NCBI RefSeq assembly: GCF_008704395.1
Contig: NZ_CP023695.1
Coordinates: forward strand, 1,178,001-1,242,000
DNA from: Streptomyces alboniger
Lineage (GTDB): Bacteria > Actinomycetota > Actinomycetes > Streptomycetales > Streptomycetaceae
Length of the DNA: 64,000 nt
Direction: 5' to 3'
Position numbers and translations under genes: made by a program. Positions 1-64,000 of this stretch are shown piece after piece (positions within the stretch are counted from its first letter, which is position 1; each line of letters opens with the position of its first letter). The notes under the pieces were generated by a model. That model saw nothing but the letters and a program-made list of their open reading frames with translations, ran no database searches and was not told where the DNA came from.

Positions 1-630
1 ACCGCCGAGGAGGTGGCCGCCTCCGCCGTCGTCGCCGACCCGTTGCGGCTGCTCGACATCTGCGCCACCTCCGACGGGGCCGCGGCCCTGGTGCTCTCCA
101 GCATGGAGTTCGCGCGGCGGCACGGCGCGGCGGATCCGGTGCGCATCCGCGCGGTGTCCACGGTGACGCCGACGTATCCGACGACGGTGCTGGACCTGCC
201 CGACATCGCCACGGACTCCGCGTCGGCCGTGGCCCCGGCCGACGGGACGTTCCGTGCGTCCATCGCGCGTGCGGCGTACGAAGAGGCGGGCATAGGCCCC
301 GAGGACGTATCCCTGGCGGAGGTGTACGACCTGTCCACCGCTCTCGAACTCCAGTGGTACGAGGATCTGGGGCTCTGCGCCGAGGGCGAGGGAGCCAAGC
401 TGCTGCACGACGGGGCGACGTCCGCGGGCGGTCGGGTGCCGGTGAACACCAGTGGCGGGCTCGCCTCCTTCGGAGAGGCCGTGCCGGCGCAGGCGATCGC
501 CCAAGTGTGCGAGATAACGTGGCAGTTGAGGGGGGCGGCAGGGGCCCGGCAGGTGGCGGGGGCGCGCGTGGGGGTCACCGCGAACCAGGGCCTTTTCGGC
601 CACGGCTCATCAGTCGTCGCGGTTCGCTGA
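1..630 (+). CDS. Thiolase-fold lipid-transfer protein, C-terminal part
   Basis: The reading frame is open from the window edge, so the 5' end is missing; about 210 residues are visible. It matches the C-terminal half of actinobacterial SCP-x/Ltp thiolase-like proteins, with the motifs VNTSGGLASFGEAVPAQ and ANQGLFGHGSS. True thiolases have GHP and a reactive Cys at these places. Here the sequence is GEAVP and HGSS, so classic thiolytic activity is unlikely. Related Ltp proteins act as retro-aldolases on steroid side-chain CoA esters, usually with a DUF35 partner, which is not in this window. The exact substrate is unknown. Confidence 0.8.
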   Translation, partial: TAEEVAASAVVADPLRLLDICATSDGAAALVLSSMEFARRHGAADPVRIRAVSTVTPTYPTTVLDLPDIATDSASAVAPADGTFRASIARAAYEEAGIGPEDVSLAEVYDLSTALELQWYEDLGLCAEGEGAKLLHDGATSAGGRVPVNTSGGLASFGEAVPAQAIAQVCEITWQLRGAAGARQVAGARVGVTANQGLFGHGSSVVAVR

Positions 631-992
631 TCCACTTCGGGGGCGCTCCGGAGGAAGGTGCCACACCGGTTAAGCAGTGCCGTCCGCGACCTTGACGCTC
701 CATCACCGCCGGTGAACACTTCCGGGTGTCAGTCGGCGTCGCCGCACCTCGGCTCCACGCGCGCGCAGAGCCTCTGTGCGCTGGAAAGGCCCCTGTGAAG
801 GGCCTGGTCAACGGGTCATCCCCCATGGGCGATACGACTGCGACGGCACGCTCGTCATGGACGCCGGGCGGGGCGCGGGAGACTCCCCGCTCTCGGCTGC
901 ACCAGACGGGCGCATTCAGCCAGTAGTCGTGGAAACGCACCCTGCACGGAGTACCGGGGCGCACCGCCCCGGGCGAGGGCCTAGGAGCCGCC
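631..992. other. Intergenic region, leader of glpF
   Basis: A 362-base gap with no convincing gene. A TTGACG hexamer lies at 692-697, but I see no good -10 box at 17-18 bases. A perfect 8-bp hairpin (954-961 with 965-972, loop CAC) ends about 11 bases before the AGGAG ribosome site of glpF. It could modulate glpF expression. Short ORFs here lack ribosome sites and family features. Confidence 0.6.
954..972 (+). promoter_or_regulatory. Hairpin in glpF 5' leader
   Basis: CCGGGGCG pairs perfectly with CGCCCCGG across a 3-base loop. It lies just upstream of the AGGAG at 983-987 and the ATG at 993. It has no T-tract, so it is not a simple terminator. A role in leader stability or translation control is inferred. 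Confidence 0.4.
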
Positions 993-1748
993 ATGTACTC
1001 GAATGGGGACATCTTCGTCGGTGAGGTCATCGGCACCGCGATTCTGATTCTGCTCGGCGCCGGTGTGTGCGCCGCCGTCACGCTCAGCCACTCGAAGGCG
1101 AAGGCCTCCGGATGGGTCGTCATCGCCTTCGGGTGGGGCTTCGGGGTGCTCGCGGGCGCGTACACCGCCGGCCCGCTCTCCGGTGGCCACCTCAATCCCG
1201 CCGTCACGCTCGGCATCTCCATCGACACCGGCGACTGGGGCGAGGTGTGGGTCTATCTGCTCGGCCAGATGGTCGGCGCGATGCTCGGCGCCGTCCTCGC
1301 GTACCTCGTATATCTCGCGCAGTTCAACGCCAATGTCACGCGGAGCGTCAAGGACAAGGTGGCCGGCGCGCACGAGCCGACGCCGACGCTCGGCATCTTC
1401 TCCACCATCCCGGAGATCAGGAACCCGGTCGCCAACCTCATCACGGAGGTCATCGCGACGCTCGCGCTGGTGCTGCCGATCCTCGCCTTCGGGCTCACCG
1501 AGGGGCTCGGCGAGTCCGGTACGCAGACGCTGATCGTGGCGTTCCTCGTCGTCGGCATCGGGCTCTCTCTGGGAGGCCCCACGGGCTACGCCATCAATCC
1601 TGCGCGCGACCTCGGCCCACGCATCGTGCACGCGTTCCTGCCGATCCCCAACAAGGGCACGTCCGACTGGAGTTACGCCTGGGTTCCGGTGGCCGGACCG
1701 CTGATCGGCGGTGCCCTCGCGGGCCTCATCTACAACGCAGCCTTCTGA
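993..1748 (+). CDS. glpF: Glycerol uptake facilitator (MIP/aquaglyceroporin)
   Basis: A 251-residue inner-membrane channel for facilitated glycerol entry. Both half-pore signatures are present: NPA at residues 68-70 (HLNPAVTLG) and NPA at about 202-204, followed by R and D as in glycerol-type channels rather than strict water channels. Hydrophobic segments fit six membrane spans. It is slightly shorter than E. coli GlpF (281 aa). AGGAG lies 5 bases before the ATG. It is followed after 22 bases by glycerol kinase, which traps the substrate as glycerol-3-phosphate, so the two form an operon. No glpD or GylR-type regulator is adjacent, unlike the main gyl operon of streptomycetes; this may be a second glycerol locus. 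Confidence 0.94.
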
Positions 1749-1770
1749 GTCGTCTCATCAAGGGGTAGCC

Positions 1771-3291
1771 ATGCCGGACAGCTCCGAGAAATTCGTCGCC
1801 GCGATCGACCAGGGCACCACCTCCAGCCGCTGCATCATCTTCGACCGGGGCGGCGCGATCGTCGCCGTGGACCAGCGCGAGCACCGCCAGATCTTCCCCA
1901 AGCCCGGCTGGGTGGAGCACGACGCCACCGAGATCTGGTCCAAGGTGCAGGCGGTGGTCGCGGGGGCGATCGCGAAGGCCGGCCTGCGTGCCGACCAGGT
2001 GAGCGCGCTCGGTATCACCAACCAGCGCGAGACGACGGTCCTGTGGGACCGCGCCACGGGCAAGCCCGTGCACAACGCCATCGTCTGGCAGGACACCCGC
2101 ACGTCGGCACTCTGCAACGAACTGGGCGGCACGGACGGGCAGGACCGTTTCCGCGAACAGACCGGGCTGCCGCTCGCGAGCTACTTCTCCGGGCCCAAGG
2201 CCGCCTGGCTGCTCGACAACGTGCCGGGGCTCAGGGCGCGCGCCGAGCGGGGCGAGATCGCCTTCGGGACCATCGACTCCTGGTTGATCTGGAACCTCAC
2301 GGGCGGCACCGACGGCGGCAAGCACGTCACCGACGTCACCAACGCGGGCCGCACCATGCTGATGAACCTCCAGACGCTCCAGTGGGACCCGTCGATCCTG
2401 TCGGCGATGAACATCCCCGAGGCGGTCCTGCCGGAGATCAGGTCGTCGTCGGAGGTGTACGGCACGGCGGTGGGGCAGCTCTCCGGAGTGCCCGTCGCGT
2501 CCGCACTCGGCGACCAGCAGGCGGCCGTGTTCGGGCAGGCCTGCTACGACACGGGGACCGCCAAGAACACCTACGGAACGGGCAGCTTCCTGCTGCTCAA
2601 CACCGGCAACCGGCCCGTGCCTTCGAAGAACGGGCTGCTCACGACCATGGGATACAAGATCGGCTCCGAGGCGCCCGTGTACTGCCTGGAGGGGTCCATC
2701 GCGATCACCGGCGCCCTGGTGCAGTGGTTCCGCGACCAGCTCGGCATCATCCGCAGCGCGGACGAGATCGAGACCCTCGCGGCCGGCGTGGACGACAACG
2801 GCGGGGCGTACATCGTGCCCGCCTTCTCCGGTCTGTACGCGCCGTACTGGCGCTCGGACGCGCGCGGCGTCGTCACCGGGCTCACCCGGTACGTCACCAA
2901 GGCGCACCTGGCGCGCGCGGTCCTGGAGGCCACCAGTTGGCAGACTCGTGAGGTCGTCGACGCCATGTACCAGGACTCGGGGGTGCGGATCACGACCCTC
3001 AAGGTGGACGGCGGCATGACCAAGAACAATCTGCTGATGCAGCATCAGGCGGATGTCCTCGGGGTGCCGGTGATCCGGCCGAAGGTCTCCGAGACGACGT
3101 GCCTGGGCGCGGCGTACGCGGCCGGGCTCGCGACCGGCGTGTGGAGCGACCTCGACGAGCTGAAGGCGCACTGGCAGCAGGACGTCGAGTGGTCGCCGCG
3201 GATGGACGCGGCCACACGCGACAAGGAGTTCCACAACTGGCACAAGGCGGTGGAGCGGAGCTTCGGCTGGCTGGAGGACGGCGAGGGCTGA
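1771..3291 (+). CDS. glpK: Glycerol kinase
   Basis: A 506-residue FGGY-family kinase that phosphorylates glycerol with ATP to sn-glycerol-3-phosphate. The N-terminal phosphate-binding loop DQGTTSSR (residues 13-20) and the C-terminal ATP-binding block GGMTKNN are intact; length is close to E. coli GlpK (502 aa). ATG 1771 is chosen because AAGGGGTAGCC precedes it; an upstream in-frame start would run into glpF. It lies 22 bases after glpF on the same strand, so channel and kinase are co-expressed. A long perfect hairpin follows the stop. Confidence 0.95.
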
Positions 3292-3305
3292 GCCGAGCGG
3301 AGCTG

Positions 3306-3339
3306 CGGCCCGTACCCCGGTCGGCGGGGGTACGGGCCG
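3306..3339. terminator. Bidirectional terminator between glpK and cvnD
   Basis: A perfect 13-bp inverted repeat (3306-3318 with 3327-3339) with an 8-base loop lies between two convergent genes. It is GC-rich without a long U-tract, as is common in Streptomyces. The arrangement suggests it ends both glpFK and the conservon operon. Confidence 0.75.
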
Positions 3340-3357
3340 TACCGGCGCACGCGCAGG

Positions 3358-3963
3358 TCAGGTGGTCGCGGGCTCCCTGGCCGCGGCGGCCGCCTGCATC
3401 GCGTGTTCGACGACGCCGATGAGGACGTCCTTGACGGACTCGCGGTCGCGCGCGTCGCACAGCACGACGGGTACCGACTCGTCGAGGTCGAGCGCCTGGC
3501 GGACGGCGTCGGCGGGATAACGGGACGCGCCTTCGAAGCAGTTGACGCCCACCACGAACGGTATGGAGCGCCGCTCGAAGTAGTCGACGGCGGCGAAGCA
3601 GTCCTCAAGGCGCCGGGTGTCGGCGAGGACCACGGCACCGAGGGCTCCCGTCGCCAGTTCGTCCCAGAGGAACCAGAAGCGGTCCTGGCCGGGGGTGCCG
3701 AAGAGGTACAGGACCAGGTCCTCGCGCAGGGTGATGCGCCCGAAGTCCATCGCCACTGTGGTGGTGTGCTTGCCCGATACGCCGCGGGTGTCGTCGAAGG
3801 GGCGCCCCGCCTCGCTGAGGGCCTCCTCCGTGCGCAGCGGCCTGATCTCGCTGACCGCGCCGACCAGGGTCGTCTTGCCGACGCCGAAGCCTCCCGCCAC
3901 CAGGATCTTCAGCGTGACCGGCTCGACGGGGGCCTTGCCGCGCTCAGAACGCCTGAAGATCAT
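3358..3963 (-). CDS. cvnD: Conservon GTPase CvnD
   Basis: A 201-residue Ras/MglA-like small GTPase. The P-loop GGFGVGKTT is at residues 24-32, and the switch region [12 protein letters not shown] and VGVNCFEGA (guanine-site region) follow. CvnD is the GTPase output of actinobacterial conservons, membrane-associated signalling modules in which a sensor-kinase-like CvnA works with roadblock CvnB, DUF742 CvnC and GTPase CvnD. Here cvnD is separated from cvnABC by an oxoprolinase gene whose 3' end overlaps its start by 20 bases, so one transcript and translational coupling are likely. Confidence 0.9.
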
Positions 3964-6900
3964 CGCTCACTTCTCCTGGATCAGTACCTGCATCAGTGGT
4001 GTCGCGGGGGGCCGGTCCGTATCCGCCGCCGCCGGGGGTTTCGATCACGAGTACGTCGTCGGGGCCCAGGTCGGCCGAGTCGCTGCCGCCCAGCTCCGTC
4101 ACGGTGCCGTCCGCACGCTCCACCCGGCCCGCGCCGGGAGCGCCGCCCGCCATGCCGTACGGCGGGACCCTGCGGTGCTGAGCCAGGGTGGACACCGTCA
4201 TCGGCTCGCGGAAGCGGATGCGGCGCACTGCCCCGTCGCCGCCGCGCCACCTCCCGCTGCCGCCGCTGCCGCGCCGCACGGCGAACTCCTCCAGGATGAC
4301 GGGCAGCCGCCACTCCAGGACCTCGGGGTCGGTGAGGCGCGAGTTGGTCATGTGGGTCTGTACGACGGATGCCCCCGCGAAGCCGTCGCCCGCTCCGGAG
4401 CCGGAGGCCACCGTCTCGTAGTACTGGTGACGGGCGTTGCCGAAGGTGACGTTGTTCATCGTGCCCGAGCCCTCGGCCTGCACGCCGAGGGCGGCGTAGA
4501 GCGCGCCCGTGATGGCCTGTGAGGTCTCCACGTTCCCCGCGACGACCGCCGCGGGCGGCTCGGGGGCGAGCAGGGAGCCGGGCGGCACGATGATGCGCAG
4601 GGGGCGCAGGCAGCCGTCGTTGAGCGGGATGTCGTCGTCGACGAGGGTGCGGAAAACGTACAGGACCGCCGCGTTGACGACCGCGAAGGGTGCGTTGAAG
4701 TTCGTGGCGAGCTGAGGGGACGTACCGGTGAAGTCGACGGTCGCGGAGCGTTCTTCGCGGTCCACGGTGACGCGGAGTGGGAGGGTGGCGCCCGAGTCGG
4801 TTTGATAAGCGAACTCGCCCTCTTCGAGGACGTCGATGACGCGGCGGACGGATTCTTCGGCGTTGTCCTGGACGTGTTTCATGTACGCCTGGACGACGTC
4901 GAGTCCGAAGTTGTCGATCATTCGGGCGACTTCGTCGACGCCCTTCTGGTTGGCCGCGATCTGGGCGCGCAGGTCGGCGAGGTTGGTGTCGGGGTTACGG
5001 GAGGGGTAGGGGGCGTCGGTGAGCAGGCGCCGGGTCTCGGCCTCGCGGAAGCGGCCCTCTTCTACAAGAAGCCAGTTGTCGAAGAGGATGCCCTCCTCGT
5101 CGATGGTGCGGCTGTCGGCGGGCATGGAGCCCGGGGCGATGCCGCCGATCTCGGCGTGATGGCCGCGCGAGGCCACGTAGAAGAGGATCTTCGGGGGTTT
5201 CGTCGTGGTGCCGTGCTCGAAGACCGGCGTGATGACCGTGACGTCAGGCAGGTGGGTGCCGCCGTGGTACGGGTCGTTGACGGCGTAGGTGTCGCCCGGC
5301 CGCATTCCGCTGCCGCGGCGTTCGATGACCTCCTTCACGCTCGTGCCCATCGAGCCCAGGTGGACGGGGATGTGCGGGGCGTTGGCGACGAGGTTGCCGT
5401 CGGGGTCGAACAGGGCGCACGAGAAGTCGAGCCGCTCCTTGATGTTCACCGACTGGGCGGTGGACTCCAGGCGGGCGCCCATCTGTTCGGCGATGGACAT
5501 GAAGAGGTTGTTGAAGACTTCGAGGAGAACGGGGTCGGCGGCGGTGCTCGCGGTGGAACTCTCCGGCTTCGCGACACGTTCCATAAGCAGGTGTCCGGTG
5601 TCCGTCGTGACCGCCTGCCAGCCGTCGTCCACGACGGTCGTCGCGCCTGTCTCGGTGATGATCGCGGGCCCGGTGACGATGTCCCCGGGGGGCAGCTGTT
5701 CGCGGCAGTGCAGGAGTACGTCACGCCAGGCGCCCCCGGTGTGCAGCCGGACGCTCCGCGGGGCGCCGGCTGTCACCTCGCCCGCGAGGGTGGAGAGGTC
5801 GGGTGGCTCGGTGAGCCCGGTGGCCTCCACGGAGAGGGCCTCCACGACGACTGGGCGGTCCAGGGTGAAGGAGTAGGTGGCGCGGTGGCGGTCCTCGAAG
5901 GCGCGGATCATGGTGTCCGGCTCCGTGAGTTCCACGGTGAGGGCGGTGTCGGTGCCGTCGTAGCGCAGTTGGGCGCGGCGCGTGACGCGTACGCGGTCGA
6001 GGGGAACGTCCTCGGCCAGGAGTTCGGCGCGTGCGGTGTTCTCCAGGTCGTCCGCGGTCTTGCGGATGTGCGGCATGGCGGCGGCGTCCAAGGGGGTTTC
6101 CACGGACTGTTCCCGCATCGACGTGGTGTCTGCCAGGCCGATGCCGAGGGCGGAGAGGACACCGGCCATCGGGGGGACGAGGACGGTCCGGATGCCGAGC
6201 GAGTCGGCGACCATGCACGCGTGCTGGCCGCCCGCGCCGCCGAACGTGGTCAGGGCGTAGCGCGTGACGTCGTGGCCCTTCTGGACCGAGATGCGCTTGA
6301 CGGCGCCCGCGATGTTGGCGACCGCGATGCTCAGATAGCCCTCGGCGACCTGCTCTGGCGTGCGGTCGTCGCCCGTCGCGTCGTGGATCTCGCGGGCGAG
6401 GGCGGCGAAGCGGTCGCGTACGAGCGCCTCGTCCAGGGGCTGGTCACCGTCCGGGCCGAATACCGCGGGGAAGTGGGCGGGCTGGACACGGCCGAGAGCG
6501 ATGTTGGCGTCGGTCACGGTGAGCGGGCCGCCGCCCCGGTAGCTCGCGGGGCCGGGATCGGCGCCCGCCGAGTCCGGCCCCACGCGGTAGCGGCTGCCGT
6601 CGAAGTGGAGCACGGAACCGCCGCCCGCGGCGACGGTGTGGATGTCGAGCATCGGGGCGCGCAGGCGGACCCCGGCGATCCGCGTGGTGAAGACGCGCTC
6701 GTACTCACCCGCGTAGTGCGACACGTCCGTCGACGTGCCGCCCATGTCGAAGCCGATGACGCGGTCGAATCCGGCGAGCCGCGACATGCGTGCCATGCCG
6801 ACGATGCCGCCGGCCGGGCCGGACAGGATCGCGTCCTTGCCGCGGAACTGGCCCGCTTCGGTGAGCCCGCCGTTCGACTGCATGAACATGAGCCGTACGC

Positions 6901-7585
6901 CGTGGAGTTCCTCGGCGACGTGCTGGACGTAGCGGTGCAGGACCGGCGAGAGGTAGGCGTCCACGACCGCGGTGTCTCCGCGCGGGACGAGCTTCATGAG
7001 GGGGCTGACCTCGCTGGAGAGCGAGACCTGCGGGAAGCCGGTGCGGGTGGCGAGTTCGCCGATGGCCCGTTCGTGGGCGGGGTGGAGGTGGCTGTGCACG
7101 CAGATGACGGCCAGGGAGCGGATCCCGTCGTCGTACGCCTTCTGTAAGGCCCCGCTCAGGCCCTCCAGGTCGGGGGCGCGCAGGACCTCGCCGTCGGCGG
7201 TGACGCGCTCGTCGACCTCGATGACACGTTCGTAGAGGAGTTCGGGGAGGACGATCTCGCGGGCGAAGATCCGCGGCCGGTTCTGGTAGGCGATGCGCAG
7301 GGCGTCGCCGAAGCCGCGGGTGATGACCAGGGCGGTGGGCTCGCCCTTGCGCTCCAGGAGGGCGTTGGTGGCGACGGTGGTGCCCATGCGGACGGCGTCG
7401 ACGGTCGCGTTCTCGGCGCCGCCCGTGCGGTCGAGCAGTTCGCGGATGCCCGCGACAGCCGCGTCGCGGTAGCGGCCCGGGTGGTCCGACAGGAGCTTGT
7501 GCGTGAGGAGCCGGCCGTCGGGGCGGCGCGCGACGATGTCGGTGAAGGTGCCGCCCCTGTCGACCCAGAACTGCCAGCCAGCCAC
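3944..7585 (-). CDS. Fused hydantoinase A/B (5-oxoprolinase-type)
   Basis: A 1,213-residue protein. Residues 1 to about 680 form the HyuA-like ATP-dependent half ([10 protein letters not shown] near the start, [12 protein letters not shown] in the middle). From about 685 the HyuB-like half starts at [12 protein letters not shown]. Such fusions hydrolyse cyclic amides (5-oxoproline, hydantoins) with ATP, or are acetone/acetophenone carboxylase relatives; substrate cannot be told from sequence. GTG 7585 is chosen because GGGAG sits 7 bases upstream; GTG 7591 is also possible. The gene starts 25 bases after the cvnC stop and overlaps cvnD by 20 bases, so it is embedded in the conservon. That is unusual: accessory enzymes of conservons normally lie outside the ABCD set. 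Confidence 0.88.
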
Positions 7586-7610
7586 GTTCACACTCCCGCT
7601 TCCGCGCTGT

Positions 7611-8081
7611 TCAGAGCGCCCGGAGGCCGCTGATCACGTCGCGCAGAATACTCTCGTCCGGTAGCTCGGCGGGGGGCACAGGACGCGTCACGTGCACCAG
7701 TTCGTCGTCCACCAGGTCCCCGATGAGAACGCGGATCACGCCGATGGGCAGATCGAGTTCGGCCGCCAGTTCGGCGACGGATTGCGGCGTGTCGCGGCAC
7801 AGCTCGACGATGTCCACGTGCTCCGGGGACAGCGTCTGGTCCGCCTCCCGGGCGCCGGCGGCCCCGGGCTCGGCGATGACGACCGCGATCAGGTCGAGGC
7901 GGTGCTGGGCGGGGCTGGTGGTGCGGCCGCGCGTCATGGCGTACGGGCGCACCACGGGGCCGGCGTCGTCGTCGAACCAGCGGGGCGTCTCCTGTGGCCC
8001 CGCCGCCCCCACCGCCCCGGGTGTCGCGGGTATCCCCCGCCGTGCCTGCGTCCTGTGCGTCCCTCGACCTTCGTCGCTCAT
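7611..8081 (-). CDS. cvnC: Conservon protein CvnC (DUF742)
   Basis: A 156-residue DUF742 protein. The typical [11 protein letters not shown] block is at residues 43-53, and the C-terminal half holds a winged-helix-like [19 protein letters not shown] segment. CvnC partners work with CvnB and CvnD in conservon complexes; the biochemical role is poorly known. It starts 9 bases after the cvnB stop, with GGGAGG just before the ATG, and is followed by the hydantoinase gene. The first 40 residues are low-complexity. Confidence 0.9.
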
Positions 8082-8090
8082 GACCTCCCA

Positions 8091-8531
8091 CTACCCTCCC
8101 GCGGGCAGGTCCGTGCGTGGTGCCGTACCCAGATGCACACCCACCCTCTTGACCAGCAGTGTCATCTCGTACGCCACGAGGCCGACATCGGAGTCGGCGT
8201 CGGACAGGACGGCGAGGCAGCTGCCGTCGCCCGCGGCCGTGACGAAGAGGAACGCGTCGTCCAGCTCGACCACGGTCTGGCGGACCCGGCCCGCCTCGAA
8301 GTGCCGGCCCACGCCCTTGGCGAGGCTGTGGAACCCGGAGGCGACAGCGGCGAGGTGCTCGCTGTCCTCCCTGGTCAGGTCCTTGGACACGCCGGTGGGC
8401 AGGCCGTCTCCGGAGAGTACGAGCGCCTTGCGGATGCTGGCGACGCGCTGCACCAGGTCGTCGAGGAGCCAGTTCAGCTCACCCTGCCCCCCGGTCGTGG
8501 CGGTGCGTGCGTCGGCCTTCGGTGCGGTCAT
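8091..8531 (-). CDS. cvnB: Conservon roadblock/LC7 protein CvnB
   Basis: A 146-residue roadblock/LC7 domain protein (LNWLLDDLVQRVASIRKALVLSGDGLPTG type start). The family binds and regulates small GTPases such as MglA and CvnD. Its start overlaps the cvnA stop as ATGA (8528-8531), and GAGGGGA inside cvnA serves as ribosome site, so it is translationally coupled to the sensor protein. Confidence 0.92.
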   Translation of the reverse strand: MTAPKADARTATTGGQGELNWLLDDLVQRVASIRKALVLSGDGLPTGVSKDLTREDSEHLAAVASGFHSLAKGVGRHFEAGRVRQTVVELDDAFLFVTAAGDGSCLAVLSDADSDVGLVAYEMTLLVKRVGVHLGTAPRTDLPAGG

Positions 8532-11497
8532 CGACCGTTCCCCTCAGATGTCGTTCCTGGTGCTGTGCCGCCCGTGGCGTCGTCGCCCGCGGCATTCTCG
8601 TCGCGGCCGCGCTGCCAGCCCCGCTGGAGCGAGGCCATGCGGCTGCGTACCTCGTCCGCGTCACGCTCCTCCGGCCGGGACCCGGCACGGTCGGAGCAGC
8701 GGTCGGGGCCGTCCTTCAACTGGGGGGCGAGACTGGCCTGCCGGACCCGGCGGGGCAGTCCGCCACCCAGGGCGGTCGTCGTGGTGGTGGTGCGGTCGTG
8801 GCCGACGTCCGCGGAGGGCGCCGGGGCGGGGCGGGGGCCGGGCACGGCTCCGGACGGGGTGGTGCGGCCCTGCCCTGTGCGGGCGGGATCGCGTTCCTGG
8901 CTGATGGCGTCCGGGCCGGTGCGGGCGGGCCCGCGCCGCTGGTTGATGCGGTCCGGGGCGGCACCGCCCTGGGGGCCTGTACGGCGGGTGCGGCGGGGCA
9001 GTTCCGGGGCCGCGTCGGCGGCGGTGACGTCCCGGTGCGGCGGGGACAGATCGGGCCAGCCGGAGCGCCGGCGGGGCTGCGTGGGTGCCGGGACCTCGTC
9101 CTCGGCCGCCGGGGCCAGGGGCCTGTCCTGCGACCTGGTGTGCGGCACGGGGCGGCCGTGGGAGCTGACCAGCTTCGGGGCCCCGCGGCGCGGCAGCGGC
9201 ACGAGTCCGCCGGAGCGGGCGTCCTCGGCCGGCTCGTCGTCGGGGCGGTCCTGCGGCGCGTCTCGGCGGGTGGGCTCGGCGCGGCCGGCCTCGCGGTCGT
9301 CGCGGGCCTGCTGGTGCTGCTCGCCGGGGGTGCCGGCGGCGCGGCGGCGGGGGCGGAAGAGACCGCCCTGCTCACTGTCGTCGTCGCCGAGCGCGCCGGG
9401 GAAGGCGTCGAGGTCCGCGAGGCCGACGGGCGCCTCCAGCTCCACGGGGCCGTCGAGCACGGAGGCGGGCAGTCCGGGCAGTTGCACGGGCACCTGCGCC
9501 AGGGCCGCCGCACGGTCCGCCGCCTTGTCGGTGCGCGCCGCGTGCTCCTTGCCCTGCGGCCGGTCGAGGCGGAAACCGACACCGCCGGTGTCGGGGACAT
9601 CGTCGGTGAGCAGGGCCTCGGGGATGAAGACGACGGCGGTCGTGCCGCCGTACGGAGAGGGTTGCAGGGAGACGCGGACCCGCTGGCGCTGCGCGAGCCT
9701 GCTGACGACGAAGAGGCCGAGCCTGTCGGTGTCGGACAGCTCGAACTCAGGGGTCTCCGCGAGCCGGAGGTTGGCGTCCAGGAGCGCGTCGGCGGCCATG
9801 CCGAGCCCCCGGTCGTGGATCTCCAGGGTGAAGCCGTTGGCGACGTGCTCGCCCAGGACCTGCACGGCGGTGTGCGGGGGCGAGAACACCGTGGCGTTCT
9901 CCAGGAGTTCGGCCATCAGATGGGTGAGGTCGGCGACGGCGGGGCCGGTGACCGCGATGCGGGGCAGGCGGCGTACCTCGATGCGTTCGTAGTCCTCGAC
10001 CTCGGCGACGGCGGCGCGTACGACGTCCATGAGCTGGACGGGCTTGCGCCACTGCCGCGAGGGGGCGGCTCCGGAGAGGATCACCAGGCCCTCGGCGTGC
10101 CGTCGCATGCGGGTGGTCAGGTGGTCGAGGCGGAAGAGGTCGGCCAGTTCGTCGGTGTCCTCGGTCCTGCGCTCCATGGTGTCCAGGAGGGTGAGCTGCT
10201 TGTGCAGCAGGACCTGGCTGCGGCGGGCGAGGTTGACGAAGACCTCGGAGACGCCGCGGCGCAGGTCGGCCTGTTTGACGGTGGCCTCGACCGCGGCGCG
10301 CTGGAGGGTGTTGAGGGCCTGCCCGACCTGCCCGATCTCGTCCTTGTCGTAGGTGAGGCGGGGCGCCTCGGTCTCCACGTCCACCTGTTCGCCGGCCGCC
10401 AGTCGGCGCAGTACGCCGGGCAGTCGCACGCCGGATGCCTCGTGGGCCTCCAGTCGCAGACGGCGCAGGTCGCGGATGAGGCCTCGTCCGATGCGTATGG
10501 ACATGAAGAGGGAGACCAGCAGCGCGACCAGGCCGAGGACGCCGGCCAGGACGGCGCGCACGATCACGTCGACGGCGGCCGGTTCGACGCGGTCCCTGAG
10601 GCGGTCGCTCGCTTCGACGTCCCGCTCGGCGAGCTGCTTGAGGACCCGGCCCGCGGTGTCGTTCCAGTGTCCGGACGTCACCGCGCGCGGGGTGCCGGGC
10701 GCGGACTCGATGACGTCCTTCTCCGCCCTGCGCAGCTGTGTGGTCTCGGCGCCGTTCCAATAGCGCTCGTAGCGGCCGCGGTCCTCCTCGGGCAGGGGCG
10801 CGAGGTTCACTTCGTACAGAAGGGTTCGCTGCGCCCTGAGTTCGGCGACCTGGCGGATCTCGGCCCGGGTGACGCGCCGTGCGACGAGCGCGGAGCCGAG
10901 CAGGGCGTCCTCGCGGGAGAGCAGTTCACGCGCGCGTGTCACGCCGACGAGTGCGCGGCCCTGCTCGTCGAGGTCCACGTCGTCGAGGCCTGCGAAGTTG
11001 TTGAGGGTGGTGAGGAGTACGAAGCAGGGGTCGATCAGCTTGGTGTACATCTTCAGGGCGCCGGCGCGGGTGATCGTGCCCTCTTCGACCGTGCGGCGCA
11101 GCGACTCGATGCCGTCGAAGGCTTCGAGGAGTGAGGTGAGACGCTTGCGCGAGTTGCCGTCGACGCTGTCGCGGACGTCCGGATCCCCGGCGTTCCTACG
11201 GACCTCGGCGATCATGTCGTCGGTCGCGTCGCGGCTGCGGCGCAGGGCCGCGAGGGCGTCGGACGCCCGGGGGTCGGCGAGGTAGACGAGGGTCTGGCGG
11301 CGCTCCTGCTGGACCACGCGGACGGTGTCCTCGATGGGGTAGCCGATCTTGTCGACGACGGTGGTGGTGTCGAGCAGTCTGCCGGCCTCGCGGCCGGTGA
11401 TGACGGTGGCGAAACCCCAGATCGCGGTGAGGGAAACGAGCGGCACGAGCAGCAGCGCCACGATCTTCCGGCGGATGGACTTCCCGCGAAAGCGCAT
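8528..11497 (-). CDS. cvnA: Conservon sensor kinase-like protein CvnA
   Basis: A 989-residue membrane sensor. The order is: transmembrane segment at about residues 11-33, extracellular nitrate/nitrite-sensor (NIT)-like helical domain to about 300, second membrane segment at about 307-332, HAMP region, then a GHKL ATPase domain with N-box LLENATVF near 527, G1 box HDRGLGM near 560 and GGTTAVV near 617. The last ~360 residues are Pro/Arg-rich and probably disordered. Start 11497 is chosen for its strong GGGGGAGG ribosome site; the longer form from 11548 has none. No receiver or response regulator is adjacent, typical of conservons. Confidence 0.9.
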   Translation of the reverse strand: MRFRGKSIRRKIVALLLVPLVSLTAIWGFATVITGREAGRLLDTTTVVDKIGYPIEDTVRVVQQERRQTLVYLADPRASDALAALRRSRDATDDMIAEVRRNAGDPDVRDSVDGNSRKRLTSLLEAFDGIESLRRTVEEGTITRAGALKMYTKLIDPCFVLLTTLNNFAGLDDVDLDEQGRALVGVTRARELLSREDALLGSALVARRVTRAEIRQVAELRAQRTLLYEVNLAPLPEEDRGRYERYWNGAETTQLRRAEKDVIESAPGTPRAVTSGHWNDTAGRVLKQLAERDVEASDRLRDRVEPAAVDVIVRAVLAGVLGLVALLVSLFMSIRIGRGLIRDLRRLRLEAHEASGVRLPGVLRRLAAGEQVDVETEAPRLTYDKDEIGQVGQALNTLQRAAVEATVKQADLRRGVSEVFVNLARRSQVLLHKQLTLLDTMERRTEDTDELADLFRLDHLTTRMRRHAEGLVILSGAAPSRQWRKPVQLMDVVRAAVAEVEDYERIEVRRLPRIAVTGPAVADLTHLMAELLENATVFSPPHTAVQVLGEHVANGFTLEIHDRGLGMAADALLDANLRLAETPEFELSDTDRLGLFVVSRLAQRQRVRVSLQPSPYGGTTAVVFIPEALLTDDVPDTGGVGFRLDRPQGKEHAARTDKAADRAAALAQVPVQLPGLPASVLDGPVELEAPVGLADLDAFPGALGDDDSEQGGLFRPRRRAAGTPGEQHQQARDDREAGRAEPTRRDAPQDRPDDEPAEDARSGGLVPLPRRGAPKLVSSHGRPVPHTRSQDRPLAPAAEDEVPAPTQPRRRSGWPDLSPPHRDVTAADAAPELPRRTRRTGPQGGAAPDRINQRRGPARTGPDAISQERDPARTGQGRTTPSGAVPGPRPAPAPSADVGHDRTTTTTTALGGGLPRRVRQASLAPQLKDGPDRCSDRAGSRPEERDADEVRSRMASLQRGWQRGRDENAAGDDATGGTAPGTTSEGNGR

Positions 11498-11963
11498 GGC
11501 CTCCCCCAGATCGGCCCCCTGCGACCGTTGCACGGGCCAGGGGCACACATGTGCGTCAACAAACGGCGCGAGCCTACTACTGACCCATGGACAACTCGAA
11601 GGCCCATCCGAACGCTTTTCGGCCGTGACGCGAAAGAGACGCCCCTAGTTGTCCCTTCATTACGGGAGATTGCGTCCCAGCATGTGGCGCATGCACCCCG
11701 GGCCCATCACCCGTGCCGCATACGCCAGTTGGCCGGATCTCTTCGCTTCGAGGAAGCGGGACGGGAATCTTTCCGATCTCCCGTTCGTCGGTCAGGGTGC
11801 GGCGGTGAAGGCCCTCGGTCCAGGGGGCGCGCCGTGGGACGGGCGGCATAAAGGGCAGTAAACCGGGCAGCCACAGGTGACGGGCAGCCACAGGTGAGTT
11901 GGGACAAAGGGTGTCCCCAGAGGGTGTTCGTGAACGGCCGCGAAGCGGCGGGGGAGTGACGAA
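11498..11963. other. Divergent intergenic region between cvnA and membrane protein gene
   Basis: A 466-base region that must hold the conservon promoter and the promoter of the gene at 11964. It contains a short palindrome GCATG-N5-CATGC (11680-11694) and a perfect 17-bp tandem duplication at 11864-11897. I see no confident -35/-10 pair and no credible coding region. Confidence 0.55.
11864..11897. repeat. 17-bp perfect tandem repeat
   Basis: CGGGCAGCCACAGGTGA occurs twice head to tail (11864-11880, 11881-11897), 67 bases before the start codon at 11964. It may be a paired regulator site or a recent slippage duplication. Confidence 0.7.
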
Positions 11964-12515
11964 ATGATGGGCACGGCAGAGCGCCACAAGGCGTCAGGGA
12001 GCGGTGAGGCCGTCGAGGCAGCGGCGCGCGGTGTCGCGCCGCGGGAGGTCGGTGCCGTCCGGCGGGAGACCGGTGTCGCCCCACGCGAGGTCGGTGTCAC
12101 CCCGAGGGAGGAAGCACGCCCGGGTCCCCGCCCGCCGTTGTGGGTCGAGGAGCCCGCCCGTAGAAGGCGGTTGCCCGATCCGGTGCGGACGGCGGCCGTG
12201 CGGGCCGTGATCATCGTGGCCGTCACGCTGGTGCAGGCGATGGTCGCCTTCCTCGCCGCGCTCGCGGGGTCCTGGCTCTCCTTCCCCATGGTGCTGAGCA
12301 GCGTGGCCAGTACGGTCGTGGCCACCTGGGGCGTGCTCGACGTGTGGGTGACCCGCCAGGTGTGGAACCAACGGCACGGAGTGGTGTCGATGCCGAGCAG
12401 CACGGCGCGCCGGCTGCGACGCGAGCGGCGCCGGGCCCGCCGTCAGGCGCGGGTGGCGGCGCGCGGCAAGGAAGAACGCATACGGAGGCGGCCGGGTCAG
12501 TTGTCGCACCCCTAG
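11964..12515 (+). CDS. Two-span membrane protein with repeated basic N-terminus
   Basis: A 183-residue protein not assigned to a named family. Residues 20-50 consist of degenerate repeats of the type (G)VAPREVG, a low-complexity hydrophilic region. Two hydrophobic segments follow at about 80-100 and 105-125, and the tail is very Arg-rich (RRLRRERRRARRQARVAARG). The basic tail suggests the termini are cytoplasmic. A GGGGGAG ribosome site precedes the ATG. The stop overlaps the convergent reductase gene by 4 bases. Function unknown. Confidence 0.72.
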   Translation: MMGTAERHKASGSGEAVEAAARGVAPREVGAVRRETGVAPREVGVTPREEARPGPRPPLWVEEPARRRRLPDPVRTAAVRAVIIVAVTLVQAMVAFLAALAGSWLSFPMVLSSVASTVVATWGVLDVWVTRQVWNQRHGVVSMPSSTARRLRRERRRARRQARVAARGKEERIRRRPGQLSHP

Positions 12516-13771
12516 GACGCCCTGGCCGCATCCTCCATGTACTCCCCCTCCCGTTCCGCCTCCCGGTCCGTGGCGGCAGCGGCCATGAGCGCCCTGCGCA
12601 CCTTCGTGAAGGGTCGGGCGCGATCGAGTGCGAGTACCGCGGTCGTGCGGCCCGCGCGCTCGTAGACGGCGAGGAAACCGCCCCCGCCCAAAGCGTCCGG
12701 GGAGCCCTCGACGATGCGTACGGTGTCGCCTTCGCCGCGCCGCCCGGCGAACTGGAGGCGTGAGCCGTACTGGTCCGACCAGAAGTACGGCAGCGGGCGC
12801 GCCGTCTCCACCGTGTGACGCGCGAGCAAGTTCCGTACCGCCACGCGGGGTTGTTCCGTAGCACTCGTCCAGTGCTCGGCGCGGTCCCCGCCGACGCGGG
12901 CGACATCGCCGACCGCGACGACCTGGGGCAGCGTGGTGACACAGCCGTCGTCGCACAGCACACCGTCGTCCAGGGCCAGGGGCGATCCCGTGAGCCAGCC
13001 GGTGTTGGGGGCCGCGCCGATACCGACGACGACCACGTCGGCGGGCAGCAGCCGGCCGTCGGACAGTTCGACGGCGGTGACGGCTCCCCCGCCGAGGGTG
13101 GTCGGCCCGGCGCCTCGCAGCGCGGTGACCCCGGCGCCCGTCAGCAGCCGCGCCCCGCCCCGCGCGTGCAGTCCCGCGCACACGAATGCCATCTCGGCCC
13201 CGAGTTGGGCGGCGAGCGGCAGCTGCGCGGCCTCGACGACCGTGACGTCATGCCCGAGCGCCACGCACGAGGACGCGGTCTCGGCACCGATGAAGCCACC
13301 GCCGATCACGACCACGCGCCGCGGGCCATGGACGAGGGCTCGACGCAGCGCGCGGGCGTCGTCCAGCGTGCGCAGCGTGTGCACGCCTGTGAGCGCGGGC
13401 CCCGGCAGGTGTCGCGCGAAGGCCCCGGTGGCGATGACCACGCCGTCGCTCGCCAGCGTCCGGCCGTCGTCGAGGACCACCGTGCGGCCGCGCGCGTCGA
13501 GGGCATGCGCGCGGGCCCCTAAGATCCACTCGGCGTCGAGCTCCGCCGCCTCCTCGGCGTCGGACAGGGCGAGTTGGGGCTCGGCGCAGTCGCCGGTGAG
13601 GAACCCCTTGGACAAGGGCGGCCGGTCGTAGGGGTGGTGCGGCTCGGCGCCGACGACGACCAGGCGCCCGTCGAATCCCTGGGCGCGCAGTTCTCGTGCC
13701 GCGTACAGGCCGGCGAGCGAGGCGCCGACCACGGTGACGGCCCTCATGCCGCCTGTGGTGACAGCCTTCAT
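12512..13771 (-). CDS. FAD-dependent ferredoxin reductase
   Basis: A 419-residue pyridine nucleotide-disulphide oxidoreductase-fold protein of the class II ferredoxin reductase type (rhodocoxin/putidaredoxin/BphA4-like). It has an N-terminal FAD motif VGASLAGLYAARELR, a central NAD(P) motif VVVIGGGFIGAE, and the FAD-site block VVAVGDVAR. It would pass electrons from NAD(P)H to a [2Fe-2S] ferredoxin. The start overlaps the stop of the Rieske ferredoxin gene as ATGA (13768-13771), with GGAGGAGGGG upstream, so reductase and ferredoxin are coupled. The likely terminal acceptor is the Rieske oxygenase at 20191; this is inferred from context. Confidence 0.88.
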   Translation of the reverse strand: MKAVTTGGMRAVTVVGASLAGLYAARELRAQGFDGRLVVVGAEPHHPYDRPPLSKGFLTGDCAEPQLALSDAEEAAELDAEWILGARAHALDARGRTVVLDDGRTLASDGVVIATGAFARHLPGPALTGVHTLRTLDDARALRRALVHGPRRVVVIGGGFIGAETASSCVALGHDVTVVEAAQLPLAAQLGAEMAFVCAGLHARGGARLLTGAGVTALRGAGPTTLGGGAVTAVELSDGRLLPADVVVVGIGAAPNTGWLTGSPLALDDGVLCDDGCVTTLPQVVAVGDVARVGGDRAEHWTSATEQPRVAVRNLLARHTVETARPLPYFWSDQYGSRLQFAGRRGEGDTVRIVEGSPDALGGGGFLAVYERAGRTTAVLALDRARPFTKVRRALMAAAATDREAEREGEYMEDAARAS

Positions 13772-14091
13772 GCGGCGGACCCCTCCTCCGCGGTGGCCAG
13801 ACGCACGTGGATCACGCCGTCCTCGACGTATACCTGGTGGGTACGGACGGGCCTGCGCGCCGGAAGGCAGGTGGGGCGCCCGGTACGGAGGTCGAACGAG
13901 GCGGCGTGGAGCGGGCATTCGACCACGCAGCCCTCAAGCCACCCCTCCGACAGGGACGCGTCCTGGTGACTGCATGTGTCGTCGATGGCGAAGAGCTCAC
14001 CATCGGCGTTGAACACCGCGACGGGCGGGGCGGTGTCGAGGCGGACGGACTCGCCCGCGGGGAGGTCTTCGAGGCGGCATACGGCAATCAT
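13768..14091 (-). CDS. Rieske [2Fe-2S] ferredoxin
   Basis: A 107-residue soluble Rieske ferredoxin. Cluster ligands are C40-x-H42 and C59-x2-H62. Length and pattern match ferredoxins of three-component aromatic dioxygenases and NirD-like proteins. ATG 14091 is chosen for its GGAGGGGGG ribosome site; an upstream extension to 14157 has no support. It is the first gene of a two-gene minus operon with the reductase, divergent from the IclR regulator, and probably feeds the oxygenase at 20191. Confidence 0.9.
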   Translation of the reverse strand: MIAVCRLEDLPAGESVRLDTAPPVAVFNADGELFAIDDTCSHQDASLSEGWLEGCVVECPLHAASFDLRTGRPTCLPARRPVRTHQVYVEDGVIHVRLATAEEGSAA

Positions 14092-14152
14092 GGGCCCCCC
14101 TCCGGTTCGTTCGGCCCGGTCCTCGCCCCTTCTGGGGCCAAGACCCTTCGAT

Positions 14153-14167
14153 AACATGATGTTTCAC
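14153..14167. promoter_or_regulatory. Candidate IclR operator between ferredoxin and regulator genes
   Basis: A perfect 11-bp palindrome AACATGATGTT (14153-14163) runs into GTTTCAC (14161-14167). GTTTCAC also begins the repeat in the promoter of the dehydrogenase operon at 15223. The site lies between two divergent genes. Binding by the adjacent IclR protein is inferred. Confidence 0.45.
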
Positions 14168-14279
14168 ATGGCGCACGAGGGAGCGCTATGCGCAACAGAA
14201 TCCGGTCGGGGAGCCCGTCGCGTCAAGGGCTTCCCGCAGACGCGGCTTCAACCGGCCGCCAGGTGGTGAGAGTTGAGTT

Positions 14280-15131
14280 ATGACCGGCACGCGGAAACAG
14301 GCTGATCAGAAGCGGAAACAGACTGATCGGAACAGGGAGCCGCACGGCGGGCCACGGGAGAGGCAGCCGAAGACGGCCGCCGGCTCCGTCCAGTCCGTGG
14401 ACCGCGCGGTGAGCGTTCTGGAGATCCTCGCGCGGCACGGCGAGGCCGGAGTGACCGAGATCGCCGACGAGTTGGGCGTCCACAAGTCGACGGCCTTCCG
14501 ACTCCTCGGGGTGCTCGAGAACCGCGGTCTGGTGGGCCAGGCCAAGGATCGCGGGAAGTACTTCCTGGGTGCGGGCGTACTCCGCCTCGCGGGGGCGGCG
14601 GCAGTGCGCATGGACATCTCCCAGGAGGGCGGCCCGGTCTGCCGCGAACTCGCGGACGAGCTGGGCGAGACCGTCAACATCGCGGTCCTCGACGACGACG
14701 CGGCGGTCAACATCATGCAGGCGCGCGGCCCGGCCTCCGTGACCGCGCAGAACTGGCTCGGCAGGCGCACCCCGCTGCACGCCACATCCAGCGGCAAGGT
14801 GCTGCTCGCCCATCTGCCGACGACGCTGCGCGAGGGCCTGATCGCCCGCACACTCCCCCGCATGACCGAGCACACGGTCACCGGCACCGTGGCGCTGCGC
14901 GGCGAGCTGGAGACCGTCGTGGAGCGGGGCTTCGCCATCGCCGTCGAGGAGTTGGAGGTGGGGCTCGCCGCCGTCGCCGCGCCCGTGCGCGCCCACGACG
15001 GCAAGGTGATCGGGGCGCTCAGCGCGTCGGGGCCGGTGTACCGGCTGACCGAGGACCGCCTGACCGAGCTGGCCAAGCGCACGGTCGCGGCGTCGGTGGA
15101 GCTGTCCCGGCGGATGGGGTACGGCTTCTGA
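14280..15131 (+). CDS. IclR-family transcriptional regulator
   Basis: A 283-residue regulator. A basic, low-complexity N-terminus (residues 1-35) precedes the winged HTH (SVDRAVSVLEILARHG, then VTEIADELGVHKSTAFRLL), and the C-terminal IclR effector domain follows from about residue 115. It is divergent from the ferredoxin/reductase pair and sits just upstream of the demethylation operon, so it probably controls both. The sensed ligand may be a methylamine intermediate or glyoxylate-type acid, but that is a guess. ATG 14280 is preceded by GTGAGAG. Confidence 0.9.
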   Translation: MTGTRKQADQKRKQTDRNREPHGGPRERQPKTAAGSVQSVDRAVSVLEILARHGEAGVTEIADELGVHKSTAFRLLGVLENRGLVGQAKDRGKYFLGAGVLRLAGAAAVRMDISQEGGPVCRELADELGETVNIAVLDDDAAVNIMQARGPASVTAQNWLGRRTPLHATSSGKVLLAHLPTTLREGLIARTLPRMTEHTVTGTVALRGELETVVERGFAIAVEELEVGLAAVAAPVRAHDGKVIGALSASGPVYRLTEDRLTELAKRTVAASVELSRRMGYGF

Positions 15132-15222
15132 CAGCGCGCTCCCTGCGAACCGCCGTGGGCGGGACCGGTCTCCCCGGTCCCGCCCACGCGCGTACCGGCG
15201 AGGTCTCGCCACGTCCCCGCTT

Positions 15223-15270
15223 GTTTCACGAAGGGACAACTCCGCCGTTTCGCGAAGGGTTAACTCCGCC
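15223..15270. repeat. Tandem 24-bp repeat in promoter of demethylation operon
   Basis: Two head-to-tail 24-base units (15223-15246, 15247-15270) match at 21 of 24 positions. Each has a core GTTTC(A/G)CGAAGGG containing a TTCGCGAA-like palindrome. They end four bases before a TTGACG -35 box. Placement immediately upstream of the promoter suggests paired binding sites for the IclR regulator. Confidence 0.7.
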
Positions 15271-15273
15271 CCC

Positions 15274-15314
15274 TTGACGGCCTCTTGATGGCGTTCCCAC
15301 TATGTCTCTCATAG
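15274..15314 (+). promoter_or_regulatory. Promoter of the dehydrogenase-oxygenase operon
   Basis: A TTGACG -35 box (15274-15279) and a CACTAT -10 box (15298-15303) are separated by 18 bases. The -10 overlaps a perfect 5-bp inverted repeat CTATG-N5-CATAG (15300-15314), which could be an operator. The GTG start of the first gene is at 15357. Confidence 0.55.
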
Positions 15315-15356
15315 CGCAACCCATCGTGTAGTACGCAACAGCAGAGGAGTCTGGCC

Positions 15357-18994
<3,638 letters not shown>

Positions 18995-19009
18995 CCGCAG
19001 GAGGCACAG

Positions 19010-20164
19010 GTGTCCCCCACCTACGACGTGATCGTGATCGGCCTCGGCGGCATGGGCAGCGCCGCCGCCCACCACCTGTCCGCGCGCGGCGCCCGCGTCC
19101 TCGGCCTGGAGAAGTTCGGCCCGGTGCACCACCACGGCTCCAGCCACGGCGGTTCCCGCATCACCCGGCAGTCCTACTTCGAGGATCCCGCGTACGTCCC
19201 GCTGCTCCTGCGCGCCTACGAGCTCTACGACCGCCTCGAACAGGACACCGGCCGCGAGATCGCCACCCTGTGCGGCGGCGTGATGCTCGGCCGCCCCGAC
19301 AGCCGCCCGGTGTCCGGCTCACTGCTCTCCGCCGAGCGGTGGGGGCTGCCGCACGAGATGCTCGACGCGAAGGAGATACGCCGCCGCTTCCCGACCCTCA
19401 CCCCGCGCGCGGACGAAGTGGCGCTGTACGAGGCGCGGGCGGGTCTCGTCCGCCCCGAGAACACCGTGGCCGCTCACCTCCAGCTCGCCACGCGCGACGG
19501 CGCCGACCTGCACTTCGAGGAGCCGATGACGCGCTGGGAGCCCTACCGGGACGGCGTGCGCGTCCACACCGCCGAGGACACCTACACGGCGGGCCAGTTG
19601 GTGATCTGTCCCGGCGCCTGGGCGCCGCGGCTGCTCACCGATCTGGGGGTGGCGTTCAGCATCGAGCGACAGGTCATGTACTGGTTCCAGCCGACCGGAG
19701 GGGTCCGGCCCTTCCTTCCGGAGAACCACCCGATCTACATCTGGGAGGACGCACAGGGCGTACAGGTGTACGGCTTCCCATCCATCGACGGGCCCGAGCT
19801 GGGTGCCAAGGTGGCCTTCTTCCGCAAGGGCACGCCCTGCACCCCGGAGACCATCGAGCGCACGGTCCACGACGACGAGGTCGCCGCGATGGCCGACCAG
19901 GTGGGCCGGTTGATCCCGTCCCTCCCCGGCCGCTTCCTCAAGGCCGCGACCTGCATGTACTCCAACACGCCCGACGAGCACTTCGTCATCGCGCGCCATC
20001 CGGCCCACCCCGAGGCGGTCACCGTCGCGGCCGGATTCTCCGGCCACGGCTTCAAGTTCGTACCCGTGGTCGGCGAGATCGTCGCCGACCTGGCACTGGA
20101 CGGCACCACCGGACACCCCATCGACCTCTTCGACCCCAGCCGTCTCACCGCCGCGCCCGCCTGA
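19010..20164 (+). CDS. Monomeric sarcosine oxidase / N-methyl amino acid oxidase
   Basis: A 384-residue FAD amine oxidase of the MSOX/SolA family. It has the dinucleotide motif [12 protein letters not shown], the family motif SSHGGSRI, and Cys315 in KAATCMYSN, which matches the cysteine that holds FAD covalently in monomeric sarcosine oxidase. GFSGHGFKF near the C-terminus is also typical. It would oxidise sarcosine to glycine, formaldehyde and H2O2. N-methyltryptophan oxidase activity cannot be excluded from sequence, but the neighbours favour sarcosine. GTG 19010 follows an AGGAGG ribosome site, 15 bases after the previous gene. Confidence 0.88.
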
Positions 20165-20190
20165 GGAGCGCCCGCCCGAGGAGTACGACC

Positions 20191-21312
20191 GTGACGACGA
20201 CCCCCTTGCCCCCCAGTCTCATCGCCACCCTCCCCGGCCGCTACTACACCGACCCGGAACTCTTCCGGCGGGAACAGGAGCGCGTCTTCGAGGCCCTCTG
20301 GTTCTGCGCGGTCCGCAGCGCCGACCTCGACAAGCCGGGCGCCTTCCGCACGGTCCAGGTCGGCCGGGAGAGCGTCCTGGTCACCCGCTCGCGCACCGGG
20401 GCGCCGCGCGCCTTCCTCAACGTCTGCCGGCACCGCGGCGCCCGCCTGTGCACCGAGGAGTCCGGGCAGGTCCGCCGCGCCCTCCAATGCCCGTACCACG
20501 CCTGGACGTACGACCTCGACGGCAAGCTGATCGCCGCGCCCGACCTGATGAAGATGCCGGACGTCGACCGCTCCGCCTACGGCCTGGTCGAGGTGGCCCT
20601 GCGGGAGTGGCTCGGCTACACCTGGGTGTGTCTGGCGGACGAACCGCCCTCCTTCGAAGAGACCGTCATCGGCGCCGCGGCCGAACGTCTGGGTGACGCG
20701 GCGTCCATCGAGCGCTACGGCACCGAGCGGCTGGCACTCGGCAAACGCGTCACGTACGACGTACGCGCCAACTGGAAGCTGATCGTCGAGAACTTCATGG
20801 AGTGCTACCACTGCGCGACCATTCATCCCGAACTGACCGACGTCCTGCCGGAGTTCGCGGGCGGATTCGCCGCGCAGTACTACGTCGGGCACGGCGCGGC
20901 GTTCGGCGAGGAGGTCGGCGGCTTCACGGTCGACGGCAGCGCGGGCTTCGGCCGCCTCCCCGAGGTCGGGGACCACCAGGACCGCCGCTATTACGCGGTC
21001 ACCGTGAAACCGACCGTGTTCCTCAACCTCGTCCCCGACCACGTGATCCTGCACCGCATGTTCCCGCTGGCCGAGGACCGCACGGTCGTCGAGTGCGACT
21101 GGCTGTACGCACCCGACGTCGTCGCGTCCGGCGCCGACCTGTCGAAGTCCGTGGAGCTCTTCCACCGGGTCAACGCCCAGGACTTCGCGGCCTGCGAGCG
21201 CACCCAGCCCGCGATGGCGTCACGTGCCTACCGCGAGGGCGGGGTGCTGGTGCCGACCGAGCACCACATCGGGATCTTCCACGAGTGGCTGAGGAGACAA
21301 CTCGATTCGTAG
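20191..21312 (+). CDS. Rieske oxygenase, glycine betaine/choline monooxygenase type
   Basis: A 373-residue Rieske non-haem iron oxygenase alpha subunit. The Rieske cluster uses C79-x-H81 and C100-x2-H103; the catalytic iron site is in ENFMECYHCATIHPEL with H207 and H212. This motif is typical of GbcA (glycine betaine demethylase) and choline monooxygenase relatives. With the downstream-step enzymes upstream in the operon, conversion of glycine betaine to dimethylglycine plus formaldehyde is the best fit; stachydrine or another quaternary amine is possible. No GbcB-type reductase is adjacent; the ferredoxin and reductase at 12512-14091 could supply electrons. GTG 20191 has GAGGAG upstream. Confidence 0.85.
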   Translation: MTTTPLPPSLIATLPGRYYTDPELFRREQERVFEALWFCAVRSADLDKPGAFRTVQVGRESVLVTRSRTGAPRAFLNVCRHRGARLCTEESGQVRRALQCPYHAWTYDLDGKLIAAPDLMKMPDVDRSAYGLVEVALREWLGYTWVCLADEPPSFEETVIGAAAERLGDAASIERYGTERLALGKRVTYDVRANWKLIVENFMECYHCATIHPELTDVLPEFAGGFAAQYYVGHGAAFGEEVGGFTVDGSAGFGRLPEVGDHQDRRYYAVTVKPTVFLNLVPDHVILHRMFPLAEDRTVVECDWLYAPDVVASGADLSKSVELFHRVNAQDFAACERTQPAMASRAYREGGVLVPTEHHIGIFHEWLRRQLDS

Positions 21313-21321
21313 CAACGCCCC

Positions 21322-24300
21322 TTACGCCGTGGCGGCCGGGCGCTTGTACATCCGCGTCGCCGTGATCTCCCCGTGCACCGTCTCGCCGTCGGGGTCGTCG
21401 GGGTCGCGCTGCGGCAGGCCAGGGCGCAGGTGCTCCTCGACGCTGATGTACTTCAGGCCCGCTCGCAGGTCCGCGTCATTGCGCAAGCGGATGACCAGCG
21501 GGAACTCCGCGAGCGCCGTGGTGTCGAACAGGCCGGTCGTGTAGAGCAGCTGCACACCGAGCGCGTCGGAGACGGCCCGCTGGAGCTCCAGGAGGTACGT
21601 GGCGTTGGCGCGGCCGATGGGGTTGTCGAGGAAGAGCGTGCCCGCGTGGCGGTGCTTGTCGCGGCCCCGGTCGTTGCTGCGCAGGGCGGCCATCGTGCAG
21701 TACAGGGCGATGGCCGCGGTGAGCAGCTGGCCGCCGGAGAAGACGTCGCCCATCTGTCCGACGGGCACCCGCTCGGCGCGCAGCACGGCGTCCGGCTTCA
21801 GGATCTCGACGGCGACACCGCGCGGCTCCAGGGCGGCCTGGACACCGCGCAGCAGCAGGGACATGCCGTCGCGCCGCATGTCCGAGTTCTTCTTCACGGC
21901 CGCGCGCGTGGCCTCGTCGATGACCTCGCCGAGGCGCTCGACGAGGGTGGCCTGGTCGGGCTCCTCGAAGCGGACCCGCAGGAACTCCTGGCCCGACCAC
22001 TCCCCGAGCCCCTCGGGCAGGCGGGACAGCCGCTGGGCGGACCTGAGCGTCGCGAGGGCGGACTCGACCAGGCCGCGCAGGCGGTCGACGATGCTGTCGC
22101 GGTTGCGCTCCAGCTGCTCCAGCTCGTCGGTCAGCACCCGCAGCCGGGGCGCGAAGGCGTCGGCCCACTTCTTGGCGTGCTCGGGCAGCGCGGAGGCGGG
22201 CAGCTCGCGGATCTGCTGGCGAGCGGGGGTGCGGACCTGCTCGTACCGCGTGGAGTTCGCGTGGCGTACGAGGATGTCGCTCGCCTCGCGGACGGCGGAC
22301 TCCGCCGTCGACAGGTCGGCGGCGCAGCCCCGCAGCGAACGCCGGGTCTCGGCGGCTGCCTGGCGGGCCTCTTCGAGGGTTCCGGGATAGGCCTCGGGGT
22401 CCTCCTCGGGCTCCTCGTGGTGTTCGCGCAGGAGGTCCCGCAGGAGGGCGGCCGTCTCGTCGAAGCCGCCCGCGGCGTCCTCCGTGGCGCGGTGGGCCTG
22501 GAGCAGCGCGGCGTGGGCCTCCTTGGCACGGCCCAGCGCCTCGGTGTGCGCGGCCAGTTCGCCGGTGGCGGTGCGCAGCAGCGCCTGGGCCTGCTCGGCG
22601 TCGGCGGGCACCAGCTCGTCGGGCAGCTCGGTGTGTGCCTCACCGTCCTCGGGGGCGTGCCGCTCGGCCTCGCCACGCAGCCGGCCCAGCTGCTCGCTCG
22701 CGGCGGCGGCGCGGGCCTCGATGAGCTGGACCTGCGCCTCCGCGCGTGCGGCGGCGGCCTGGCGGGAGGGGCCGTCGGAACCGTCGGTGCCTTCGAGGAG
22801 CAGGGCCGCGCGGGTACGGACCTTGTTGCTGAGGCGGTCGAGCTCGGCGAGGGCGGCGCTCTCGTCGCTCTCCGCGCGGGCCTGTTCGGCCCGCAGGTCG
22901 GCGCCGACGCCCACCTTCTCGTAGAGCTGCGATGCCGCGCGGTAGGCCTCGCGGAGGGCGGGCAGCGACGTCTTGGGAGGCTCCGCGTCCTGCGGTACGT
23001 CCTCGGGGGCGCCGGCGATCTCGGCGCGCTCGGCGCGCAGCGCGCGGGCGGTGCGGCGGGCGTCGTCGGCGGCGCGCTGGGCGGCGCGGCGGTCCTCGTC
23101 GGCAGCACGGGCGCGGTCCAGGCAGGTCTGGGCACGGGCCTCGTACTCGACGGCGTCGTCGGCCAGTTCGCGCAGCTTGGCCTGCCAGCCGGCCCGCTCA
23201 CGGAGCCGGAAGGCGAGGCCCGCGAGGGCGTCGGCGGCACGGCGGGCGCGCTGCGCGGCCTCTTGGCGCTCGTCCCGCACGCGTGCCGCCTCCGCGGCGG
23301 CCTCGTCGGCCTCGGCGCGCGCGGTGCGGGCCTCGGCCAGCTCCGCTTCGGCTTCCTCGGCGAAGGCGCGGGCCTCCCGCGCGGCGGTGGCGAGTTCGGC
23401 GAGGCGCCCGCTCGGGCAGCCGGTCCGCCAGGAGGCGAGACGCGCGGCCAGCTCGCGGTCCTTGGCGAGCCGGACGGCGAGCGCGCGGATCTCCTCGTCC
23501 CGCTGGGCGGCCCGCGCGCGCAGCGCCTGCCGCTCCTCGTCGGCGGCGTGCTCGTCGTGCATGGCCGGGTTCGGCGGTACGAGAAACACGCCGCTGTCCG
23601 TGGCCTGCTCGCCCGGTGTGGGGGCGAGGAGGGCGGCGGCGGTGCCTACGGCGACGGCCGAGCGGGGCAGCAGGGCGGCGTCCGCGAGGGCTTCGCGGGC
23701 GCGGGCGTGGGTGTCGGGGTCGGTGATGACCACGCCGTCGACCAGCTCGGGCCTGGCGGCGAGCACGCGCGCGTGGTCGGCGGGGTCGACGGCCTGGGCG
23801 AGGTAGCGCCAGCCGGGCAGGGCGGGGATGCCGTGCTCGCCGAGGAACTCGACGGTGGCGAGGACGTCCGGGCCGGGCGGCAGCAGTCCGCCGTCACCCA
23901 GTGCCCCGAGGATGCGGGAGTCGTCGGCGGCCGCGGTGCGCAGGTCGAAGAGCTGCCGCTCGGCGGAGGCGACGCCCTCGTCGAGCAGTGCCCGCAGGTC
24001 GTCGGCCGAGCGGTCCAACGCCTCTACGGAGAGGGTGTTCTCCGTGAGGGCCTCGGCTCCCTGGCGGGGCTGTGGCACGCCGCTGCCGCCGTTCTTGGCG
24101 GGCAGGCTGAGGAGTTCGGCGAGCCGCTCGTCCCCGGCGATGGACTCGGCGGCGCGGCGCTCCGCGTCGTGGGCGGCCTCGGCGGCGGTCGCGGCGTCCG
24201 AGGCGCGGGCGGCGGTCAGCTCGGCACGGGCCTCGGCGGCGGCCGTCTCCTTGGCGTGGTCCGCGGCCCGGCGGGCGGCCTCGCGCGCGGTGTCCCACGC

Positions 24301-25941
24301 GGCGACGGTGGTCTTCTCGGCGTCACTCGCGGCGAGGGCGGCACGGGCGGGGTCGGCGTCGGGGGCGGTGTCGTCGAGCCAGCCCGCGCGGACGGCCTCC
24401 GCGGTCTCCTGCTCGACCTCGGTGAGGCGCTGCTTCAGGTGCCCCGCCTCGCTGCGGGCCCGCTGGGCCTCGGTGGCGGCGGCGGTGGCGTCGCGGTGCG
24501 CGGTCTCGCCGGTCTCCTGGAGGGCGGCGGAGCGCTCCTCCTCTTCGTTGGCGAGGTTCTCGGCGCCTTCGGCGGCCGTGTGCAGGGCGCGGACGAGGTC
24601 GGACGCGGCCTGCGCGCGGGCGGCGAGCGCGGGCGCGGCGTCGCGCTCGGCCTCGCGGATCGCGGCGGCCACGCGCGCGGAGCGGTCGGCTGCCGCGCGG
24701 TGGCGCAGCACGGCCTCGGCGGCCTGCCAGGCGGCGTGCAGCGTACGGGCGTCGGCAAGCTCGCGGCGCTGGGCCGCGGCGGCCTTCTCGGCGACGGTGA
24801 GCGCCAAGGAGGCGTGGCGGTAGGCCAGTTCGGCGGAGATCAGGGCGCTCTTGCCGCGGGCCTGCTCGGCCTGGGTGACGGTGTGGGCTGCGGCGGTGAC
24901 CTGCTCGGCCAGCGTGGCGGCGCGGCCCCGCTCCTCTACGGCGCGCGCGGAGAGGCGGCGGGCCAGGGTGCGGGTCCTGCGCTCGGCGGCCGCGTGGACG
25001 TCACGCGCGCGTGAGCGGGTCTCGGCGGCGTCGACGATGCGTCCGAGCAGGTCGACGGAGCCCGCGGTGAAGTCCCGCTCGGCCATCAGCTCGGACCGTC
25101 GGCCCAGCTTGTTGCCGAAGCCGTGGACGAGGTCGGCGAGGCCGTCCGTGTCGCGCGTGTCGGTGACGGCGCGCAGCAGCAGGTCGGTGAAGTCGGAGTC
25201 CTTCTTGACGGCGAAGAGGCCGGCGGCCTCGCCCTCGTCGGCGTTCATCTCCCGCTGGTAGCGGAAGAGTTCGGGGTCGAGGCCGAGGTCGCCGAGGTGT
25301 TCGTTCCAGCGGTCGTGGATCTCTTCCCAGTGCACTTCGAGGTGGGGGTACGCCTTGCCGGCCTCGGTCAGTGCGTCGCGGAAGCCCTTCATGGTGCGCC
25401 GCCGGCCCTGCGCGCCCGAGGCGCCCTCCGCGGGGGGGCGTACGGCGGTGGACTCGGCGACCGGCAGCGAGTCCAGGCTCATGCCGGGTCCGGGCCGGAA
25501 GGAGTACCAGGCCTCGGCGAACTTCCGCGGGTCGTTCGAGACCTGCCGCCCCCGCCACTCGCTGACCTTGCCGGCGACCACGCACTCGCCGGTGAGGGTG
25601 TGCTGCCACTCCAGGGCGACGTGCCCGCAGTCGTCGGCGAGCAGGAACTTGCGCAGCACGCCGGAGCTGGCGCCGCCGAGGGTGTTCCGGTGGCCCGGCA
25701 GCATCACCGAGAAGATCAGCTTGAGCAGGACGGACTTGCCGCCGCCGTTCTCCAGGAAGAGCACGCCCGCGGGGGCGGGGCGGCGCGGCGGTCCTGTCGG
25801 CTCGTCCTCGAAGAACTCCGCCTGGGTGGGCGCGGGGTCGGGCACCTCGGCGCCCACGCCGCGCAGGTCGAGCACGGTGTCGGCGTAGCGCGCACCGGCC
25901 GGACCGATGGAGTAGAGGCGGATCCGGGACAGCTCGTACAT
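21322..25941 (-). CDS. Large SMC-like ATPase (MukB/JetC/SbcC-like)
   Basis: A 1,539-residue SMC-type ATPase. The Walker A motif LENGGGKSVLL lies near residue 64. A very long Ala/Glu/Arg-rich coiled-coil region runs from about 300 to 1,330 with a hinge-like insert near 650-770. The C-terminal head has the ABC signature FSGGQ near 1,400 and Walker B TLFLDNP near 1,434. The extra-long hinge and N-terminal head resemble MukB/MksB and Wadjet JetC rather than chromosomal Smc (about 1,190 aa). It is the third gene of an operon with kleisin- and KITE-like partners. The family can act in chromosome organisation or in cleaving foreign plasmids; no nuclease subunit is visible here. Confidence 0.85.
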   Translation of the reverse strand: MYELSRIRLYSIGPAGARYADTVLDLRGVGAEVPDPAPTQAEFFEDEPTGPPRRPAPAGVLFLENGGGKSVLLKLIFSVMLPGHRNTLGGASSGVLRKFLLADDCGHVALEWQHTLTGECVVAGKVSEWRGRQVSNDPRKFAEAWYSFRPGPGMSLDSLPVAESTAVRPPAEGASGAQGRRRTMKGFRDALTEAGKAYPHLEVHWEEIHDRWNEHLGDLGLDPELFRYQREMNADEGEAAGLFAVKKDSDFTDLLLRAVTDTRDTDGLADLVHGFGNKLGRRSELMAERDFTAGSVDLLGRIVDAAETRSRARDVHAAAERRTRTLARRLSARAVEERGRAATLAEQVTAAAHTVTQAEQARGKSALISAELAYRHASLALTVAEKAAAAQRRELADARTLHAAWQAAEAVLRHRAAADRSARVAAAIREAERDAAPALAARAQAASDLVRALHTAAEGAENLANEEEERSAALQETGETAHRDATAAATEAQRARSEAGHLKQRLTEVEQETAEAVRAGWLDDTAPDADPARAALAASDAEKTTVAAWDTAREAARRAADHAKETAAAEARAELTAARASDAATAAEAAHDAERRAAESIAGDERLAELLSLPAKNGGSGVPQPRQGAEALTENTLSVEALDRSADDLRALLDEGVASAERQLFDLRTAAADDSRILGALGDGGLLPPGPDVLATVEFLGEHGIPALPGWRYLAQAVDPADHARVLAARPELVDGVVITDPDTHARAREALADAALLPRSAVAVGTAAALLAPTPGEQATDSGVFLVPPNPAMHDEHAADEERQALRARAAQRDEEIRALAVRLAKDRELAARLASWRTGCPSGRLAELATAAREARAFAEEAEAELAEARTARAEADEAAAEAARVRDERQEAAQRARRAADALAGLAFRLRERAGWQAKLRELADDAVEYEARAQTCLDRARAADEDRRAAQRAADDARRTARALRAERAEIAGAPEDVPQDAEPPKTSLPALREAYRAASQLYEKVGVGADLRAEQARAESDESAALAELDRLSNKVRTRAALLLEGTDGSDGPSRQAAAARAEAQVQLIEARAAAASEQLGRLRGEAERHAPEDGEAHTELPDELVPADAEQAQALLRTATGELAAHTEALGRAKEAHAALLQAHRATEDAAGGFDETAALLRDLLREHHEEPEEDPEAYPGTLEEARQAAAETRRSLRGCAADLSTAESAVREASDILVRHANSTRYEQVRTPARQQIRELPASALPEHAKKWADAFAPRLRVLTDELEQLERNRDSIVDRLRGLVESALATLRSAQRLSRLPEGLGEWSGQEFLRVRFEEPDQATLVERLGEVIDEATRAAVKKNSDMRRDGMSLLLRGVQAALEPRGVAVEILKPDAVLRAERVPVGQMGDVFSGGQLLTAAIALYCTMAALRSNDRGRDKHRHAGTLFLDNPIGRANATYLLELQRAVSDALGVQLLYTTGLFDTTALAEFPLVIRLRNDADLRAGLKYISVEEHLRPGLPQRDPDDPDGETVHGEITATRMYKRPAATA

Positions 25942-26007
25942 GGCGGCGGACTCTCGTCGTAAGTCGTGGGGAACGGCGGGGAGGTGGGGGGGGCGGGGTC
26001 TGCGGAG

Positions 26008-26901
26008 TCAGGAGTGGAAGGGCAGCCCCGCGTCGGCGGCCAGCTCCAGGTCGTCGGTGTCTTCGGGGGGCAGCAGCGTCGCCGAGCCGTCCGTGACCGG
26101 GACGACGCCGAGTTCGAGGAGTTCGGCCATGGCCGCGCTGCCCGCCATGTCGCGGACCTGGAGCTGGTAGCGCGCGGTGGTGCGGTACGTGCCTCCGGAG
26201 TCGTCGCCCGTGCGCTGGAGGAAACCGGAGTCGGTGAGGAAGGCGACGGCCTTGCCGACGATGCCGGTGGTCGAACCGGCGAGGCGGCGGGCGTCCTTGG
26301 TGGCTCCGGTCGAGCTGCGCCGCGCCCAGATCCGCCAGGCGGCCTCCAGGCCGGGGGCGTCGGTGGCCGGGTCGGTGTTCTCGCCCTGTTCCTCGGCGCG
26401 CTCCTCCAGGCGGTGGCAGGCCTGGCGCACGAAGGCGTCGACGCCGTTGACCGTGACGCGGCCGATGTATCCGTCGTCGGCGAGGTCCTCGGGGCGCGGG
26501 AAGGCCATGGCGGCGACGGCGAGGTGGGCGAGGCCGTGCAGGAAGCGGTCGGTGGAGTCGGTCGCGGCGCGGCGGGCGTAGTCGCCCATGCGGACGGCGA
26601 AGACGGAGTCCTCGGCGGCGGTCACGGCCATGCCCGCGCGCGGGGACACCTCCAGGACGACGAGTCCGAGTCCGGTGGCGACGGCGTCGGCGAGCCGCGC
26701 GAAGGGCGGGTCCTCGCGGTAGCGGCGGAGCAGTTCGCCGTACTCCTGGTCGCGGGCGGGCTGGAGCTTGGGCTGGAGGCCGAAGGAGACGAGCCGAGCG
26801 GCGTCGGCGGCGTCCGCCGGGGTGACGGGTGCGGGGGCGGCGGGCGCCGTGACGGGGTCCGGCTCGCCCCACGCGGCGTGCTCTGCGGGGTGGTCGGTCA
26901 C
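26008..26901 (-). CDS. KITE/MukE-like subunit of SMC system
   Basis: A 297-residue protein not assigned to a named family with certainty. After a Pro/Ala-rich start (1-35) it is mixed alpha/beta with a winged-helix-like C-terminal half (STTGIVGKAVAFLTDSGFLQR, then TYRTTARYQLQVRDMA). Size and place between a kleisin-like gene and a large SMC gene match MukE/MksE/JetB. Start GTG 26901 has AAGGAG 8 bases upstream and overlaps the stop of a 51-residue ORF as GTGA. The SMC gene starts 66 bases downstream. Confidence 0.7.
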   Translation of the reverse strand: MTDHPAEHAAWGEPDPVTAPAAPAPVTPADAADAARLVSFGLQPKLQPARDQEYGELLRRYREDPPFARLADAVATGLGLVVLEVSPRAGMAVTAAEDSVFAVRMGDYARRAATDSTDRFLHGLAHLAVAAMAFPRPEDLADDGYIGRVTVNGVDAFVRQACHRLEERAEEQGENTDPATDAPGLEAAWRIWARRSSTGATKDARRLAGSTTGIVGKAVAFLTDSGFLQRTGDDSGGTYRTTARYQLQVRDMAGSAAMAELLELGVVPVTDGSATLLPPEDTDDLELAADAGLPFHS

Positions 26902-27053
26902 GGCGTGTGCTCCTTGCGGCGGTGAATCGGTCGTACGGCTCCGGGGGTGCCCGGCGGCGTGGCGTGCGGTCTCGTCGTGGCGTGCGGTCTCGCTGTGATG
27001 TGCGGTCTCGTCGTGATGTGCCGGCGCGTCGCGGCGTGCTGTCCCGTGGCCAT
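26898..27053 (-). CDS. Coupled 51-residue repeat ORF in SMC operon
   Basis: A small ORF joining two SMC-complex genes. Its ATG overlaps the stop of the upstream gene as TGATG (27055-27051), with AAGGAGG 7 bases before the ATG; its TGA overlaps the next start as GTGA. The product is basic and His/Thr/Pro-rich, with hexapeptide repeats TTRPHI, TARPHA, TTRPHA from an 18-bp tandem repeat. No known family. It may be a real microprotein, or an upstream ORF whose translation carries ribosomes to the KITE gene. Confidence 0.5.
   Translation of the reverse strand: MATGQHAATRRHITTRPHITARPHATTRPHATPPGTPGAVRPIHRRKEHTP
26959..27048. repeat. Five tandem 18-bp units in SMC operon
   Basis: Units start at 26959, 26977, 26995 and 27013, with a degenerate fifth at 27031; consensus GTGRYGTGCGGTCTCGTC. 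They fill most of the 151 bases between the kleisin-like and KITE-like genes and keep the small ORF open because 18 is a multiple of 3. Copy number may vary between strains. Confidence 0.8.
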
Positions 27054-28579
27054 CAGGCGGCCTCCTTGCGGTCGGCGGCCATGCCGACCGCGTCCAGGAG
27101 GGCGGTGCCGACGATGAGGTCGGCGCCGCCGAACTCCTCGTCGTCCAGCTCGGTGCCGTCGTCCACGGCGAAGAGGAGCTTCTCCTCGCCCTGGCGGTAA
27201 GCGGTGCCGACCGGCGGGCTGGCCGCGTGGACGGCCAGCAGGATGACCAGGTACGGCAGTTCGCGGTCCCGCAGGCGGGCCTCGGCGAGCAGTCCCGAGA
27301 GGCGGCGCGGCGCGTCGGCGGGCAGGTCGAGCAGTTCCATCGCGCTCGCGAGCTGTTCCTCGCTGAAGCGGCTGTCGTCCGGGGTGGCGATCAGGTCCGG
27401 CTCGGGCATCTCCGCGCCGAGGTGCTCTCGCTCCATGGGAGGGGTGAGCAGTATGTCGACGAGGTCGCCGACCCGTACGGACACGGGGGTGCGCAGGCCG
27501 GTTCCCCGCGCGAAGAAGGCGTCCGTGACGCGGATCGCCTGCTCGGCGGGGAGCGGCAGGACCGGCGCGACGAGCTGGCCGTAGAGGTCGAGTCCCGCGC
27601 GCGCGGTGGGCGTCGCGAAGGCCTGCCTGTCCTGCTCGGCGCGGAACAGCGGGCCCGCTTCGAGGAGGCGGGACTGGAGCTGGGTGTGGCGGCGGATGCA
27701 GTCCTTGACGATGTCGACCAGCTCGGCGGCGCGGCGCTTCTGCTCGGGGTCCTCGGACTCGTCGCGGGCCTTGCGGATGTTGGTCAGGATGGCGTTCTCG
27801 TGGCGGTAGCGGTCGGCGACGTGGTCGAGCGCCTCCGCGATCATGTCGGGGACGGCTTGGAGCCAGTCCACCGCGCGGACGTTGCGCCGGGTCGCGTCGA
27901 GGGCTTTGCGCAGCGTTTCCGAGTACTGCACGGTCCGGTAGCGGGCCTGCTCGGCGGCGAGCTGGGCGTCGGCGAGCCTGCCGCGGCTGATCAGCACCTC
28001 CAGCTTCACCTCGGCGGCGATCTGGGCGCTGGTGACGTCGGTGTCGAGGGCGCCCACCAGGACGTTCACGGCCTCGTCGGTCGTGCGCAGGTAGACGCTG
28101 CCGCCGTACCCGGAGACCTCTTCGAGGAGCTTGAAGTCGTAGTCCCTGCGGACGTACGTCCCGTCGGGCGCGAAGGTGCCGTACACCGCGCGGAACCCGC
28201 GGTCGACGCTGCCGACGTTGATCAGGTTCTCCAGGACCCAGCGGGCGACGCGCTCGTGCTCGGCGGCGGGCCGGGCCGGGGCCTGCGCGGCGACGCGCGG
28301 GAGCAGCCTGGCGACGATCTGCTCGTGGTCGGCGCCGGTGTCGAAGTCCATGTTGAGCGTGACGAGGTCGATGGCGGACAGGGCCACCTCGGCCATCGCG
28401 TACACCGAGTACTCGCCCGCGAGGTTGGCCTTGCGCACGTCGAGGTCGTGCAGCGGGGCCGTGCAGGCCAGGGCGCGCAGGCGGCGCGCCAGGCCCTCGT
28501 CGGCGGCCGGGCCCAGAGCGGGCCTCGGCCCCGCGCTGAGCTGGGGCGGAGCGGTGTCCGTGGTGGCAGGCGAAGTCAC
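27053..28579 (-). CDS. Kleisin/MukF-like subunit of SMC system
   Basis: A 508-residue mostly helical protein with no family I can name securely. It has an N-terminal globular part, a central long-helix region (about 190-330) and an acidic C-terminus (VDDGTELDDEEFGGADL). Size and its position as first gene of a three-subunit operon ending in an SMC ATPase suggest the MukF/MksF/JetA role of bridging SMC heads. GTG 28579 is chosen since earlier frames run into the GntR gene. No Shine-Dalgarno site is seen; TAGTCT 8-13 bases upstream looks like a -10 box, so a leaderless transcript is likely. Confidence 0.65.
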   Translation of the reverse strand: MTSPATTDTAPPQLSAGPRPALGPAADEGLARRLRALACTAPLHDLDVRKANLAGEYSVYAMAEVALSAIDLVTLNMDFDTGADHEQIVARLLPRVAAQAPARPAAEHERVARWVLENLINVGSVDRGFRAVYGTFAPDGTYVRRDYDFKLLEEVSGYGGSVYLRTTDEAVNVLVGALDTDVTSAQIAAEVKLEVLISRGRLADAQLAAEQARYRTVQYSETLRKALDATRRNVRAVDWLQAVPDMIAEALDHVADRYRHENAILTNIRKARDESEDPEQKRRAAELVDIVKDCIRRHTQLQSRLLEAGPLFRAEQDRQAFATPTARAGLDLYGQLVAPVLPLPAEQAIRVTDAFFARGTGLRTPVSVRVGDLVDILLTPPMEREHLGAEMPEPDLIATPDDSRFSEEQLASAMELLDLPADAPRRLSGLLAEARLRDRELPYLVILLAVHAASPPVGTAYRQGEEKLLFAVDDGTELDDEEFGGADLIVGTALLDAVGMAADRKEAA

Positions 28580-28586
28580 GGTGCAC

Positions 28587-28592
28587 AGACTA
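28587..28592 (-). promoter_or_regulatory. Putative -10 box of leaderless SMC operon
   Basis: TAGTCT on the minus strand fits the Streptomyces TAnnnT -10 pattern and lies 7 bases from the GTG start at 28579. That would place transcription start at or next to the start codon. No clear -35 box is seen. Confidence 0.35.
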
Positions 28593-28683
28593 GGTCCTCG
28601 GTCTGACAACGGTCGAAACGGCGCAGAAGCGACCGGCCCGGCCGGGACGGGGACTGGCCCGCGCCTGTGCGGCAGCGGCCGGC

Positions 28684-29394
28684 TCAGCCGTCCGCGCCCA
28701 CGCGTCGCCGGTACACCTCGACCAGGTTGGCGAGGGAGTCCTCCAGGTAGGCGGCGAGGAGGCGTTCGGCCTGGGCGGCGCGGCCCTCGCGCAGGGTGTC
28801 CAGGATCCGCTGGTTGCGTTCGAGGTACGGCTCGTGGAGGCGGCGCGGGTCGGCCACGATGTGGAAGGCCAGGCGCAGTTCGGCGAAGACGCTGCGCATC
28901 AGCTCGTCGGTGCGGGCGCTGCCGGCGAGGGCGACGAGTTCCCGGTGGAAGTGGATGTTGGCGGTGGAGACGCCTTTCCAGTCCTTCCCGGCGGCGGCCC
29001 GCACGCCGTCCTCGACGGCGCCCGCCACCGCGTCGAGGGCGAACGGCGGCTCGTCGAGTGCGAGGCCGCGCACGACGGCGCACTCCACGAGGCGGCGCGT
29101 GCGGTAGATGTCCTCGACGTCCTCGACCGTGAGGACCCGCACGAAGACGCCGCGGTTGAGCTGGTGGACGAGGAGCCGCTCGTGCGTGAGCAGCCGGAAG
29201 GCCTCCCGGAGCGTGTTGCGTGAGACCCCGAGCGCCCCGCCGATGCTGTCCTCGGACAGGCGTGTGCCGGGCGGGAAGTAGCCCTCGGCGATGCGGCTCC
29301 TGAGGATGTCCGAGACCCTCTCCGCCGTACTGGTGCGCCCGAGAAGCACACGGTCGTCGGCCAGTCCGCTCACTTCAGCCATCCCCTCAGCCAT
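28684..29394 (-). CDS. GntR/FCD-family transcriptional regulator
   Basis: A 236-residue FadR-subfamily regulator. An N-terminal winged HTH (RVSDILRSRIAEGYFPPGTRLSEDSIGGALGVSRNTLREAFRLL region, residues about 20-80) precedes a helical FCD ligand domain with metal-type histidines (NIHFHRELVAL, FHIVADP). It is divergent from the MFS-DUF1445-PxpABC genes, and a perfect palindrome lies between them, so it probably represses that operon and itself. Start is uncertain: ATG 29394 or ATG 29382, which has GAGGGG directly upstream. Confidence 0.88.
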   Translation of the reverse strand: MAEGMAEVSGLADDRVLLGRTSTAERVSDILRSRIAEGYFPPGTRLSEDSIGGALGVSRNTLREAFRLLTHERLLVHQLNRGVFVRVLTVEDVEDIYRTRRLVECAVVRGLALDEPPFALDAVAGAVEDGVRAAAGKDWKGVSTANIHFHRELVALAGSARTDELMRSVFAELRLAFHIVADPRRLHEPYLERNQRILDTLREGRAAQAERLLAAYLEDSLANLVEVYRRRVGADG

Positions 29395-29442
29395 GCCCGG
29401 ATTCAATCGCAGTCGCAAGAACGAAACAACATGGGTATTGAG

Positions 29443-29459
29443 GGATCGTTCAACGATCC
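29443..29459. promoter_or_regulatory. GntR/FCD operator palindrome
   Basis: GGATCGTTCAACGATCC is a perfect 8-bp inverted repeat around one central base. It lies between the divergent GntR gene and the MFS gene. FCD regulators bind short palindromes of this size, often with a GTTxAAC-like core, so autoregulation and control of the transport/oxoprolinase operon are likely. Confidence 0.65.
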
Positions 29460-29512
29460 TCTACCTTGTCGGCACGGCGGTCCCCCACGGCCCCGCACGG
29501 CACCGCCCCCGA

Positions 29513-29558
29513 ACCGCCCCGCACCGCTCCAGAACCGCACCGCCCCGCACCGCTCCAG
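29513..29558. repeat. 20-bp direct repeat in MFS leader
   Basis: ACCGCCCCGCACCGCTCCAG occurs at 29513-29532 and 29539-29558, in a C-rich, G-poor leader just before the MFS start. It may be a slippage product; no function is evident. Confidence 0.6.
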
Positions 29559-29589
29559 CACCCGACCGTCCCTCTCCTGCGAGGTGCCC

Positions 29590-30891
29590 ATGAGCACGAC
29601 CCCACCGCCCCCGGCCGCACCGGCCGGCCTACAGCCCGACAAGGGTGAACAGCCCGACGACAGCGGAGCGTTCGGCTGGCTGCGGGCGCTCGGCCCGCGC
29701 GGCCGCCGCGCCTTCGCCGGGGCCTTCGGGGGCTACGCCCTCGACTCCTACGACTACTTCACGCTGCCGCTGAGCATGGTGGCCCTCTCCGCGTACTTCG
29801 GTCTCAACAGCGGGCAGACCGGCCTCTTCACCACCGTCACCCTGGTCGTCTCCGCTGTGGGCGGCGCCGTCGCGGGCGTGGTCGCCGACCGGATCGGACG
29901 CGTCAAGGCGCTGATGATCACGGTGGTCACGTACGCGGTCTTCACCGTCGCCTGCGGCTTCGCGCCCAACTACGAGACGCTGCTGGTCTTCCGCGCCCTC
30001 CAGGGCCTCGGCTTCGGCGGGGAGTGGGCGGTCGGCGCGATCCTCGTCGCCGAGTACGCCACCGCCAAGAACCGCGGCCGTACGCTCGGCGCGATCCAGA
30101 GCTCCTGGGCCGTGGGCTGGGGCCTCGCCGCGATCGTCTACACCGTGGTGTTCCAGTTCCTGGACGACGATCTCGCCTGGCGCGTGATGTTCTGGACCGG
30201 CGCGCTGCCCGCTCTCCTGGTGATCTATGTGCGGCGCAATGTGCACGACGCCCCGGAGGCGGCCGCGGAGCGCCGAAAGAGCGCCTACAAAGGGTCGTTC
30301 ACGGCCATCTTCAAACCGGGGCTGCTGCGCGTCACCTGCTTCGCGGTGCTCCTGTCCACGGGCGTACAGGGCGGCTACTACACCCTGGCCACCTGGGTGC
30401 CGACCTATCTCAAGACCGAGCGCGGCCTGACCGTCGTCAACACCGGCGGCTACCTCATCTTCCTGATCTCCGGCGCCTTCATCGGCTATCTGACCGGTGG
30501 CTACCTCACCGACAAGCTCGGCCGGAAGCGGAACATCACGCTCTTCGCGTTCCTCTCCGCGGCCAGCATCCTCGCGTACACGAACATCCCTGAAGGGGCC
30601 AACGGCCTTCTCCTCGTGCTCGGTTTCCCGCTGGGCTTCTGCATGTCGGCGATCTTCAGCGGCTTCGGTTCCTTCCTCAGCGAGCTGTACCCGACGGCCG
30701 TACGCGGCACGGGCCAGGGCTTCACGTACAACACCGGGCGGGCGGTCGGCGCGGTGTTTCCCACCATGGTCGGCTTCCTCGCCGACAGCTGGGGCGTGGG
30801 CGGAGCGCTGATCTTCGGAGCGCTCGGGTACGGCCTCGCCGTCATCGCGCTGTTCGGCCTCCCGGAGACGCGGGGGAGGGAGCTGCTGTGA
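29590..30891 (+). CDS. MFS transporter, sialate/aromatic-acid:H+ symporter-like
   Basis: A 433-residue major facilitator with 12 predicted spans. The typical cytosolic loop motif [11 protein letters not shown] after span 2 and its repeat [10 protein letters not shown] after span 8 are present; [11 protein letters not shown] at the start is typical of the carboxylate (NanT/AAHS/SHS) group. ATG 29590 is used, with GAGGTG upstream; the open frame extends farther 5' without a start site. It begins a cluster with DUF1445 and PxpABC, so the carrier may import 5-oxoproline or a related acid. The stop overlaps the next start as GTGA. Confidence 0.87.
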
Positions 30892-30930
30892 ACGGGCACG
30901 CGGGGGAGGCGGCTGCTGTGAACGGGCACG
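30871..30930. repeat. 30-bp tandem duplication over a stop/start junction
   Basis: Units 30871-30900 and 30901-30930 match at 28 of 30 bases. Each carries GGGGGAGG, then CTGCTGTGAACGGGCACG. The first copy holds the MFS stop and a GTG start; the second repeats the ribosome site and GTG (30918) in the same frame. Confidence 0.85.
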
Positions 30931-31721
30931 CGCGCGTGGGTGCCCCGGTGATCCGTACCGCCAAGGAGGCCCGTGCGGCGTTCCGGGCGGGCGAGACGGG
31001 TCCGACCGCGGGCTGGGCGGCGGGCTTCACCCAGGCCAACCTCATCTCCGTCCCCGCCGACTGGGCGTACGAGATGCTGCTGTTCTGCCAGCGGAACCCG
31101 AAGCCCTGTCCGGTGCTCGACGTCACGGACGCGGGCTCCTACGTCACACCGCTGGCCCCGGGCGCCGATCTGCGGACGGATCTGCCGCGCTACCGCGTAT
31201 GGGAGCACGGGGAGTTGGCGGGCGAGCCCACGGACGTCGTCGACCGCTGGCGGGACGACCTGGTGTCGTTCCTCATCGGGTGCAGCTTCACCTTCGAGTG
31301 GGCGCTCGCCGACGCCGGGGTACCGCTGCGCCATATCGAGCAGGGCCGCAACGTCCCGATGTATGTGACCGCGCGCCCCTGCCGCCCGGCCGGGCGGCTG
31401 CACGGCCCCATGGTGGTGTCGATGCGGCCGGTCCCGCCCCGTTCTCTCGCCGACGCCATCAGGGAGAGCGCCCTGATGCCGTCGGTGCACGGCAGTCCGG
31501 TGCACTGCGGTGAACCCTCGGGGCTCGGCATCGAGGATCTGGGCCGGCCCGACTTCGGCGATCCGGTGGCCGCCGAACCGGACGACATCCCGGTGTTCTG
31601 GGCGTGCGGGGTGACGCCGCGGGCCGCGGTGATGGCGTCGAGGCCGCCCTTCGCGATCACGCACGCGCCGGGCCGCATGTTCCTCACCGACGCCCGCGAC
31701 GAGCAGTACCGCGTGGCGTGA
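30888..31721 (+). CDS. DUF1445 (YcsI-type) putative hydro-lyase / D-glutamate cyclase
   Basis: A 277-residue DUF1445 protein. The family includes bacterial YcsI and the C-terminal part of mitochondrial D-glutamate cyclase, which handles 5-oxo-D-proline. Conserved stretches such as [29 protein letters not shown] and [17 protein letters not shown] are visible. Two in-frame GTG starts (30888, 30918) sit in a duplicated 30-bp segment, so the protein has either the repeat VNGHA twice or a 10-residue shorter start. Context with PxpABC supports a role in 5-oxoproline metabolism. Confidence 0.85.
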
Positions 31722-31815
31722 CCACCGAGAACCGCGGCGCCACCGGGACCAGAAGTACGTGGCCGCCGAGAAGGACGAGCACCACGTGGCCGCCGAGAAA
31801 CAGGAGACTCCGCAG

Positions 31816-32580
31816 ATGAGCACCGCCTCCATCGATCTCAACGCCGACCTCGGCGAGGGCTTCGGCCGCTGGCACCTCACCGACGACGAGCAGCTGCTGT
31901 CCGTCGTCACCAGCGCCAATGTGGCCTGCGGCTTCCACGCGGGGGACGCGGTCACCATGCGCAGGGTGTGCGACCTGGCCGCCGAGCGCGGGGTGCGGAT
32001 CGGCGCGCAGGTCTCCTACCGCGACCTGGCGGGCTTCGGGCGGCGCGCGATGGACGTGCCGCCCGAGGAGCTGGCGGCCGAGGTGGCCTACCAGATCGGC
32101 GCCCTGGAGGTCTTCGCGCGCGCGGCGGGCACCCGCGTGTCGTACGTGAAGCCGCACGGCGCGCTGTACAACCGGGTCGTCCACGACGAGGGCCAGGCCC
32201 GCGCGGTCGTCGAGGGCGTCCTGCTCGCGGGCGCCTCGCTGCCTCTCCTCGGGCTGCCCGGTTCGCGCCTCCTGGAGACGGCGGACGAGGCGGGGCTCCC
32301 TGTCGTCACCGAGGCGTTCGCGGACCGCGCCTACAGCGAAGAGGGCACGTTGGTGCCGCGGGGCAGCGAGGGAGCCGTCGTCACGGATGCGGACGCCGTC
32401 GTCGAACGGTCCCTCGGGATGGCCCGCTCGGGCGTCGTCACGTCCCGCGGGGGCCGCGAGATCGCGGTCCGCGCGCGGTCGCTGTGCCTGCACGGCGACA
32501 CGCCGGGGGCGGTGGGGCTGGCCCGGCGGGTCCGGGCCCGCCTGGAGTCGGCGGGCGTGCGCGTGGAGGCCTTCGCGTGA
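31816..32580 (+). CDS. pxpA: 5-oxoprolinase subunit PxpA (LamB/YcsF)
   Basis: A 254-residue LamB/YcsF family protein. Typical blocks are SIDLNADLGEGFG, NVACGFHAGD, YVKPHGALYN and LCLHGDTPGAV. With PxpB and PxpC it forms the bacterial ATP-dependent 5-oxoprolinase that turns 5-oxoproline into glutamate. ATG 31816 with CAGGAG upstream is chosen over GTG 31759, whose extension is encoded by a 16-bp direct repeat (31757-31772, 31784-31799). The stop overlaps the pxpB start (GTGA). Confidence 0.93.
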   Translation: MSTASIDLNADLGEGFGRWHLTDDEQLLSVVTSANVACGFHAGDAVTMRRVCDLAAERGVRIGAQVSYRDLAGFGRRAMDVPPEELAAEVAYQIGALEVFARAAGTRVSYVKPHGALYNRVVHDEGQARAVVEGVLLAGASLPLLGLPGSRLLETADEAGLPVVTEAFADRAYSEEGTLVPRGSEGAVVTDADAVVERSLGMARSGVVTSRGGREIAVRARSLCLHGDTPGAVGLARRVRARLESAGVRVEAFA

Positions 32581-33239
32581 GGGCGCTGCCGATGGGCGAG
32601 CGGGCCCTGCTCGTCGAACTCGCCGACGGCATCGAGGCCCAGGCGCTCCACGCGGAGCTGCTGCGCCGCCGCGCGGCGGGGTCGCTGCGGGTACGGGAGA
32701 TCGTCCCCGCTGCCCGCACCGTGCTCCTGGACGGCCTCGACGAGCCCGCCCGGGTCCGCGCCGAGCTGCCCGGCTGGGAGGTCCTGCCGCTGCCCGAGCG
32801 GGCGGGGGCCGTCCTGGAGATCCCGGTCCGGTACGACGGGCCGGACCTGGCGGACGTCGCCGCGCACTGGGGCGTGAGCGTGCCCGAGGTGGCGCGGATC
32901 CACGCGGCGGCCGAATTCCGCGTCGCCTTCTGCGGGTTCGCGCCGGGCTTCGGATATCTGACAGGGCTGCCCGAACGCTACGGGGTGCCGCGCCGGGCCA
33001 CGCCCCGCACCTCCGTCCCCGAGGGCAGTGTCGCCCTGGCGGGCCCGTACACGGGCATCTATCCGCGTACCTCGCCCGGCGGCTGGCAGCTGATCGGCTC
33101 GACGGACGCCGTGCTGTGGGACCACGCGCGCGTGCCGGCCGCGCTGCTCTCCCCCGGCGTACGCGTCCGCTTCGTGCCGCACGGTACGCCCGTGAACCCC
33201 ACGGAGGCCGCGCCGGGCCTCGCACCGGAGGGCCGATGA
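32577..33239 (+). CDS. pxpB: 5-oxoprolinase subunit PxpB (KipI-like)
   Basis: A 220-residue carboxyltransferase C/D-domain protein of the KipI/PxpB family. The signature FCGFAPGFGYLTGLP and the GSVALAGPYTGIYPRTSPGGWQLIG-type block are present. It pairs with PxpC in the oxoprolinase complex; in Bacillus the homologue KipI also inhibits kinase KinA. The start GTG overlaps the pxpA stop, and the stop overlaps the pxpC ATG (ATGA), a tightly coupled order. Confidence 0.93.
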   Translation: MRALPMGERALLVELADGIEAQALHAELLRRRAAGSLRVREIVPAARTVLLDGLDEPARVRAELPGWEVLPLPERAGAVLEIPVRYDGPDLADVAAHWGVSVPEVARIHAAAEFRVAFCGFAPGFGYLTGLPERYGVPRRATPRTSVPEGSVALAGPYTGIYPRTSPGGWQLIGSTDAVLWDHARVPAALLSPGVRVRFVPHGTPVNPTEAAPGLAPEGR

Positions 33240-34105
33240 CCGACCGTGCCGTCGCCGTCGTGCGGGCCGGGGCGCTGACGACCGTCCAGGACCTCGGGCG
33301 TCCCGGTCACGCCCATCTCGGGGTGCCCCGTTCCGGTGCCCTGGACCAGCCCGCGGCCCGCCTCGTCAACCGGCTGGTCGGCAACGCGCCCGGCGCGGCC
33401 GTCCTGGAGACCACCCTCAACGGCTGCGCCGTGCGCCCCCGCCGTCCCGTGACCATCGCGGTCGGCGGAGCCCCCTGCCCGGTGACCGTGGACGGCCGCC
33501 CCGCCCCCTGGGGAGCGCCGGTGCGTGTCCCGGCGGGAGCGCTCGTGGACATCGGGGCGGCTGTCTCCGGAGTACGCGGCTACCTCGCCGTCGACGGTGG
33601 GGTGGCCGTCGACCCGGTGCTCGGCAGCCGCTCCACCGACCTGCTCTCCGGCCTCGGCCCGCCCCCGCTCGCGGACGGGGCCGTGCTGCCGCTCGGCACC
33701 CCGAGCGGCCCGCACGCGCGCGTGGACACCGTCCCGCAGCCCGCCCCGCCCGGGGAGCTGGTGCTGCGGGTGACGCTCGGGCCGCGCGCCGACTGGTTCA
33801 CGGGGGCGGCGCTGGAGACGCTGACCACGCGCGCGTACCGGGTGTCCTCGGCGAGCAACCGCATCGGTCTGCGTACCGAGGGCCCCGCCCTGGAGCGGGC
33901 GCTCACCGGCGAACTGCCCAGCGAGGGAATGGTGCTGGGTGCCGTACAAGTGCCGCCGGACGGCAGGCCGGTCGTCTTCCTCGCCGATCACCCGACCACC
34001 GGCGGCTACCCGGTGGTGGCGGTGGTCAGGGAAGCGGACCTGGCCGCGGCGGCCCAGGCACCACCGGGCACGCCGGTGCGCTTCGTCCGGGCGGGCCGCG
34101 CGTGA
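33236..34105 (+). CDS. pxpC: 5-oxoprolinase subunit PxpC (KipA-like)
   Basis: A 289-residue carboxyltransferase A/B-domain protein. LTTVQDLGRPGHAHLGVPRSGALD at the start and RIGLRTEGP, PSEGMVLGAVQVPPDG and FLADHPTTGGYPV later are hallmarks of PxpC/KipA. It completes the PxpABC enzyme. The start overlaps the pxpB stop as ATGA. It ends the operon; a convergent HEAT-repeat gene follows after 80 bases. Confidence 0.93.
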   Translation: MTDRAVAVVRAGALTTVQDLGRPGHAHLGVPRSGALDQPAARLVNRLVGNAPGAAVLETTLNGCAVRPRRPVTIAVGGAPCPVTVDGRPAPWGAPVRVPAGALVDIGAAVSGVRGYLAVDGGVAVDPVLGSRSTDLLSGLGPPPLADGAVLPLGTPSGPHARVDTVPQPAPPGELVLRVTLGPRADWFTGAALETLTTRAYRVSSASNRIGLRTEGPALERALTGELPSEGMVLGAVQVPPDGRPVVFLADHPTTGGYPVVAVVREADLAAAAQAPPGTPVRFVRAGRA

Positions 34106-34185
34106 CGCTCACCGCGCTCACCCGGCACCGGCTCCGCCTCCCGAGACCGGCTCCCACCGGACTCCGAGCCTCACCCGGCGCCGGG

Positions 34186-35610
34186 TCACACGGCGGGCGC
34201 GTCCGCGTCGGGTCCGATCCTGCTGCGTACCGCCGTCTGCACCTCGTCCTCCTCGGCGGGGTCCGCGGCGAGCCTCCGAAGGCGGTTGACCACGCGGGCG
34301 TCGCCGGTCTCGGCGTGCCGTGCGGCGACCCCGCGGGTGGTCTCCTCGCAGTCCCACAGGCACTCGACGGCGAAGCCCGAGGCGAAGGTCGGGTCGGTGG
34401 CGGCGAGGGCACGGGCGGCACGGCCGCGCAGGTGGGACGAGGCGGTCTCCCGGTAGACGTGCCGCAGGACGGGGGCCGCGCAGGCGATGCCGAGGCGTCC
34501 CGCGCCGTCGACGAGGGTCCACAGCGTCGGCGCGTCGGGCCCCTCGCCGCGGACCGCCTCACGCAGTGCGGCGAGGACGAGCTTGCTGTCCTGGGCGCCG
34601 CCCCGGCAGGCGAGCACACGTCCCGCGGCGGCGCCGAGGGCGTCGGGACGGTAGGCCCAGCGCCGGGCCCGCTCGACGGCGGCGACACTGCCCATCCGTT
34701 CGAACGCCTCCGTCGCCGCGTCGACCACGACAGCGGAGTGGTCCTCCACCGCGTACTCGATGAGGTCGAAGACGGCGGGGTCGTGGGCGTCGGCGAGATA
34801 GCGCAGGGCGGTGGCGCGCGCCCCGTCGGAGCCGTTGCGGGCGGCCTCGACGATCTCGGGCCGGTCCTCGGGGCCCGCGACGGCGCCCAGGCAGCGTGCG
34901 GCGGGCACGTGCAGCACGGCGCCGCGTTCAAGGCCCTCCTGCGCCCAGTCGAAGACGGCCTGGACGCTCCATCCGGGGCGGGGTCCCGCGGGACGCATCT
35001 GGCGCTGCCAGCGGTCGAAGGAGCCCTGTTCCCGCGCGGCTCGCACGCGGGCGCCGACACCGGCGCGGGGGTCTTCCTCCCACAGCCGCCAGGGCCGTGG
35101 TTCGTAGGCGTCGCGGACGGCGGCGGCCAGCTCGGCCTCGCCCTCCGCGTCGGCGGGGAATCTGGCGAGCACGGGGACGGCGAGCGCGCGCAGCCCCGCG
35201 TCGTCGTCGCGCAGGGCCAGCTCGTCGAGGGCCCACGCCCAGTTCGCGCCGAACGCCGCGTACCTGCGCAGGAGTTCGAGGGCGTCGTGCCTGCCGTAGG
35301 AGGCGAGGTGCCCGAGGACGGCGAGGGCGAGCCCGGTGCGCGAGTCGTCCGTGTCCAGGACGTCCTCGGCATCGAAGAGGTGCCGCTCGATCTCGCCGAG
35401 CCCGCCGTGCAGGTCGAGGTAGAGCCGGGCGTAGTACAGCGAGCGGTTCTCCACCTGCCAGTCGTGGCGGGGATCGTTGAGCACACAGAGGTCGAGGGCG
35501 GCGAGCGCCTCGGACCGTGGTGCCGTGAGTGCGTGCAGCGTGCCGTCGCCGCGGCCCCGCTGAAGCAGGCCGAGCAGCGTACCGCTGGGCGCTATGACCG
35601 GATCGAACAT
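34186..35610 (-). CDS. HEAT-repeat protein
   Basis: A 474-residue, all-helical Ala/Arg-rich protein with repeated HEAT/PBS-lyase-like helices (for example ARATALRYLADAHDPAVFDLIEYAVED and VVDAATEAFERMG). Such solenoids are protein-binding scaffolds; no catalytic motif is seen. ATG 35610 follows TGAGG by 9 bases; an in-frame GTG at 35625 is the alternative. It is convergent with pxpC and follows an ankyrin gene on the same strand after 300 bases. Function unknown. Confidence 0.75.
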   Translation of the reverse strand: MFDPVIAPSGTLLGLLQRGRGDGTLHALTAPRSEALAALDLCVLNDPRHDWQVENRSLYYARLYLDLHGGLGEIERHLFDAEDVLDTDDSRTGLALAVLGHLASYGRHDALELLRRYAAFGANWAWALDELALRDDDAGLRALAVPVLARFPADAEGEAELAAAVRDAYEPRPWRLWEEDPRAGVGARVRAAREQGSFDRWQRQMRPAGPRPGWSVQAVFDWAQEGLERGAVLHVPAARCLGAVAGPEDRPEIVEAARNGSDGARATALRYLADAHDPAVFDLIEYAVEDHSAVVVDAATEAFERMGSVAAVERARRWAYRPDALGAAAGRVLACRGGAQDSKLVLAALREAVRGEGPDAPTLWTLVDGAGRLGIACAAPVLRHVYRETASSHLRGRAARALAATDPTFASGFAVECLWDCEETTRGVAARHAETGDARVVNRLRRLAADPAEEDEVQTAVRSRIGPDADAPAV

Positions 35611-35910
35611 GGGAAACAGCCTCACATCAAGCGTCGACGCAACCGGGAATCACGCATTACCTGGCCGCGCGCCAACACGTCGGGCCGCCCGCCGTCTTTT
35701 GCTTGTCGAAGACCATCTTCCTCTGCCTCTCGTCCGTGGCCCCAAGGGATCCCGGACGGAGGTCCGGGGGCGGGCCGCTCACGGCCCACGCGGTGCGGCA
35801 AGACCTGCCCCACCGTCGCGTCCGTGAATCACGTCGTCATGATGACCCGGCGGTGACACCCGCCGCGACCACATTTCCAGCGCCCCCGTAGCTGCTGGAC
35901 GGGTACCCGC
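35611..35910. other. Intergenic region upstream of HEAT-repeat gene
   Basis: About 300 bases between two same-strand genes. It should contain the HEAT-repeat gene promoter. I see no convincing promoter boxes, terminator or small gene. Confidence 0.5.
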
Positions 35911-36303
35911 TCAGGCGGCCCCGAACAGCTCCAGCAACTCCGTCTTCTGGAACATCCGGGCGGTGTCCACCGCCGACGGCGTCCCGGCGGCCGGATCGGC
36001 CCCGCCGTCCAGGAGGGCCCGGATCACCGCGTCCGCGCCCTTGAAGACGGCTCCGGCGAGCGGTGTCTGCCCCCGGTCGTTGGCGCGGTTCGCGTCGCCG
36101 CCGCGCTCCAGGAGGGCCCGGACCGCGTCGGCGTGCCCGTGGTAGGCCGCCAGCATCACGAGCGAGTCACCGCTGTCGTTGGTGAGGTTGGCCGGGACCC
36201 CCGCGTCGACGTATGCCGCGAGCGCCGCGGCGTCGCCCTGGCGGGCCAGATCGAAGATCTTGGTCGCCAGCTCCACGACCTCGGGGTCGGGGGCTTCGCT
36301 CAT
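35911..36303 (-). CDS. Ankyrin-repeat protein
   Basis: A 130-residue protein made of about three ankyrin repeats (DSGDSLVMLAAYHGHADAVRALL, then DRGQTPLAGAVFKGADAVIRALL). These repeats bind other proteins. In streptomycetes a small ankyrin protein is often linked to catalase in oxidative stress, but no catalase is adjacent. ATG 36303 is selected because the upstream extension to 36468 lacks domain content. Confidence 0.85.
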   Translation of the reverse strand: MSEAPDPEVVELATKIFDLARQGDAAALAAYVDAGVPANLTNDSGDSLVMLAAYHGHADAVRALLERGGDANRANDRGQTPLAGAVFKGADAVIRALLDGGADPAAGTPSAVDTARMFQKTELLELFGAA

Positions 36304-36474
36304 GGGGGCGTCCGCCTTTCTGGGATGCGCTGCGCGTGCAGCCGTACGAGTGAATCGACAGGGTACTGCCCCGGCGGACACATGACCGTGCCCGCCCGAG
36401 GCAAAGATCACGGCGGGCACGGAAGACGCCCCGACCTGCTCCCCGACGCCCCGAAGGGGCTCTGCCATTCGAGG

Positions 36475-36491
36475 GAAATTCAGAGAATTTC
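36475..36491. promoter_or_regulatory. AT-rich palindrome upstream of small membrane gene
   Basis: GAAATTCAGAGAATTTC is a perfect 7-bp inverted repeat with a 3-base centre, in the most AT-rich stretch of the region (about 36470-36530), 88 bases before the next start. It looks like an operator; the cognate regulator is unknown. Confidence 0.5.
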
Positions 36492-36578
36492 ACTCATTTG
36501 CACCTTTTGTCGTATGGATACATGCTGTGAACCTGGAAGAACTCATGGTGACTGTCCCCACAAACCAGGAGAACCGTC

Positions 36579-36773
36579 ATGGTCCTTTCCATCTCGGGCG
36601 TCGTACTGCTCGGAATCATCGTCTTCCTCTTCTTCCGCAAGGACGGCCTCAAGGCCTCCCACGCGGTGGTCTGCGCGCTCTTCGGCTTCTTCATGGCGGG
36701 CACCGCCATCGCCCCGAGCATCAAGGCCGGCAGCGCGAGCCTCGCGAGCCTCCTCGGCGGGATCAAGTTCTGA
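36579..36773 (+). CDS. 64-residue double-span membrane protein
   Basis: A very small membrane protein. Hydrophobic segments lie at about residues 4-20 and 28-46, with a short charged loop (RKDGLKAS) and a Ser/Ala/Gly-rich tail. CAGGAG lies 10-15 bases upstream of the ATG. It is 36 bases before the FtsK-like gene, so the two probably form an operon. It resembles the small hydrophobic proteins that accompany TraB/FtsK-type genes in actinomycetes, but that link is by context. Confidence 0.75.
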   Translation: MVLSISGVVLLGIIVFLFFRKDGLKASHAVVCALFGFFMAGTAIAPSIKAGSASLASLLGGIKF

Positions 36774-36809
36774 CCCCCCTGCCTTCGTACGCACCTCCAG
36801 GAGACTGAC

Positions 36810-38429
36810 GTGGCCAGGCGCCCACTCCCCCGCATCCTGAGTAACGGCACCGCGTCCATCGCGCGGAGCCGGGAGCTGGCACGGTCGGCCGCCGACAGCG
36901 CCACCGACGTTCTCCACCCGCTGATCACGATTTCTCGTGGACTGCGCCGGCTGGCTGCCGCCGGGCGGCGCAAGTGGGCGGGCACGCCCAAGGACAAGCG
37001 TGGGCCGCTGCTGTTCCTGGTCGCCTCCGTGGTCCTGGTCGTCGCCCTCGTCCCCTACGGGCCGATGCTCGCCCTCATCTCCCTGATGGCGGCCGCCGGG
37101 TGGACGGGCCGCGAGCGCACCGCCCCGGCGCCGAGCGGCCCCGACGAGGCCCAGGCACAGCGGTTGCAGACCCTCTACGAAGCGCTCGTCCCGTACTTCT
37201 CGGCCCCCGAGGACCCCGCCCCGCTCTACGCCCACGGCGGCGCGTGGGACAAGGCCTTCACCACCTACGAGTTCGACGAGACCGGGCGGATCTCCCGTCT
37301 GGTGGTGCAGTACCCCGCGTACTTCACGGACGGCGAGGCCGAGTCCCGCGCGCGGATCGAACAGCTGCTGCACGCGAAGTCGGGCCGCGGACGCGAATAC
37401 CACTTCGCGTGGGACGAGGAGGGCAACGAACTCACCGTCACCGTCCTGCCCGCGCTCCCCACCGACATCGCCGCCCAGCGTTTCGTCACCGCCCCCGGGG
37501 AGACGGTCCTCGGCTTCACCGACGAGACCGGCGTGCAGCGCACCCTGCCGGTGACCGACGGCGAGGAGCGCCGCGACGTACCCCCCGTCGTCTGGCGCAC
37601 CGGCGTCCGCTCCACGGAACCCCACCTGCTGATCGCGGGCCGGCCGGGCAGCGGCACGACGACGCTGCTGCGCTCCATCGCCCTCCAGGCGCTCCAGTAC
37701 GGCGACGTACTCATCGTCGAGGGCAGCGGCGCCGGCGACTACGCGTGCCTGACCGGCCGCGAAGGGGTCCTGGCCATCGAGTGCGGGCTCGCCGGGGCGC
37801 TCGCGAGCCTGGAATGGGCCGCGCACGAGACCGAGCGCAGGCTCATCGCCGCCAACCGGGCCCGGCAGGCGGGCCATCCGCCGCCGGAGGACACCAAGCG
37901 CCCCCTGTGGATCCTCCTGGACCGGCCGAGCGCGCTCGGCCACCTCGCCGCCGCCGACGGGCGCAACGACCCCCAGTCGCTGCTCCACGTCCCACTGCGG
38001 CACGGCAGGGCGGCGAACGTGACAGTGGCCGTCGCGGATCAGCTGGACTGCCTGGACTTCTTGAGCGACGCCGTACGCCAGCACACGCGCGCGCGTGTGG
38101 TCCTCGGGCCCGCCACGCCCGACCAGCTGGAGGAGGTCCTCGGTACGCCGCCCCATACGACGCCCACCGCGGAGGTCCCGCCCGGCCGGGGCTACGCGCG
38201 GCTCGGCACGGGTCCGGTGCACCGCCTCCAGGTTCCTGCCACGCCCGATCCCTACGACGACGCCACCAGTGAGTCGCACCGCAGGGCGGTCCTGGAACTG
38301 CTGCCGGAGTACAGCACCCCGGCGGACACGCTCCCCGTCGAGGAACCGGAGGAGGCCGAAGTGGCCGAAGTGGCCGAAGAGGTCCCCCGAGAGGTCACCG
38401 GGGCGCAGCCGGTCCCCGCGGAGAGCTGA
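36810..38429 (+). CDS. FtsK/TraB-like membrane ATPase with degenerate Walker A
   Basis: A 539-residue protein with a basic N-terminus, a hydrophobic hairpin at about 67-98, and a RecA-like domain from about 260. The nucleotide loop reads AGRPGSGTTTLLR (G277-R289): the invariant lysine is replaced by Thr283. A Walker B-like WILLDRP follows near 370. Domain order fits DNA-translocase relatives (FtsK/SpoIIIE, TraB), yet ATP hydrolysis may be lost. The C-terminus is acidic with VAEVAEE repeats. It starts 36 bases after the small membrane protein; GTG start with CAGGAG upstream. Confidence 0.72.
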   Translation: MARRPLPRILSNGTASIARSRELARSAADSATDVLHPLITISRGLRRLAAAGRRKWAGTPKDKRGPLLFLVASVVLVVALVPYGPMLALISLMAAAGWTGRERTAPAPSGPDEAQAQRLQTLYEALVPYFSAPEDPAPLYAHGGAWDKAFTTYEFDETGRISRLVVQYPAYFTDGEAESRARIEQLLHAKSGRGREYHFAWDEEGNELTVTVLPALPTDIAAQRFVTAPGETVLGFTDETGVQRTLPVTDGEERRDVPPVVWRTGVRSTEPHLLIAGRPGSGTTTLLRSIALQALQYGDVLIVEGSGAGDYACLTGREGVLAIECGLAGALASLEWAAHETERRLIAANRARQAGHPPPEDTKRPLWILLDRPSALGHLAAADGRNDPQSLLHVPLRHGRAANVTVAVADQLDCLDFLSDAVRQHTRARVVLGPATPDQLEEVLGTPPHTTPTAEVPPGRGYARLGTGPVHRLQVPATPDPYDDATSESHRRAVLELLPEYSTPADTLPVEEPEEAEVAEVAEEVPREVTGAQPVPAES

Positions 38430-38469
38430 ACCGCCACCCGGGCCCGGACTCGACCTCGGGCCACGAAGC

Positions 38470-39969
38470 TCAGGCCACGAAGGGATGCGTGATCTCCGCC
38501 CCCGTGCCGGCGCCCGTCTCCACCAGGCGGGCGGCGGCGGCCAGACGCACCGCCGCCTCCTCGGCCACCGCGCCGCCCACGGTGAACGGCAGCCGCACAT
38601 ACCCCTCGAAGGCCCCGTCGACACCGAAGCGCGGCCCTGACGGAACCCGCACTCCCACGCGCTCGCCCACCTCGGCGAGCCGCGACCCCGACAACCCGCC
38701 GGTGCGCACCCACAGCGTCAGACCACCGCGCGGCACCTCGAACTCCCATTCGGGCAGCTCGCGGCGTACGGCGGCGACCAGCGCGTCGCGGTTCTCCCTG
38801 GCCTGCTCCCTGCGGATGTCCACGGCGGCCTCCCAGCCTCCGGTGTTCAGCAGCCAGTTCACGGCGAGCTGTTCGAGGACGGGGGTGCCCAGATCGGCGT
38901 ACGCGCGTGCCGCGACGAGGCTGCGGATCACGTCCGGGGCGGCCCGCACCCAGCCGATGCGCATGCCCGCCCAGAACGCCTTGCTCGCCGAACCGACGGT
39001 GATGACGGTGGAGCCCGCGGGGTCGAACCCGCAGACGGGGCGCGGCATGTCGAGGTCCGGGGCGAGGCCCAGCTCGCTCATCGTCTCGTCGACGACGAGG
39101 ACCGTGCCCGCCGAGCGGGCCGCCTCGACCAGTTGCCTTCGCTGGTCCTCCCCCGCGAGCGCGCCCGTGGGGTTGTGGAAGTCCGCGACCACGTACGCGA
39201 GCCGGGGCGCCGCGTCCCGCAGGACCTGCCGCCAGCGGTCCATGTCCCAGCCCTGAAGCCCCTCGGCCATGGCGACGGGGACCAGCCGGGCGCCCGCCTC
39301 GCGCATCAGCTGGAGGATGTTGGCGTACGAGGGGGACTCGACGGCGATGCGCTCGCCGCGCCCCGCGAAGAGGTGGCAGATCGCGTCGATGGCGCCCATC
39401 GCGCCGGTGGTGACCATGATCTGCTCGGGCATGGTCGGGATCCCGCGCGCGGTGTAGCGCTCGGCGAGCATCTCGCGCAGCGCGGGCAGGCCCGCGGGGT
39501 AGTCGCCGTGCGTGTGCGCGTAGGGCGGGAGCGCTTCGAGGGCGCCCTGGACGGAGCGGGTGAGCCAGGGCTCGGGCGCGGGCAGCGCGGCACAGCCCAG
39601 GTCGATCATGGAACCGAGCGCCTCCGGGGGCAGCGGTTCGAGCCCGCGCGCGGGGAGGGGGTTTCCGGCGGGGACTGCGGTCCAGCTGCCCGCTCCCCTG
39701 CGGGACTCCAGGAAGCCCTCGGCGCGCAACGCCTCGTAGGCGGCCGCCACGGTGGTGCGGCTGACGGCGAGCGCCACCGCCAGTTCGCGTTCGGCGGGCA
39801 GTCTCGCGGCGACCGGGACGCGGCCCTCCAGGACGAGCAGTCTGATGCCGTCGGCGAGGGCGCGGTAGGCGGGCGGGCGGCGGGCGCCCGTGCCGGTGGG
39901 GCGCGCCTGCTGGGAGGCGAGGAGCCGGGCGAGCTGAGTCGAGCCCATCGCCGAAGTCCACTGAGCCAT
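38470..39969 (-). CDS. MocR-type regulator (GntR HTH plus aminotransferase domain)
   Basis: A 499-residue fusion of an N-terminal GntR winged helix (AERELAVALAVSRTTVAAAYEAL, about 55-80) with a fold-type I aminotransferase domain. The PLP lysine is in TVGSASKAFWAGMR. MocR proteins sense PLP or amino compounds and control adjacent genes. It is divergent from a YczE-type membrane protein, the conserved YczR/YczE arrangement. Start ATG 39969 has GGAAGG upstream; the open frame extends 5' without support. Confidence 0.9.
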   Translation of the reverse strand: MAQWTSAMGSTQLARLLASQQARPTGTGARRPPAYRALADGIRLLVLEGRVPVAARLPAERELAVALAVSRTTVAAAYEALRAEGFLESRRGAGSWTAVPAGNPLPARGLEPLPPEALGSMIDLGCAALPAPEPWLTRSVQGALEALPPYAHTHGDYPAGLPALREMLAERYTARGIPTMPEQIMVTTGAMGAIDAICHLFAGRGERIAVESPSYANILQLMREAGARLVPVAMAEGLQGWDMDRWRQVLRDAAPRLAYVVADFHNPTGALAGEDQRRQLVEAARSAGTVLVVDETMSELGLAPDLDMPRPVCGFDPAGSTVITVGSASKAFWAGMRIGWVRAAPDVIRSLVAARAYADLGTPVLEQLAVNWLLNTGGWEAAVDIRREQARENRDALVAAVRRELPEWEFEVPRGGLTLWVRTGGLSGSRLAEVGERVGVRVPSGPRFGVDGAFEGYVRLPFTVGGAVAEEAAVRLAAAARLVETGAGTGAEITHPFVA

Positions 39970-40033
39970 GATTCCCAGTCCACCTTCCCCGAATTGGCCA
40001 TGGTTGCGCTCTGCTTCCAAGCCACAGGGTGAC

Positions 40034-40726
40034 ATGCGTCGGGCCACTACCACCAGCAGGGGGCACCACTTGTCCGGGACGAAGCCACATCTCGCACGAC
40101 GGCTGGCGCGGTTGTACGCCGGTCTGACGCTGTACGGCGCCAGCTCCGCGCTGATCGTGGCCGCGGGGCTCGGCTCCGAGCCGTGGAACGTGCTCCACCA
40201 AGGCCTGTCCGCACTGACGGGCCTGTCCATCGGCATCGTCTCGATCATCGTCGGCGCGGCCGTCCTGCTGCTGTGGATTCCCCTGCGCCAGCGCCCGGGG
40301 CTCGGCACCGTCTCGAACGTCTTCGTCTGCGGGCTGGCGATGGACGCCACCCTGGCGCTGCTGCCGGACGCGGACTCACTCGCCGTCCGCGTCCCTCTGC
40401 TGCTGGCCGGTGTGGTCCTCAACGGCGCGGCGACCGGCCTGTACATCGCCGCCTCGTTCGGCCCCGGGCCGCGCGACGGCCTGATGACCGGCCTGCACGG
40501 GCGCACCGGCCGCTCGATCCGCCTGACGCGCACGCTCGTCGAGGTGACGGTCGTCGCCACCGGCTTCGCGCTCGGCGGCACGGCGGGCTTCGGCACCGTC
40601 CTGTACGCGCTCGCCATCGGCCCGCTCGCCCAGTTCTTCCTGCGTCACCTCGCCCTCCCCGCGTCCGCCGCGGAGCAGGTCGCGGCCTCCGGCGGTCCTC
40701 CGGAGCGCGCGATACTTCAGCGGTGA
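40034..40726 (+). CDS. YczE/YitT-type membrane protein
   Basis: A 230-residue integral membrane protein with five or six spans. The segment GLGSEPWNVLHQGLS and GPGPRDGLMTGL are typical of YczE family proteins. The family is of unknown transport or signalling role, and its genes nearly always face a MocR regulator, as here. ATG 40034 is used; ATG 39968 would overlap the MocR start. The stop overlaps the next start as GTGA, coupling it to the phosphodiesterase. Confidence 0.85.
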   Translation: MRRATTTSRGHHLSGTKPHLARRLARLYAGLTLYGASSALIVAAGLGSEPWNVLHQGLSALTGLSIGIVSIIVGAAVLLLWIPLRQRPGLGTVSNVFVCGLAMDATLALLPDADSLAVRVPLLLAGVVLNGAATGLYIAASFGPGPRDGLMTGLHGRTGRSIRLTRTLVEVTVVATGFALGGTAGFGTVLYALAIGPLAQFFLRHLALPASAAEQVAASGGPPERAILQR

Positions 40727-41490
40727 CCACGCGCGTACGCCACCCCTACCTCGATCACCCGGGTCCGCTCGCCCTCGCCCACCGCGGGGGCGCGGCGGAC
40801 GGCCTGGAGAACACCGCAGCGGCCTTCCGGCGCGCCGTCGGCCTCGGCTACCGATACATCGAGACCGATGTGCACGCCACGGCCGACGGCCGACTCGTCG
40901 CCTTCCACGACGCGACGCTGGACCGCGTGACGGACGCGGCGGGACGCATCGCCGACCTCCCTTGGAGCGAGGTGCGCCACGCGCGCGTGGCAGGCAGTGA
41001 GCCGGTGCCCCTCTTCGAAGAGCTGCTGGAGACCTTCCCCGAGGTGCGCTGGAACGTGGACGTGAAGGCGGAGTCCGCGCTTCTGCCGCTCCTGGACCTG
41101 ATCCGCCGCACCGGCTCCTGGGACCGGATCTGCGTCGGCTCGTTCTCCGAGGCGCGCGTGGCGAGGGCCCAGCGCATCGCGGGCCCCCGCCTCGCCACCT
41201 CCCTCGGCACCCGCGGCGTGGCAGCCCTGCGTCTTTGGTCGTACGGCGTCCCGGCGGCGCCGCGCCCTTCGGCGGTCTGCGCGCAGGTACCCGAGACGCA
41301 CGGCGGGATCCGGGTGGTCGACCACCGCTTCGTGCGCGCCGCCCACGCGCGCGGGCTCCAGGTCCACGTGTGGACCGTCAACGACGCCGAGCGGATGGCC
41401 GCCCTTTTGGACCTGGGCGTGGATGGCGTAGTTTCCGATCACATCGAGACGCTGCGCGAGGTGCTGACGGACCGGGGGAGCTGGGTCTGA
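40723..41490 (+). CDS. Glycerophosphodiester phosphodiesterase
   Basis: A 255-residue GDPD-family TIM barrel. LAHRGG near residue 17, the GLENTAAAF stretch, YIETDVHATADGRLVAFHD and VWTVND near the C-terminus give the metal- and substrate-binding residues. It hydrolyses glycerophosphodiesters to glycerol-3-phosphate and an alcohol. No signal peptide is seen, so it should act in the cytoplasm (UgpQ-like). The GTG start overlaps the yczE-like stop. Confidence 0.92.
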   Translation: MTTRVRHPYLDHPGPLALAHRGGAADGLENTAAAFRRAVGLGYRYIETDVHATADGRLVAFHDATLDRVTDAAGRIADLPWSEVRHARVAGSEPVPLFEELLETFPEVRWNVDVKAESALLPLLDLIRRTGSWDRICVGSFSEARVARAQRIAGPRLATSLGTRGVAALRLWSYGVPAAPRPSAVCAQVPETHGGIRVVDHRFVRAAHARGLQVHVWTVNDAERMAALLDLGVDGVVSDHIETLREVLTDRGSWV

Positions 41491-41535
41491 CCGCCCGAGG
41501 GCGGCTTCGCACCACGGGGAACAGCGAGGTCACGG

Positions 41536-42882
41536 GTGGGCACCGACACCCCGCGCACGGCGGCCGGCGAGGCCGCCGAACGGCGGCGCGAGCAACGAGG
41601 CTGGTACTTCTACGACTGGGCGTGCTCGGTCTACTCGACGAGCGTCCTGACCGTATTCCTGGGGCCCTACCTCACGGAGATCGCCAAGGCGGCGGCCGAC
41701 CCGGAGGGGTATGTGCACCCGCTGGGCATCCCGGTCCGCGCGGGGTCGTTCTTCGCGTACACGGTGTCCGCCTCCGTGCTCGTGTCGGTCTTCGTGATGC
41801 CGCTGGCGGCCGCGGCCGCCGACCGTACGGGCCGCAAGAAGCCCCTGCTCGCCGTGGCCGCGTACCTGGGGGCGGCCGCGACCGCGGGCATGTTCTTCCT
41901 GGACGGCGAGCGCTATCTCCTCGGCGGTCTCCTGCTGGTCGTCGCCAATGCCTCGCTCGCCGTCTCGATGGTGCTCTACAACTCCTATCTGCCGCAGATC
42001 GCCCCTCCGGAGGAGCGCGACGCGGTCTCCTCGCGCGGCTGGGCCTTCGGTTACGCCTCGGGGGCCCTGGTCCTGGTGGCGAACCTCGTGCTGTTCCTCG
42101 CCCACGACTCCTTCGGCGTCTCCGAGTCGACGGCGGTCCGCATCTGCCTGGCGTCGGCCGGTGTGTGGTGGGGCGCCTTCACCCTCGTACCCCTGAAGCG
42201 GCTGCGCGACCGGCGGACCGCGCACTCCGCGGGCGGCGGGCGGGGCGGCCTGCGGCAGCTGGCGGCGACGGTGCGCGACATGCGCCGCCACCCCCACACG
42301 CTCGCCTTCCTGCTGGCCTACCTCGTCTACAACGACGGGGTCCAGACGGTGATCTCGCAGGCGTCCGTGTACGGCTCCGAGGAGCTGGGGCTCGAACAGT
42401 CCACGCTGATCGTCGCGGTGCTGCTGGTGCAGCTGCTCGCGGTGGCCGGGGCCCTCGGGATGGGCAGGCTGGCCCGGACGTACGGCGCCAAGCGCACCAT
42501 CCTCGGCTCCCTCGTCGCCTGGACGGTGACGATCGGGGCGGGCTACTTCCTGCCCGCGGGGGCGCCCGCGTGGTTCTTCGTCCTCGCGGCGGGAATCGGC
42601 CTGGTCCTCGGCGGCACCCAGGCCCTGTCCCGCTCGCTCTTCTCGCACCTGGTGCCGCGCGGCAAGGAGGCGGAGTACTTCTCCGCGTACGAGATCAGCG
42701 ACCGCGGCATGGCCTGGCTCGGACCGCTGATCTTCGGCCTCACCTACCAGCTGACGGGGAGCTACCGGGACGCGATCGTCTCCCTCGTGGCCTTCTTCCT
42801 GCTCGGATTCGCGCTGCTCGCGAGGGTGCCGGTGAGGCGTGCGGTACGCGACGCGGGCAATCCCGTACCCGACCGGATTTAG
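41536..42882 (+). CDS. MFS transporter, UMF1/Atg22-like
   Basis: A 448-residue, 11-12 span major facilitator. The early motif RGWYFYDWACSVYSTSVLTVF is characteristic of the UMF1 (Atg22-like) group, whose vacuolar members export amino acids. Substrate here is unknown. The GTG start has GCGAGG upstream and lies 45 bases after the phosphodiesterase gene. The next gene, rbpA, has its own promoter. Confidence 0.87.
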   Translation: MGTDTPRTAAGEAAERRREQRGWYFYDWACSVYSTSVLTVFLGPYLTEIAKAAADPEGYVHPLGIPVRAGSFFAYTVSASVLVSVFVMPLAAAAADRTGRKKPLLAVAAYLGAAATAGMFFLDGERYLLGGLLLVVANASLAVSMVLYNSYLPQIAPPEERDAVSSRGWAFGYASGALVLVANLVLFLAHDSFGVSESTAVRICLASAGVWWGAFTLVPLKRLRDRRTAHSAGGGRGGLRQLAATVRDMRRHPHTLAFLLAYLVYNDGVQTVISQASVYGSEELGLEQSTLIVAVLLVQLLAVAGALGMGRLARTYGAKRTILGSLVAWTVTIGAGYFLPAGAPAWFFVLAAGIGLVLGGTQALSRSLFSHLVPRGKEAEYFSAYEISDRGMAWLGPLIFGLTYQLTGSYRDAIVSLVAFFLLGFALLARVPVRRAVRDAGNPVPDRI

Positions 42883-42968
42883 CAACTGAGGGCAAAGGCC
42901 GGTAGTGTACGCGTTTGGCCTGCCAGGCGGACCGTTACTGCGAGCTGAAGTTTCAGAAACGCTGGGTG

Positions 42969-42986
42969 ACATCTACTGTCAGATGT
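42969..42986. promoter_or_regulatory. Inverted repeat upstream of rbpA
   Basis: ACATCT and AGATGT are separated by 6 bases, within a longer imperfect repeat of TGACA-type halves. It lies 66 bases upstream of the sigma-R-like promoter. It may be a second control site or promoter element for rbpA. Confidence 0.35.
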
Positions 42987-43051
42987 GACAAACCGGGCGC
43001 TGGTGGGTACTACAAGTGGGCGGCATACGACGGCGACGCATGACCCTGAAC

Positions 43052-43078
43052 GGGAATCTTTACCGCCGACCGGACGTT
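43052..43078 (+). promoter_or_regulatory. Sigma-R-type promoter of rbpA
   Basis: GGGAAT (43052-43057) and GTT (43076-43078) are separated by 18 bases. This is the GGAAT-N18/19-GTT pattern of the thiol-stress sigma factor SigR. rbpA is a known SigR target in S. coelicolor, which supports the call. Confidence 0.8.
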
Positions 43079-43139
43079 GACCGGATGACGACGACAGCGA
43101 CACCTGTCCTGTGGGCGACAAGCCCGGGAGGCACGATTC

Positions 43140-43514
43140 ATGAGTGAGCGAGCTCTTCGCGGCACGCGTCTCGTGGTGACAAGCTACGAGACCGACCGCG
43201 GCATCGACCTGGCTCCGCGCCAGGCCGTGGAGTACGCATGCCAGAACGGACATCGTTTCGAGATGCCGTTCTCGGTCGAGGCGGAGATCCCGCCGGAGTG
43301 GGAGTGCAAGGTCTGCGGGGCCCAGGCACTCCTGGTAGACGGCGACGGACCTGAGGAGAAGAAGGGCAAGCCGGCGCGTACGCACTGGGACATGCTCATG
43401 GAGCGCCGTACTCGAGAGGAACTCGAAGAGGTCCTGGAGGAGCGCCTTGCGGTCCTTCGGTCCGGCGCCATGAACATCGCGGTGCATCCGCGGGACAGCC
43501 GCAAGTCCGCCTGA
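43140..43514 (+). CDS. rbpA: RNA polymerase-binding protein RbpA
   Basis: A 124-residue actinobacterial RNA polymerase-binding protein. It binds principal sigma factors and stabilises open complexes. The zinc/core domain cysteines are in YACQNGHRF and WECKVCGAQ; the basic linker KKGKPARTHWDMLMERRT and the C-terminal sigma-interacting helix REELEEVLEERLAVLR follow. GGGAGG precedes the ATG. It has a sigma-R-type promoter and is closed by a very strong bidirectional hairpin. Confidence 0.97.
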   Translation: MSERALRGTRLVVTSYETDRGIDLAPRQAVEYACQNGHRFEMPFSVEAEIPPEWECKVCGAQALLVDGDGPEEKKGKPARTHWDMLMERRTREELEEVLEERLAVLRSGAMNIAVHPRDSRKSA

Positions 43515-43546
43515 CGACGGACCCGGCACACAACCGCACAGCACAA

Positions 43547-43593
43547 GTACGAGGGCCGGGGCCACTGCTCAGCAGTGGCCCCGGCCCTCGTGC
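43547..43593. terminator. Bidirectional terminator between rbpA and fxsA
   Basis: A near-perfect inverted repeat with 21-bp perfect arms (43549-43569 with 43571-43591) around a single central base, extended by a G-T wobble and one more pair. It separates two convergent genes. It is one of the strongest hairpins in the window. Confidence 0.85.
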
Positions 43594-43624
43594 GCGTGCG
43601 TGCGTGCGGGAGGCTCGTGCGCCG

Positions 43625-44200
43625 TCAGCGCGGCAGCTGCGGGTCGTCCGGGCGCGGGCCGCGCGCCGGCGGCTCGTCCCTGATGACCTCGCCCTGGACG
43701 ACCTTGCCGTCGGGGCGGTGCATGCGCGCCTGCTGGAAGGCGTCGCCGAGGCCGCCGGGGGACGCCTCGCGCACCTTGCGCTCGAACGTCCGCTCCGCAT
43801 ACCGCCCGAGGGCCTTCTGGACCGGCGGGATCAGCAGGATCAGGCCCAGGGCGTCCGAGACGAGCCCGGGCAGGATGATCAGCAGGCCGCCCAGCATCGT
43901 CAGGGCCCCGCCGCCGCCCGCGGCCTCCGGCTCGGGCGCCACTCCGCTCTGCTGCTGTTGCACGGCCTCGCTGAGCTTGCGGAACGCCCTGCGCCCCGCC
44001 CGCTTGATCACCGCGGAGCCGAGCACGAGGCCGCCCACCAGGAGCAGCAGGACCACGAACCCGCTCGTGGCACCCGCCACGACGGTGAGCAGCCAGATCT
44101 CCAGGACGAGCCACGCGGCGATGCCGAGCGGCAGGAACCTCAGGGGTCCCGAGCGTCTGGTCTTGGTGGGGCGGATGGGAGGCGGTGCGCCGGTCGTCAT
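43625..44200 (-). CDS. fxsA: FxsA-family membrane protein
   Basis: A 191-residue FxsA family inner-membrane protein. Three hydrophobic segments are visible, at about 21-42, 45-62 and 100-125 (LTMLGGLLIILPGLVSDALGL is the family hallmark). In E. coli overproduced FxsA relieves phage T7 exclusion; the native role is unknown. The C-terminus is hydrophilic. It is convergent with rbpA and follows the mannosyltransferase gene by 106 bases. Confidence 0.9.
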   Translation of the reverse strand: MTTGAPPPIRPTKTRRSGPLRFLPLGIAAWLVLEIWLLTVVAGATSGFVVLLLLVGGLVLGSAVIKRAGRRAFRKLSEAVQQQQSGVAPEPEAAGGGGALTMLGGLLIILPGLVSDALGLILLIPPVQKALGRYAERTFERKVREASPGGLGDAFQQARMHRPDGKVVQGEVIRDEPPARGPRPDDPQLPR

Positions 44201-44306
44201 GCTCCCAGTGTGCCTGGGTCCGTCTCAGGCCGGGATAAGGGGGATGATCAACAAGGCCGGGTCCGGGGCCGCTCAGGACGGCGTGCGGCCCCGCGGCCGG
44301 GTCCGC

Positions 44307-45098
44307 TCAGGGCTGCTTGCGGCCGATGACCCGGCCGACGCGCTCCCCGACGCCCCAGGCGGTGACCCGCCACAGCGCCTCGACGACGATGTTCTGGCTC
44401 ATCTTGCTGTCCCCGAGCTCCCGCTCGACGAACGTGATGGGCACCTCGACCACGTGGTAGCCCGCCTTGATCGCGCGGCGCGCGAGGTCGACCTGGAAGC
44501 AGTAGCCCTGCGACTCGACCTCGGCGAGGCCGAGGCCCTCCAGGGTCTCGCGGCGGAAGGCGCGGTAGCCGCCCGTCACGTCGCGGATGGGCACGTCCAG
44601 CAGGAGGCGCGAGTAGGTGCTGCCGCCGCGGGAGATGAACTCGCGGTGCTTGGGCCAGTTCACGACCCGGCCGCCGGGCACCCAGCGCGAGCCGAGCACG
44701 AGGTCGGCGCCCTTCAGCGCGGTCAGCAGCCGGGGCAGCTCCTCGGGCTGGTGGGAGCCGTCGGCGTCCATCTCGATGAGCACGCCGTAGTCGTTGTCGA
44801 GCCCCCAGCGGAAGCCCGCGAGGTAGGCGGCGCCGAGGCCCTCCTTGCCCTTGCGGTGCAGTACGTGGACCTGGTCGTCCTCGGCCGCCAGCTCGTCGGC
44901 GAGCTTGCCGGTGCCGTCGGGGCTGTTGTCGTCGGCGATCAGGACGTGCGCGTCCGGCACGGAAGCCCGCACCCGGCCGACGATGGCCTGGATGTTCTCC
45001 GCCTCGTCGTAGGTCGGAATGATCACCAAGGCCGTGCCGAGCGAGCCGAACTGTCTCCCCTGGTCCCCTGCTTCGGAGACTCGACCGCCGTCGTTCAC
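44307..45098 (-). CDS. Polyprenol-phosphate mannosyltransferase (Ppm1/Dpm1-like)
   Basis: A 263-residue GT2 glycosyltransferase. IIPTYDEAENI at the start, ADDNSPDGTG, and the metal-binding DADGSHQPEE are visible; there is no C-terminal membrane domain. Such enzymes move mannose from GDP-mannose to polyprenol phosphate, the donor for protein O-mannosylation (phage phiC31 receptor glycoproteins in Streptomyces) and for lipoglycans. GTG 45098 has AAGGGG 6-7 bases upstream; a longer frame to 45383 has no support. No Lnt domain or adjacent lnt gene is present. Confidence 0.9.
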   Translation of the reverse strand: MNDGGRVSEAGDQGRQFGSLGTALVIIPTYDEAENIQAIVGRVRASVPDAHVLIADDNSPDGTGKLADELAAEDDQVHVLHRKGKEGLGAAYLAGFRWGLDNDYGVLIEMDADGSHQPEELPRLLTALKGADLVLGSRWVPGGRVVNWPKHREFISRGGSTYSRLLLDVPIRDVTGGYRAFRRETLEGLGLAEVESQGYCFQVDLARRAIKAGYHVVEVPITFVERELGDSKMSQNIVVEALWRVTAWGVGERVGRVIGRKQP

Positions 45099-45589
45099 TA
45101 CTGCCCCTTCGTTCGTACGCAGAGGACCACCATAGTGGCCGCGGCCTGCGCCGCAGCGGCGGCTCGGGGGTCGGCAGGTCCAGGACTGCGGATCGGGGCC
45201 CGGCGCCCTTCGGGCCGGCCCGGGACCCGCTGGCTGCGGATCGACCGAAAGCCGTTGTCTACTGAGCGTCCGGGCCCGACCCGGGTCACACCAGCCGACC
45301 GGCTGATACGTTCCCTCGCCTCCGCGTCGCGGACGCTGGATCTGGCTCCCAGCGGAGGTGCGCCGGTGCGGCACACCACCCATGACCCAGCGGCGTTCGA
45401 CGACTGCGTGGAGGTTCGCCGGTCGGACGTCCTGTGGTGGACCCGGCCGAACCTACCGGCCCACGGCGGCTCTCTGTCAATAGCCTTGTGAGCTGCGGTG
45501 TTGATAAATACCGCCAGGTCAGTGCCGAGGATTCGCAGGTCGTACGGAGCCCCGGCGGGCCGCGATCGGCGCCGCGCACCGCCGGGACA
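45099..45589. other. Intergenic region upstream of mannosyltransferase gene
   Basis: A 491-base gap between two minus-strand genes. It contains an inverted repeat with one bulge (45412-45422 with 45443-45454, 20-base loop). A CACTAT hexamer on the minus strand at 45132-45137 could be a -10 box for the mannosyltransferase gene. No credible coding region; short frames here lack ribosome sites. Confidence 0.5.
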
Positions 45590-47239
45590 TCACTCGTCCG
45601 GCCCCACATGGACCGGCCGACCGGCCACCACGGTGCGCAGACAGACGGGGAGTTCGGCCCCCGGCGACAGGTCGGGCAGGCCGGGCGTGCCCGAGCGCGG
45701 GTCGGTCGACCAGCGGGCCACGCGGTCGTCCGGGGCCTGCACCACCAGATTGGCGGTGCGCCACACGGCGTAGTCCGCGGGCGCGCCCGGCACCAGGACG
45801 CCCGCGTCGTCGCGGCCGACGGCCCGCCAGCCGCCCCGGGTGTGGGCCGTGAACGCGGCGCGCACGGAGACGCGGTGCTCGGGCGTGCGGTGGAAGGCGG
45901 CGGCGCGGACCGTGCCCCAGGGGTCGAGGGGCGTGACGGGGCTGTCGGAGCCGAAGGCGAGGGGGACGCCGGTGCGCAGGAGGGCCGCGAACGGATTGAG
46001 GGTGCGGGCCCGCTCGGCGCCGAGGCGCTCGGCGTACATGCCGTGGTCGCCGCCCCACAGGGCGTCGAAGGCGGGCTGGACGGACGCGGTGAGGCCGAAC
46101 TCGGCGAATCCCGCGATGGTCTCGGGGGTGAGCATCTCGGCGTGCTCCACGCGGTGCCTGGCGGCCCTGACGCGGGCCAGGCCGACCTTCTCCGCGGCCA
46201 GCCGCAGTCCATCGACCACGGAACCCACCGCGGCGTCCCCGATGGCGTGGAAGCCCGCCTGGAGGCCCGCCTCGGTGCATGCCACGACGTGGGCGGCGAC
46301 GTCGGCGGCGTCCAGGTAGGCCGTGCCGGTGTGGGCGCCGTCGGCGTACGGCTCGTGCAGGCAGGCGGTGTGCGAGCCGAGGGCTCCGTCCACGAAGAGG
46401 TCACCGGCGGCGCCGGCCGCGCCCAACTCCCGGGCGCGCGCCACGCCTTCGGGGCCGTGCTCGGCCCAGTAGCCGACGACGCGGGGCCCGGCCTCCTCGG
46501 CGGCGAGCCGCAGCAGCCCGGTGAAGTCGTCCTCGTCGGAGATCTCCGGGCCCGCGCACTCGTGGACGGAGCCGATGCCGAGCGAGGCGGCGCGCTTCAG
46601 GGCGGCTCGCTGGGCCTCGGCGCGCTGGGCGGGCGTGACCGCTGCCAGGGCGGCGGCGCGCACTCCGTGGTGGGCGTCGGCGGTCAGCGGGGCGTCCGGG
46701 TGGAAGCCGGTGCGCTCGGTGATGCCGGGCACGAGGTCGAGCAGAGCGGTGGTGGCGACAGCCGAGTGGACGTCGATGCGGGAGAGGTAGAGCGGCCGGC
46801 CGCCGGTGGCCTCGTCCAGCTCCGCGCGCGTGGGCGGGCGGCCGCCGGGCCAGCGGGCGGCGTCCCAGCCGTGGCCGAGCAGAACGGGGTCGTGCGGTCG
46901 CGCGGCGGCGTGTTCGCGTACGGACACGAGCGCCTCGTCCAGCGAACGAGCCCCCGACAGGTCGAGTCCCGTCAGGGCGAGGCCGGTGGCCGTGGTGTGC
47001 ACGTGGGCGTCCGTGAACGCCGGGGTGACCAGGGCACCTTCGAGGTCGACGACCTCGTCGACGCCGTCCGCGAAGGCGTCCGCGGCGCCTTCGGAGCCGA
47101 CCCAGGCGACATGGCCGCGCTCGACGACCATCGCGGTGGCGAACGGGTCGGCGGGGCTGTGGACGTCGCCGCCGCGCAGCAGCACGGTGCGGTGGTTCTG
47201 GGGGTCCCGGACGTCGTCGGGGGCGGTGCTCTGGCTCAT
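45590..47239 (-). CDS. YtcJ-like metal-dependent amidohydrolase
   Basis: A 549-residue amidohydrolase-3 family protein. TPAFTDAHVH gives the first metal histidines; GFHAIGDAAV, RVEHAEM and FGSDSPVTPLDPW give the later ones. The family hydrolyses N-acyl or formyl amides (YtcJ, NfdA); substrate unknown. No signal peptide. ATG 47239, with a weak GCGAGA upstream. It is followed on the same strand by a 491-base gap and preceded by an Lrp/AsnC regulator gene 42 bases upstream, which may share its transcript. Confidence 0.88.
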   Translation of the reverse strand: MSQSTAPDDVRDPQNHRTVLLRGGDVHSPADPFATAMVVERGHVAWVGSEGAADAFADGVDEVVDLEGALVTPAFTDAHVHTTATGLALTGLDLSGARSLDEALVSVREHAAARPHDPVLLGHGWDAARWPGGRPPTRAELDEATGGRPLYLSRIDVHSAVATTALLDLVPGITERTGFHPDAPLTADAHHGVRAAALAAVTPAQRAEAQRAALKRAASLGIGSVHECAGPEISDEDDFTGLLRLAAEEAGPRVVGYWAEHGPEGVARARELGAAGAAGDLFVDGALGSHTACLHEPYADGAHTGTAYLDAADVAAHVVACTEAGLQAGFHAIGDAAVGSVVDGLRLAAEKVGLARVRAARHRVEHAEMLTPETIAGFAEFGLTASVQPAFDALWGGDHGMYAERLGAERARTLNPFAALLRTGVPLAFGSDSPVTPLDPWGTVRAAAFHRTPEHRVSVRAAFTAHTRGGWRAVGRDDAGVLVPGAPADYAVWRTANLVVQAPDDRVARWSTDPRSGTPGLPDLSPGAELPVCLRTVVAGRPVHVGPDE

Positions 47240-47281
47240 GGGTCCAGTCTCGCCCCTGCGGGCGCGCGCCTCGCGCGCGGG

Positions 47282-47722
47282 TCACACCTGGGGCGGGCGC
47301 GCCTCGTACGGAGTGGAGAGCACCACGGTCGTCCGCGTGGAGACCCCGGCGAGGGCGCGCAGACGGCTCAGCAGGTGTTCCAGTTCCAGCGGAGTGGCGA
47401 CGCGGACCTTGAGGATGTAGTTCTCGTCGCCCGCGACGCTGTGGCACGCCTCGATCTCCGGGACGCCCGCGAGGCGTTCGGCGATGTCGTCGGGCGCGCT
47501 GGGGTCGAACGGCTTCACCGAGATGAAGGCCGTGAGCGGCAGCCCGACGGCCTCCGGGTCCACGACCGCGGCGTAGCCGCGGATGACTCCCCGCTGCTCC
47601 AGGCGGCGTACCCGCTGGTGCACGGCCGATGTGGACAGGCCCGTGGCCTTGCCCAGGTCGGTGTAGCTCATCCGCCCGTCCTTGACGAGCAGCTGCACGA
47701 TCTGTCGGTCCAGCTCCTCCAT
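47282..47722 (-). CDS. Lrp/AsnC-family regulator
   Basis: A 146-residue Lrp/AsnC protein. An N-terminal HTH (YTDLGKATGLSTSAVHQRVRRLEQRGVI, about 20-48) precedes a C-terminal RAM ligand domain (about 65-140, with CHSVAGDENYILKVRV). Such proteins sense amino acids and act as octamers. It lies directly upstream of the amidohydrolase gene on the same strand and divergent from the zinc-ribbon gene, so either may be a target. Confidence 0.92.
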   Translation of the reverse strand: MEELDRQIVQLLVKDGRMSYTDLGKATGLSTSAVHQRVRRLEQRGVIRGYAAVVDPEAVGLPLTAFISVKPFDPSAPDDIAERLAGVPEIEACHSVAGDENYILKVRVATPLELEHLLSRLRALAGVSTRTTVVLSTPYEARPPQV

Positions 47723-47933
47723 GCGCCGAACCTACAGGGCTCTTGATCCCTGCGGATACCCGAGCGCCCGCCGGGTTCGCCCGGCGGGGCAACTCCCGTC
47801 GGCATGTGACGAACGCCACACCTCGTTGACCCTGTCCGACGGGATGCCACGATTACCCCTACGACGGGACGGGAAGTGCTTGCTGTGGTCGAGGCCGCAG
47901 TGCCTTGTCGGCCCACCCAAGGGGGAGAGTCCC

Positions 47934-48362
47934 ATGCAGAATCTGAAGCGCCCCGGCAGGCCCACTCGCGCCAAGCAGCAGCAGGCCGCCGAGCCCGAGC
48001 CGGAGGGCGTCGAACCGGCTGACGCCCTTCTCGACGCGTACGACACCTTCGAGATGTACCGCGTGAACTGCCCCGACTGCGGGCAGCCGATCGCGCTCCT
48101 GGCCGACGAGGACGTCCTGCCCGAGCACGCCCTGTGCCCCACTCCGTGGAACCCGTTCGGGCTCACGGTCTGTGCCGGTACGGGCCGTGCGGCCGAGGAC
48201 GCCACACCCGTCGACGACACGATGGAGGCTCAGGAGCAGGACACCGCCCTGCTGTTGACGCTCCCTCAGGGCCTCGACTGGCGGAAACAGCCGTTCTCGC
48301 ACGTGGGCGGACCGGGCTCGCAGCCCTTCCGCGTACCGCGGCAGCAGCGGCCCGCCGCCTGA
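47934..48362 (+). CDS. Small zinc-ribbon protein
   Basis: A 142-residue protein with an N-terminal basic Gln/Glu-rich tail, then CPDCGQPIAL and later cysteines at CPTPW and CAGTG, giving a likely zinc-binding Cys4 module around residues 46-80. It is probably cytoplasmic; function unknown. GGGGGAG precedes ATG 47934, which is why longer frames are rejected. The gene is divergent from the Lrp regulator and ends one base from the convergent phosphotransferase gene. Confidence 0.75.
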   Translation: MQNLKRPGRPTRAKQQQAAEPEPEGVEPADALLDAYDTFEMYRVNCPDCGQPIALLADEDVLPEHALCPTPWNPFGLTVCAGTGRAAEDATPVDDTMEAQEQDTALLLTLPQGLDWRKQPFSHVGGPGSQPFRVPRQQRPAA

Positions 48363-48363
48363 G

Positions 48364-49464
48364 TCACCAGTAGCTGCCCTGCACCATGGCGGCGAGGCTG
48401 TCGTGGTGCAGGATCAGCGCGTCCGCGTCCCCGGCCGCTCCGGGTGCCGCGGCCTCGCCGAAGTGGACCTGGCGGTAGGCGACGCGCAGCATGACGATCG
48501 CGTGCCGCAGCGCCGCGTACAGCGTGTAGAAGTCCATGGCGCGCGGGGTGTGCCCGGTGAGCCTGGCATAGGCCGCCTCGATACGGTCGCGGCGCAGGAA
48601 GTCCGGCAGCCCTGGTTGGCCGAAACTCACCGTCAGATCCTGAAAGAAGCGGTGGAGGTAGACCATCCAGCCGAGGTCGACCTCGCGGGGCGCGAGGGCC
48701 GCCATCTCCCAGTCGAGGACGGCCGCGGGCTCGAAGCCGGCGTAGACGATGTTCCCGATGCGCGCGTCGCCCCAGTTGAGGACGGGCGCGCCCTCGGTGT
48801 GCGGCCACAGCTCTTCGAGGCGGTCGAAGGCGCTCTCGATGAGGGGTGAGCGGGGCAGCCCCCTCACCACCCATGTGTAGTAGGCGTGTTGGGCCGTGAC
48901 ATGGCGGCGCAGCGGGCTCCCCTCGCCGGGCAGTGCGAGGAATCGCGCCTCATGCAGCGGGACTTGGTCGTGCAGCCGGGCGACGAGCCGGACCGAGGCC
49001 TCCTCCAGGTGCGCGCGTTCGGTGTCGGTGGCGGCGTGCAGCCAGTTTCCCTCGTACGTGTAGGGCATGACGTCCGGCGGGACGCGGCCCTCGACCCGCT
49101 CCATGACGAAGAAGGGCGCGCCGAGCGGTCGGGGGTCCTCTTCCAGCCACAGGACGCGCGGCACCGGCAGGTCGGTGCGCTCGGCGACGAGCCGCATCGT
49201 GCGGTACTGACGCGGCATGTCGTAGACGGGGAAGATCGTGTACGCCGCCGGGTCGGCCGCCAGCCGCAACGCGCAGGAGCGCAGGGGCGGTTCGGGGTGC
49301 CGGACGGTGAAGAGCAGGGTCTCGCTGGACATGCCGTTGGACTCGGGGACGGTCACGTCGACCGCTTCGGCGCCGGGCAGGCGGGTGTCGAGCCAGGCGG
49401 TGAGGCGGCGGGCCAGCTCTTCCGGTTCGCGCGTGGTCGTGCGGGGGCGGGGTGCCGATGCCAT
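48364..49464 (-). CDS. APH-family phosphotransferase (ACAD10/11-like)
   Basis: A 366-residue aminoglycoside-phosphotransferase-fold protein. Catalytic loop LNWGDARIGNIVY and metal motif VLDWEMA are present; FFVMERVEG is the hinge. This subgroup resembles the kinase domain of ACAD10/11, which phosphorylates 4-hydroxy acyl-CoAs in fatty-acid and sterol breakdown, rather than resistance enzymes. It starts 24 bases after the lipocalin-like gene, with GAAGGAG, so the two are one operon under a TGACG palindrome. Confidence 0.85.
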   Translation of the reverse strand: MASAPRPRTTTREPEELARRLTAWLDTRLPGAEAVDVTVPESNGMSSETLLFTVRHPEPPLRSCALRLAADPAAYTIFPVYDMPRQYRTMRLVAERTDLPVPRVLWLEEDPRPLGAPFFVMERVEGRVPPDVMPYTYEGNWLHAATDTERAHLEEASVRLVARLHDQVPLHEARFLALPGEGSPLRRHVTAQHAYYTWVVRGLPRSPLIESAFDRLEELWPHTEGAPVLNWGDARIGNIVYAGFEPAAVLDWEMAALAPREVDLGWMVYLHRFFQDLTVSFGQPGLPDFLRRDRIEAAYARLTGHTPRAMDFYTLYAALRHAIVMLRVAYRQVHFGEAAAPGAAGDADALILHHDSLAAMVQGSYW

Positions 49465-49488
49465 GTCCGTGCTCCTTCGCCGGGCCCC

Positions 49489-50616
49489 TTAGGGCGCCAC
49501 GGAGTCGAATCCGGTGAAGCCGCTCGGGTCGTGGCGGCCGAAGCTGCCGTGCTCGAAAATGCCGTACCCCGTCTGTCCGTCGAGGGTGAAGCGGGCGGCG
49601 TGGTCGATGACTCCGTAGGCGGCCAGGGGGTGTGCGGCGGGGTCCGAGAGGTCGTAGGTGCGGCGGTCGGTCCAGTCGCGGCCGCGCCAGGTGCCGTGCT
49701 GCCAGTCGTCGGCGGGCGGATATCCGGCGCCCACGGCCAGGGGCAGCGAGGCGAGGACCTCCGCGCCCAGTTCGAGGGGCTTGTGGCCGTCGGGGCCGAT
49801 GAGGTGGATGACGGCGCGCTCCGGGTGCCGGGTGCCGGGCCGGTAGGTGATGTCGGCACGGGGCCAGCCGAGTTGGCGGTCGCGCAGGCCGGGGCGGACG
49901 AGGGTGGCGTCGTTGAGGGTGCGGTATCCGTCCGCGTCCTCCTGGGCGACGACCATCAGGAAGCGGTCGTCGAAACGCACGGGGCACCAGATCCAGTGGA
50001 AGCCCTCGGTGGCGAACTCCTCCTCCAGGCGTCCGCGTTCCTCGCCCGGGATGGGCCGCACGCCCCAGCTTCGGTCGCGGGTCGCGGTCCACTCCCCCGC
50101 CGCCACGGGAATCTCCTCGCCGCCCGCGCGGATCACTCCACAGGGGCGGCCCGCCTGGACGAAACGGCGACCTTCGAGGGTGAGCCGGGCACCGCGGCGC
50201 TGGGTGTGGTGCGGTTCCCAGAGGGCGGGGAAGTCGGCGGTCCAGGTCAGGTCGTACGAAAGGGACGCCGGGTCGTCCGGGTCGGCGGCGCACTCCAGGC
50301 GCAGGCGGCGCAGCGGCTGGTCGACGGTGATGCGCAGCGGGCCGACGGAGAGGTCCGTCCGGTCGTCGCCGAGGGCGTCACCGGCGCGTACGGCGTGGAG
50401 CGTGTCGCCGATGCGGAGGGTGGCGTACGCGTCGATAACACCGGTGTTCGGATAGACGCCGAGGCCGAGGATGAGCAGGGCGCGGCCCGCGTGGTCGAAG
50501 AGGTGGAAGATGCACCGGTCGTAGGCGTTGCGGTCGCCCGTCGCGACGTGCTTCATCGACAGGGCTACCTGGTGCACGGGATACTCGTCGAGCGGTACCG
50601 GACGGTCGTCCTCCAC
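49489..50616 (-). CDS. Lipocalin-like (DUF7064/7065-type) protein
   Basis: A 375-residue beta-rich protein similar to the two-lobed AttH/hydroxyneurosporene-synthase-like proteins seen next to acyl-CoA and steroid genes in actinomycetes. The WTATRDRSWGVRP and EGFHWIWCPVRFDDRFLMV stretches are typical. A role in binding or modifying lipids is inferred. GTG 50616 has GGGAGG upstream. It is the first gene of an operon with a phosphotransferase, and a palindrome lies 66-80 bases upstream. Confidence 0.7.
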   Translation of the reverse strand: MEDDRPVPLDEYPVHQVALSMKHVATGDRNAYDRCIFHLFDHAGRALLILGLGVYPNTGVIDAYATLRIGDTLHAVRAGDALGDDRTDLSVGPLRITVDQPLRRLRLECAADPDDPASLSYDLTWTADFPALWEPHHTQRRGARLTLEGRRFVQAGRPCGVIRAGGEEIPVAAGEWTATRDRSWGVRPIPGEERGRLEEEFATEGFHWIWCPVRFDDRFLMVVAQEDADGYRTLNDATLVRPGLRDRQLGWPRADITYRPGTRHPERAVIHLIGPDGHKPLELGAEVLASLPLAVGAGYPPADDWQHGTWRGRDWTDRRTYDLSDPAAHPLAAYGVIDHAARFTLDGQTGYGIFEHGSFGRHDPSGFTGFDSVAP

Positions 50617-50937
50617 GGCAAACCTCCCTCGGCGTGCGGCAGTTCAGGGTGGCGGGAGGCGGCGGGGCCTCCGGCGCTCAGCTGACGGTACGTCAGTTGG
50701 CGGGACGGAGCCAGACGCGTGGCGGGCCGCTCTCCCTGACCCCGGGCCGGGCCCGCGATATCGCGCCCCGCGGCGGACCCCGGCTTCGCCCCCGAGGCAC
50801 GCCGCCGCGCCCCCGGCACGCGCCGCCTCCCCTGCCGCCATGCCCCGGCGTGCGCTGCCTCGACACGCGGATGCCGTGAACTGACGGCCTAATCCGCGCG
50901 GCGGTGACCTCGGCGGCGCGGGAGGCGTTGGCCCGGT
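50617..50937. other. Divergent intergenic region with palindromic operator
   Basis: A 321-base, very GC-rich gap. It holds the TGACG palindrome at 50682-50696 and must carry promoters for the genes on both sides. No other clear signal or coding region. Confidence 0.55.
50682..50696. promoter_or_regulatory. CTGACG-N3-CGTCAG operator
   Basis: CTGACGGTACGTCAG is a perfect 6-bp inverted repeat with a 3-base spacer, 66-80 bases upstream of the lipocalin-like gene start. The size suits a TetR-family dimer; no such regulator is adjacent, so a remote regulator of lipid metabolism is inferred. Confidence 0.55.
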
Positions 50938-51399
50938 ATGACCCCCACGGACATGGGCCCCACCCACGCCCCCAGCGGCCGCCGACGGCGCACCCTGGTG
51001 ACGGTGCCCGCCTCCGCAGAATCGGTTCCCCCACGGCCTCAGCAGGCCGATCCGCGCGAGCAGCCCTATCCGCAGCCCTATCCGCAGCCGCACCGGCAGT
51101 CCTACCAGCAGCCGCGCCGGCCCTCCGTGTACCAGCCGCCCCAGCAGCAGGCCTACCAGCAGCCTCAGCAGGCGTATCCACCACCACCGCAGACGTACCA
51201 GCAGCCCCAGCAGGCCTACCAGCCGCAGCAGCCCCCGCCCCCGGACCCGCCGATCTACCTGGCCCTGATCCGCTCCTGGGCCGACCGGGGCCGGACGCTG
51301 CCCGGGCGGCACGACCCGGAGTGGGTCCGCCTCATGGCGCCGCCCGTGCCCCGCGGGCCGTTCAGCGCGTCTCGGGACCCGCGAGGTGACGGGCGATGA
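50938..51399 (+). CDS. Pro/Gln/Tyr-rich low-complexity protein
   Basis: A 153-residue protein. Residues 35-102 are tandem low-complexity repeats of PYPQ and YQQPQQAY type (the DNA has 12-bp repeats), followed by an ordered tail with IYLALIRSWADRGRTLPG and EWVRLMAPP. The tail looks conserved and suggests a real gene; the repeats may form a disordered interaction region. GGGAGG lies about 11 bases before the ATG. Its last 38 bases overlap the convergent acyl-CoA dehydrogenase gene. Function unknown. Confidence 0.62.
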   Translation: MTPTDMGPTHAPSGRRRRTLVTVPASAESVPPRPQQADPREQPYPQPYPQPHRQSYQQPRRPSVYQPPQQQAYQQPQQAYPPPPQTYQQPQQAYQPQQPPPPDPPIYLALIRSWADRGRTLPGRHDPEWVRLMAPPVPRGPFSASRDPRGDGR

Positions 51400-52534
51400 C
51401 CATGCGCTGGATCTGATTGGTGCCCTCGACGATCTGGAGCACCTTGGCCTCGCGCATGAGGCGCTCCACGGGGAAGTCCGCCGTGTAGCCGTAACCGCCG
51501 AGGATCTGCACGGCGTCGGTCGTCACCTTCATCGCCGCGTCCGTGCACAGCAGCTTGGCCATGGCCGCCTGCTTGGCGAACGGCCGCCCCGCGTCGCGCA
51601 GCCTGGCAGCCGACAAATAGAGCGCCCGGCCGGCCTCGATCTGCGTCGCCATGTCCGCGAGCATGAACCGAAGGCCCTGGAAGTCCGCGATCGGCCGGCC
51701 GAACTGCCGCCGTTCGGTGGCGTACGCGAGCGCCTCGTCCAGGGCCGCCTGGGCCACGCCGATGGCGCAGGCCGCGATGCCGAGCCGCCCCGAGTCGAGT
51801 GCGGAGAGCGCGATGGCGAAGCCCTGGCCCTCTTCGCCGATGCGGCGGGAGTCCGGGACGCGTACGCCGTCGAAGTGGACCTGGGCGGTGGGCGACCCCT
51901 TCATGCCCATCTTCTTCTCGGGCGCCGCGGCGCTCAGCCCCTCGGCGTCGCCCGGCACCAGGAAGGCCGTGACGCCCCGGGCGCCCTCGCCGCCGGTGCG
52001 GGCGAGCACGGTGTAGAAGTCGGCGACTCCGCCGTGGGTGATCCAGGCCTTGGTGCCGTCGATGACCCAGTGGTCGCCGTCGCGCACGGCCTTCGTGCGC
52101 AGGGACGCGGCGTCCGAGCCGGACGCGGGCTCCGAGAGGCAGTACGCGCCGAGGAGACCGCCGCCCAGCATGGGGGGCAGGTGTTCGGCCTGCTGCTCCT
52201 TGGTGCCGTATCCGGCGAGCGCGTGGCAGGACAGGGTGTGGACGCTGACGCCGAGGCCGACGGTCAGGCGCGCGGCGGCGAGCTCCTCGAGGACCTGGAG
52301 GTAGACCTCGTAGGGCTGGTCGCCGCCGCCGAACTCGGAGTCGTACACGAGGCCGAGCAGGCCCGCGTCGGAGAGCAGGGTGAAGATCTCGCGCGGGAAG
52401 CGCCCGGCCTCCTCTTCCTCGGCCGCCTTCGGGGCGATCTCGCGGTGGACGATGTCCCGGACGAGCGAGAGCAGATCCCTGGCCTCATCCGTGGGCAGCT
52501 GACGGTCCACCAGCTGCGGGGCGTGGTCGGGCAT
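51362..52534 (-). CDS. Acyl-CoA dehydrogenase
   Basis: A 390-residue acyl-CoA dehydrogenase. FAD/substrate blocks YCLSEPASGSDAAS and WITHGG, the central beta segment (MGMKGSPTAQVHFDGVRVP) and the C-terminal QILGGYGYTADFPVERLMREAKVLQIVEGTN-type region are intact; the catalytic Glu is in VEGTN, as in short/medium-chain enzymes. It catalyses the first step of beta-oxidation or of branched-chain acyl-CoA oxidation. GGGAGGAG precedes ATG 52534. Confidence 0.93.
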   Translation of the reverse strand: MPDHAPQLVDRQLPTDEARDLLSLVRDIVHREIAPKAAEEEEAGRFPREIFTLLSDAGLLGLVYDSEFGGGDQPYEVYLQVLEELAAARLTVGLGVSVHTLSCHALAGYGTKEQQAEHLPPMLGGGLLGAYCLSEPASGSDAASLRTKAVRDGDHWVIDGTKAWITHGGVADFYTVLARTGGEGARGVTAFLVPGDAEGLSAAAPEKKMGMKGSPTAQVHFDGVRVPDSRRIGEEGQGFAIALSALDSGRLGIAACAIGVAQAALDEALAYATERRQFGRPIADFQGLRFMLADMATQIEAGRALYLSAARLRDAGRPFAKQAAMAKLLCTDAAMKVTTDAVQILGGYGYTADFPVERLMREAKVLQIVEGTNQIQRMVIARHLAGPETR

Positions 52535-52893
52535 GACGCTCTCCTCCCTGTCGGGCTACGGCGGACGCCCGCGCAGGGTGAGGCGGCGACGCCGGAAACG
52601 ATGCCGAGCCAGGGTCTCCTTCCGGGTCACGGAAGCGGCTGACCAGCGGCTGCGGCGCGTTGAGTATGCCCGATCGGCGGCACCCCGTCACTAGTTAACG
52701 ACCGCTTACTCGAAAGATGTACCGAGATCGTCACCGGTCGCAGGATTGGTACGAACCATTGACCGTACTGGTCTAGTCCTCCTACTGTTCCCCCGAACGG
52801 GTTACCGCGTTCATGCCAAACGCATCTCCCCGGCACCCCCGCAGGTCCACAGCACCCCTTCCCCCTCCCTGTTTCCCCCCACGAGGAGACACG
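52535..52893. other. Divergent regulatory region between acyl-CoA dehydrogenase and chitinase
   Basis: A 359-base region. It includes an imperfect inverted repeat GTTAACGACCGCTTAC (52694-52709) that may serve the dehydrogenase gene, and the chitinase promoter with DasR-like sites at 52747-52788. The chitinase leader is C-rich. Confidence 0.55.
52747..52788 (+). promoter_or_regulatory. Chitinase promoter with DasR-like elements
   Basis: TTGACC (-35, 52759-52764) and TACTGT (-10, 52783-52788) are 18 bases apart. Between them lies ACTGGTCTAGTCCTCC (52767-52782), matching 13 of 16 bases of the DasR responsive element. A second half-matching TGGTACGAACCA lies at 52747-52758, 22 bases away. Chitinase promoters in Streptomyces carry paired 12-bp TGGTC-type repeats in the same place. 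Confidence 0.75.
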
Positions 52894-54153
<1,260 letters not shown>

Positions 54154-54172
54154 CGTCGCGTACGCGGAACTC

Positions 54173-54204
54173 GGGGCGGGAGTCGGTCGGCTCCCGCCCC
54201 TTTT
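54173..54204 (+). terminator. Chitinase terminator
   Basis: A perfect 10-bp stem (54173-54182 with 54191-54200), 8-base loop, followed by TTTT. It lies 20 bases after the chitinase stop and also closes the convergent TetR gene side. Confidence 0.85.
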
Positions 54205-54218
54205 CGCGCAGGAACGCC

Positions 54219-54842
54219 TCAGGGCCGCGACGGCGCCGGGTACGACGGCTCGAAGTCCTCGATGACGCGCAGCGTGTCCCCGAGCGTGCGCACGAGCAGG
54301 TCCCTGACCGTCTCGCGCGGCAGGCCGCGGTGGCCGATCCAGTCGAGCGTGACGCCCTCGACGCTGCACACCCAGCCGAGCAGTGCGGTGCGGGCGAGGC
54401 AGGGGATGTCCTTGCGGCCGTATATCCCCTCGGCGATCGTCCCGATCACCGCCTCGCGCACGCCGTCCCGTATCGCCAGCACCTCGGCGTCGAAGCCGAC
54501 GCCGCCGCTGATGATCGCGCGGTAGGCCGCCTGGTGGTGCTCGGCGTAGCGCAGATAGCCGTCGATGGTGCGCTGTACGCGGTCCACGGGCGGGAGGTCG
54601 TCATGGCGCCCGGCGCGCGCGACGAGGTCGGCGACGGAGTCCTCGATGATCGCGAGGTAGTAGCCGCGCTTGGACTTGAAGTAGTAGTAGATCAGCCCTT
54701 TGGCGACGCCCGCCTGCTTCGCGATGTCGTCCATCGACAGGGCGTCGTAGGACGTGTCGGCGAACAACTTCCGGCCGATGCTGATGAGTTCGGCGCGCCG
54801 TGCCGCGGAGCGGTCGGTGCCGCGCTGTTGACTATTATTCAA
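54219..54842 (-). CDS. TetR-family regulator
   Basis: A 207-residue TetR protein. The HTH is in SMDDIAKQAGVAKGLIYYYFKSKRGYYLAI (about 37-66); the rest is the helical ligand and dimer domain. Start TTG 54842 is preferred: AGGG lies 7 bases upstream and the product then begins just before NNSQQRG. Longer frames to 54929 would cover the divergent promoter. The TTG sits inside a palindrome that overlaps the -35 of the divergent DUF6230 operon, so mutual control is likely. Confidence 0.85.
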   Translation of the reverse strand: MNNSQQRGTDRSAARRAELISIGRKLFADTSYDALSMDDIAKQAGVAKGLIYYYFKSKRGYYLAIIEDSVADLVARAGRHDDLPPVDRVQRTIDGYLRYAEHHQAAYRAIISGGVGFDAEVLAIRDGVREAVIGTIAEGIYGRKDIPCLARTALLGWVCSVEGVTLDWIGHRGLPRETVRDLLVRTLGDTLRVIEDFEPSYPAPSRP

Positions 54843-54857
54843 TTTCGGCCCTAGTCT
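54828..54857 (+). promoter_or_regulatory. Promoter of DUF6230 operon with overlapping TetR operator
   Basis: TTGACT (-35, 54828-54833) and TAGTCT (-10, 54852-54857) are 18 bases apart. The -35 box is part of the near-palindrome TTGACTATTATTCAA (54828-54842; 6 of 7 pairs), which also covers the TTG start of the divergent TetR gene. Repression of the operon and autoregulation by TetR are inferred. Confidence 0.65.
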
Positions 54858-54982
54858 CCAACTGCCTCGGACTGTCCGCAGTATGGCAGAACCGTGCCGT
54901 CGGCCGACTCTGCTGCCGAGGCGCTTCACGCACTCCCCTTACGCACGCTTGACGACGTGGAACGACGTACGGGAGGAAGACA

Positions 54983-55597
54983 GTGAGCGCAGCACGCGAC
55001 GCGTTACGCGAGGGCAGAACCTCCTGGAGGAAGACGGCCGTGGTGGCCATGCCGGCGGTGCTCGCCGTCGGCGTGATGGCCTCCGTGATGGCCGAGGGCG
55101 CGCTCGCCGCGTCCTTCGCCGTATCGGGCACCAGCTTCCAGGTCTCCTCGGGCAAGCTGACCAGCGAGGGTCTGTCCTCGTACGTCCAGACGGACCGGGA
55201 CATCGACGGCAAGGGGCACCCGGTGGCGCTCCTCGGCATCGGCGACGCGACCCTGACCGACATCTGCCAGGCCGCCGAGGTCAAGACCCCGCTCGGCAAG
55301 GTGGTGTTCAAGCTGACCGCGGGCGGCGACGCGGGGAACGTCACCGCGAGCAACCTCGTCATCGACGGCGAGGACCTCGTCGGCGACGCCCGCTTCGGGA
55401 CCGCGCAGATCGGCCGGGACGCCTCGACGCTGGACGAGGTGCCCGGGGTCAAGGGCGAGCGGGGCAAGTTCGGGCTCCAGGCCGGGGACATCACCGTCTC
55501 CGGGGTGAAGTCGAACGCCTGGTCGGCGACCGGCGGCAACTTCCGGCTCAAGGGCATGCGGGTCGACGTCAGCCTCGGCGGCAAGAAGTGCTTCTGA
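54983..55597 (+). CDS. DUF6230-family envelope protein
   Basis: A 204-residue protein with one N-terminal membrane anchor or signal (about 19-43) and a beta-rich exported domain rich in Gly, Thr and Val. It fits the DUF6230 family, often mislabelled cholesterol esterase in Streptomyces; no catalytic triad is seen. GTG 54983 with GGGAGG upstream. It overlaps the next gene by 10 bases and begins a three-gene membrane operon under the TetR-linked promoter. Confidence 0.8.
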   Translation: MSAARDALREGRTSWRKTAVVAMPAVLAVGVMASVMAEGALAASFAVSGTSFQVSSGKLTSEGLSSYVQTDRDIDGKGHPVALLGIGDATLTDICQAAEVKTPLGKVVFKLTAGGDAGNVTASNLVIDGEDLVGDARFGTAQIGRDASTLDEVPGVKGERGKFGLQAGDITVSGVKSNAWSATGGNFRLKGMRVDVSLGGKKCF

Positions 55598-56577
55598 CGG
55601 GCGGTGGCAGAGGCGGCGTCAGACCCTTCCGCAAGGACGGCGGCGGCCCGCTCGACCGGCGGCTCCCCTGGCCCGAGCAGCGGCGGGTCGTCCGCAGGTG
55701 GCGGCGCACGCGGCCGTTCTGGGGCGGGCTGCTGCTGATCCTCGGCGGCGCCGAGCTGCTGCTCGTGCCGCTCTCGCCGCTGACGGTCCTCGTGAGCCTC
55801 GGGCTCGGCGGGATCGCGGCGGTCGGCATCGGGATCGCGCTGGTCGTGGCGGGGCTCTTCCTGTGGTTCCTGCCGCACACCCGCCACTATGTGAGCCTCA
55901 ACGCCCTGATCCTCTCGGTGCTCTCGTTCGCGGCCACGAACCTCGGCGGCTTCCTCGTCGGCATGCTCCTCGGGATCGCGGGCAGCGCCATGGGCTTCGG
56001 CTGGACGCCCGTGCCCGAGGACGCCGAGGAGGACCCTGCGCGGCCGAAGGTACGGGACGGGCAGGGCACGCGGACGCTCGCCGTGCTGCTGCCCGTGGTG
56101 ATCGTCGCGGGGATCGTGAACGGGAGCCCCGCGAAGGCGTCACCGCTCGCCGCCCCCGCCGAGCCGGTCGTGGCGGCCGGGACCCCGCCGACGATCACCA
56201 CCACGCTCTTCGCCCCGCAGGGCTTCATCGTGGCGGGCGTCACGGAGGTCCCGACCGCGGAAGGACCGCTGAAGGTGATGGTCCTGCGGATGAAGGCCGC
56301 CTCCCTCACCGACTACGAGCTGAGGACACGGGACGGAGGAGACGAACTCGCCCTGGGGGCCGACACGTTGGACCTGAGCGGATCGGTCACGCTCTATCTG
56401 ACCAAGTTCAAGGGGTGCATCGAGGGGCTCCTGTGTCTGACCTTCACGCCCGACAAGCTGCCGGTGCCGCCCCTCGTGCCGCCGTTCGTCTTCATGACGG
56501 ACGTGAGCGCCGAACAGGCCCTGGTCAGCTCGGACTCGATCGTGGCGGGCGGTCTGTCGCTGAAGGCCTCGGCATGA
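55588..56577 (+). CDS. DUF6114-family membrane protein
   Basis: A 329-residue protein. Three or four hydrophobic spans lie at about 45-110 and another near 170-182; the C-terminal half is a beta-rich domain resembling the neighbouring DUF6230 protein (LFAPQGFIVAGVTEVPT). GTG 55588 overlaps the previous stop by 10 bases; no later start fits since the next Met is deep in the membrane part. DUF6230/DUF6114 pairs are conserved in Streptomyces; role unknown, likely envelope. Confidence 0.75.
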   Translation: MLLTGGGRGGVRPFRKDGGGPLDRRLPWPEQRRVVRRWRRTRPFWGGLLLILGGAELLLVPLSPLTVLVSLGLGGIAAVGIGIALVVAGLFLWFLPHTRHYVSLNALILSVLSFAATNLGGFLVGMLLGIAGSAMGFGWTPVPEDAEEDPARPKVRDGQGTRTLAVLLPVVIVAGIVNGSPAKASPLAAPAEPVVAAGTPPTITTTLFAPQGFIVAGVTEVPTAEGPLKVMVLRMKAASLTDYELRTRDGGDELALGADTLDLSGSVTLYLTKFKGCIEGLLCLTFTPDKLPVPPLVPPFVFMTDVSAEQALVSSDSIVAGGLSLKASA

Positions 56578-56587
56578 GGGGGCCCGC

Positions 56588-57535
56588 GTGATCCAGATCC
56601 AGGCAGCCCTGTTCTGGGCGTACGCGATCGGCGCGACGTTCGCGCTCTCCGCGGGGCGGCAGTTGCAGGTGTGGGAGCGGATCAACGCGGGCGAGGGGCC
56701 GCGCACGCGCAGCCGGGCCGCCAACCCGTATCTGGCGCTGACCGCGCTCTTCGCCGCCGTCCTGATGGTGCCGACGGGACTCTTCCTGCTGTGGCAGAAC
56801 CCGGCCTGGGCGACCATGCACGTCGCGGACGGCCACGAGGGCGTGTGGGCGGGGTTCGTGCTCCTCTACGCGGGCGGGATACCGGTCGCCGCGATCCTCG
56901 GGTTCCTCGTGGCGCAGTCGCTGGTCCTCGTGGGGGCGGGCTATTGGGCGTACCTCCAGAGCGTGGGCGGGTACTTCCTGCTCTTCGGGACGCTGATCCA
57001 CGGCTGGGACGGCCGGGGGTACGAGCGTTTCCTCTCCCAGGGCGCCGAGGACCTCGCCGGCTGGCGCGGGGACAGCGTCGTCAATCACGTACTGGACTTC
57101 GTGACGTCGGGGACGTTCCTGGCGCTGCTGCTCTTCGGGGCCGCCGTGATCGGCACCATGCTGATGACCGAGATCGGCTGGCTCATGGAGGGCTGGTCGC
57201 TGCCGGGTGCCGACGAGGAGCGCGGGGTGCCGAGGATCCTCGGCATCGCGATCGCGGCCGCGGGGGTCTACGGCCTGCCGTTCGTGGGCGCCCTCTTCGC
57301 GAGCGTGCTGGTGCGCCTGGCCGGCGGGTGGCTCGGCCTGCCGCTGTTCGCGGTGGTGGCGGGACTCACGCTGCTGCACGGGCGCTCGCCGGTGCGCCGG
57401 CTGTACGGCCTGGTCGGCGTCCCGCACCGGCACTGGCGGGCGGGCCCCGACGACGGGGGCGACGAGGGCGGTACGGGCGGCGACGGCGGCGCGGGTGGTT
57501 ATGCGAGCGGGGTCACAGCAGACCGGCCTGGGTGA
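56588..57535 (+). CDS. Multi-span membrane protein
   Basis: A 315-residue membrane protein with about seven hydrophobic segments and a Gly/Asp-rich cytosolic tail (DDGGDEGGTGGDGG). No family recognised. It starts 10 bases after the DUF6114 gene, so it belongs to the same operon. Its last 23 bases overlap the 3' end of a 48-residue membrane-protein gene on the other strand. Confidence 0.75.
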   Translation: MIQIQAALFWAYAIGATFALSAGRQLQVWERINAGEGPRTRSRAANPYLALTALFAAVLMVPTGLFLLWQNPAWATMHVADGHEGVWAGFVLLYAGGIPVAAILGFLVAQSLVLVGAGYWAYLQSVGGYFLLFGTLIHGWDGRGYERFLSQGAEDLAGWRGDSVVNHVLDFVTSGTFLALLLFGAAVIGTMLMTEIGWLMEGWSLPGADEERGVPRILGIAIAAAGVYGLPFVGALFASVLVRLAGGWLGLPLFAVVAGLTLLHGRSPVRRLYGLVGVPHRHWRAGPDDGGDEGGTGGDGGAGGYASGVTADRPG

Positions 57536-57659
57536 CGAGCATCGCGAGGACGACGACCAGGGTCCAGCCCGCGAGGTGTTCCAGGAGCTTCGGCTCGTCT
57601 TCCTTGGGGCCGCCGGTACGGGCCCGCACGCGGACGGCGGTGGCAGAGGTCGCGGTCAT
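57513..57659 (-). CDS. SCO1431-family small membrane protein
   Basis: A 48-residue protein: a basic N-terminus with RVRARTGGPKEDEPKLLEH, then one membrane span (WTLVVVLAMLVTQAGLL) to the C-terminus. The pattern matches the SCO1431 family of Streptomyces; function unknown. ATG 57659 is chosen; the longer frame to 57764 adds only non-conserved residues. Its 3' end overlaps the convergent membrane gene by 23 bases. Confidence 0.75.
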   Translation of the reverse strand: MTATSATAVRVRARTGGPKEDEPKLLEHLAGWTLVVVLAMLVTQAGLL

Positions 57660-57837
57660 GTCTTCTCGCTGACGTTCGTCTGGCAGTGGCATCCCCCCAC
57701 TGAGAACCCCTCCACCATGCCAGCCGGACGCGGCCTTGTGGGAGAGAGCTTGGTCACCCCGCAACTCGGACGGAGAGCCGTGCGTCTAGGACGGGACACC
57801 ACGTACGTCCGCGCAGCATCCGACCGAGAGGTTCCCG

Positions 57838-59316
57838 ATGAGCACGAACCGGACGACCCGCCGCCGAGCGCGGCTCGCCCTCGCGGCCACGATCACCGCG
57901 GCGGCCGCCCTCACCGCACCGGCCTCACAGGCCGCGCAGGCCCCCACCGGGAAGCCCTCACCTGGCGCTTCCGGCCTCGGCGACCCGATGTTCCCGCTGG
58001 ACGGGAACGGCGGATACCGGGTGGACCGCTACTACCTGGACTTCGACTGGCAGGCGCCGAGGACGCCGTTCGAGGCGACGACGACCATCAGAGCCACCTC
58101 CACGCAGGCGCTGTCCCGCTTCAATCTGGACTTCGCGGGCAACACCCTGCACACCGTGACGGTGAACGGCTCGAAGGCGGGCGCGTCCCGCGAGGGCGAC
58201 GAGCTGACCGTGACGCCCAAGTCCCCCCTGCATGCGGGACGTTCCTTCACGGTCAAGGTCACCTACACCGCCGACCCGGCCCAGACCCGGCACCGCGACG
58301 ACGCGATCGAGGACTACGGCTGGATACCCACGCCCGACGGCACCGTGGTCTACCCCCAGCCGAACGGCGCCCGGCTGATCTTCCCGGCCAACGACCACCC
58401 GAGCCTGCGCGCGCCGATCACGTTCCGCATCACCACGCCGAAGGACCGTACGGCCGTCGCCAACGGCAAGCTGGTCTCGCGCACCTCGGCCCCCGGCGAC
58501 CGGGTGCGCTGGACCTACGACTCCGAGCAGCCGCTCTCCACCCAGCTGGTGCAGCTGGCCGTCGGCGACTTCCGGCTGGTCGACAGCGAGGGGCCCGGCG
58601 GTCTGCCGCTGCGGGACGTCGTCCCGAGCGCACTGGTCGAGCCGACGGCGGAGTACCGGGGGCTCACCCCCGGCCATCTGAAGTGGCTGGAGGAGAAGCT
58701 CGGCCCGTACCCCTTCAACCGCTACGGCATCCTCGTCGGCGACACCGACCTGGGGGTGGCCCTGGAGACCCAGACGCTCTCCCTCGTCCCCAAGGCCGAC
58801 CTGCTCGGCACGAAGGTGGACGCCGAGCGGAACATGGTGCACGAGCTGGCCCACCAGTGGTTCGGCGACAGCGTGGCCCTGGAGAGCTGGTCCGACCTGT
58901 GGGTGAGCGAGGGCCACGCCCGGTTCTACGAGCGGCTGTACTCCGAGGCCCACGGCGGCGACAGCTTCGAGGCCGCGATGAGGGCCGCGTACGCGGCACA
59001 TGACCAGTGGCGCAAGGACTTCGGCGCCCCCGCCGAGCCGACCGAGCCGAACCTCTTCAAGCGCATGCGGTACGACGGCTCGGCGCTCGTCCTGTACGCG
59101 CTGCGCGAGCGGGTCGGCGAGGAGACGTTCCAGAGGATCGAGCGGGCCTGGGTGAGCGGCTTCAAGGGGAGCACGGCCGGCACCCAGGACTTCATCGACC
59201 TGGCGTCGAAGGTCGCGGGCGAGGATCTGGAGGGCTTCCTGCGCCCGTGGCTGTACGGCTCGAAGACCCCGCCGATGCCCGGACACCCGGACTGGGTGGT
59301 GAATCCGGTGACGTGA
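57838..59316 (+). CDS. Secreted M1-family metallopeptidase
   Basis: A 492-residue zinc peptidase with a twin-arginine-like or Sec signal (RRRARLALAATITAAAALTAPASQA, about 1-32). The zinc site is HELAHQW (H335, E336, H339) with the third ligand E358, exactly HExxH-x18-E. The usual GAMEN exopeptidase motif is replaced by LETQTLS. The domain order is N-terminal beta domain then catalytic domain; the C-terminal ARM domain of long aminopeptidases is absent. It is likely an exported aminopeptidase. ATG 57838 follows GAGAGG. Confidence 0.9.
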   Translation: MSTNRTTRRRARLALAATITAAAALTAPASQAAQAPTGKPSPGASGLGDPMFPLDGNGGYRVDRYYLDFDWQAPRTPFEATTTIRATSTQALSRFNLDFAGNTLHTVTVNGSKAGASREGDELTVTPKSPLHAGRSFTVKVTYTADPAQTRHRDDAIEDYGWIPTPDGTVVYPQPNGARLIFPANDHPSLRAPITFRITTPKDRTAVANGKLVSRTSAPGDRVRWTYDSEQPLSTQLVQLAVGDFRLVDSEGPGGLPLRDVVPSALVEPTAEYRGLTPGHLKWLEEKLGPYPFNRYGILVGDTDLGVALETQTLSLVPKADLLGTKVDAERNMVHELAHQWFGDSVALESWSDLWVSEGHARFYERLYSEAHGGDSFEAAMRAAYAAHDQWRKDFGAPAEPTEPNLFKRMRYDGSALVLYALRERVGEETFQRIERAWVSGFKGSTAGTQDFIDLASKVAGEDLEGFLRPWLYGSKTPPMPGHPDWVVNPVT

Positions 59317-59324
59317 CCCTCGCC

Positions 59325-59354
59325 GGGGATGCGGGCAGCACGGCCCGCATCCCC
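59325..59354. terminator. Terminator between M1 peptidase and C39-like genes
   Basis: A perfect 12-bp stem (59325-59336 with 59343-59354) with a 6-base loop lies between convergent genes, 9 bases after the peptidase stop. No U-tract, as usual for high-GC hairpin terminators. Confidence 0.75.
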
Positions 59355-59402
59355 CAAGCCGGTCACTGGACGCGGGTCACCGGACGCGGCGCTGGACCCG
59401 GG

Positions 59403-60830
59403 TCACCGGACGCCGACCGCCGCCAGCGCCCGCCTCTGCGCGGTGGACAGCTTGGTGGGGAAGTACAGATAGCAGACGCCGCCGGTGCCGGAGACGACCT
59501 TGCCGGTGGCGTTGTAGCGCTTGGTGCGCAGCCAGATGTTCTCCCACTCGCGCCGCTTGTAGACGCGGCGCACCGCCGGGTTGCTCGGCGAGGCCGGGTC
59601 GTTGGCGATCACGTCGCCGGCCGCGGTGAAGCCGATGACCGTCATCAGATGGCCCGCCGTGCCGTACCCGGCGCCCGTCAGCTCCTCCTTGAGGAACGAC
59701 TGGGACGTTATGGCCGGGATGCCCGCGGCGATCAGCGACTCCAGCTCGGTCAGCGAGGCGAGGCGGGTCACGACGCCCTGGAGATCCCGGTACGTGGCCG
59801 CGTACGCCGCGTTGAAGGGCCAGTTGCCGCAGCCGTTGTACTGGTAGTCGAACGTGAAGCGGGCCGCGTGGCACACCTGCGGGTCGGCGTAGGAGGGATC
59901 CACCCAGGCCAGGTCCTCGGGCGTCGGCTTCCGCCCCCAGTACTCGATGATCATCTGCGAGGAGGTGGGGCTGCACCAGGCCTCGCCGCCGTTGTCGTAC
60001 TCCGGGTACTGGCCGATGTGGATCTCCTGCGAGTAGCGCGGGACCTCCAGTTCCCTGGCGAGGCCCGGGTCCGAGGCGGGGACCGTGAAGCGGTCGGGCA
60101 CCGCGGACACCATCGCGCCGAGCCGCCACACCGTGGGCGTCACGGTGGTGCCCGGCCTGCGGTACAGCGTCAGGCGCAGCTGGTACGCGGTGACGCGCGG
60201 GCCCGAGACTGCGTCGTCCAGGGAGAGCGTGTCCGTCCAGACCGTCGACTTGCCGTCGGTCTGGTCGTCGACGGAGGTCCGCCGGATGTCGGTCTCCTTG
60301 TCGTCGCCCGAGGCCCAGCGGCCCATCACGTACCAGGGGCTCCGCGTGCCGTCCGCGTAGGTGGCGCACAGCTCGACCTGGAGCCAGGTGCCGGCCGGGG
60401 TGCGCGCGTTCCAGGAGGCGATGAGTTCCGTCGCGGGGACGGTGGAGCTGTGCGTGGGCGAGGTCCACCGGGCGTACTCCCAGGTGGCGGTCCTGCCGGT
60501 GTGCGGGTCGGTGTAGTCGGTGCGGCCCACGGGCTTCGCGACGCGCAGGCCGGGGCGGGCCGCGGAGACGACGGCGGTGCCCTCGGCGGTACCGGTGCGC
60601 CAGTCCGCGTACGAGGTCCAGAAGCGGTTGTCCACGAAGCGGTCCGCGCGCGGCGTGCGGCGGGGGACGGACGGGCTTCCCGCGGCCAGGGAGGGGCCCG
60701 TGGTCGCCGCGAGAGCCGCCACCGCGGCGGCCGTACCGAGCACGGTTCTGCGGGACATGCCGTCTGCTCTGCCTGCTCTCTCTGCTCGCTCTGCTCTGTC
60801 GGAACGGTCGGGTCGGTCAGCTCGGTCCAT
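59403..60830 (-). CDS. Exported C39-like peptidase family protein
   Basis: A 475-residue protein with a twin-arginine signal MSRRTVLGTAAAVAALAA (residues 25-42), a beta-rich middle domain, and a papain-like C39_2 domain. The catalytic Cys is in EAWCSPTSSQM (residue 286), the His in AGHLMTVIGF, the Asp in ANDP. It may cleave peptides at the cell surface; target unknown. The start is uncertain: ATG 60830, or ATG 60758 directly at the Tat signal. The extra 24 residues (repeats of DR, AER) come from a GAGCAGA-type low-complexity stretch. Confidence 0.82.
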   Translation of the reverse strand: MDRADRPDRSDRAERAERAGRADGMSRRTVLGTAAAVAALAATTGPSLAAGSPSVPRRTPRADRFVDNRFWTSYADWRTGTAEGTAVVSAARPGLRVAKPVGRTDYTDPHTGRTATWEYARWTSPTHSSTVPATELIASWNARTPAGTWLQVELCATYADGTRSPWYVMGRWASGDDKETDIRRTSVDDQTDGKSTVWTDTLSLDDAVSGPRVTAYQLRLTLYRRPGTTVTPTVWRLGAMVSAVPDRFTVPASDPGLARELEVPRYSQEIHIGQYPEYDNGGEAWCSPTSSQMIIEYWGRKPTPEDLAWVDPSYADPQVCHAARFTFDYQYNGCGNWPFNAAYAATYRDLQGVVTRLASLTELESLIAAGIPAITSQSFLKEELTGAGYGTAGHLMTVIGFTAAGDVIANDPASPSNPAVRRVYKRREWENIWLRTKRYNATGKVVSGTGGVCYLYFPTKLSTAQRRALAAVGVR

Positions 60831-61034
60831 CAGGGGGACCCCCAGTCGACGTGGTTTCCGGCGTGATCCGGAAAGGGTCGGGACGGATGCGCGGAAGTGG
60901 GCCAACTATGGCCGGTCCCGGCCGACTTCTGCCAGCGCTTCGGACACCGCCGCGCGCGTCAATATTGGCCTCAACCACTGGCATGACCAGCGTCGGCGCG
61001 CGGAACACCTGCTTCCGCGGTCGTACGCTTGCCG

Positions 61035-61694
61035 ATGATGACCCCTGACCCGCGCGCCCCGCACACCCCGCTCCCCCGCCTCGCCGGCGCCCTGCGCCGG
61101 CTGCCGCCCTCCTGCGGCCCCGTCCGGCTGATCGCCGTGGACGGGCACGCGGGCTCGGGGAAGTCGACGTTCGCGCGGCGCCTGGCCGAGGCGCTGGGCG
61201 GCGCGCCGGTCCTGCGGCTCGACGACATCGCGAGCCACGAGGAGCTGTTCGACTGGACGGAGCGGCTGGGACGGCAGATCGTCGGCCCGCTCTCCCGCGG
61301 GGAGACGGCGCGCTATGCCACGTACGACTGGACCGAGCGCCGCTTCGGCCCGGCCGAGGAGAGCCTGCCGCCCGCGCCCGTGGTGATCGTCGAAGGGGTC
61401 GGCGCGGGCCGCCGCGCGCTGCGGGCGCGCCTCGCGGCCGTGCTGTGGATGGACGTGCCGCGCGAGGAGGCATGGCGGCGGGGGCGCCATCGGGACGGGG
61501 CGGTCCAGAGGGATTTCTGGGACGGGTGGGAGCCGGCGGAACTGCGGCACTTCGCCGAGGACCCCTCGCGGCCCTTCGCCGACCTTCTGGTGCGACAGTG
61601 CCCAGAGGGGTACGAGGTGCTGCCGGGGCCCAGTGGGACACCAGTCGGGACCCAGATCGTCACGCAGGGTGATGGGTCGTCGGCGGTCCGCTGA
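61035..61694 (+). CDS. Uridine-kinase-like P-loop kinase
   Basis: A 219-residue nucleoside/phosphoribulokinase-fold protein. The Walker A loop VDGHAGSGKSTFARRL lies at about 38-53; RLDDIASHEELFDWTERL, VVIVEGVGAG and WMDVPREEAWRRGRHRD are typical of the uridine kinase-like group. Substrate not known. ATG 61035 is used; TTG 61029 and ATG 61038 are also open. It is divergent from the C39-like gene. Confidence 0.8.
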   Translation: MMTPDPRAPHTPLPRLAGALRRLPPSCGPVRLIAVDGHAGSGKSTFARRLAEALGGAPVLRLDDIASHEELFDWTERLGRQIVGPLSRGETARYATYDWTERRFGPAEESLPPAPVVIVEGVGAGRRALRARLAAVLWMDVPREEAWRRGRHRDGAVQRDFWDGWEPAELRHFAEDPSRPFADLLVRQCPEGYEVLPGPSGTPVGTQIVTQGDGSSAVR

Positions 61695-61753
61695 ACCTCC
61701 GGAAAGCGCCTTCCACTTGACCCGGCGAGTTTTCAAGAGTGCCCCAACTCCGC

Positions 61754-61783
61754 TTGACCCAGGGGCCTTACAGGACTTACGTT
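61754..61783 (+). promoter_or_regulatory. Promoter of candidate small RNA
   Basis: TTGACC (61754-61759) and TACGTT (61778-61783) with an 18-base spacer match the housekeeping sigma pattern. Transcription would start near 61790, right before the first hairpin. Confidence 0.5.
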
Positions 61784-61789
61784 CTGAAT

Positions 61790-61860
61790 GTGCGGCCTTT
61801 CGAGGCCGCCCGCAGACGCGAAGCCCCCGGTTGTTCCCCCGTGATCGGGGGCTTCGTTCT
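61790..61860 (+). ncRNA. Candidate ~70-nt small RNA
   Basis: The predicted transcript begins with a perfect 7-bp hairpin closed by a UUCG tetraloop (61792-61809) and ends with an 11-bp hairpin (61819-61829 with 61846-61856) followed by TTCT. It has its own consensus promoter. No protein frame fits. It could be a trans-acting RNA, or an attenuated leader of the ATPase gene 280 bases downstream. I do not recognise the family. Confidence 0.45.
61819..61860 (+). terminator. Intrinsic terminator ending the candidate small RNA
   Basis: An 11-bp perfect stem with a 16-base loop (61819-61829 with 61846-61856), followed by TTCT. It may also end the kinase transcript upstream. Confidence 0.6.
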
Positions 61861-62140
61861 GCCCTCAGAGTCCGATTTCCGGCCGCCGTTGACCGCCATT
61901 CGCTCACCCTCGGTCACCATCGGGCCCGTTCCTCGATGCTCCATTTCCGGCCGATCCGCCGGTGCGGCACCCTACGGCCGACCGCTCCCCCGCAGGTACG
62001 ATGCCTAACGGTGCGCCTTTTTCGGACGGCTGCTCTGCGCGCCGGAACAACTCCCGTCCACAGCACGGCGGTTCAGCGCAGTGGCCGACGGGCACCGGCC
62101 CGGTGGTACGCAAACGGGGGCACGGTTTGTGGGGGACGTG

Positions 62141-64000
62141 ATGGACTTCGACGCGGTGGGCTCACCCGCCCCGGCCGACCTCGCCTGGCTGAGGGGCGTC
62201 GACGCCTACACGATGGGCGCCTACCCGCAGGCGGAGGAGGAGTTCCGCACGGCGGTACGGCTGGATCCGGGGATGGCCGACGGCTGGCTCGGGCTGCACG
62301 CGCTGCGCGTCGAGACGACGACGGCGCTGCTGCGGATGTTCCAGCACCGGGACCGGTTCGGGGACCAGCGCATACGGCACGCGCGCGCCCTCAACTCCTG
62401 GTATTGGCTGGGCTGGTGGGTGCAGCCCGTCCTGGAGAGCACCCGCGATCTGCTGCTCGCGCACGCCTCGCACTGGCTGGACGGCCGCCACGTCCCCGAA
62501 CTCGACCGGGCGCTCGCGGGCCTGCCGCCCGTCGACGCCGATCCGCAGGTGCGCTTCCTGCACGCCTGCCGCTCCTACCTGGTCAAGGACTGGGAGCAGC
62601 TCGTGCGGCACACGGACCCGCTGATCGACGACCCGATGCTCGGCATCGAGGCCGGCCTCTTCGGCGGCATGGCCCGCGTGCGCCTGGAGATGTACGGGCA
62701 GGCCGAGCCGCTGCTGTCCGCCGCCCTGATGCGCTGCCGCAGCGAGCAGCCCCAGCGCAAGGAGCTGCGCTACTGGCTGGCCCGCGCGCACGAGGGCACC
62801 GGACGCTCGGCGGCCGCCCTGCCGCTGTACCGGGCGGTGCACCGGGTCGACTCCTCGTTCATGGACACCTCGGCGCGGCTCGCTGCGATCGCCGAGGGCG
62901 ACGGCTACGACGAAGCGGCCGACCTGGCCGCCGCGATCAGCATGGCGGGCGGGGGCCAGGACGCGCTGGAGGGGCCCGACGGCATCGACGTGCTCTTCGG
63001 CACCGAGGGCCGCGACGTGAAGGTCACCGACCCCGAACCGCCACCGGGCGGCGGCCCTCCGGGGCCCGGCGCACCGCAGGGGCAGAAGGGCACAGCGGGC
63101 CGCTCCGAGGCCGACGCCGTCCGCGAGAAGGCGATCATCCCGGTCAAGCCGGGCCGCGCGCAGCTGCCACCGGGCCCCACCGACCCCGCGCTCCTGGAGG
63201 CCGCGCTCTCCGAGCTGGAGTGCATGGTGGGCCTGGAGCCGGTGAAACGCCAAGTCAAGGCGCTCTCCGCACAGTTGAACATGGCACGCCTGCGGGCCGC
63301 GCAAGGCCTTCCCGTGCAGCCGCCGAAACGACACTTCGTCTTCTCGGGCCCCTCGGGCACCGGCAAGACCACCGTGGCCCGCATCCTCGGCCGGGTCTTC
63401 TACGCGCTCGGGCTGCTCGGCGGCGACCACCTCGTCGAGGCGCAGCGCGCCGATCTCGTCGGTGAGTACCTGGGCCAGACGGCCGTGAAGGCCAATGAGC
63501 TGATCGACTCGGCGATCGGCGGTGTCCTCTTCGTCGACGAGGCATACTCCCTGTCCAACTCCGGCTACGGCAAGGGCGACGCGTACGGGGACGAGGCCCT
63601 CCAGGTCCTCCTCAAGCGCGCCGAGGACAACCGCGACCATCTCGTCGTGATCCTCGCGGGCTACCCCGAGGGCATGGACCGGCTGCTCGCCGCCAACCCC
63701 GGGCTGTCCTCGCGCTTCACGACCCGCGTCGACTTCCCCTCGTACCGCCCCCTCGAACTGACCGCGATCGGCGAGGTGCTGGCCGCCGACAACGGCGACG
63801 TGTGGGATGAGGAGGCTCTGGAGGAGCTGCGTTCCATCAGCGGGCACGTCGTCGACCAGGCCTGGATCGACGAGCTGGGCAACGGCCGCTTCCTGCGCAC
63901 GCTCTACGAGAAGAGCTGCGCCTACCGCGATCTGCGGCTGTCCGGCTACCCCGGCGAGCCGGGGCGCGACGACCTGTCGACGCTGCGGCTGCCGGATCTG
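62141..64000 (+). CDS. AAA ATPase of the CbxX/EccA type, 5' part
   Basis: 620 residues are visible; the frame is still open at the window edge. Residues 1-270 are TPR-like helices, about 290-360 is a Gly/Pro-rich linker, and a CbxX/CfxQ AAA+ domain follows: MVGLEPVKRQVKAL, Walker A GPSGTGKTT (403-411), Walker B GVLFVDEAY near 465, arginine region NPGLSSRF. This layout is that of EccA ATPases of type VII (ESX) secretion, which act on substrates in the cytosol; whether other ESX genes follow cannot be seen. ATG 62141 with GGGGGA upstream; GTG 62138 and 62129 are also possible. Confidence 0.85.
   Translation, partial: MDFDAVGSPAPADLAWLRGVDAYTMGAYPQAEEEFRTAVRLDPGMADGWLGLHALRVETTTALLRMFQHRDRFGDQRIRHARALNSWYWLGWWVQPVLESTRDLLLAHASHWLDGRHVPELDRALAGLPPVDADPQVRFLHACRSYLVKDWEQLVRHTDPLIDDPMLGIEAGLFGGMARVRLEMYGQAEPLLSAALMRCRSEQPQRKELRYWLARAHEGTGRSAAALPLYRAVHRVDSSFMDTSARLAAIAEGDGYDEAADLAAAISMAGGGQDALEGPDGIDVLFGTEGRDVKVTDPEPPPGGGPPGPGAPQGQKGTAGRSEADAVREKAIIPVKPGRAQLPPGPTDPALLEAALSELECMVGLEPVKRQVKALSAQLNMARLRAAQGLPVQPPKRHFVFSGPSGTGKTTVARILGRVFYALGLLGGDHLVEAQRADLVGEYLGQTAVKANELIDSAIGGVLFVDEAYSLSNSGYGKGDAYGDEALQVLLKRAEDNRDHLVVILAGYPEGMDRLLAANPGLSSRFTTRVDFPSYRPLELTAIGEVLAADNGDVWDEEALEELRSISGHVVDQAWIDELGNGRFLRTLYEKSCAYRDLRLSGYPGEPGRDDLSTLRLPDL

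Follow-up and report, generated by a model that had tools for sequence, protein, structure and literature searches.

Wadjet systems of type III (JetA3B3C3D3) and the MksBEF and MukBEF complexes are the closest described relatives of the locus analyzed here. The MksBEF complex of Pseudomonas aeruginosa presumably belongs to another Wadjet lineage. MksBEF combines kleisin, KITE and SMC subunits without a nuclease and likely arose from JetABCD by loss of JetD (PMC10586767), and in the enterobacteria MukBEF appears to have taken the place of Smc-ScpAB (PMC10586767). Wadjet systems, of the same kind and in the same genus, were counted in Streptomyces with DefenseFinder and lie mostly toward the chromosome ends; a JetD-less core operon is unmentioned in the excerpt of that study (PMC10482375). 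The open-licence papers, as represented by excerpts, contained no description of a JetD-less core complex or of a second condensin in Streptomyces, nor of damage control of Jet systems, and the complex is apparently undescribed so far.

The Streptomyces operon shares with type III Wadjet the JetA3 and JetC3 models, the A-B-C gene order and intact SMC ATPase motifs. It differs in having no JetD nearby or in the genome, in being core and not accessory, and in that its JetA is 26–57% identical to the divergent Streptomyces copies, which bear JetD wherever legible. In contrast to P. aeruginosa MksBEF, it is assigned to the type III lineage, forms a family-wide core in actinobacteria and has a damage-type promoter. 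RecN and Smc5/6 are SMC-like proteins of DNA repair. The likeness proposed to them is one of role, in that an SMC-type ATPase would here serve damaged DNA; the Streptomyces operon differs from them in its MukBEF-like kleisin/KITE composition.

The window is the whole stretch of 64,000 nucleotides of Streptomyces alboniger DNA that was analyzed. The initial annotation had read three open reading frames (508, 297 and 1539 aa) as a kleisin-KITE-SMC operon; they were found where it had placed them, all on the minus strand (Table 1), and were confirmed by homology and selection. Since a 1213-aa ORF sits on the strand opposite the SMC gene in this GC-rich DNA, ORF length is a poor proof of a gene here; chance long ORFs were ruled out by homology and dN/dS. 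None of six further loci compared showed the tandem repeat of the JetA–JetB gap. Judged by its sequence, the upstream neighbour looks like a GntR regulator, and the convergent downstream neighbour like a Rieske oxygenase. The GntR-like gene lies upstream of the operon in 103 of 110 loci and adjoins a divergent cluster, presumably MFS/DUF1445/LamB-like. It was set aside as the operon regulator because this cluster moves together with it and because the JetA promoter stands between it and JetA.

Table 1. Features of the operon, in window coordinates
Feature	Position	Strand	Remarks
JetA-like kleisin (MukF/JetA role)	27053..28579	-	508 aa, GTG start
JetB-like KITE subunit (MukE/JetB role)	26008..26901	-	297 aa, GTG start
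JetC-like SMC ATPase	21322..25941	-	1539 aa, ATG start; PADLOC JetC3 PDLC00588, 1388.2 bits
18-bp tandem repeat, 5 copies, JetA–JetB gap	26958..27047	-	
JetC Walker A ENGGGKS, residues 64–70	25732..25752	-	Aligned with JetD-bearing and JetD-less relatives
JetC ABC signature FSGGQLL, residues 1401–1407	21721..21741	-	Alignment of relatives
JetC Walker B LFLDNP, residues 1436–1441	21619..21636	-	Alignment of relatives
Putative DNA-damage-type (PafBC/recA) promoter TTGTCAG-N10-TAGTCT	28587..28609	-	Just before JetA; TGTC[A/G]G grammar at 28608–28587

Among the PADLOC models, JetC matched JetC3 over residues 1–1537 (score in Table 1) and JetA matched JetA3 with 618.5 bits; JetB is 43–51% identical to the protein at the same position in four JetD-bearing operons. 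These matches place the three genes in the Wadjet type III lineage, with JetA as kleisin, JetB as KITE subunit and JetC as SMC ATPase. Pfam and NCBIfam gave no name for any of the three proteins. The Walker A, signature and Walker B motifs of JetC are all intact, and the Asn that follows the Asp in Walker B is common to all 22 aligned JetC rows, JetD-bearing ones included. Fold comparison of the two small subunits, chosen beforehand as the result that could overturn the assignment, agreed with it at modest scores. For JetB, MukE or MukE–MukF entries took the top rows and a Wadjet JetABC chain ranked fifth (modest Z, weak model), and for JetA the best Foldseek row was a MukBEF chain with the length of MukF (modest match, weak model). 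The models had pLDDT values of 66 and 56, and Foldseek searches with them gave no match at E ≤ 0.001. The operon thus resembles MukBEF in its subunit folds, at modest support, and as in MksBEF/MukBEF-type systems it combines kleisin, KITE and SMC without a nuclease; unlike in the hosts of MukBEF, ScpA is also encoded. A solved-structure sequence search with JetC returned a single, irrelevant row. Kinship with SbcCD/Rad50 was rejected, as the Pfam SbcC Walker-B model PF13558 had no match in JetC at E ≤ 0.001 (both of its genome matches at this threshold lie outside JetC) and JetA, its partner in the operon, belongs to JetA3 and not to SbcD/Mre11; the grouping with SbcC partners that the initial annotation had named as refuting was not seen. 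Lamassu kinship was also rejected: PADLOC at E ≤ 1 on the three proteins gave JetC or JetA models only, with no LmuA or LmuB.

No JetD, the Toprim nuclease of Wadjet, adjoins the operon on either side, as had been noted from the sequence. The genome search that had been suggested for it was run, and no JetD was found in the genome with PF09983 (E ≤ 1), PF09664 (E ≤ 10) or PDLC00594. The initial annotation had left a choice between a chromosome-organising condensin and a defence system with a remote or different effector; the evidence favours the condensin, here a core gene set with a damage-type promoter, and a remote JetD is ruled out for this genome by the three family models. Across 150 Streptomyces genomes, strong JetD3 matches were obtained in 11, and there was no strong JetD3 in the remaining 139. 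Extra JetA matches occur in 13 genomes, which include all 11; the second JetA of these 11 is 26–53% identical. In 10 of the 21 genomes of the genus with any JetD3 match, the match was weak and partial only, with E between 2e-7 and 8e-4 and covering roughly model positions 187–335, and was not counted as JetD. JetD is adjacent in 13 of 13 divergent operons legible beyond JetC, seven of these loci having been picked with knowledge of a JetD3 match there and the other six by JetA alone. It was found at none of the 80 named core loci, 70 of which extend at least 1.5 kb past JetC. In the JetA tree a branch with support 98/95 separates the JetD-less rows from the others, and a single change of JetD state is needed. 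We know of no type III counterpart of the JetB motif IFDR. In type I Wadjet this motif is the JetD contact of JetB (PMC10586767).

JetA was matched in 147 of the 150 Streptomyces genomes, and core JetC was found in two of the other three, so that 149 are positive by JetA or JetC. The core operon is present in 119 of 121 Streptomycetaceae and in all 132 Streptomyces of an order sample, in which 15 genomes of two sister families gave no core-like match. The operon is not indispensable, as it seems to be missing from two genomes of the family (G445 and G499). A few copies are fragmentary or stop-bearing (G119, G498 and G505). Median dN/dS across the named loci was 0.09, 0.14 and 0.16 for the three genes, as against 0.19–0.22 for five neighbouring genes; these loci are the 80 best JetA matches, a choice that favours JetA somewhat, and the Nei-Gojobori estimates are rough at these distances. 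The operon is under purifying selection. Only four of 72,556 plasmid records held a relative, all below 60% identity. The patchy, accessory occurrence on mobile or variable DNA that marks Wadjet was not found for the core operon, which is a core gene set of the whole bacterial family and no defence island.

Actinobacterial damage promoters follow the grammar TGTCGG, TGTCAG or TGTCAC-N10-TA-N3-T (PMC8151990). The UV-inducible recA promoter of S. rimosus reads TTGTCAGTGGC-N6-TAGggT, and 67 S. coelicolor genes have recA-type motifs (PMC2375139); in S. venezuelae the PafBC motif of M. smegmatis was not conserved in an initial search (PMC9380542), a point against the damage-response reading given below. 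PafBC is activated by ssDNA (PMC11804915). A single TGTC[A/G]G-N10-TANNNT site lies right upstream of JetA in the window and in each of the 80 named core loci. A spacing scan over the loci gave 79 matches at spacing 11 and none at 5–10 or 12–16. In 79 of the 80 named loci, as in the window, 7 nt separate the end of the −10 box from a GTG (6 nt in the remaining locus). This rigid placement supports the GTG at 28579 as the true JetA start, and the predicted geometry of jetA is leaderless. Genome-wide, 30 TTGTCAG-type sites were found, versus one for the reversed control; they include the JetA site, which is two bases off the usual TGTCAGTG, and precede recA, uvrA, uvrB, ruvC and others, 14 of the 30 lying before repair, recombination or replication families. 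PafB- and PafC-type genes are present; they encode WYL/WCX and HTH_PafC proteins and lie close to the gene for the Pup ligase. By its promoter sequence the operon would belong to the PafBC/RecA-NDp regulon, and its induction is predicted. The motif was found upstream of JetA in none of 10 Frankiaceae loci, and of 19 loci from other genera of the Streptomycetaceae 4 did not show it; damage control therefore does not extend to the whole JetD-less clade. Among the 14 divergent Jet loci, which bear JetD wherever legible, 5 have the motif too, and the promoter alone is therefore no mark of a non-defence role.

The subunit families, the intact ATPase motifs, the lack of a detectable JetD, the core distribution, the single JetD change and the promoter motif were computed here, and we consider it fairly probable that the operon encodes an MksBEF-like condensin that has no nuclease and was drawn into the response to DNA damage. 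Its product would be a three-subunit, ATP-driven DNA loop extruder of the MukBEF/MksBEF kind, derived from a type III Wadjet (JetABCD) minus the JetD nuclease, if the direction of the JetD change is read correctly. JetD would have been lost in an ancestor shared with Frankiaceae, by descent or transfer, and the JetD-less set then fixed as core of the Streptomycetaceae. As the promoter has PafBC/recA grammar, expression is expected to rise with ssDNA and DNA damage, alongside recA, uvrA, uvrB, ruvC and radA. With JetA and JetB as a bridge, JetC dimers may then load on chromosomal DNA, extrude loops or compact the nucleoid, and stabilise damaged or entangled chromosomes in repair and segregation, without cutting circular DNA.

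Smc5/6 silences viral episomes without cutting, and the operon might likewise still serve defence, with JetABC sensing small circular DNA and either engaging a non-homologous nuclease in trans or silencing it uncut. The Wadjet-type subunits and ATPase motifs, the same promoter type in the 5 of 14 divergent loci and the activation of PafBC by ssDNA (PMC11804915), which invading DNA could supply, would suit this reading. We regard it as unlikely, since the operon is nearly universal and upstream-syntenic, plasmid relatives above 60% identity were not found and 139 of 150 Streptomyces have no strong JetD3. Moreover, small circular plasmids do replicate in laboratory Streptomyces.

A constitutive second condensin, acting on the long linear chromosome or in compaction of the spore nucleoid, with the damage-type promoter giving basal expression only, would fit the family-wide spread and the motif-free Frankiaceae loci, likewise without JetD; P. 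aeruginosa MksBEF, with its likely origin by JetD loss, aids chromosome organisation and segregation (PMC10586767). The promoter has the same grammar as recA and the uvr genes and is rigidly kept in Streptomyces, and the genome already encodes an ScpA and so presumably Smc-ScpAB, which makes this alternative quite improbable. The absence of JetD and the damaged copies in three genomes could point to a decaying Wadjet remnant; this is highly improbable and already contradicted by median dN/dS below that of the five neighbour genes, by the intact ATPase motifs and by near-universal retention.

The genus Streptomyces ranks first among antibiotic producers and serves as a model of how linear chromosomes are organised. 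Two Streptomyces chromosome papers work with Smc-ScpAB, with a second condensin unmentioned in their excerpts. Partial Wadjet calls in this genus may mislead, since PADLOC models match the core genes and strong JetD3 is confined to 11 of 150 genomes. If a damage-response condensin is the correct reading, a second SMC complex present throughout the family behind a damage-type promoter would reshape the study of damage, replication stress and chromosome folding. The operon is also a natural experiment in a Wadjet motor without its nuclease, and a clean one, given that the genus also harbours relatives with JetD. We tentatively suggest, as somewhat less likely than not, that in the Streptomycetaceae an anti-plasmid Wadjet turned into a dedicated damage-response condensin by dropping the nuclease and keeping the motor under a PafBC-type promoter, and became a near-universal complex for genome maintenance, Smc5/6- or RecN-like in function and acting beside Smc-ScpAB; some Wadjet relatives of the core operon also appear to carry such a promoter. 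If true, an immune system would here have been remade for repair, with both forms still found within one genus.

The initial annotation had asked for a genome search for JetD, the Toprim nuclease of complete Wadjet systems, and none was found: the S. alboniger genome gave no match to JetD_C at E≤1 or DUF2399 at E≤10 in profile searches, nor to the type III model, JetD3. JetD was likewise unmatched in all 80 named core loci (JetABC copies of Streptomycetaceae), at least 1.5 kb past JetC being readable in 70. Low-identity divergent operons were read at 14 loci (12 Streptomyces and 2 Frankiaceae; JetA 26-57% identical). JetD directly followed JetC in 13/13 with sequence past JetC, of which seven had been fetched after a JetD3 match was known there and six (L113-L116, L171 and L172) by JetA alone; the contig of the fourteenth, L162, ends within the operon. 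JetD thus tracks the divergent copies (13/13) and not the core copy (0/80) and, since the defining nuclease was tested for and not found, the core operon does not strictly qualify as a Wadjet.

The JetD3 model (E≤0.001) matched 21 of 150 Streptomyces genomes, strongly (E 1e-49 or better) in 11 (G007, G022, G032, G057, G058, G086, G090, G091, G094, G107 and G138) and weakly and partially in 10. More than one JetA match occurred in 13/150, namely these 11 together with G119 and G128, in each of which the JetC search gave only pieces of a single core-type copy.

JetA was matched in 147/150 Streptomyces genomes. Two negatives, G050 and G073, contain core JetC pieces (88% and 75-84% identity), so that G079 (78% complete) alone had neither a JetA nor a JetC match; in G121 the JetA match was weak and core JetC was present at 79-80%. 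Across the family sample, a JetA relative was present in 120 of 121 Streptomycetaceae and the core copy in 119 (16 of 17 sampled genera). G445 had a divergent relative only (JetA 26%, JetC 28% identical) and neither JetA nor JetC was found in G499; both seem to be without the core operon and offer natural tests of the cost of losing it. Core copies of G505, G498 and G119 have internal stops or broken frames, from sequencing errors or decay. The order sample gave JetA matches in 132/132 Streptomyces and just two, both divergent (45% and 32%), in 15 genomes of two sister families. The class sample matched in 43/296 genomes, 28 from Streptomyces and 15 from a single further family, apparently Frankiaceae, as judged from one genome named by its JetB and from JetB matches to Parafrankia, Frankia and Pseudofrankia; at least one Frankiaceae genome (G166) was unmatched. 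Relatives were found in 4 of 72,556 plasmid records, all below 60% identity.

Core-type copies of Frankiaceae were 61-64% identical to the query, and JetD was found at none of the ten loci read. Beyond the JetC ORF, seven of these extend 5 kb or more, L153 1.2 kb and L160 91 bases; L161 ends before JetC. A branch supported at 98/95 separated the JetD-less copies (12 core, 9 Frankiaceae) from the rest of a 35-row JetA tree, with one change of JetD state (L162 left out of the state count). With the root placed, by our choice, on the JetD-bearing rows that diverge most, this reads as a single loss of JetD; long branches were flagged in the tree. That Streptomycetaceae share the operon with Frankiaceae and not with their sister families suggests its transfer or repeated loss.

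Features of the window are listed below. The neighbour cluster, convergent to JetC, is probably restricted to the group around this strain, since its genes adjoin the core operon in just 1-8 of 110 loci, many of which are too short to show them. Upstream of the operon, genes that we take to be GntR-like and MFS-like were found in 103/110 and 89/110 Streptomyces loci, respectively, a set with many short loci and some species represented twice. The ORF antisense to JetC is presumably a GC-bias shadow that would mislead length-based gene calling. The JetA-JetB gap seems free to evolve, because the span between the JetA stop codon and the conserved core of JetB varied from 98 to 809 nt (75 loci). 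JetB of core Streptomyces copies is extended by ~20-30 residues at the N terminus and carries a C-terminal tail with LPFH at its end; both are missing from most JetB rows of JetD-bearing operons in the alignment and are possibly linked to loss of JetD contact.

Features of the window in and around the JetABC operon
Feature	Position	Strand	Description
Neighbour cluster	14280-21312		Presumed glycine betaine/sarcosine breakdown genes
Antisense ORF	21373-25014	plus	1213 aa
Tandem repeats	26958-27047		Five 18-bp repeats in the JetA-JetB gap
Putative PafBC-type site	28587-28609	minus	Before JetA

Median pairwise dN/dS, from 200 locus pairs per gene, was 0.089 for JetA (79 loci), 0.137 for JetB (78) and 0.164 for JetC (59); five neighbouring genes, at 0.185-0.215, were above all three.

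Alignment of the DNA upstream of JetA in 79 core loci, including the window, gave a conserved block just 5' of the JetA start in most loci. The form.TGTC[A/G]-N11-TA[A/G]TCT was present in 79/79, 78 of them having it at -30 and the other at -29, and the two named loci too short for alignment also had the site (L083 in the same form, L039 with TACTCT). Each of the 80 named loci had exactly one TGTC[A/G]G-N10-TA[A/C/G]TCT on the JetA strand, followed by GTG after 7 nt in 79 of them and after 6 nt in the other. A scan of both strands of 3.17 Mb of locus sequence gave 79 occurrences of the [A/G] form at spacing 11 and zero at every other spacing from 5 to 16. In other Streptomycetaceae genera a relaxed form lay just 5' of a start codon in 15 of 19 loci and was missing from four; none of ten Frankiaceae loci had the site in the interval searched. 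Five of the 14 divergent loci (L162, L163, L164, L165 and L169) carried TGTCAGTG-N8-TANNNT, beginning 30-62 nt upstream of the JetA ORF, against ~0.03 expected over all 24 divergent and Frankiaceae loci; JetD was confirmed in four of the five. On this basis active Streptomyces Wadjets may also be under DNA-damage control.

Published forms are TGTCGG, TGTCAG or TGTCAC, N10, TA, N3, T for the M. tuberculosis motif of the damage regulator PafBC (PMC8151990) and TTGTCAGTGGC-N6-TAGggT for the UV-inducible S. rimosus recA promoter, with related motifs 5' of 67 S. coelicolor genes, among which DNA repair is the leading group (PMC2375139). Contrary to this, the M. smegmatis PafBC motif was not conserved in S. 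venezuelae by an initial search, according to a discussion passage (PMC9380542). In the S. alboniger genome TTGTCAG-N10-TANNNT occurred at 30 sites, against 1 for the reversed control. Downstream ORFs, picked by us, matched repair, recombination or replication families at 14 of them (RecA, UvrA, UvrB, Ung, RuvC, RadA, PcrA, Ogt, DnaX, a UvrD/Rep-like helicase, an SCO1167-family helicase, a RarA-like ATPase, a PD-(D/E)XK nuclease and a presumably HelY-like helicase), several being incomplete at the locus edge and below the whole-protein curated cut-off; the remaining sites lay upstream of other genes or nothing recognisable. A start codon lay exactly 7 nt past the -10 box at nine of the 30, including JetA and RecA. 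Genes of the PafB and PafC types are located close to that of the Pup ligase.

Wadjet is described as overrepresented in Actinobacteria and, within Streptomyces, towards the ends of the chromosome (PMC10482375); we take the chromosome-end systems to be the accessory copies that carry JetD. In passages retrieved by term, two papers on Streptomyces chromosomes (PMC13121528 and PMC8410768) mention Muk or Mks work and name no Streptomyces homologue, and no description of the core operon as a second Streptomyces condensin was found in the open-licence literature searched. MksBEF of P. aeruginosa, whose origin was likely a JetABCD system that lost its JetD (PMC10586767), is a precedent for a nuclease-less, Wadjet-derived condensin, and the simplest account of the sequence data is that the core operon would be another, kept by Streptomycetaceae. 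A MukBEF-type motor as its working mode is better supported than its biological purpose. ScpA, the one component of Smc-ScpAB looked for, is encoded in the genome, and the core condensin would probably be switched on with DNA damage, alongside Smc-ScpAB.
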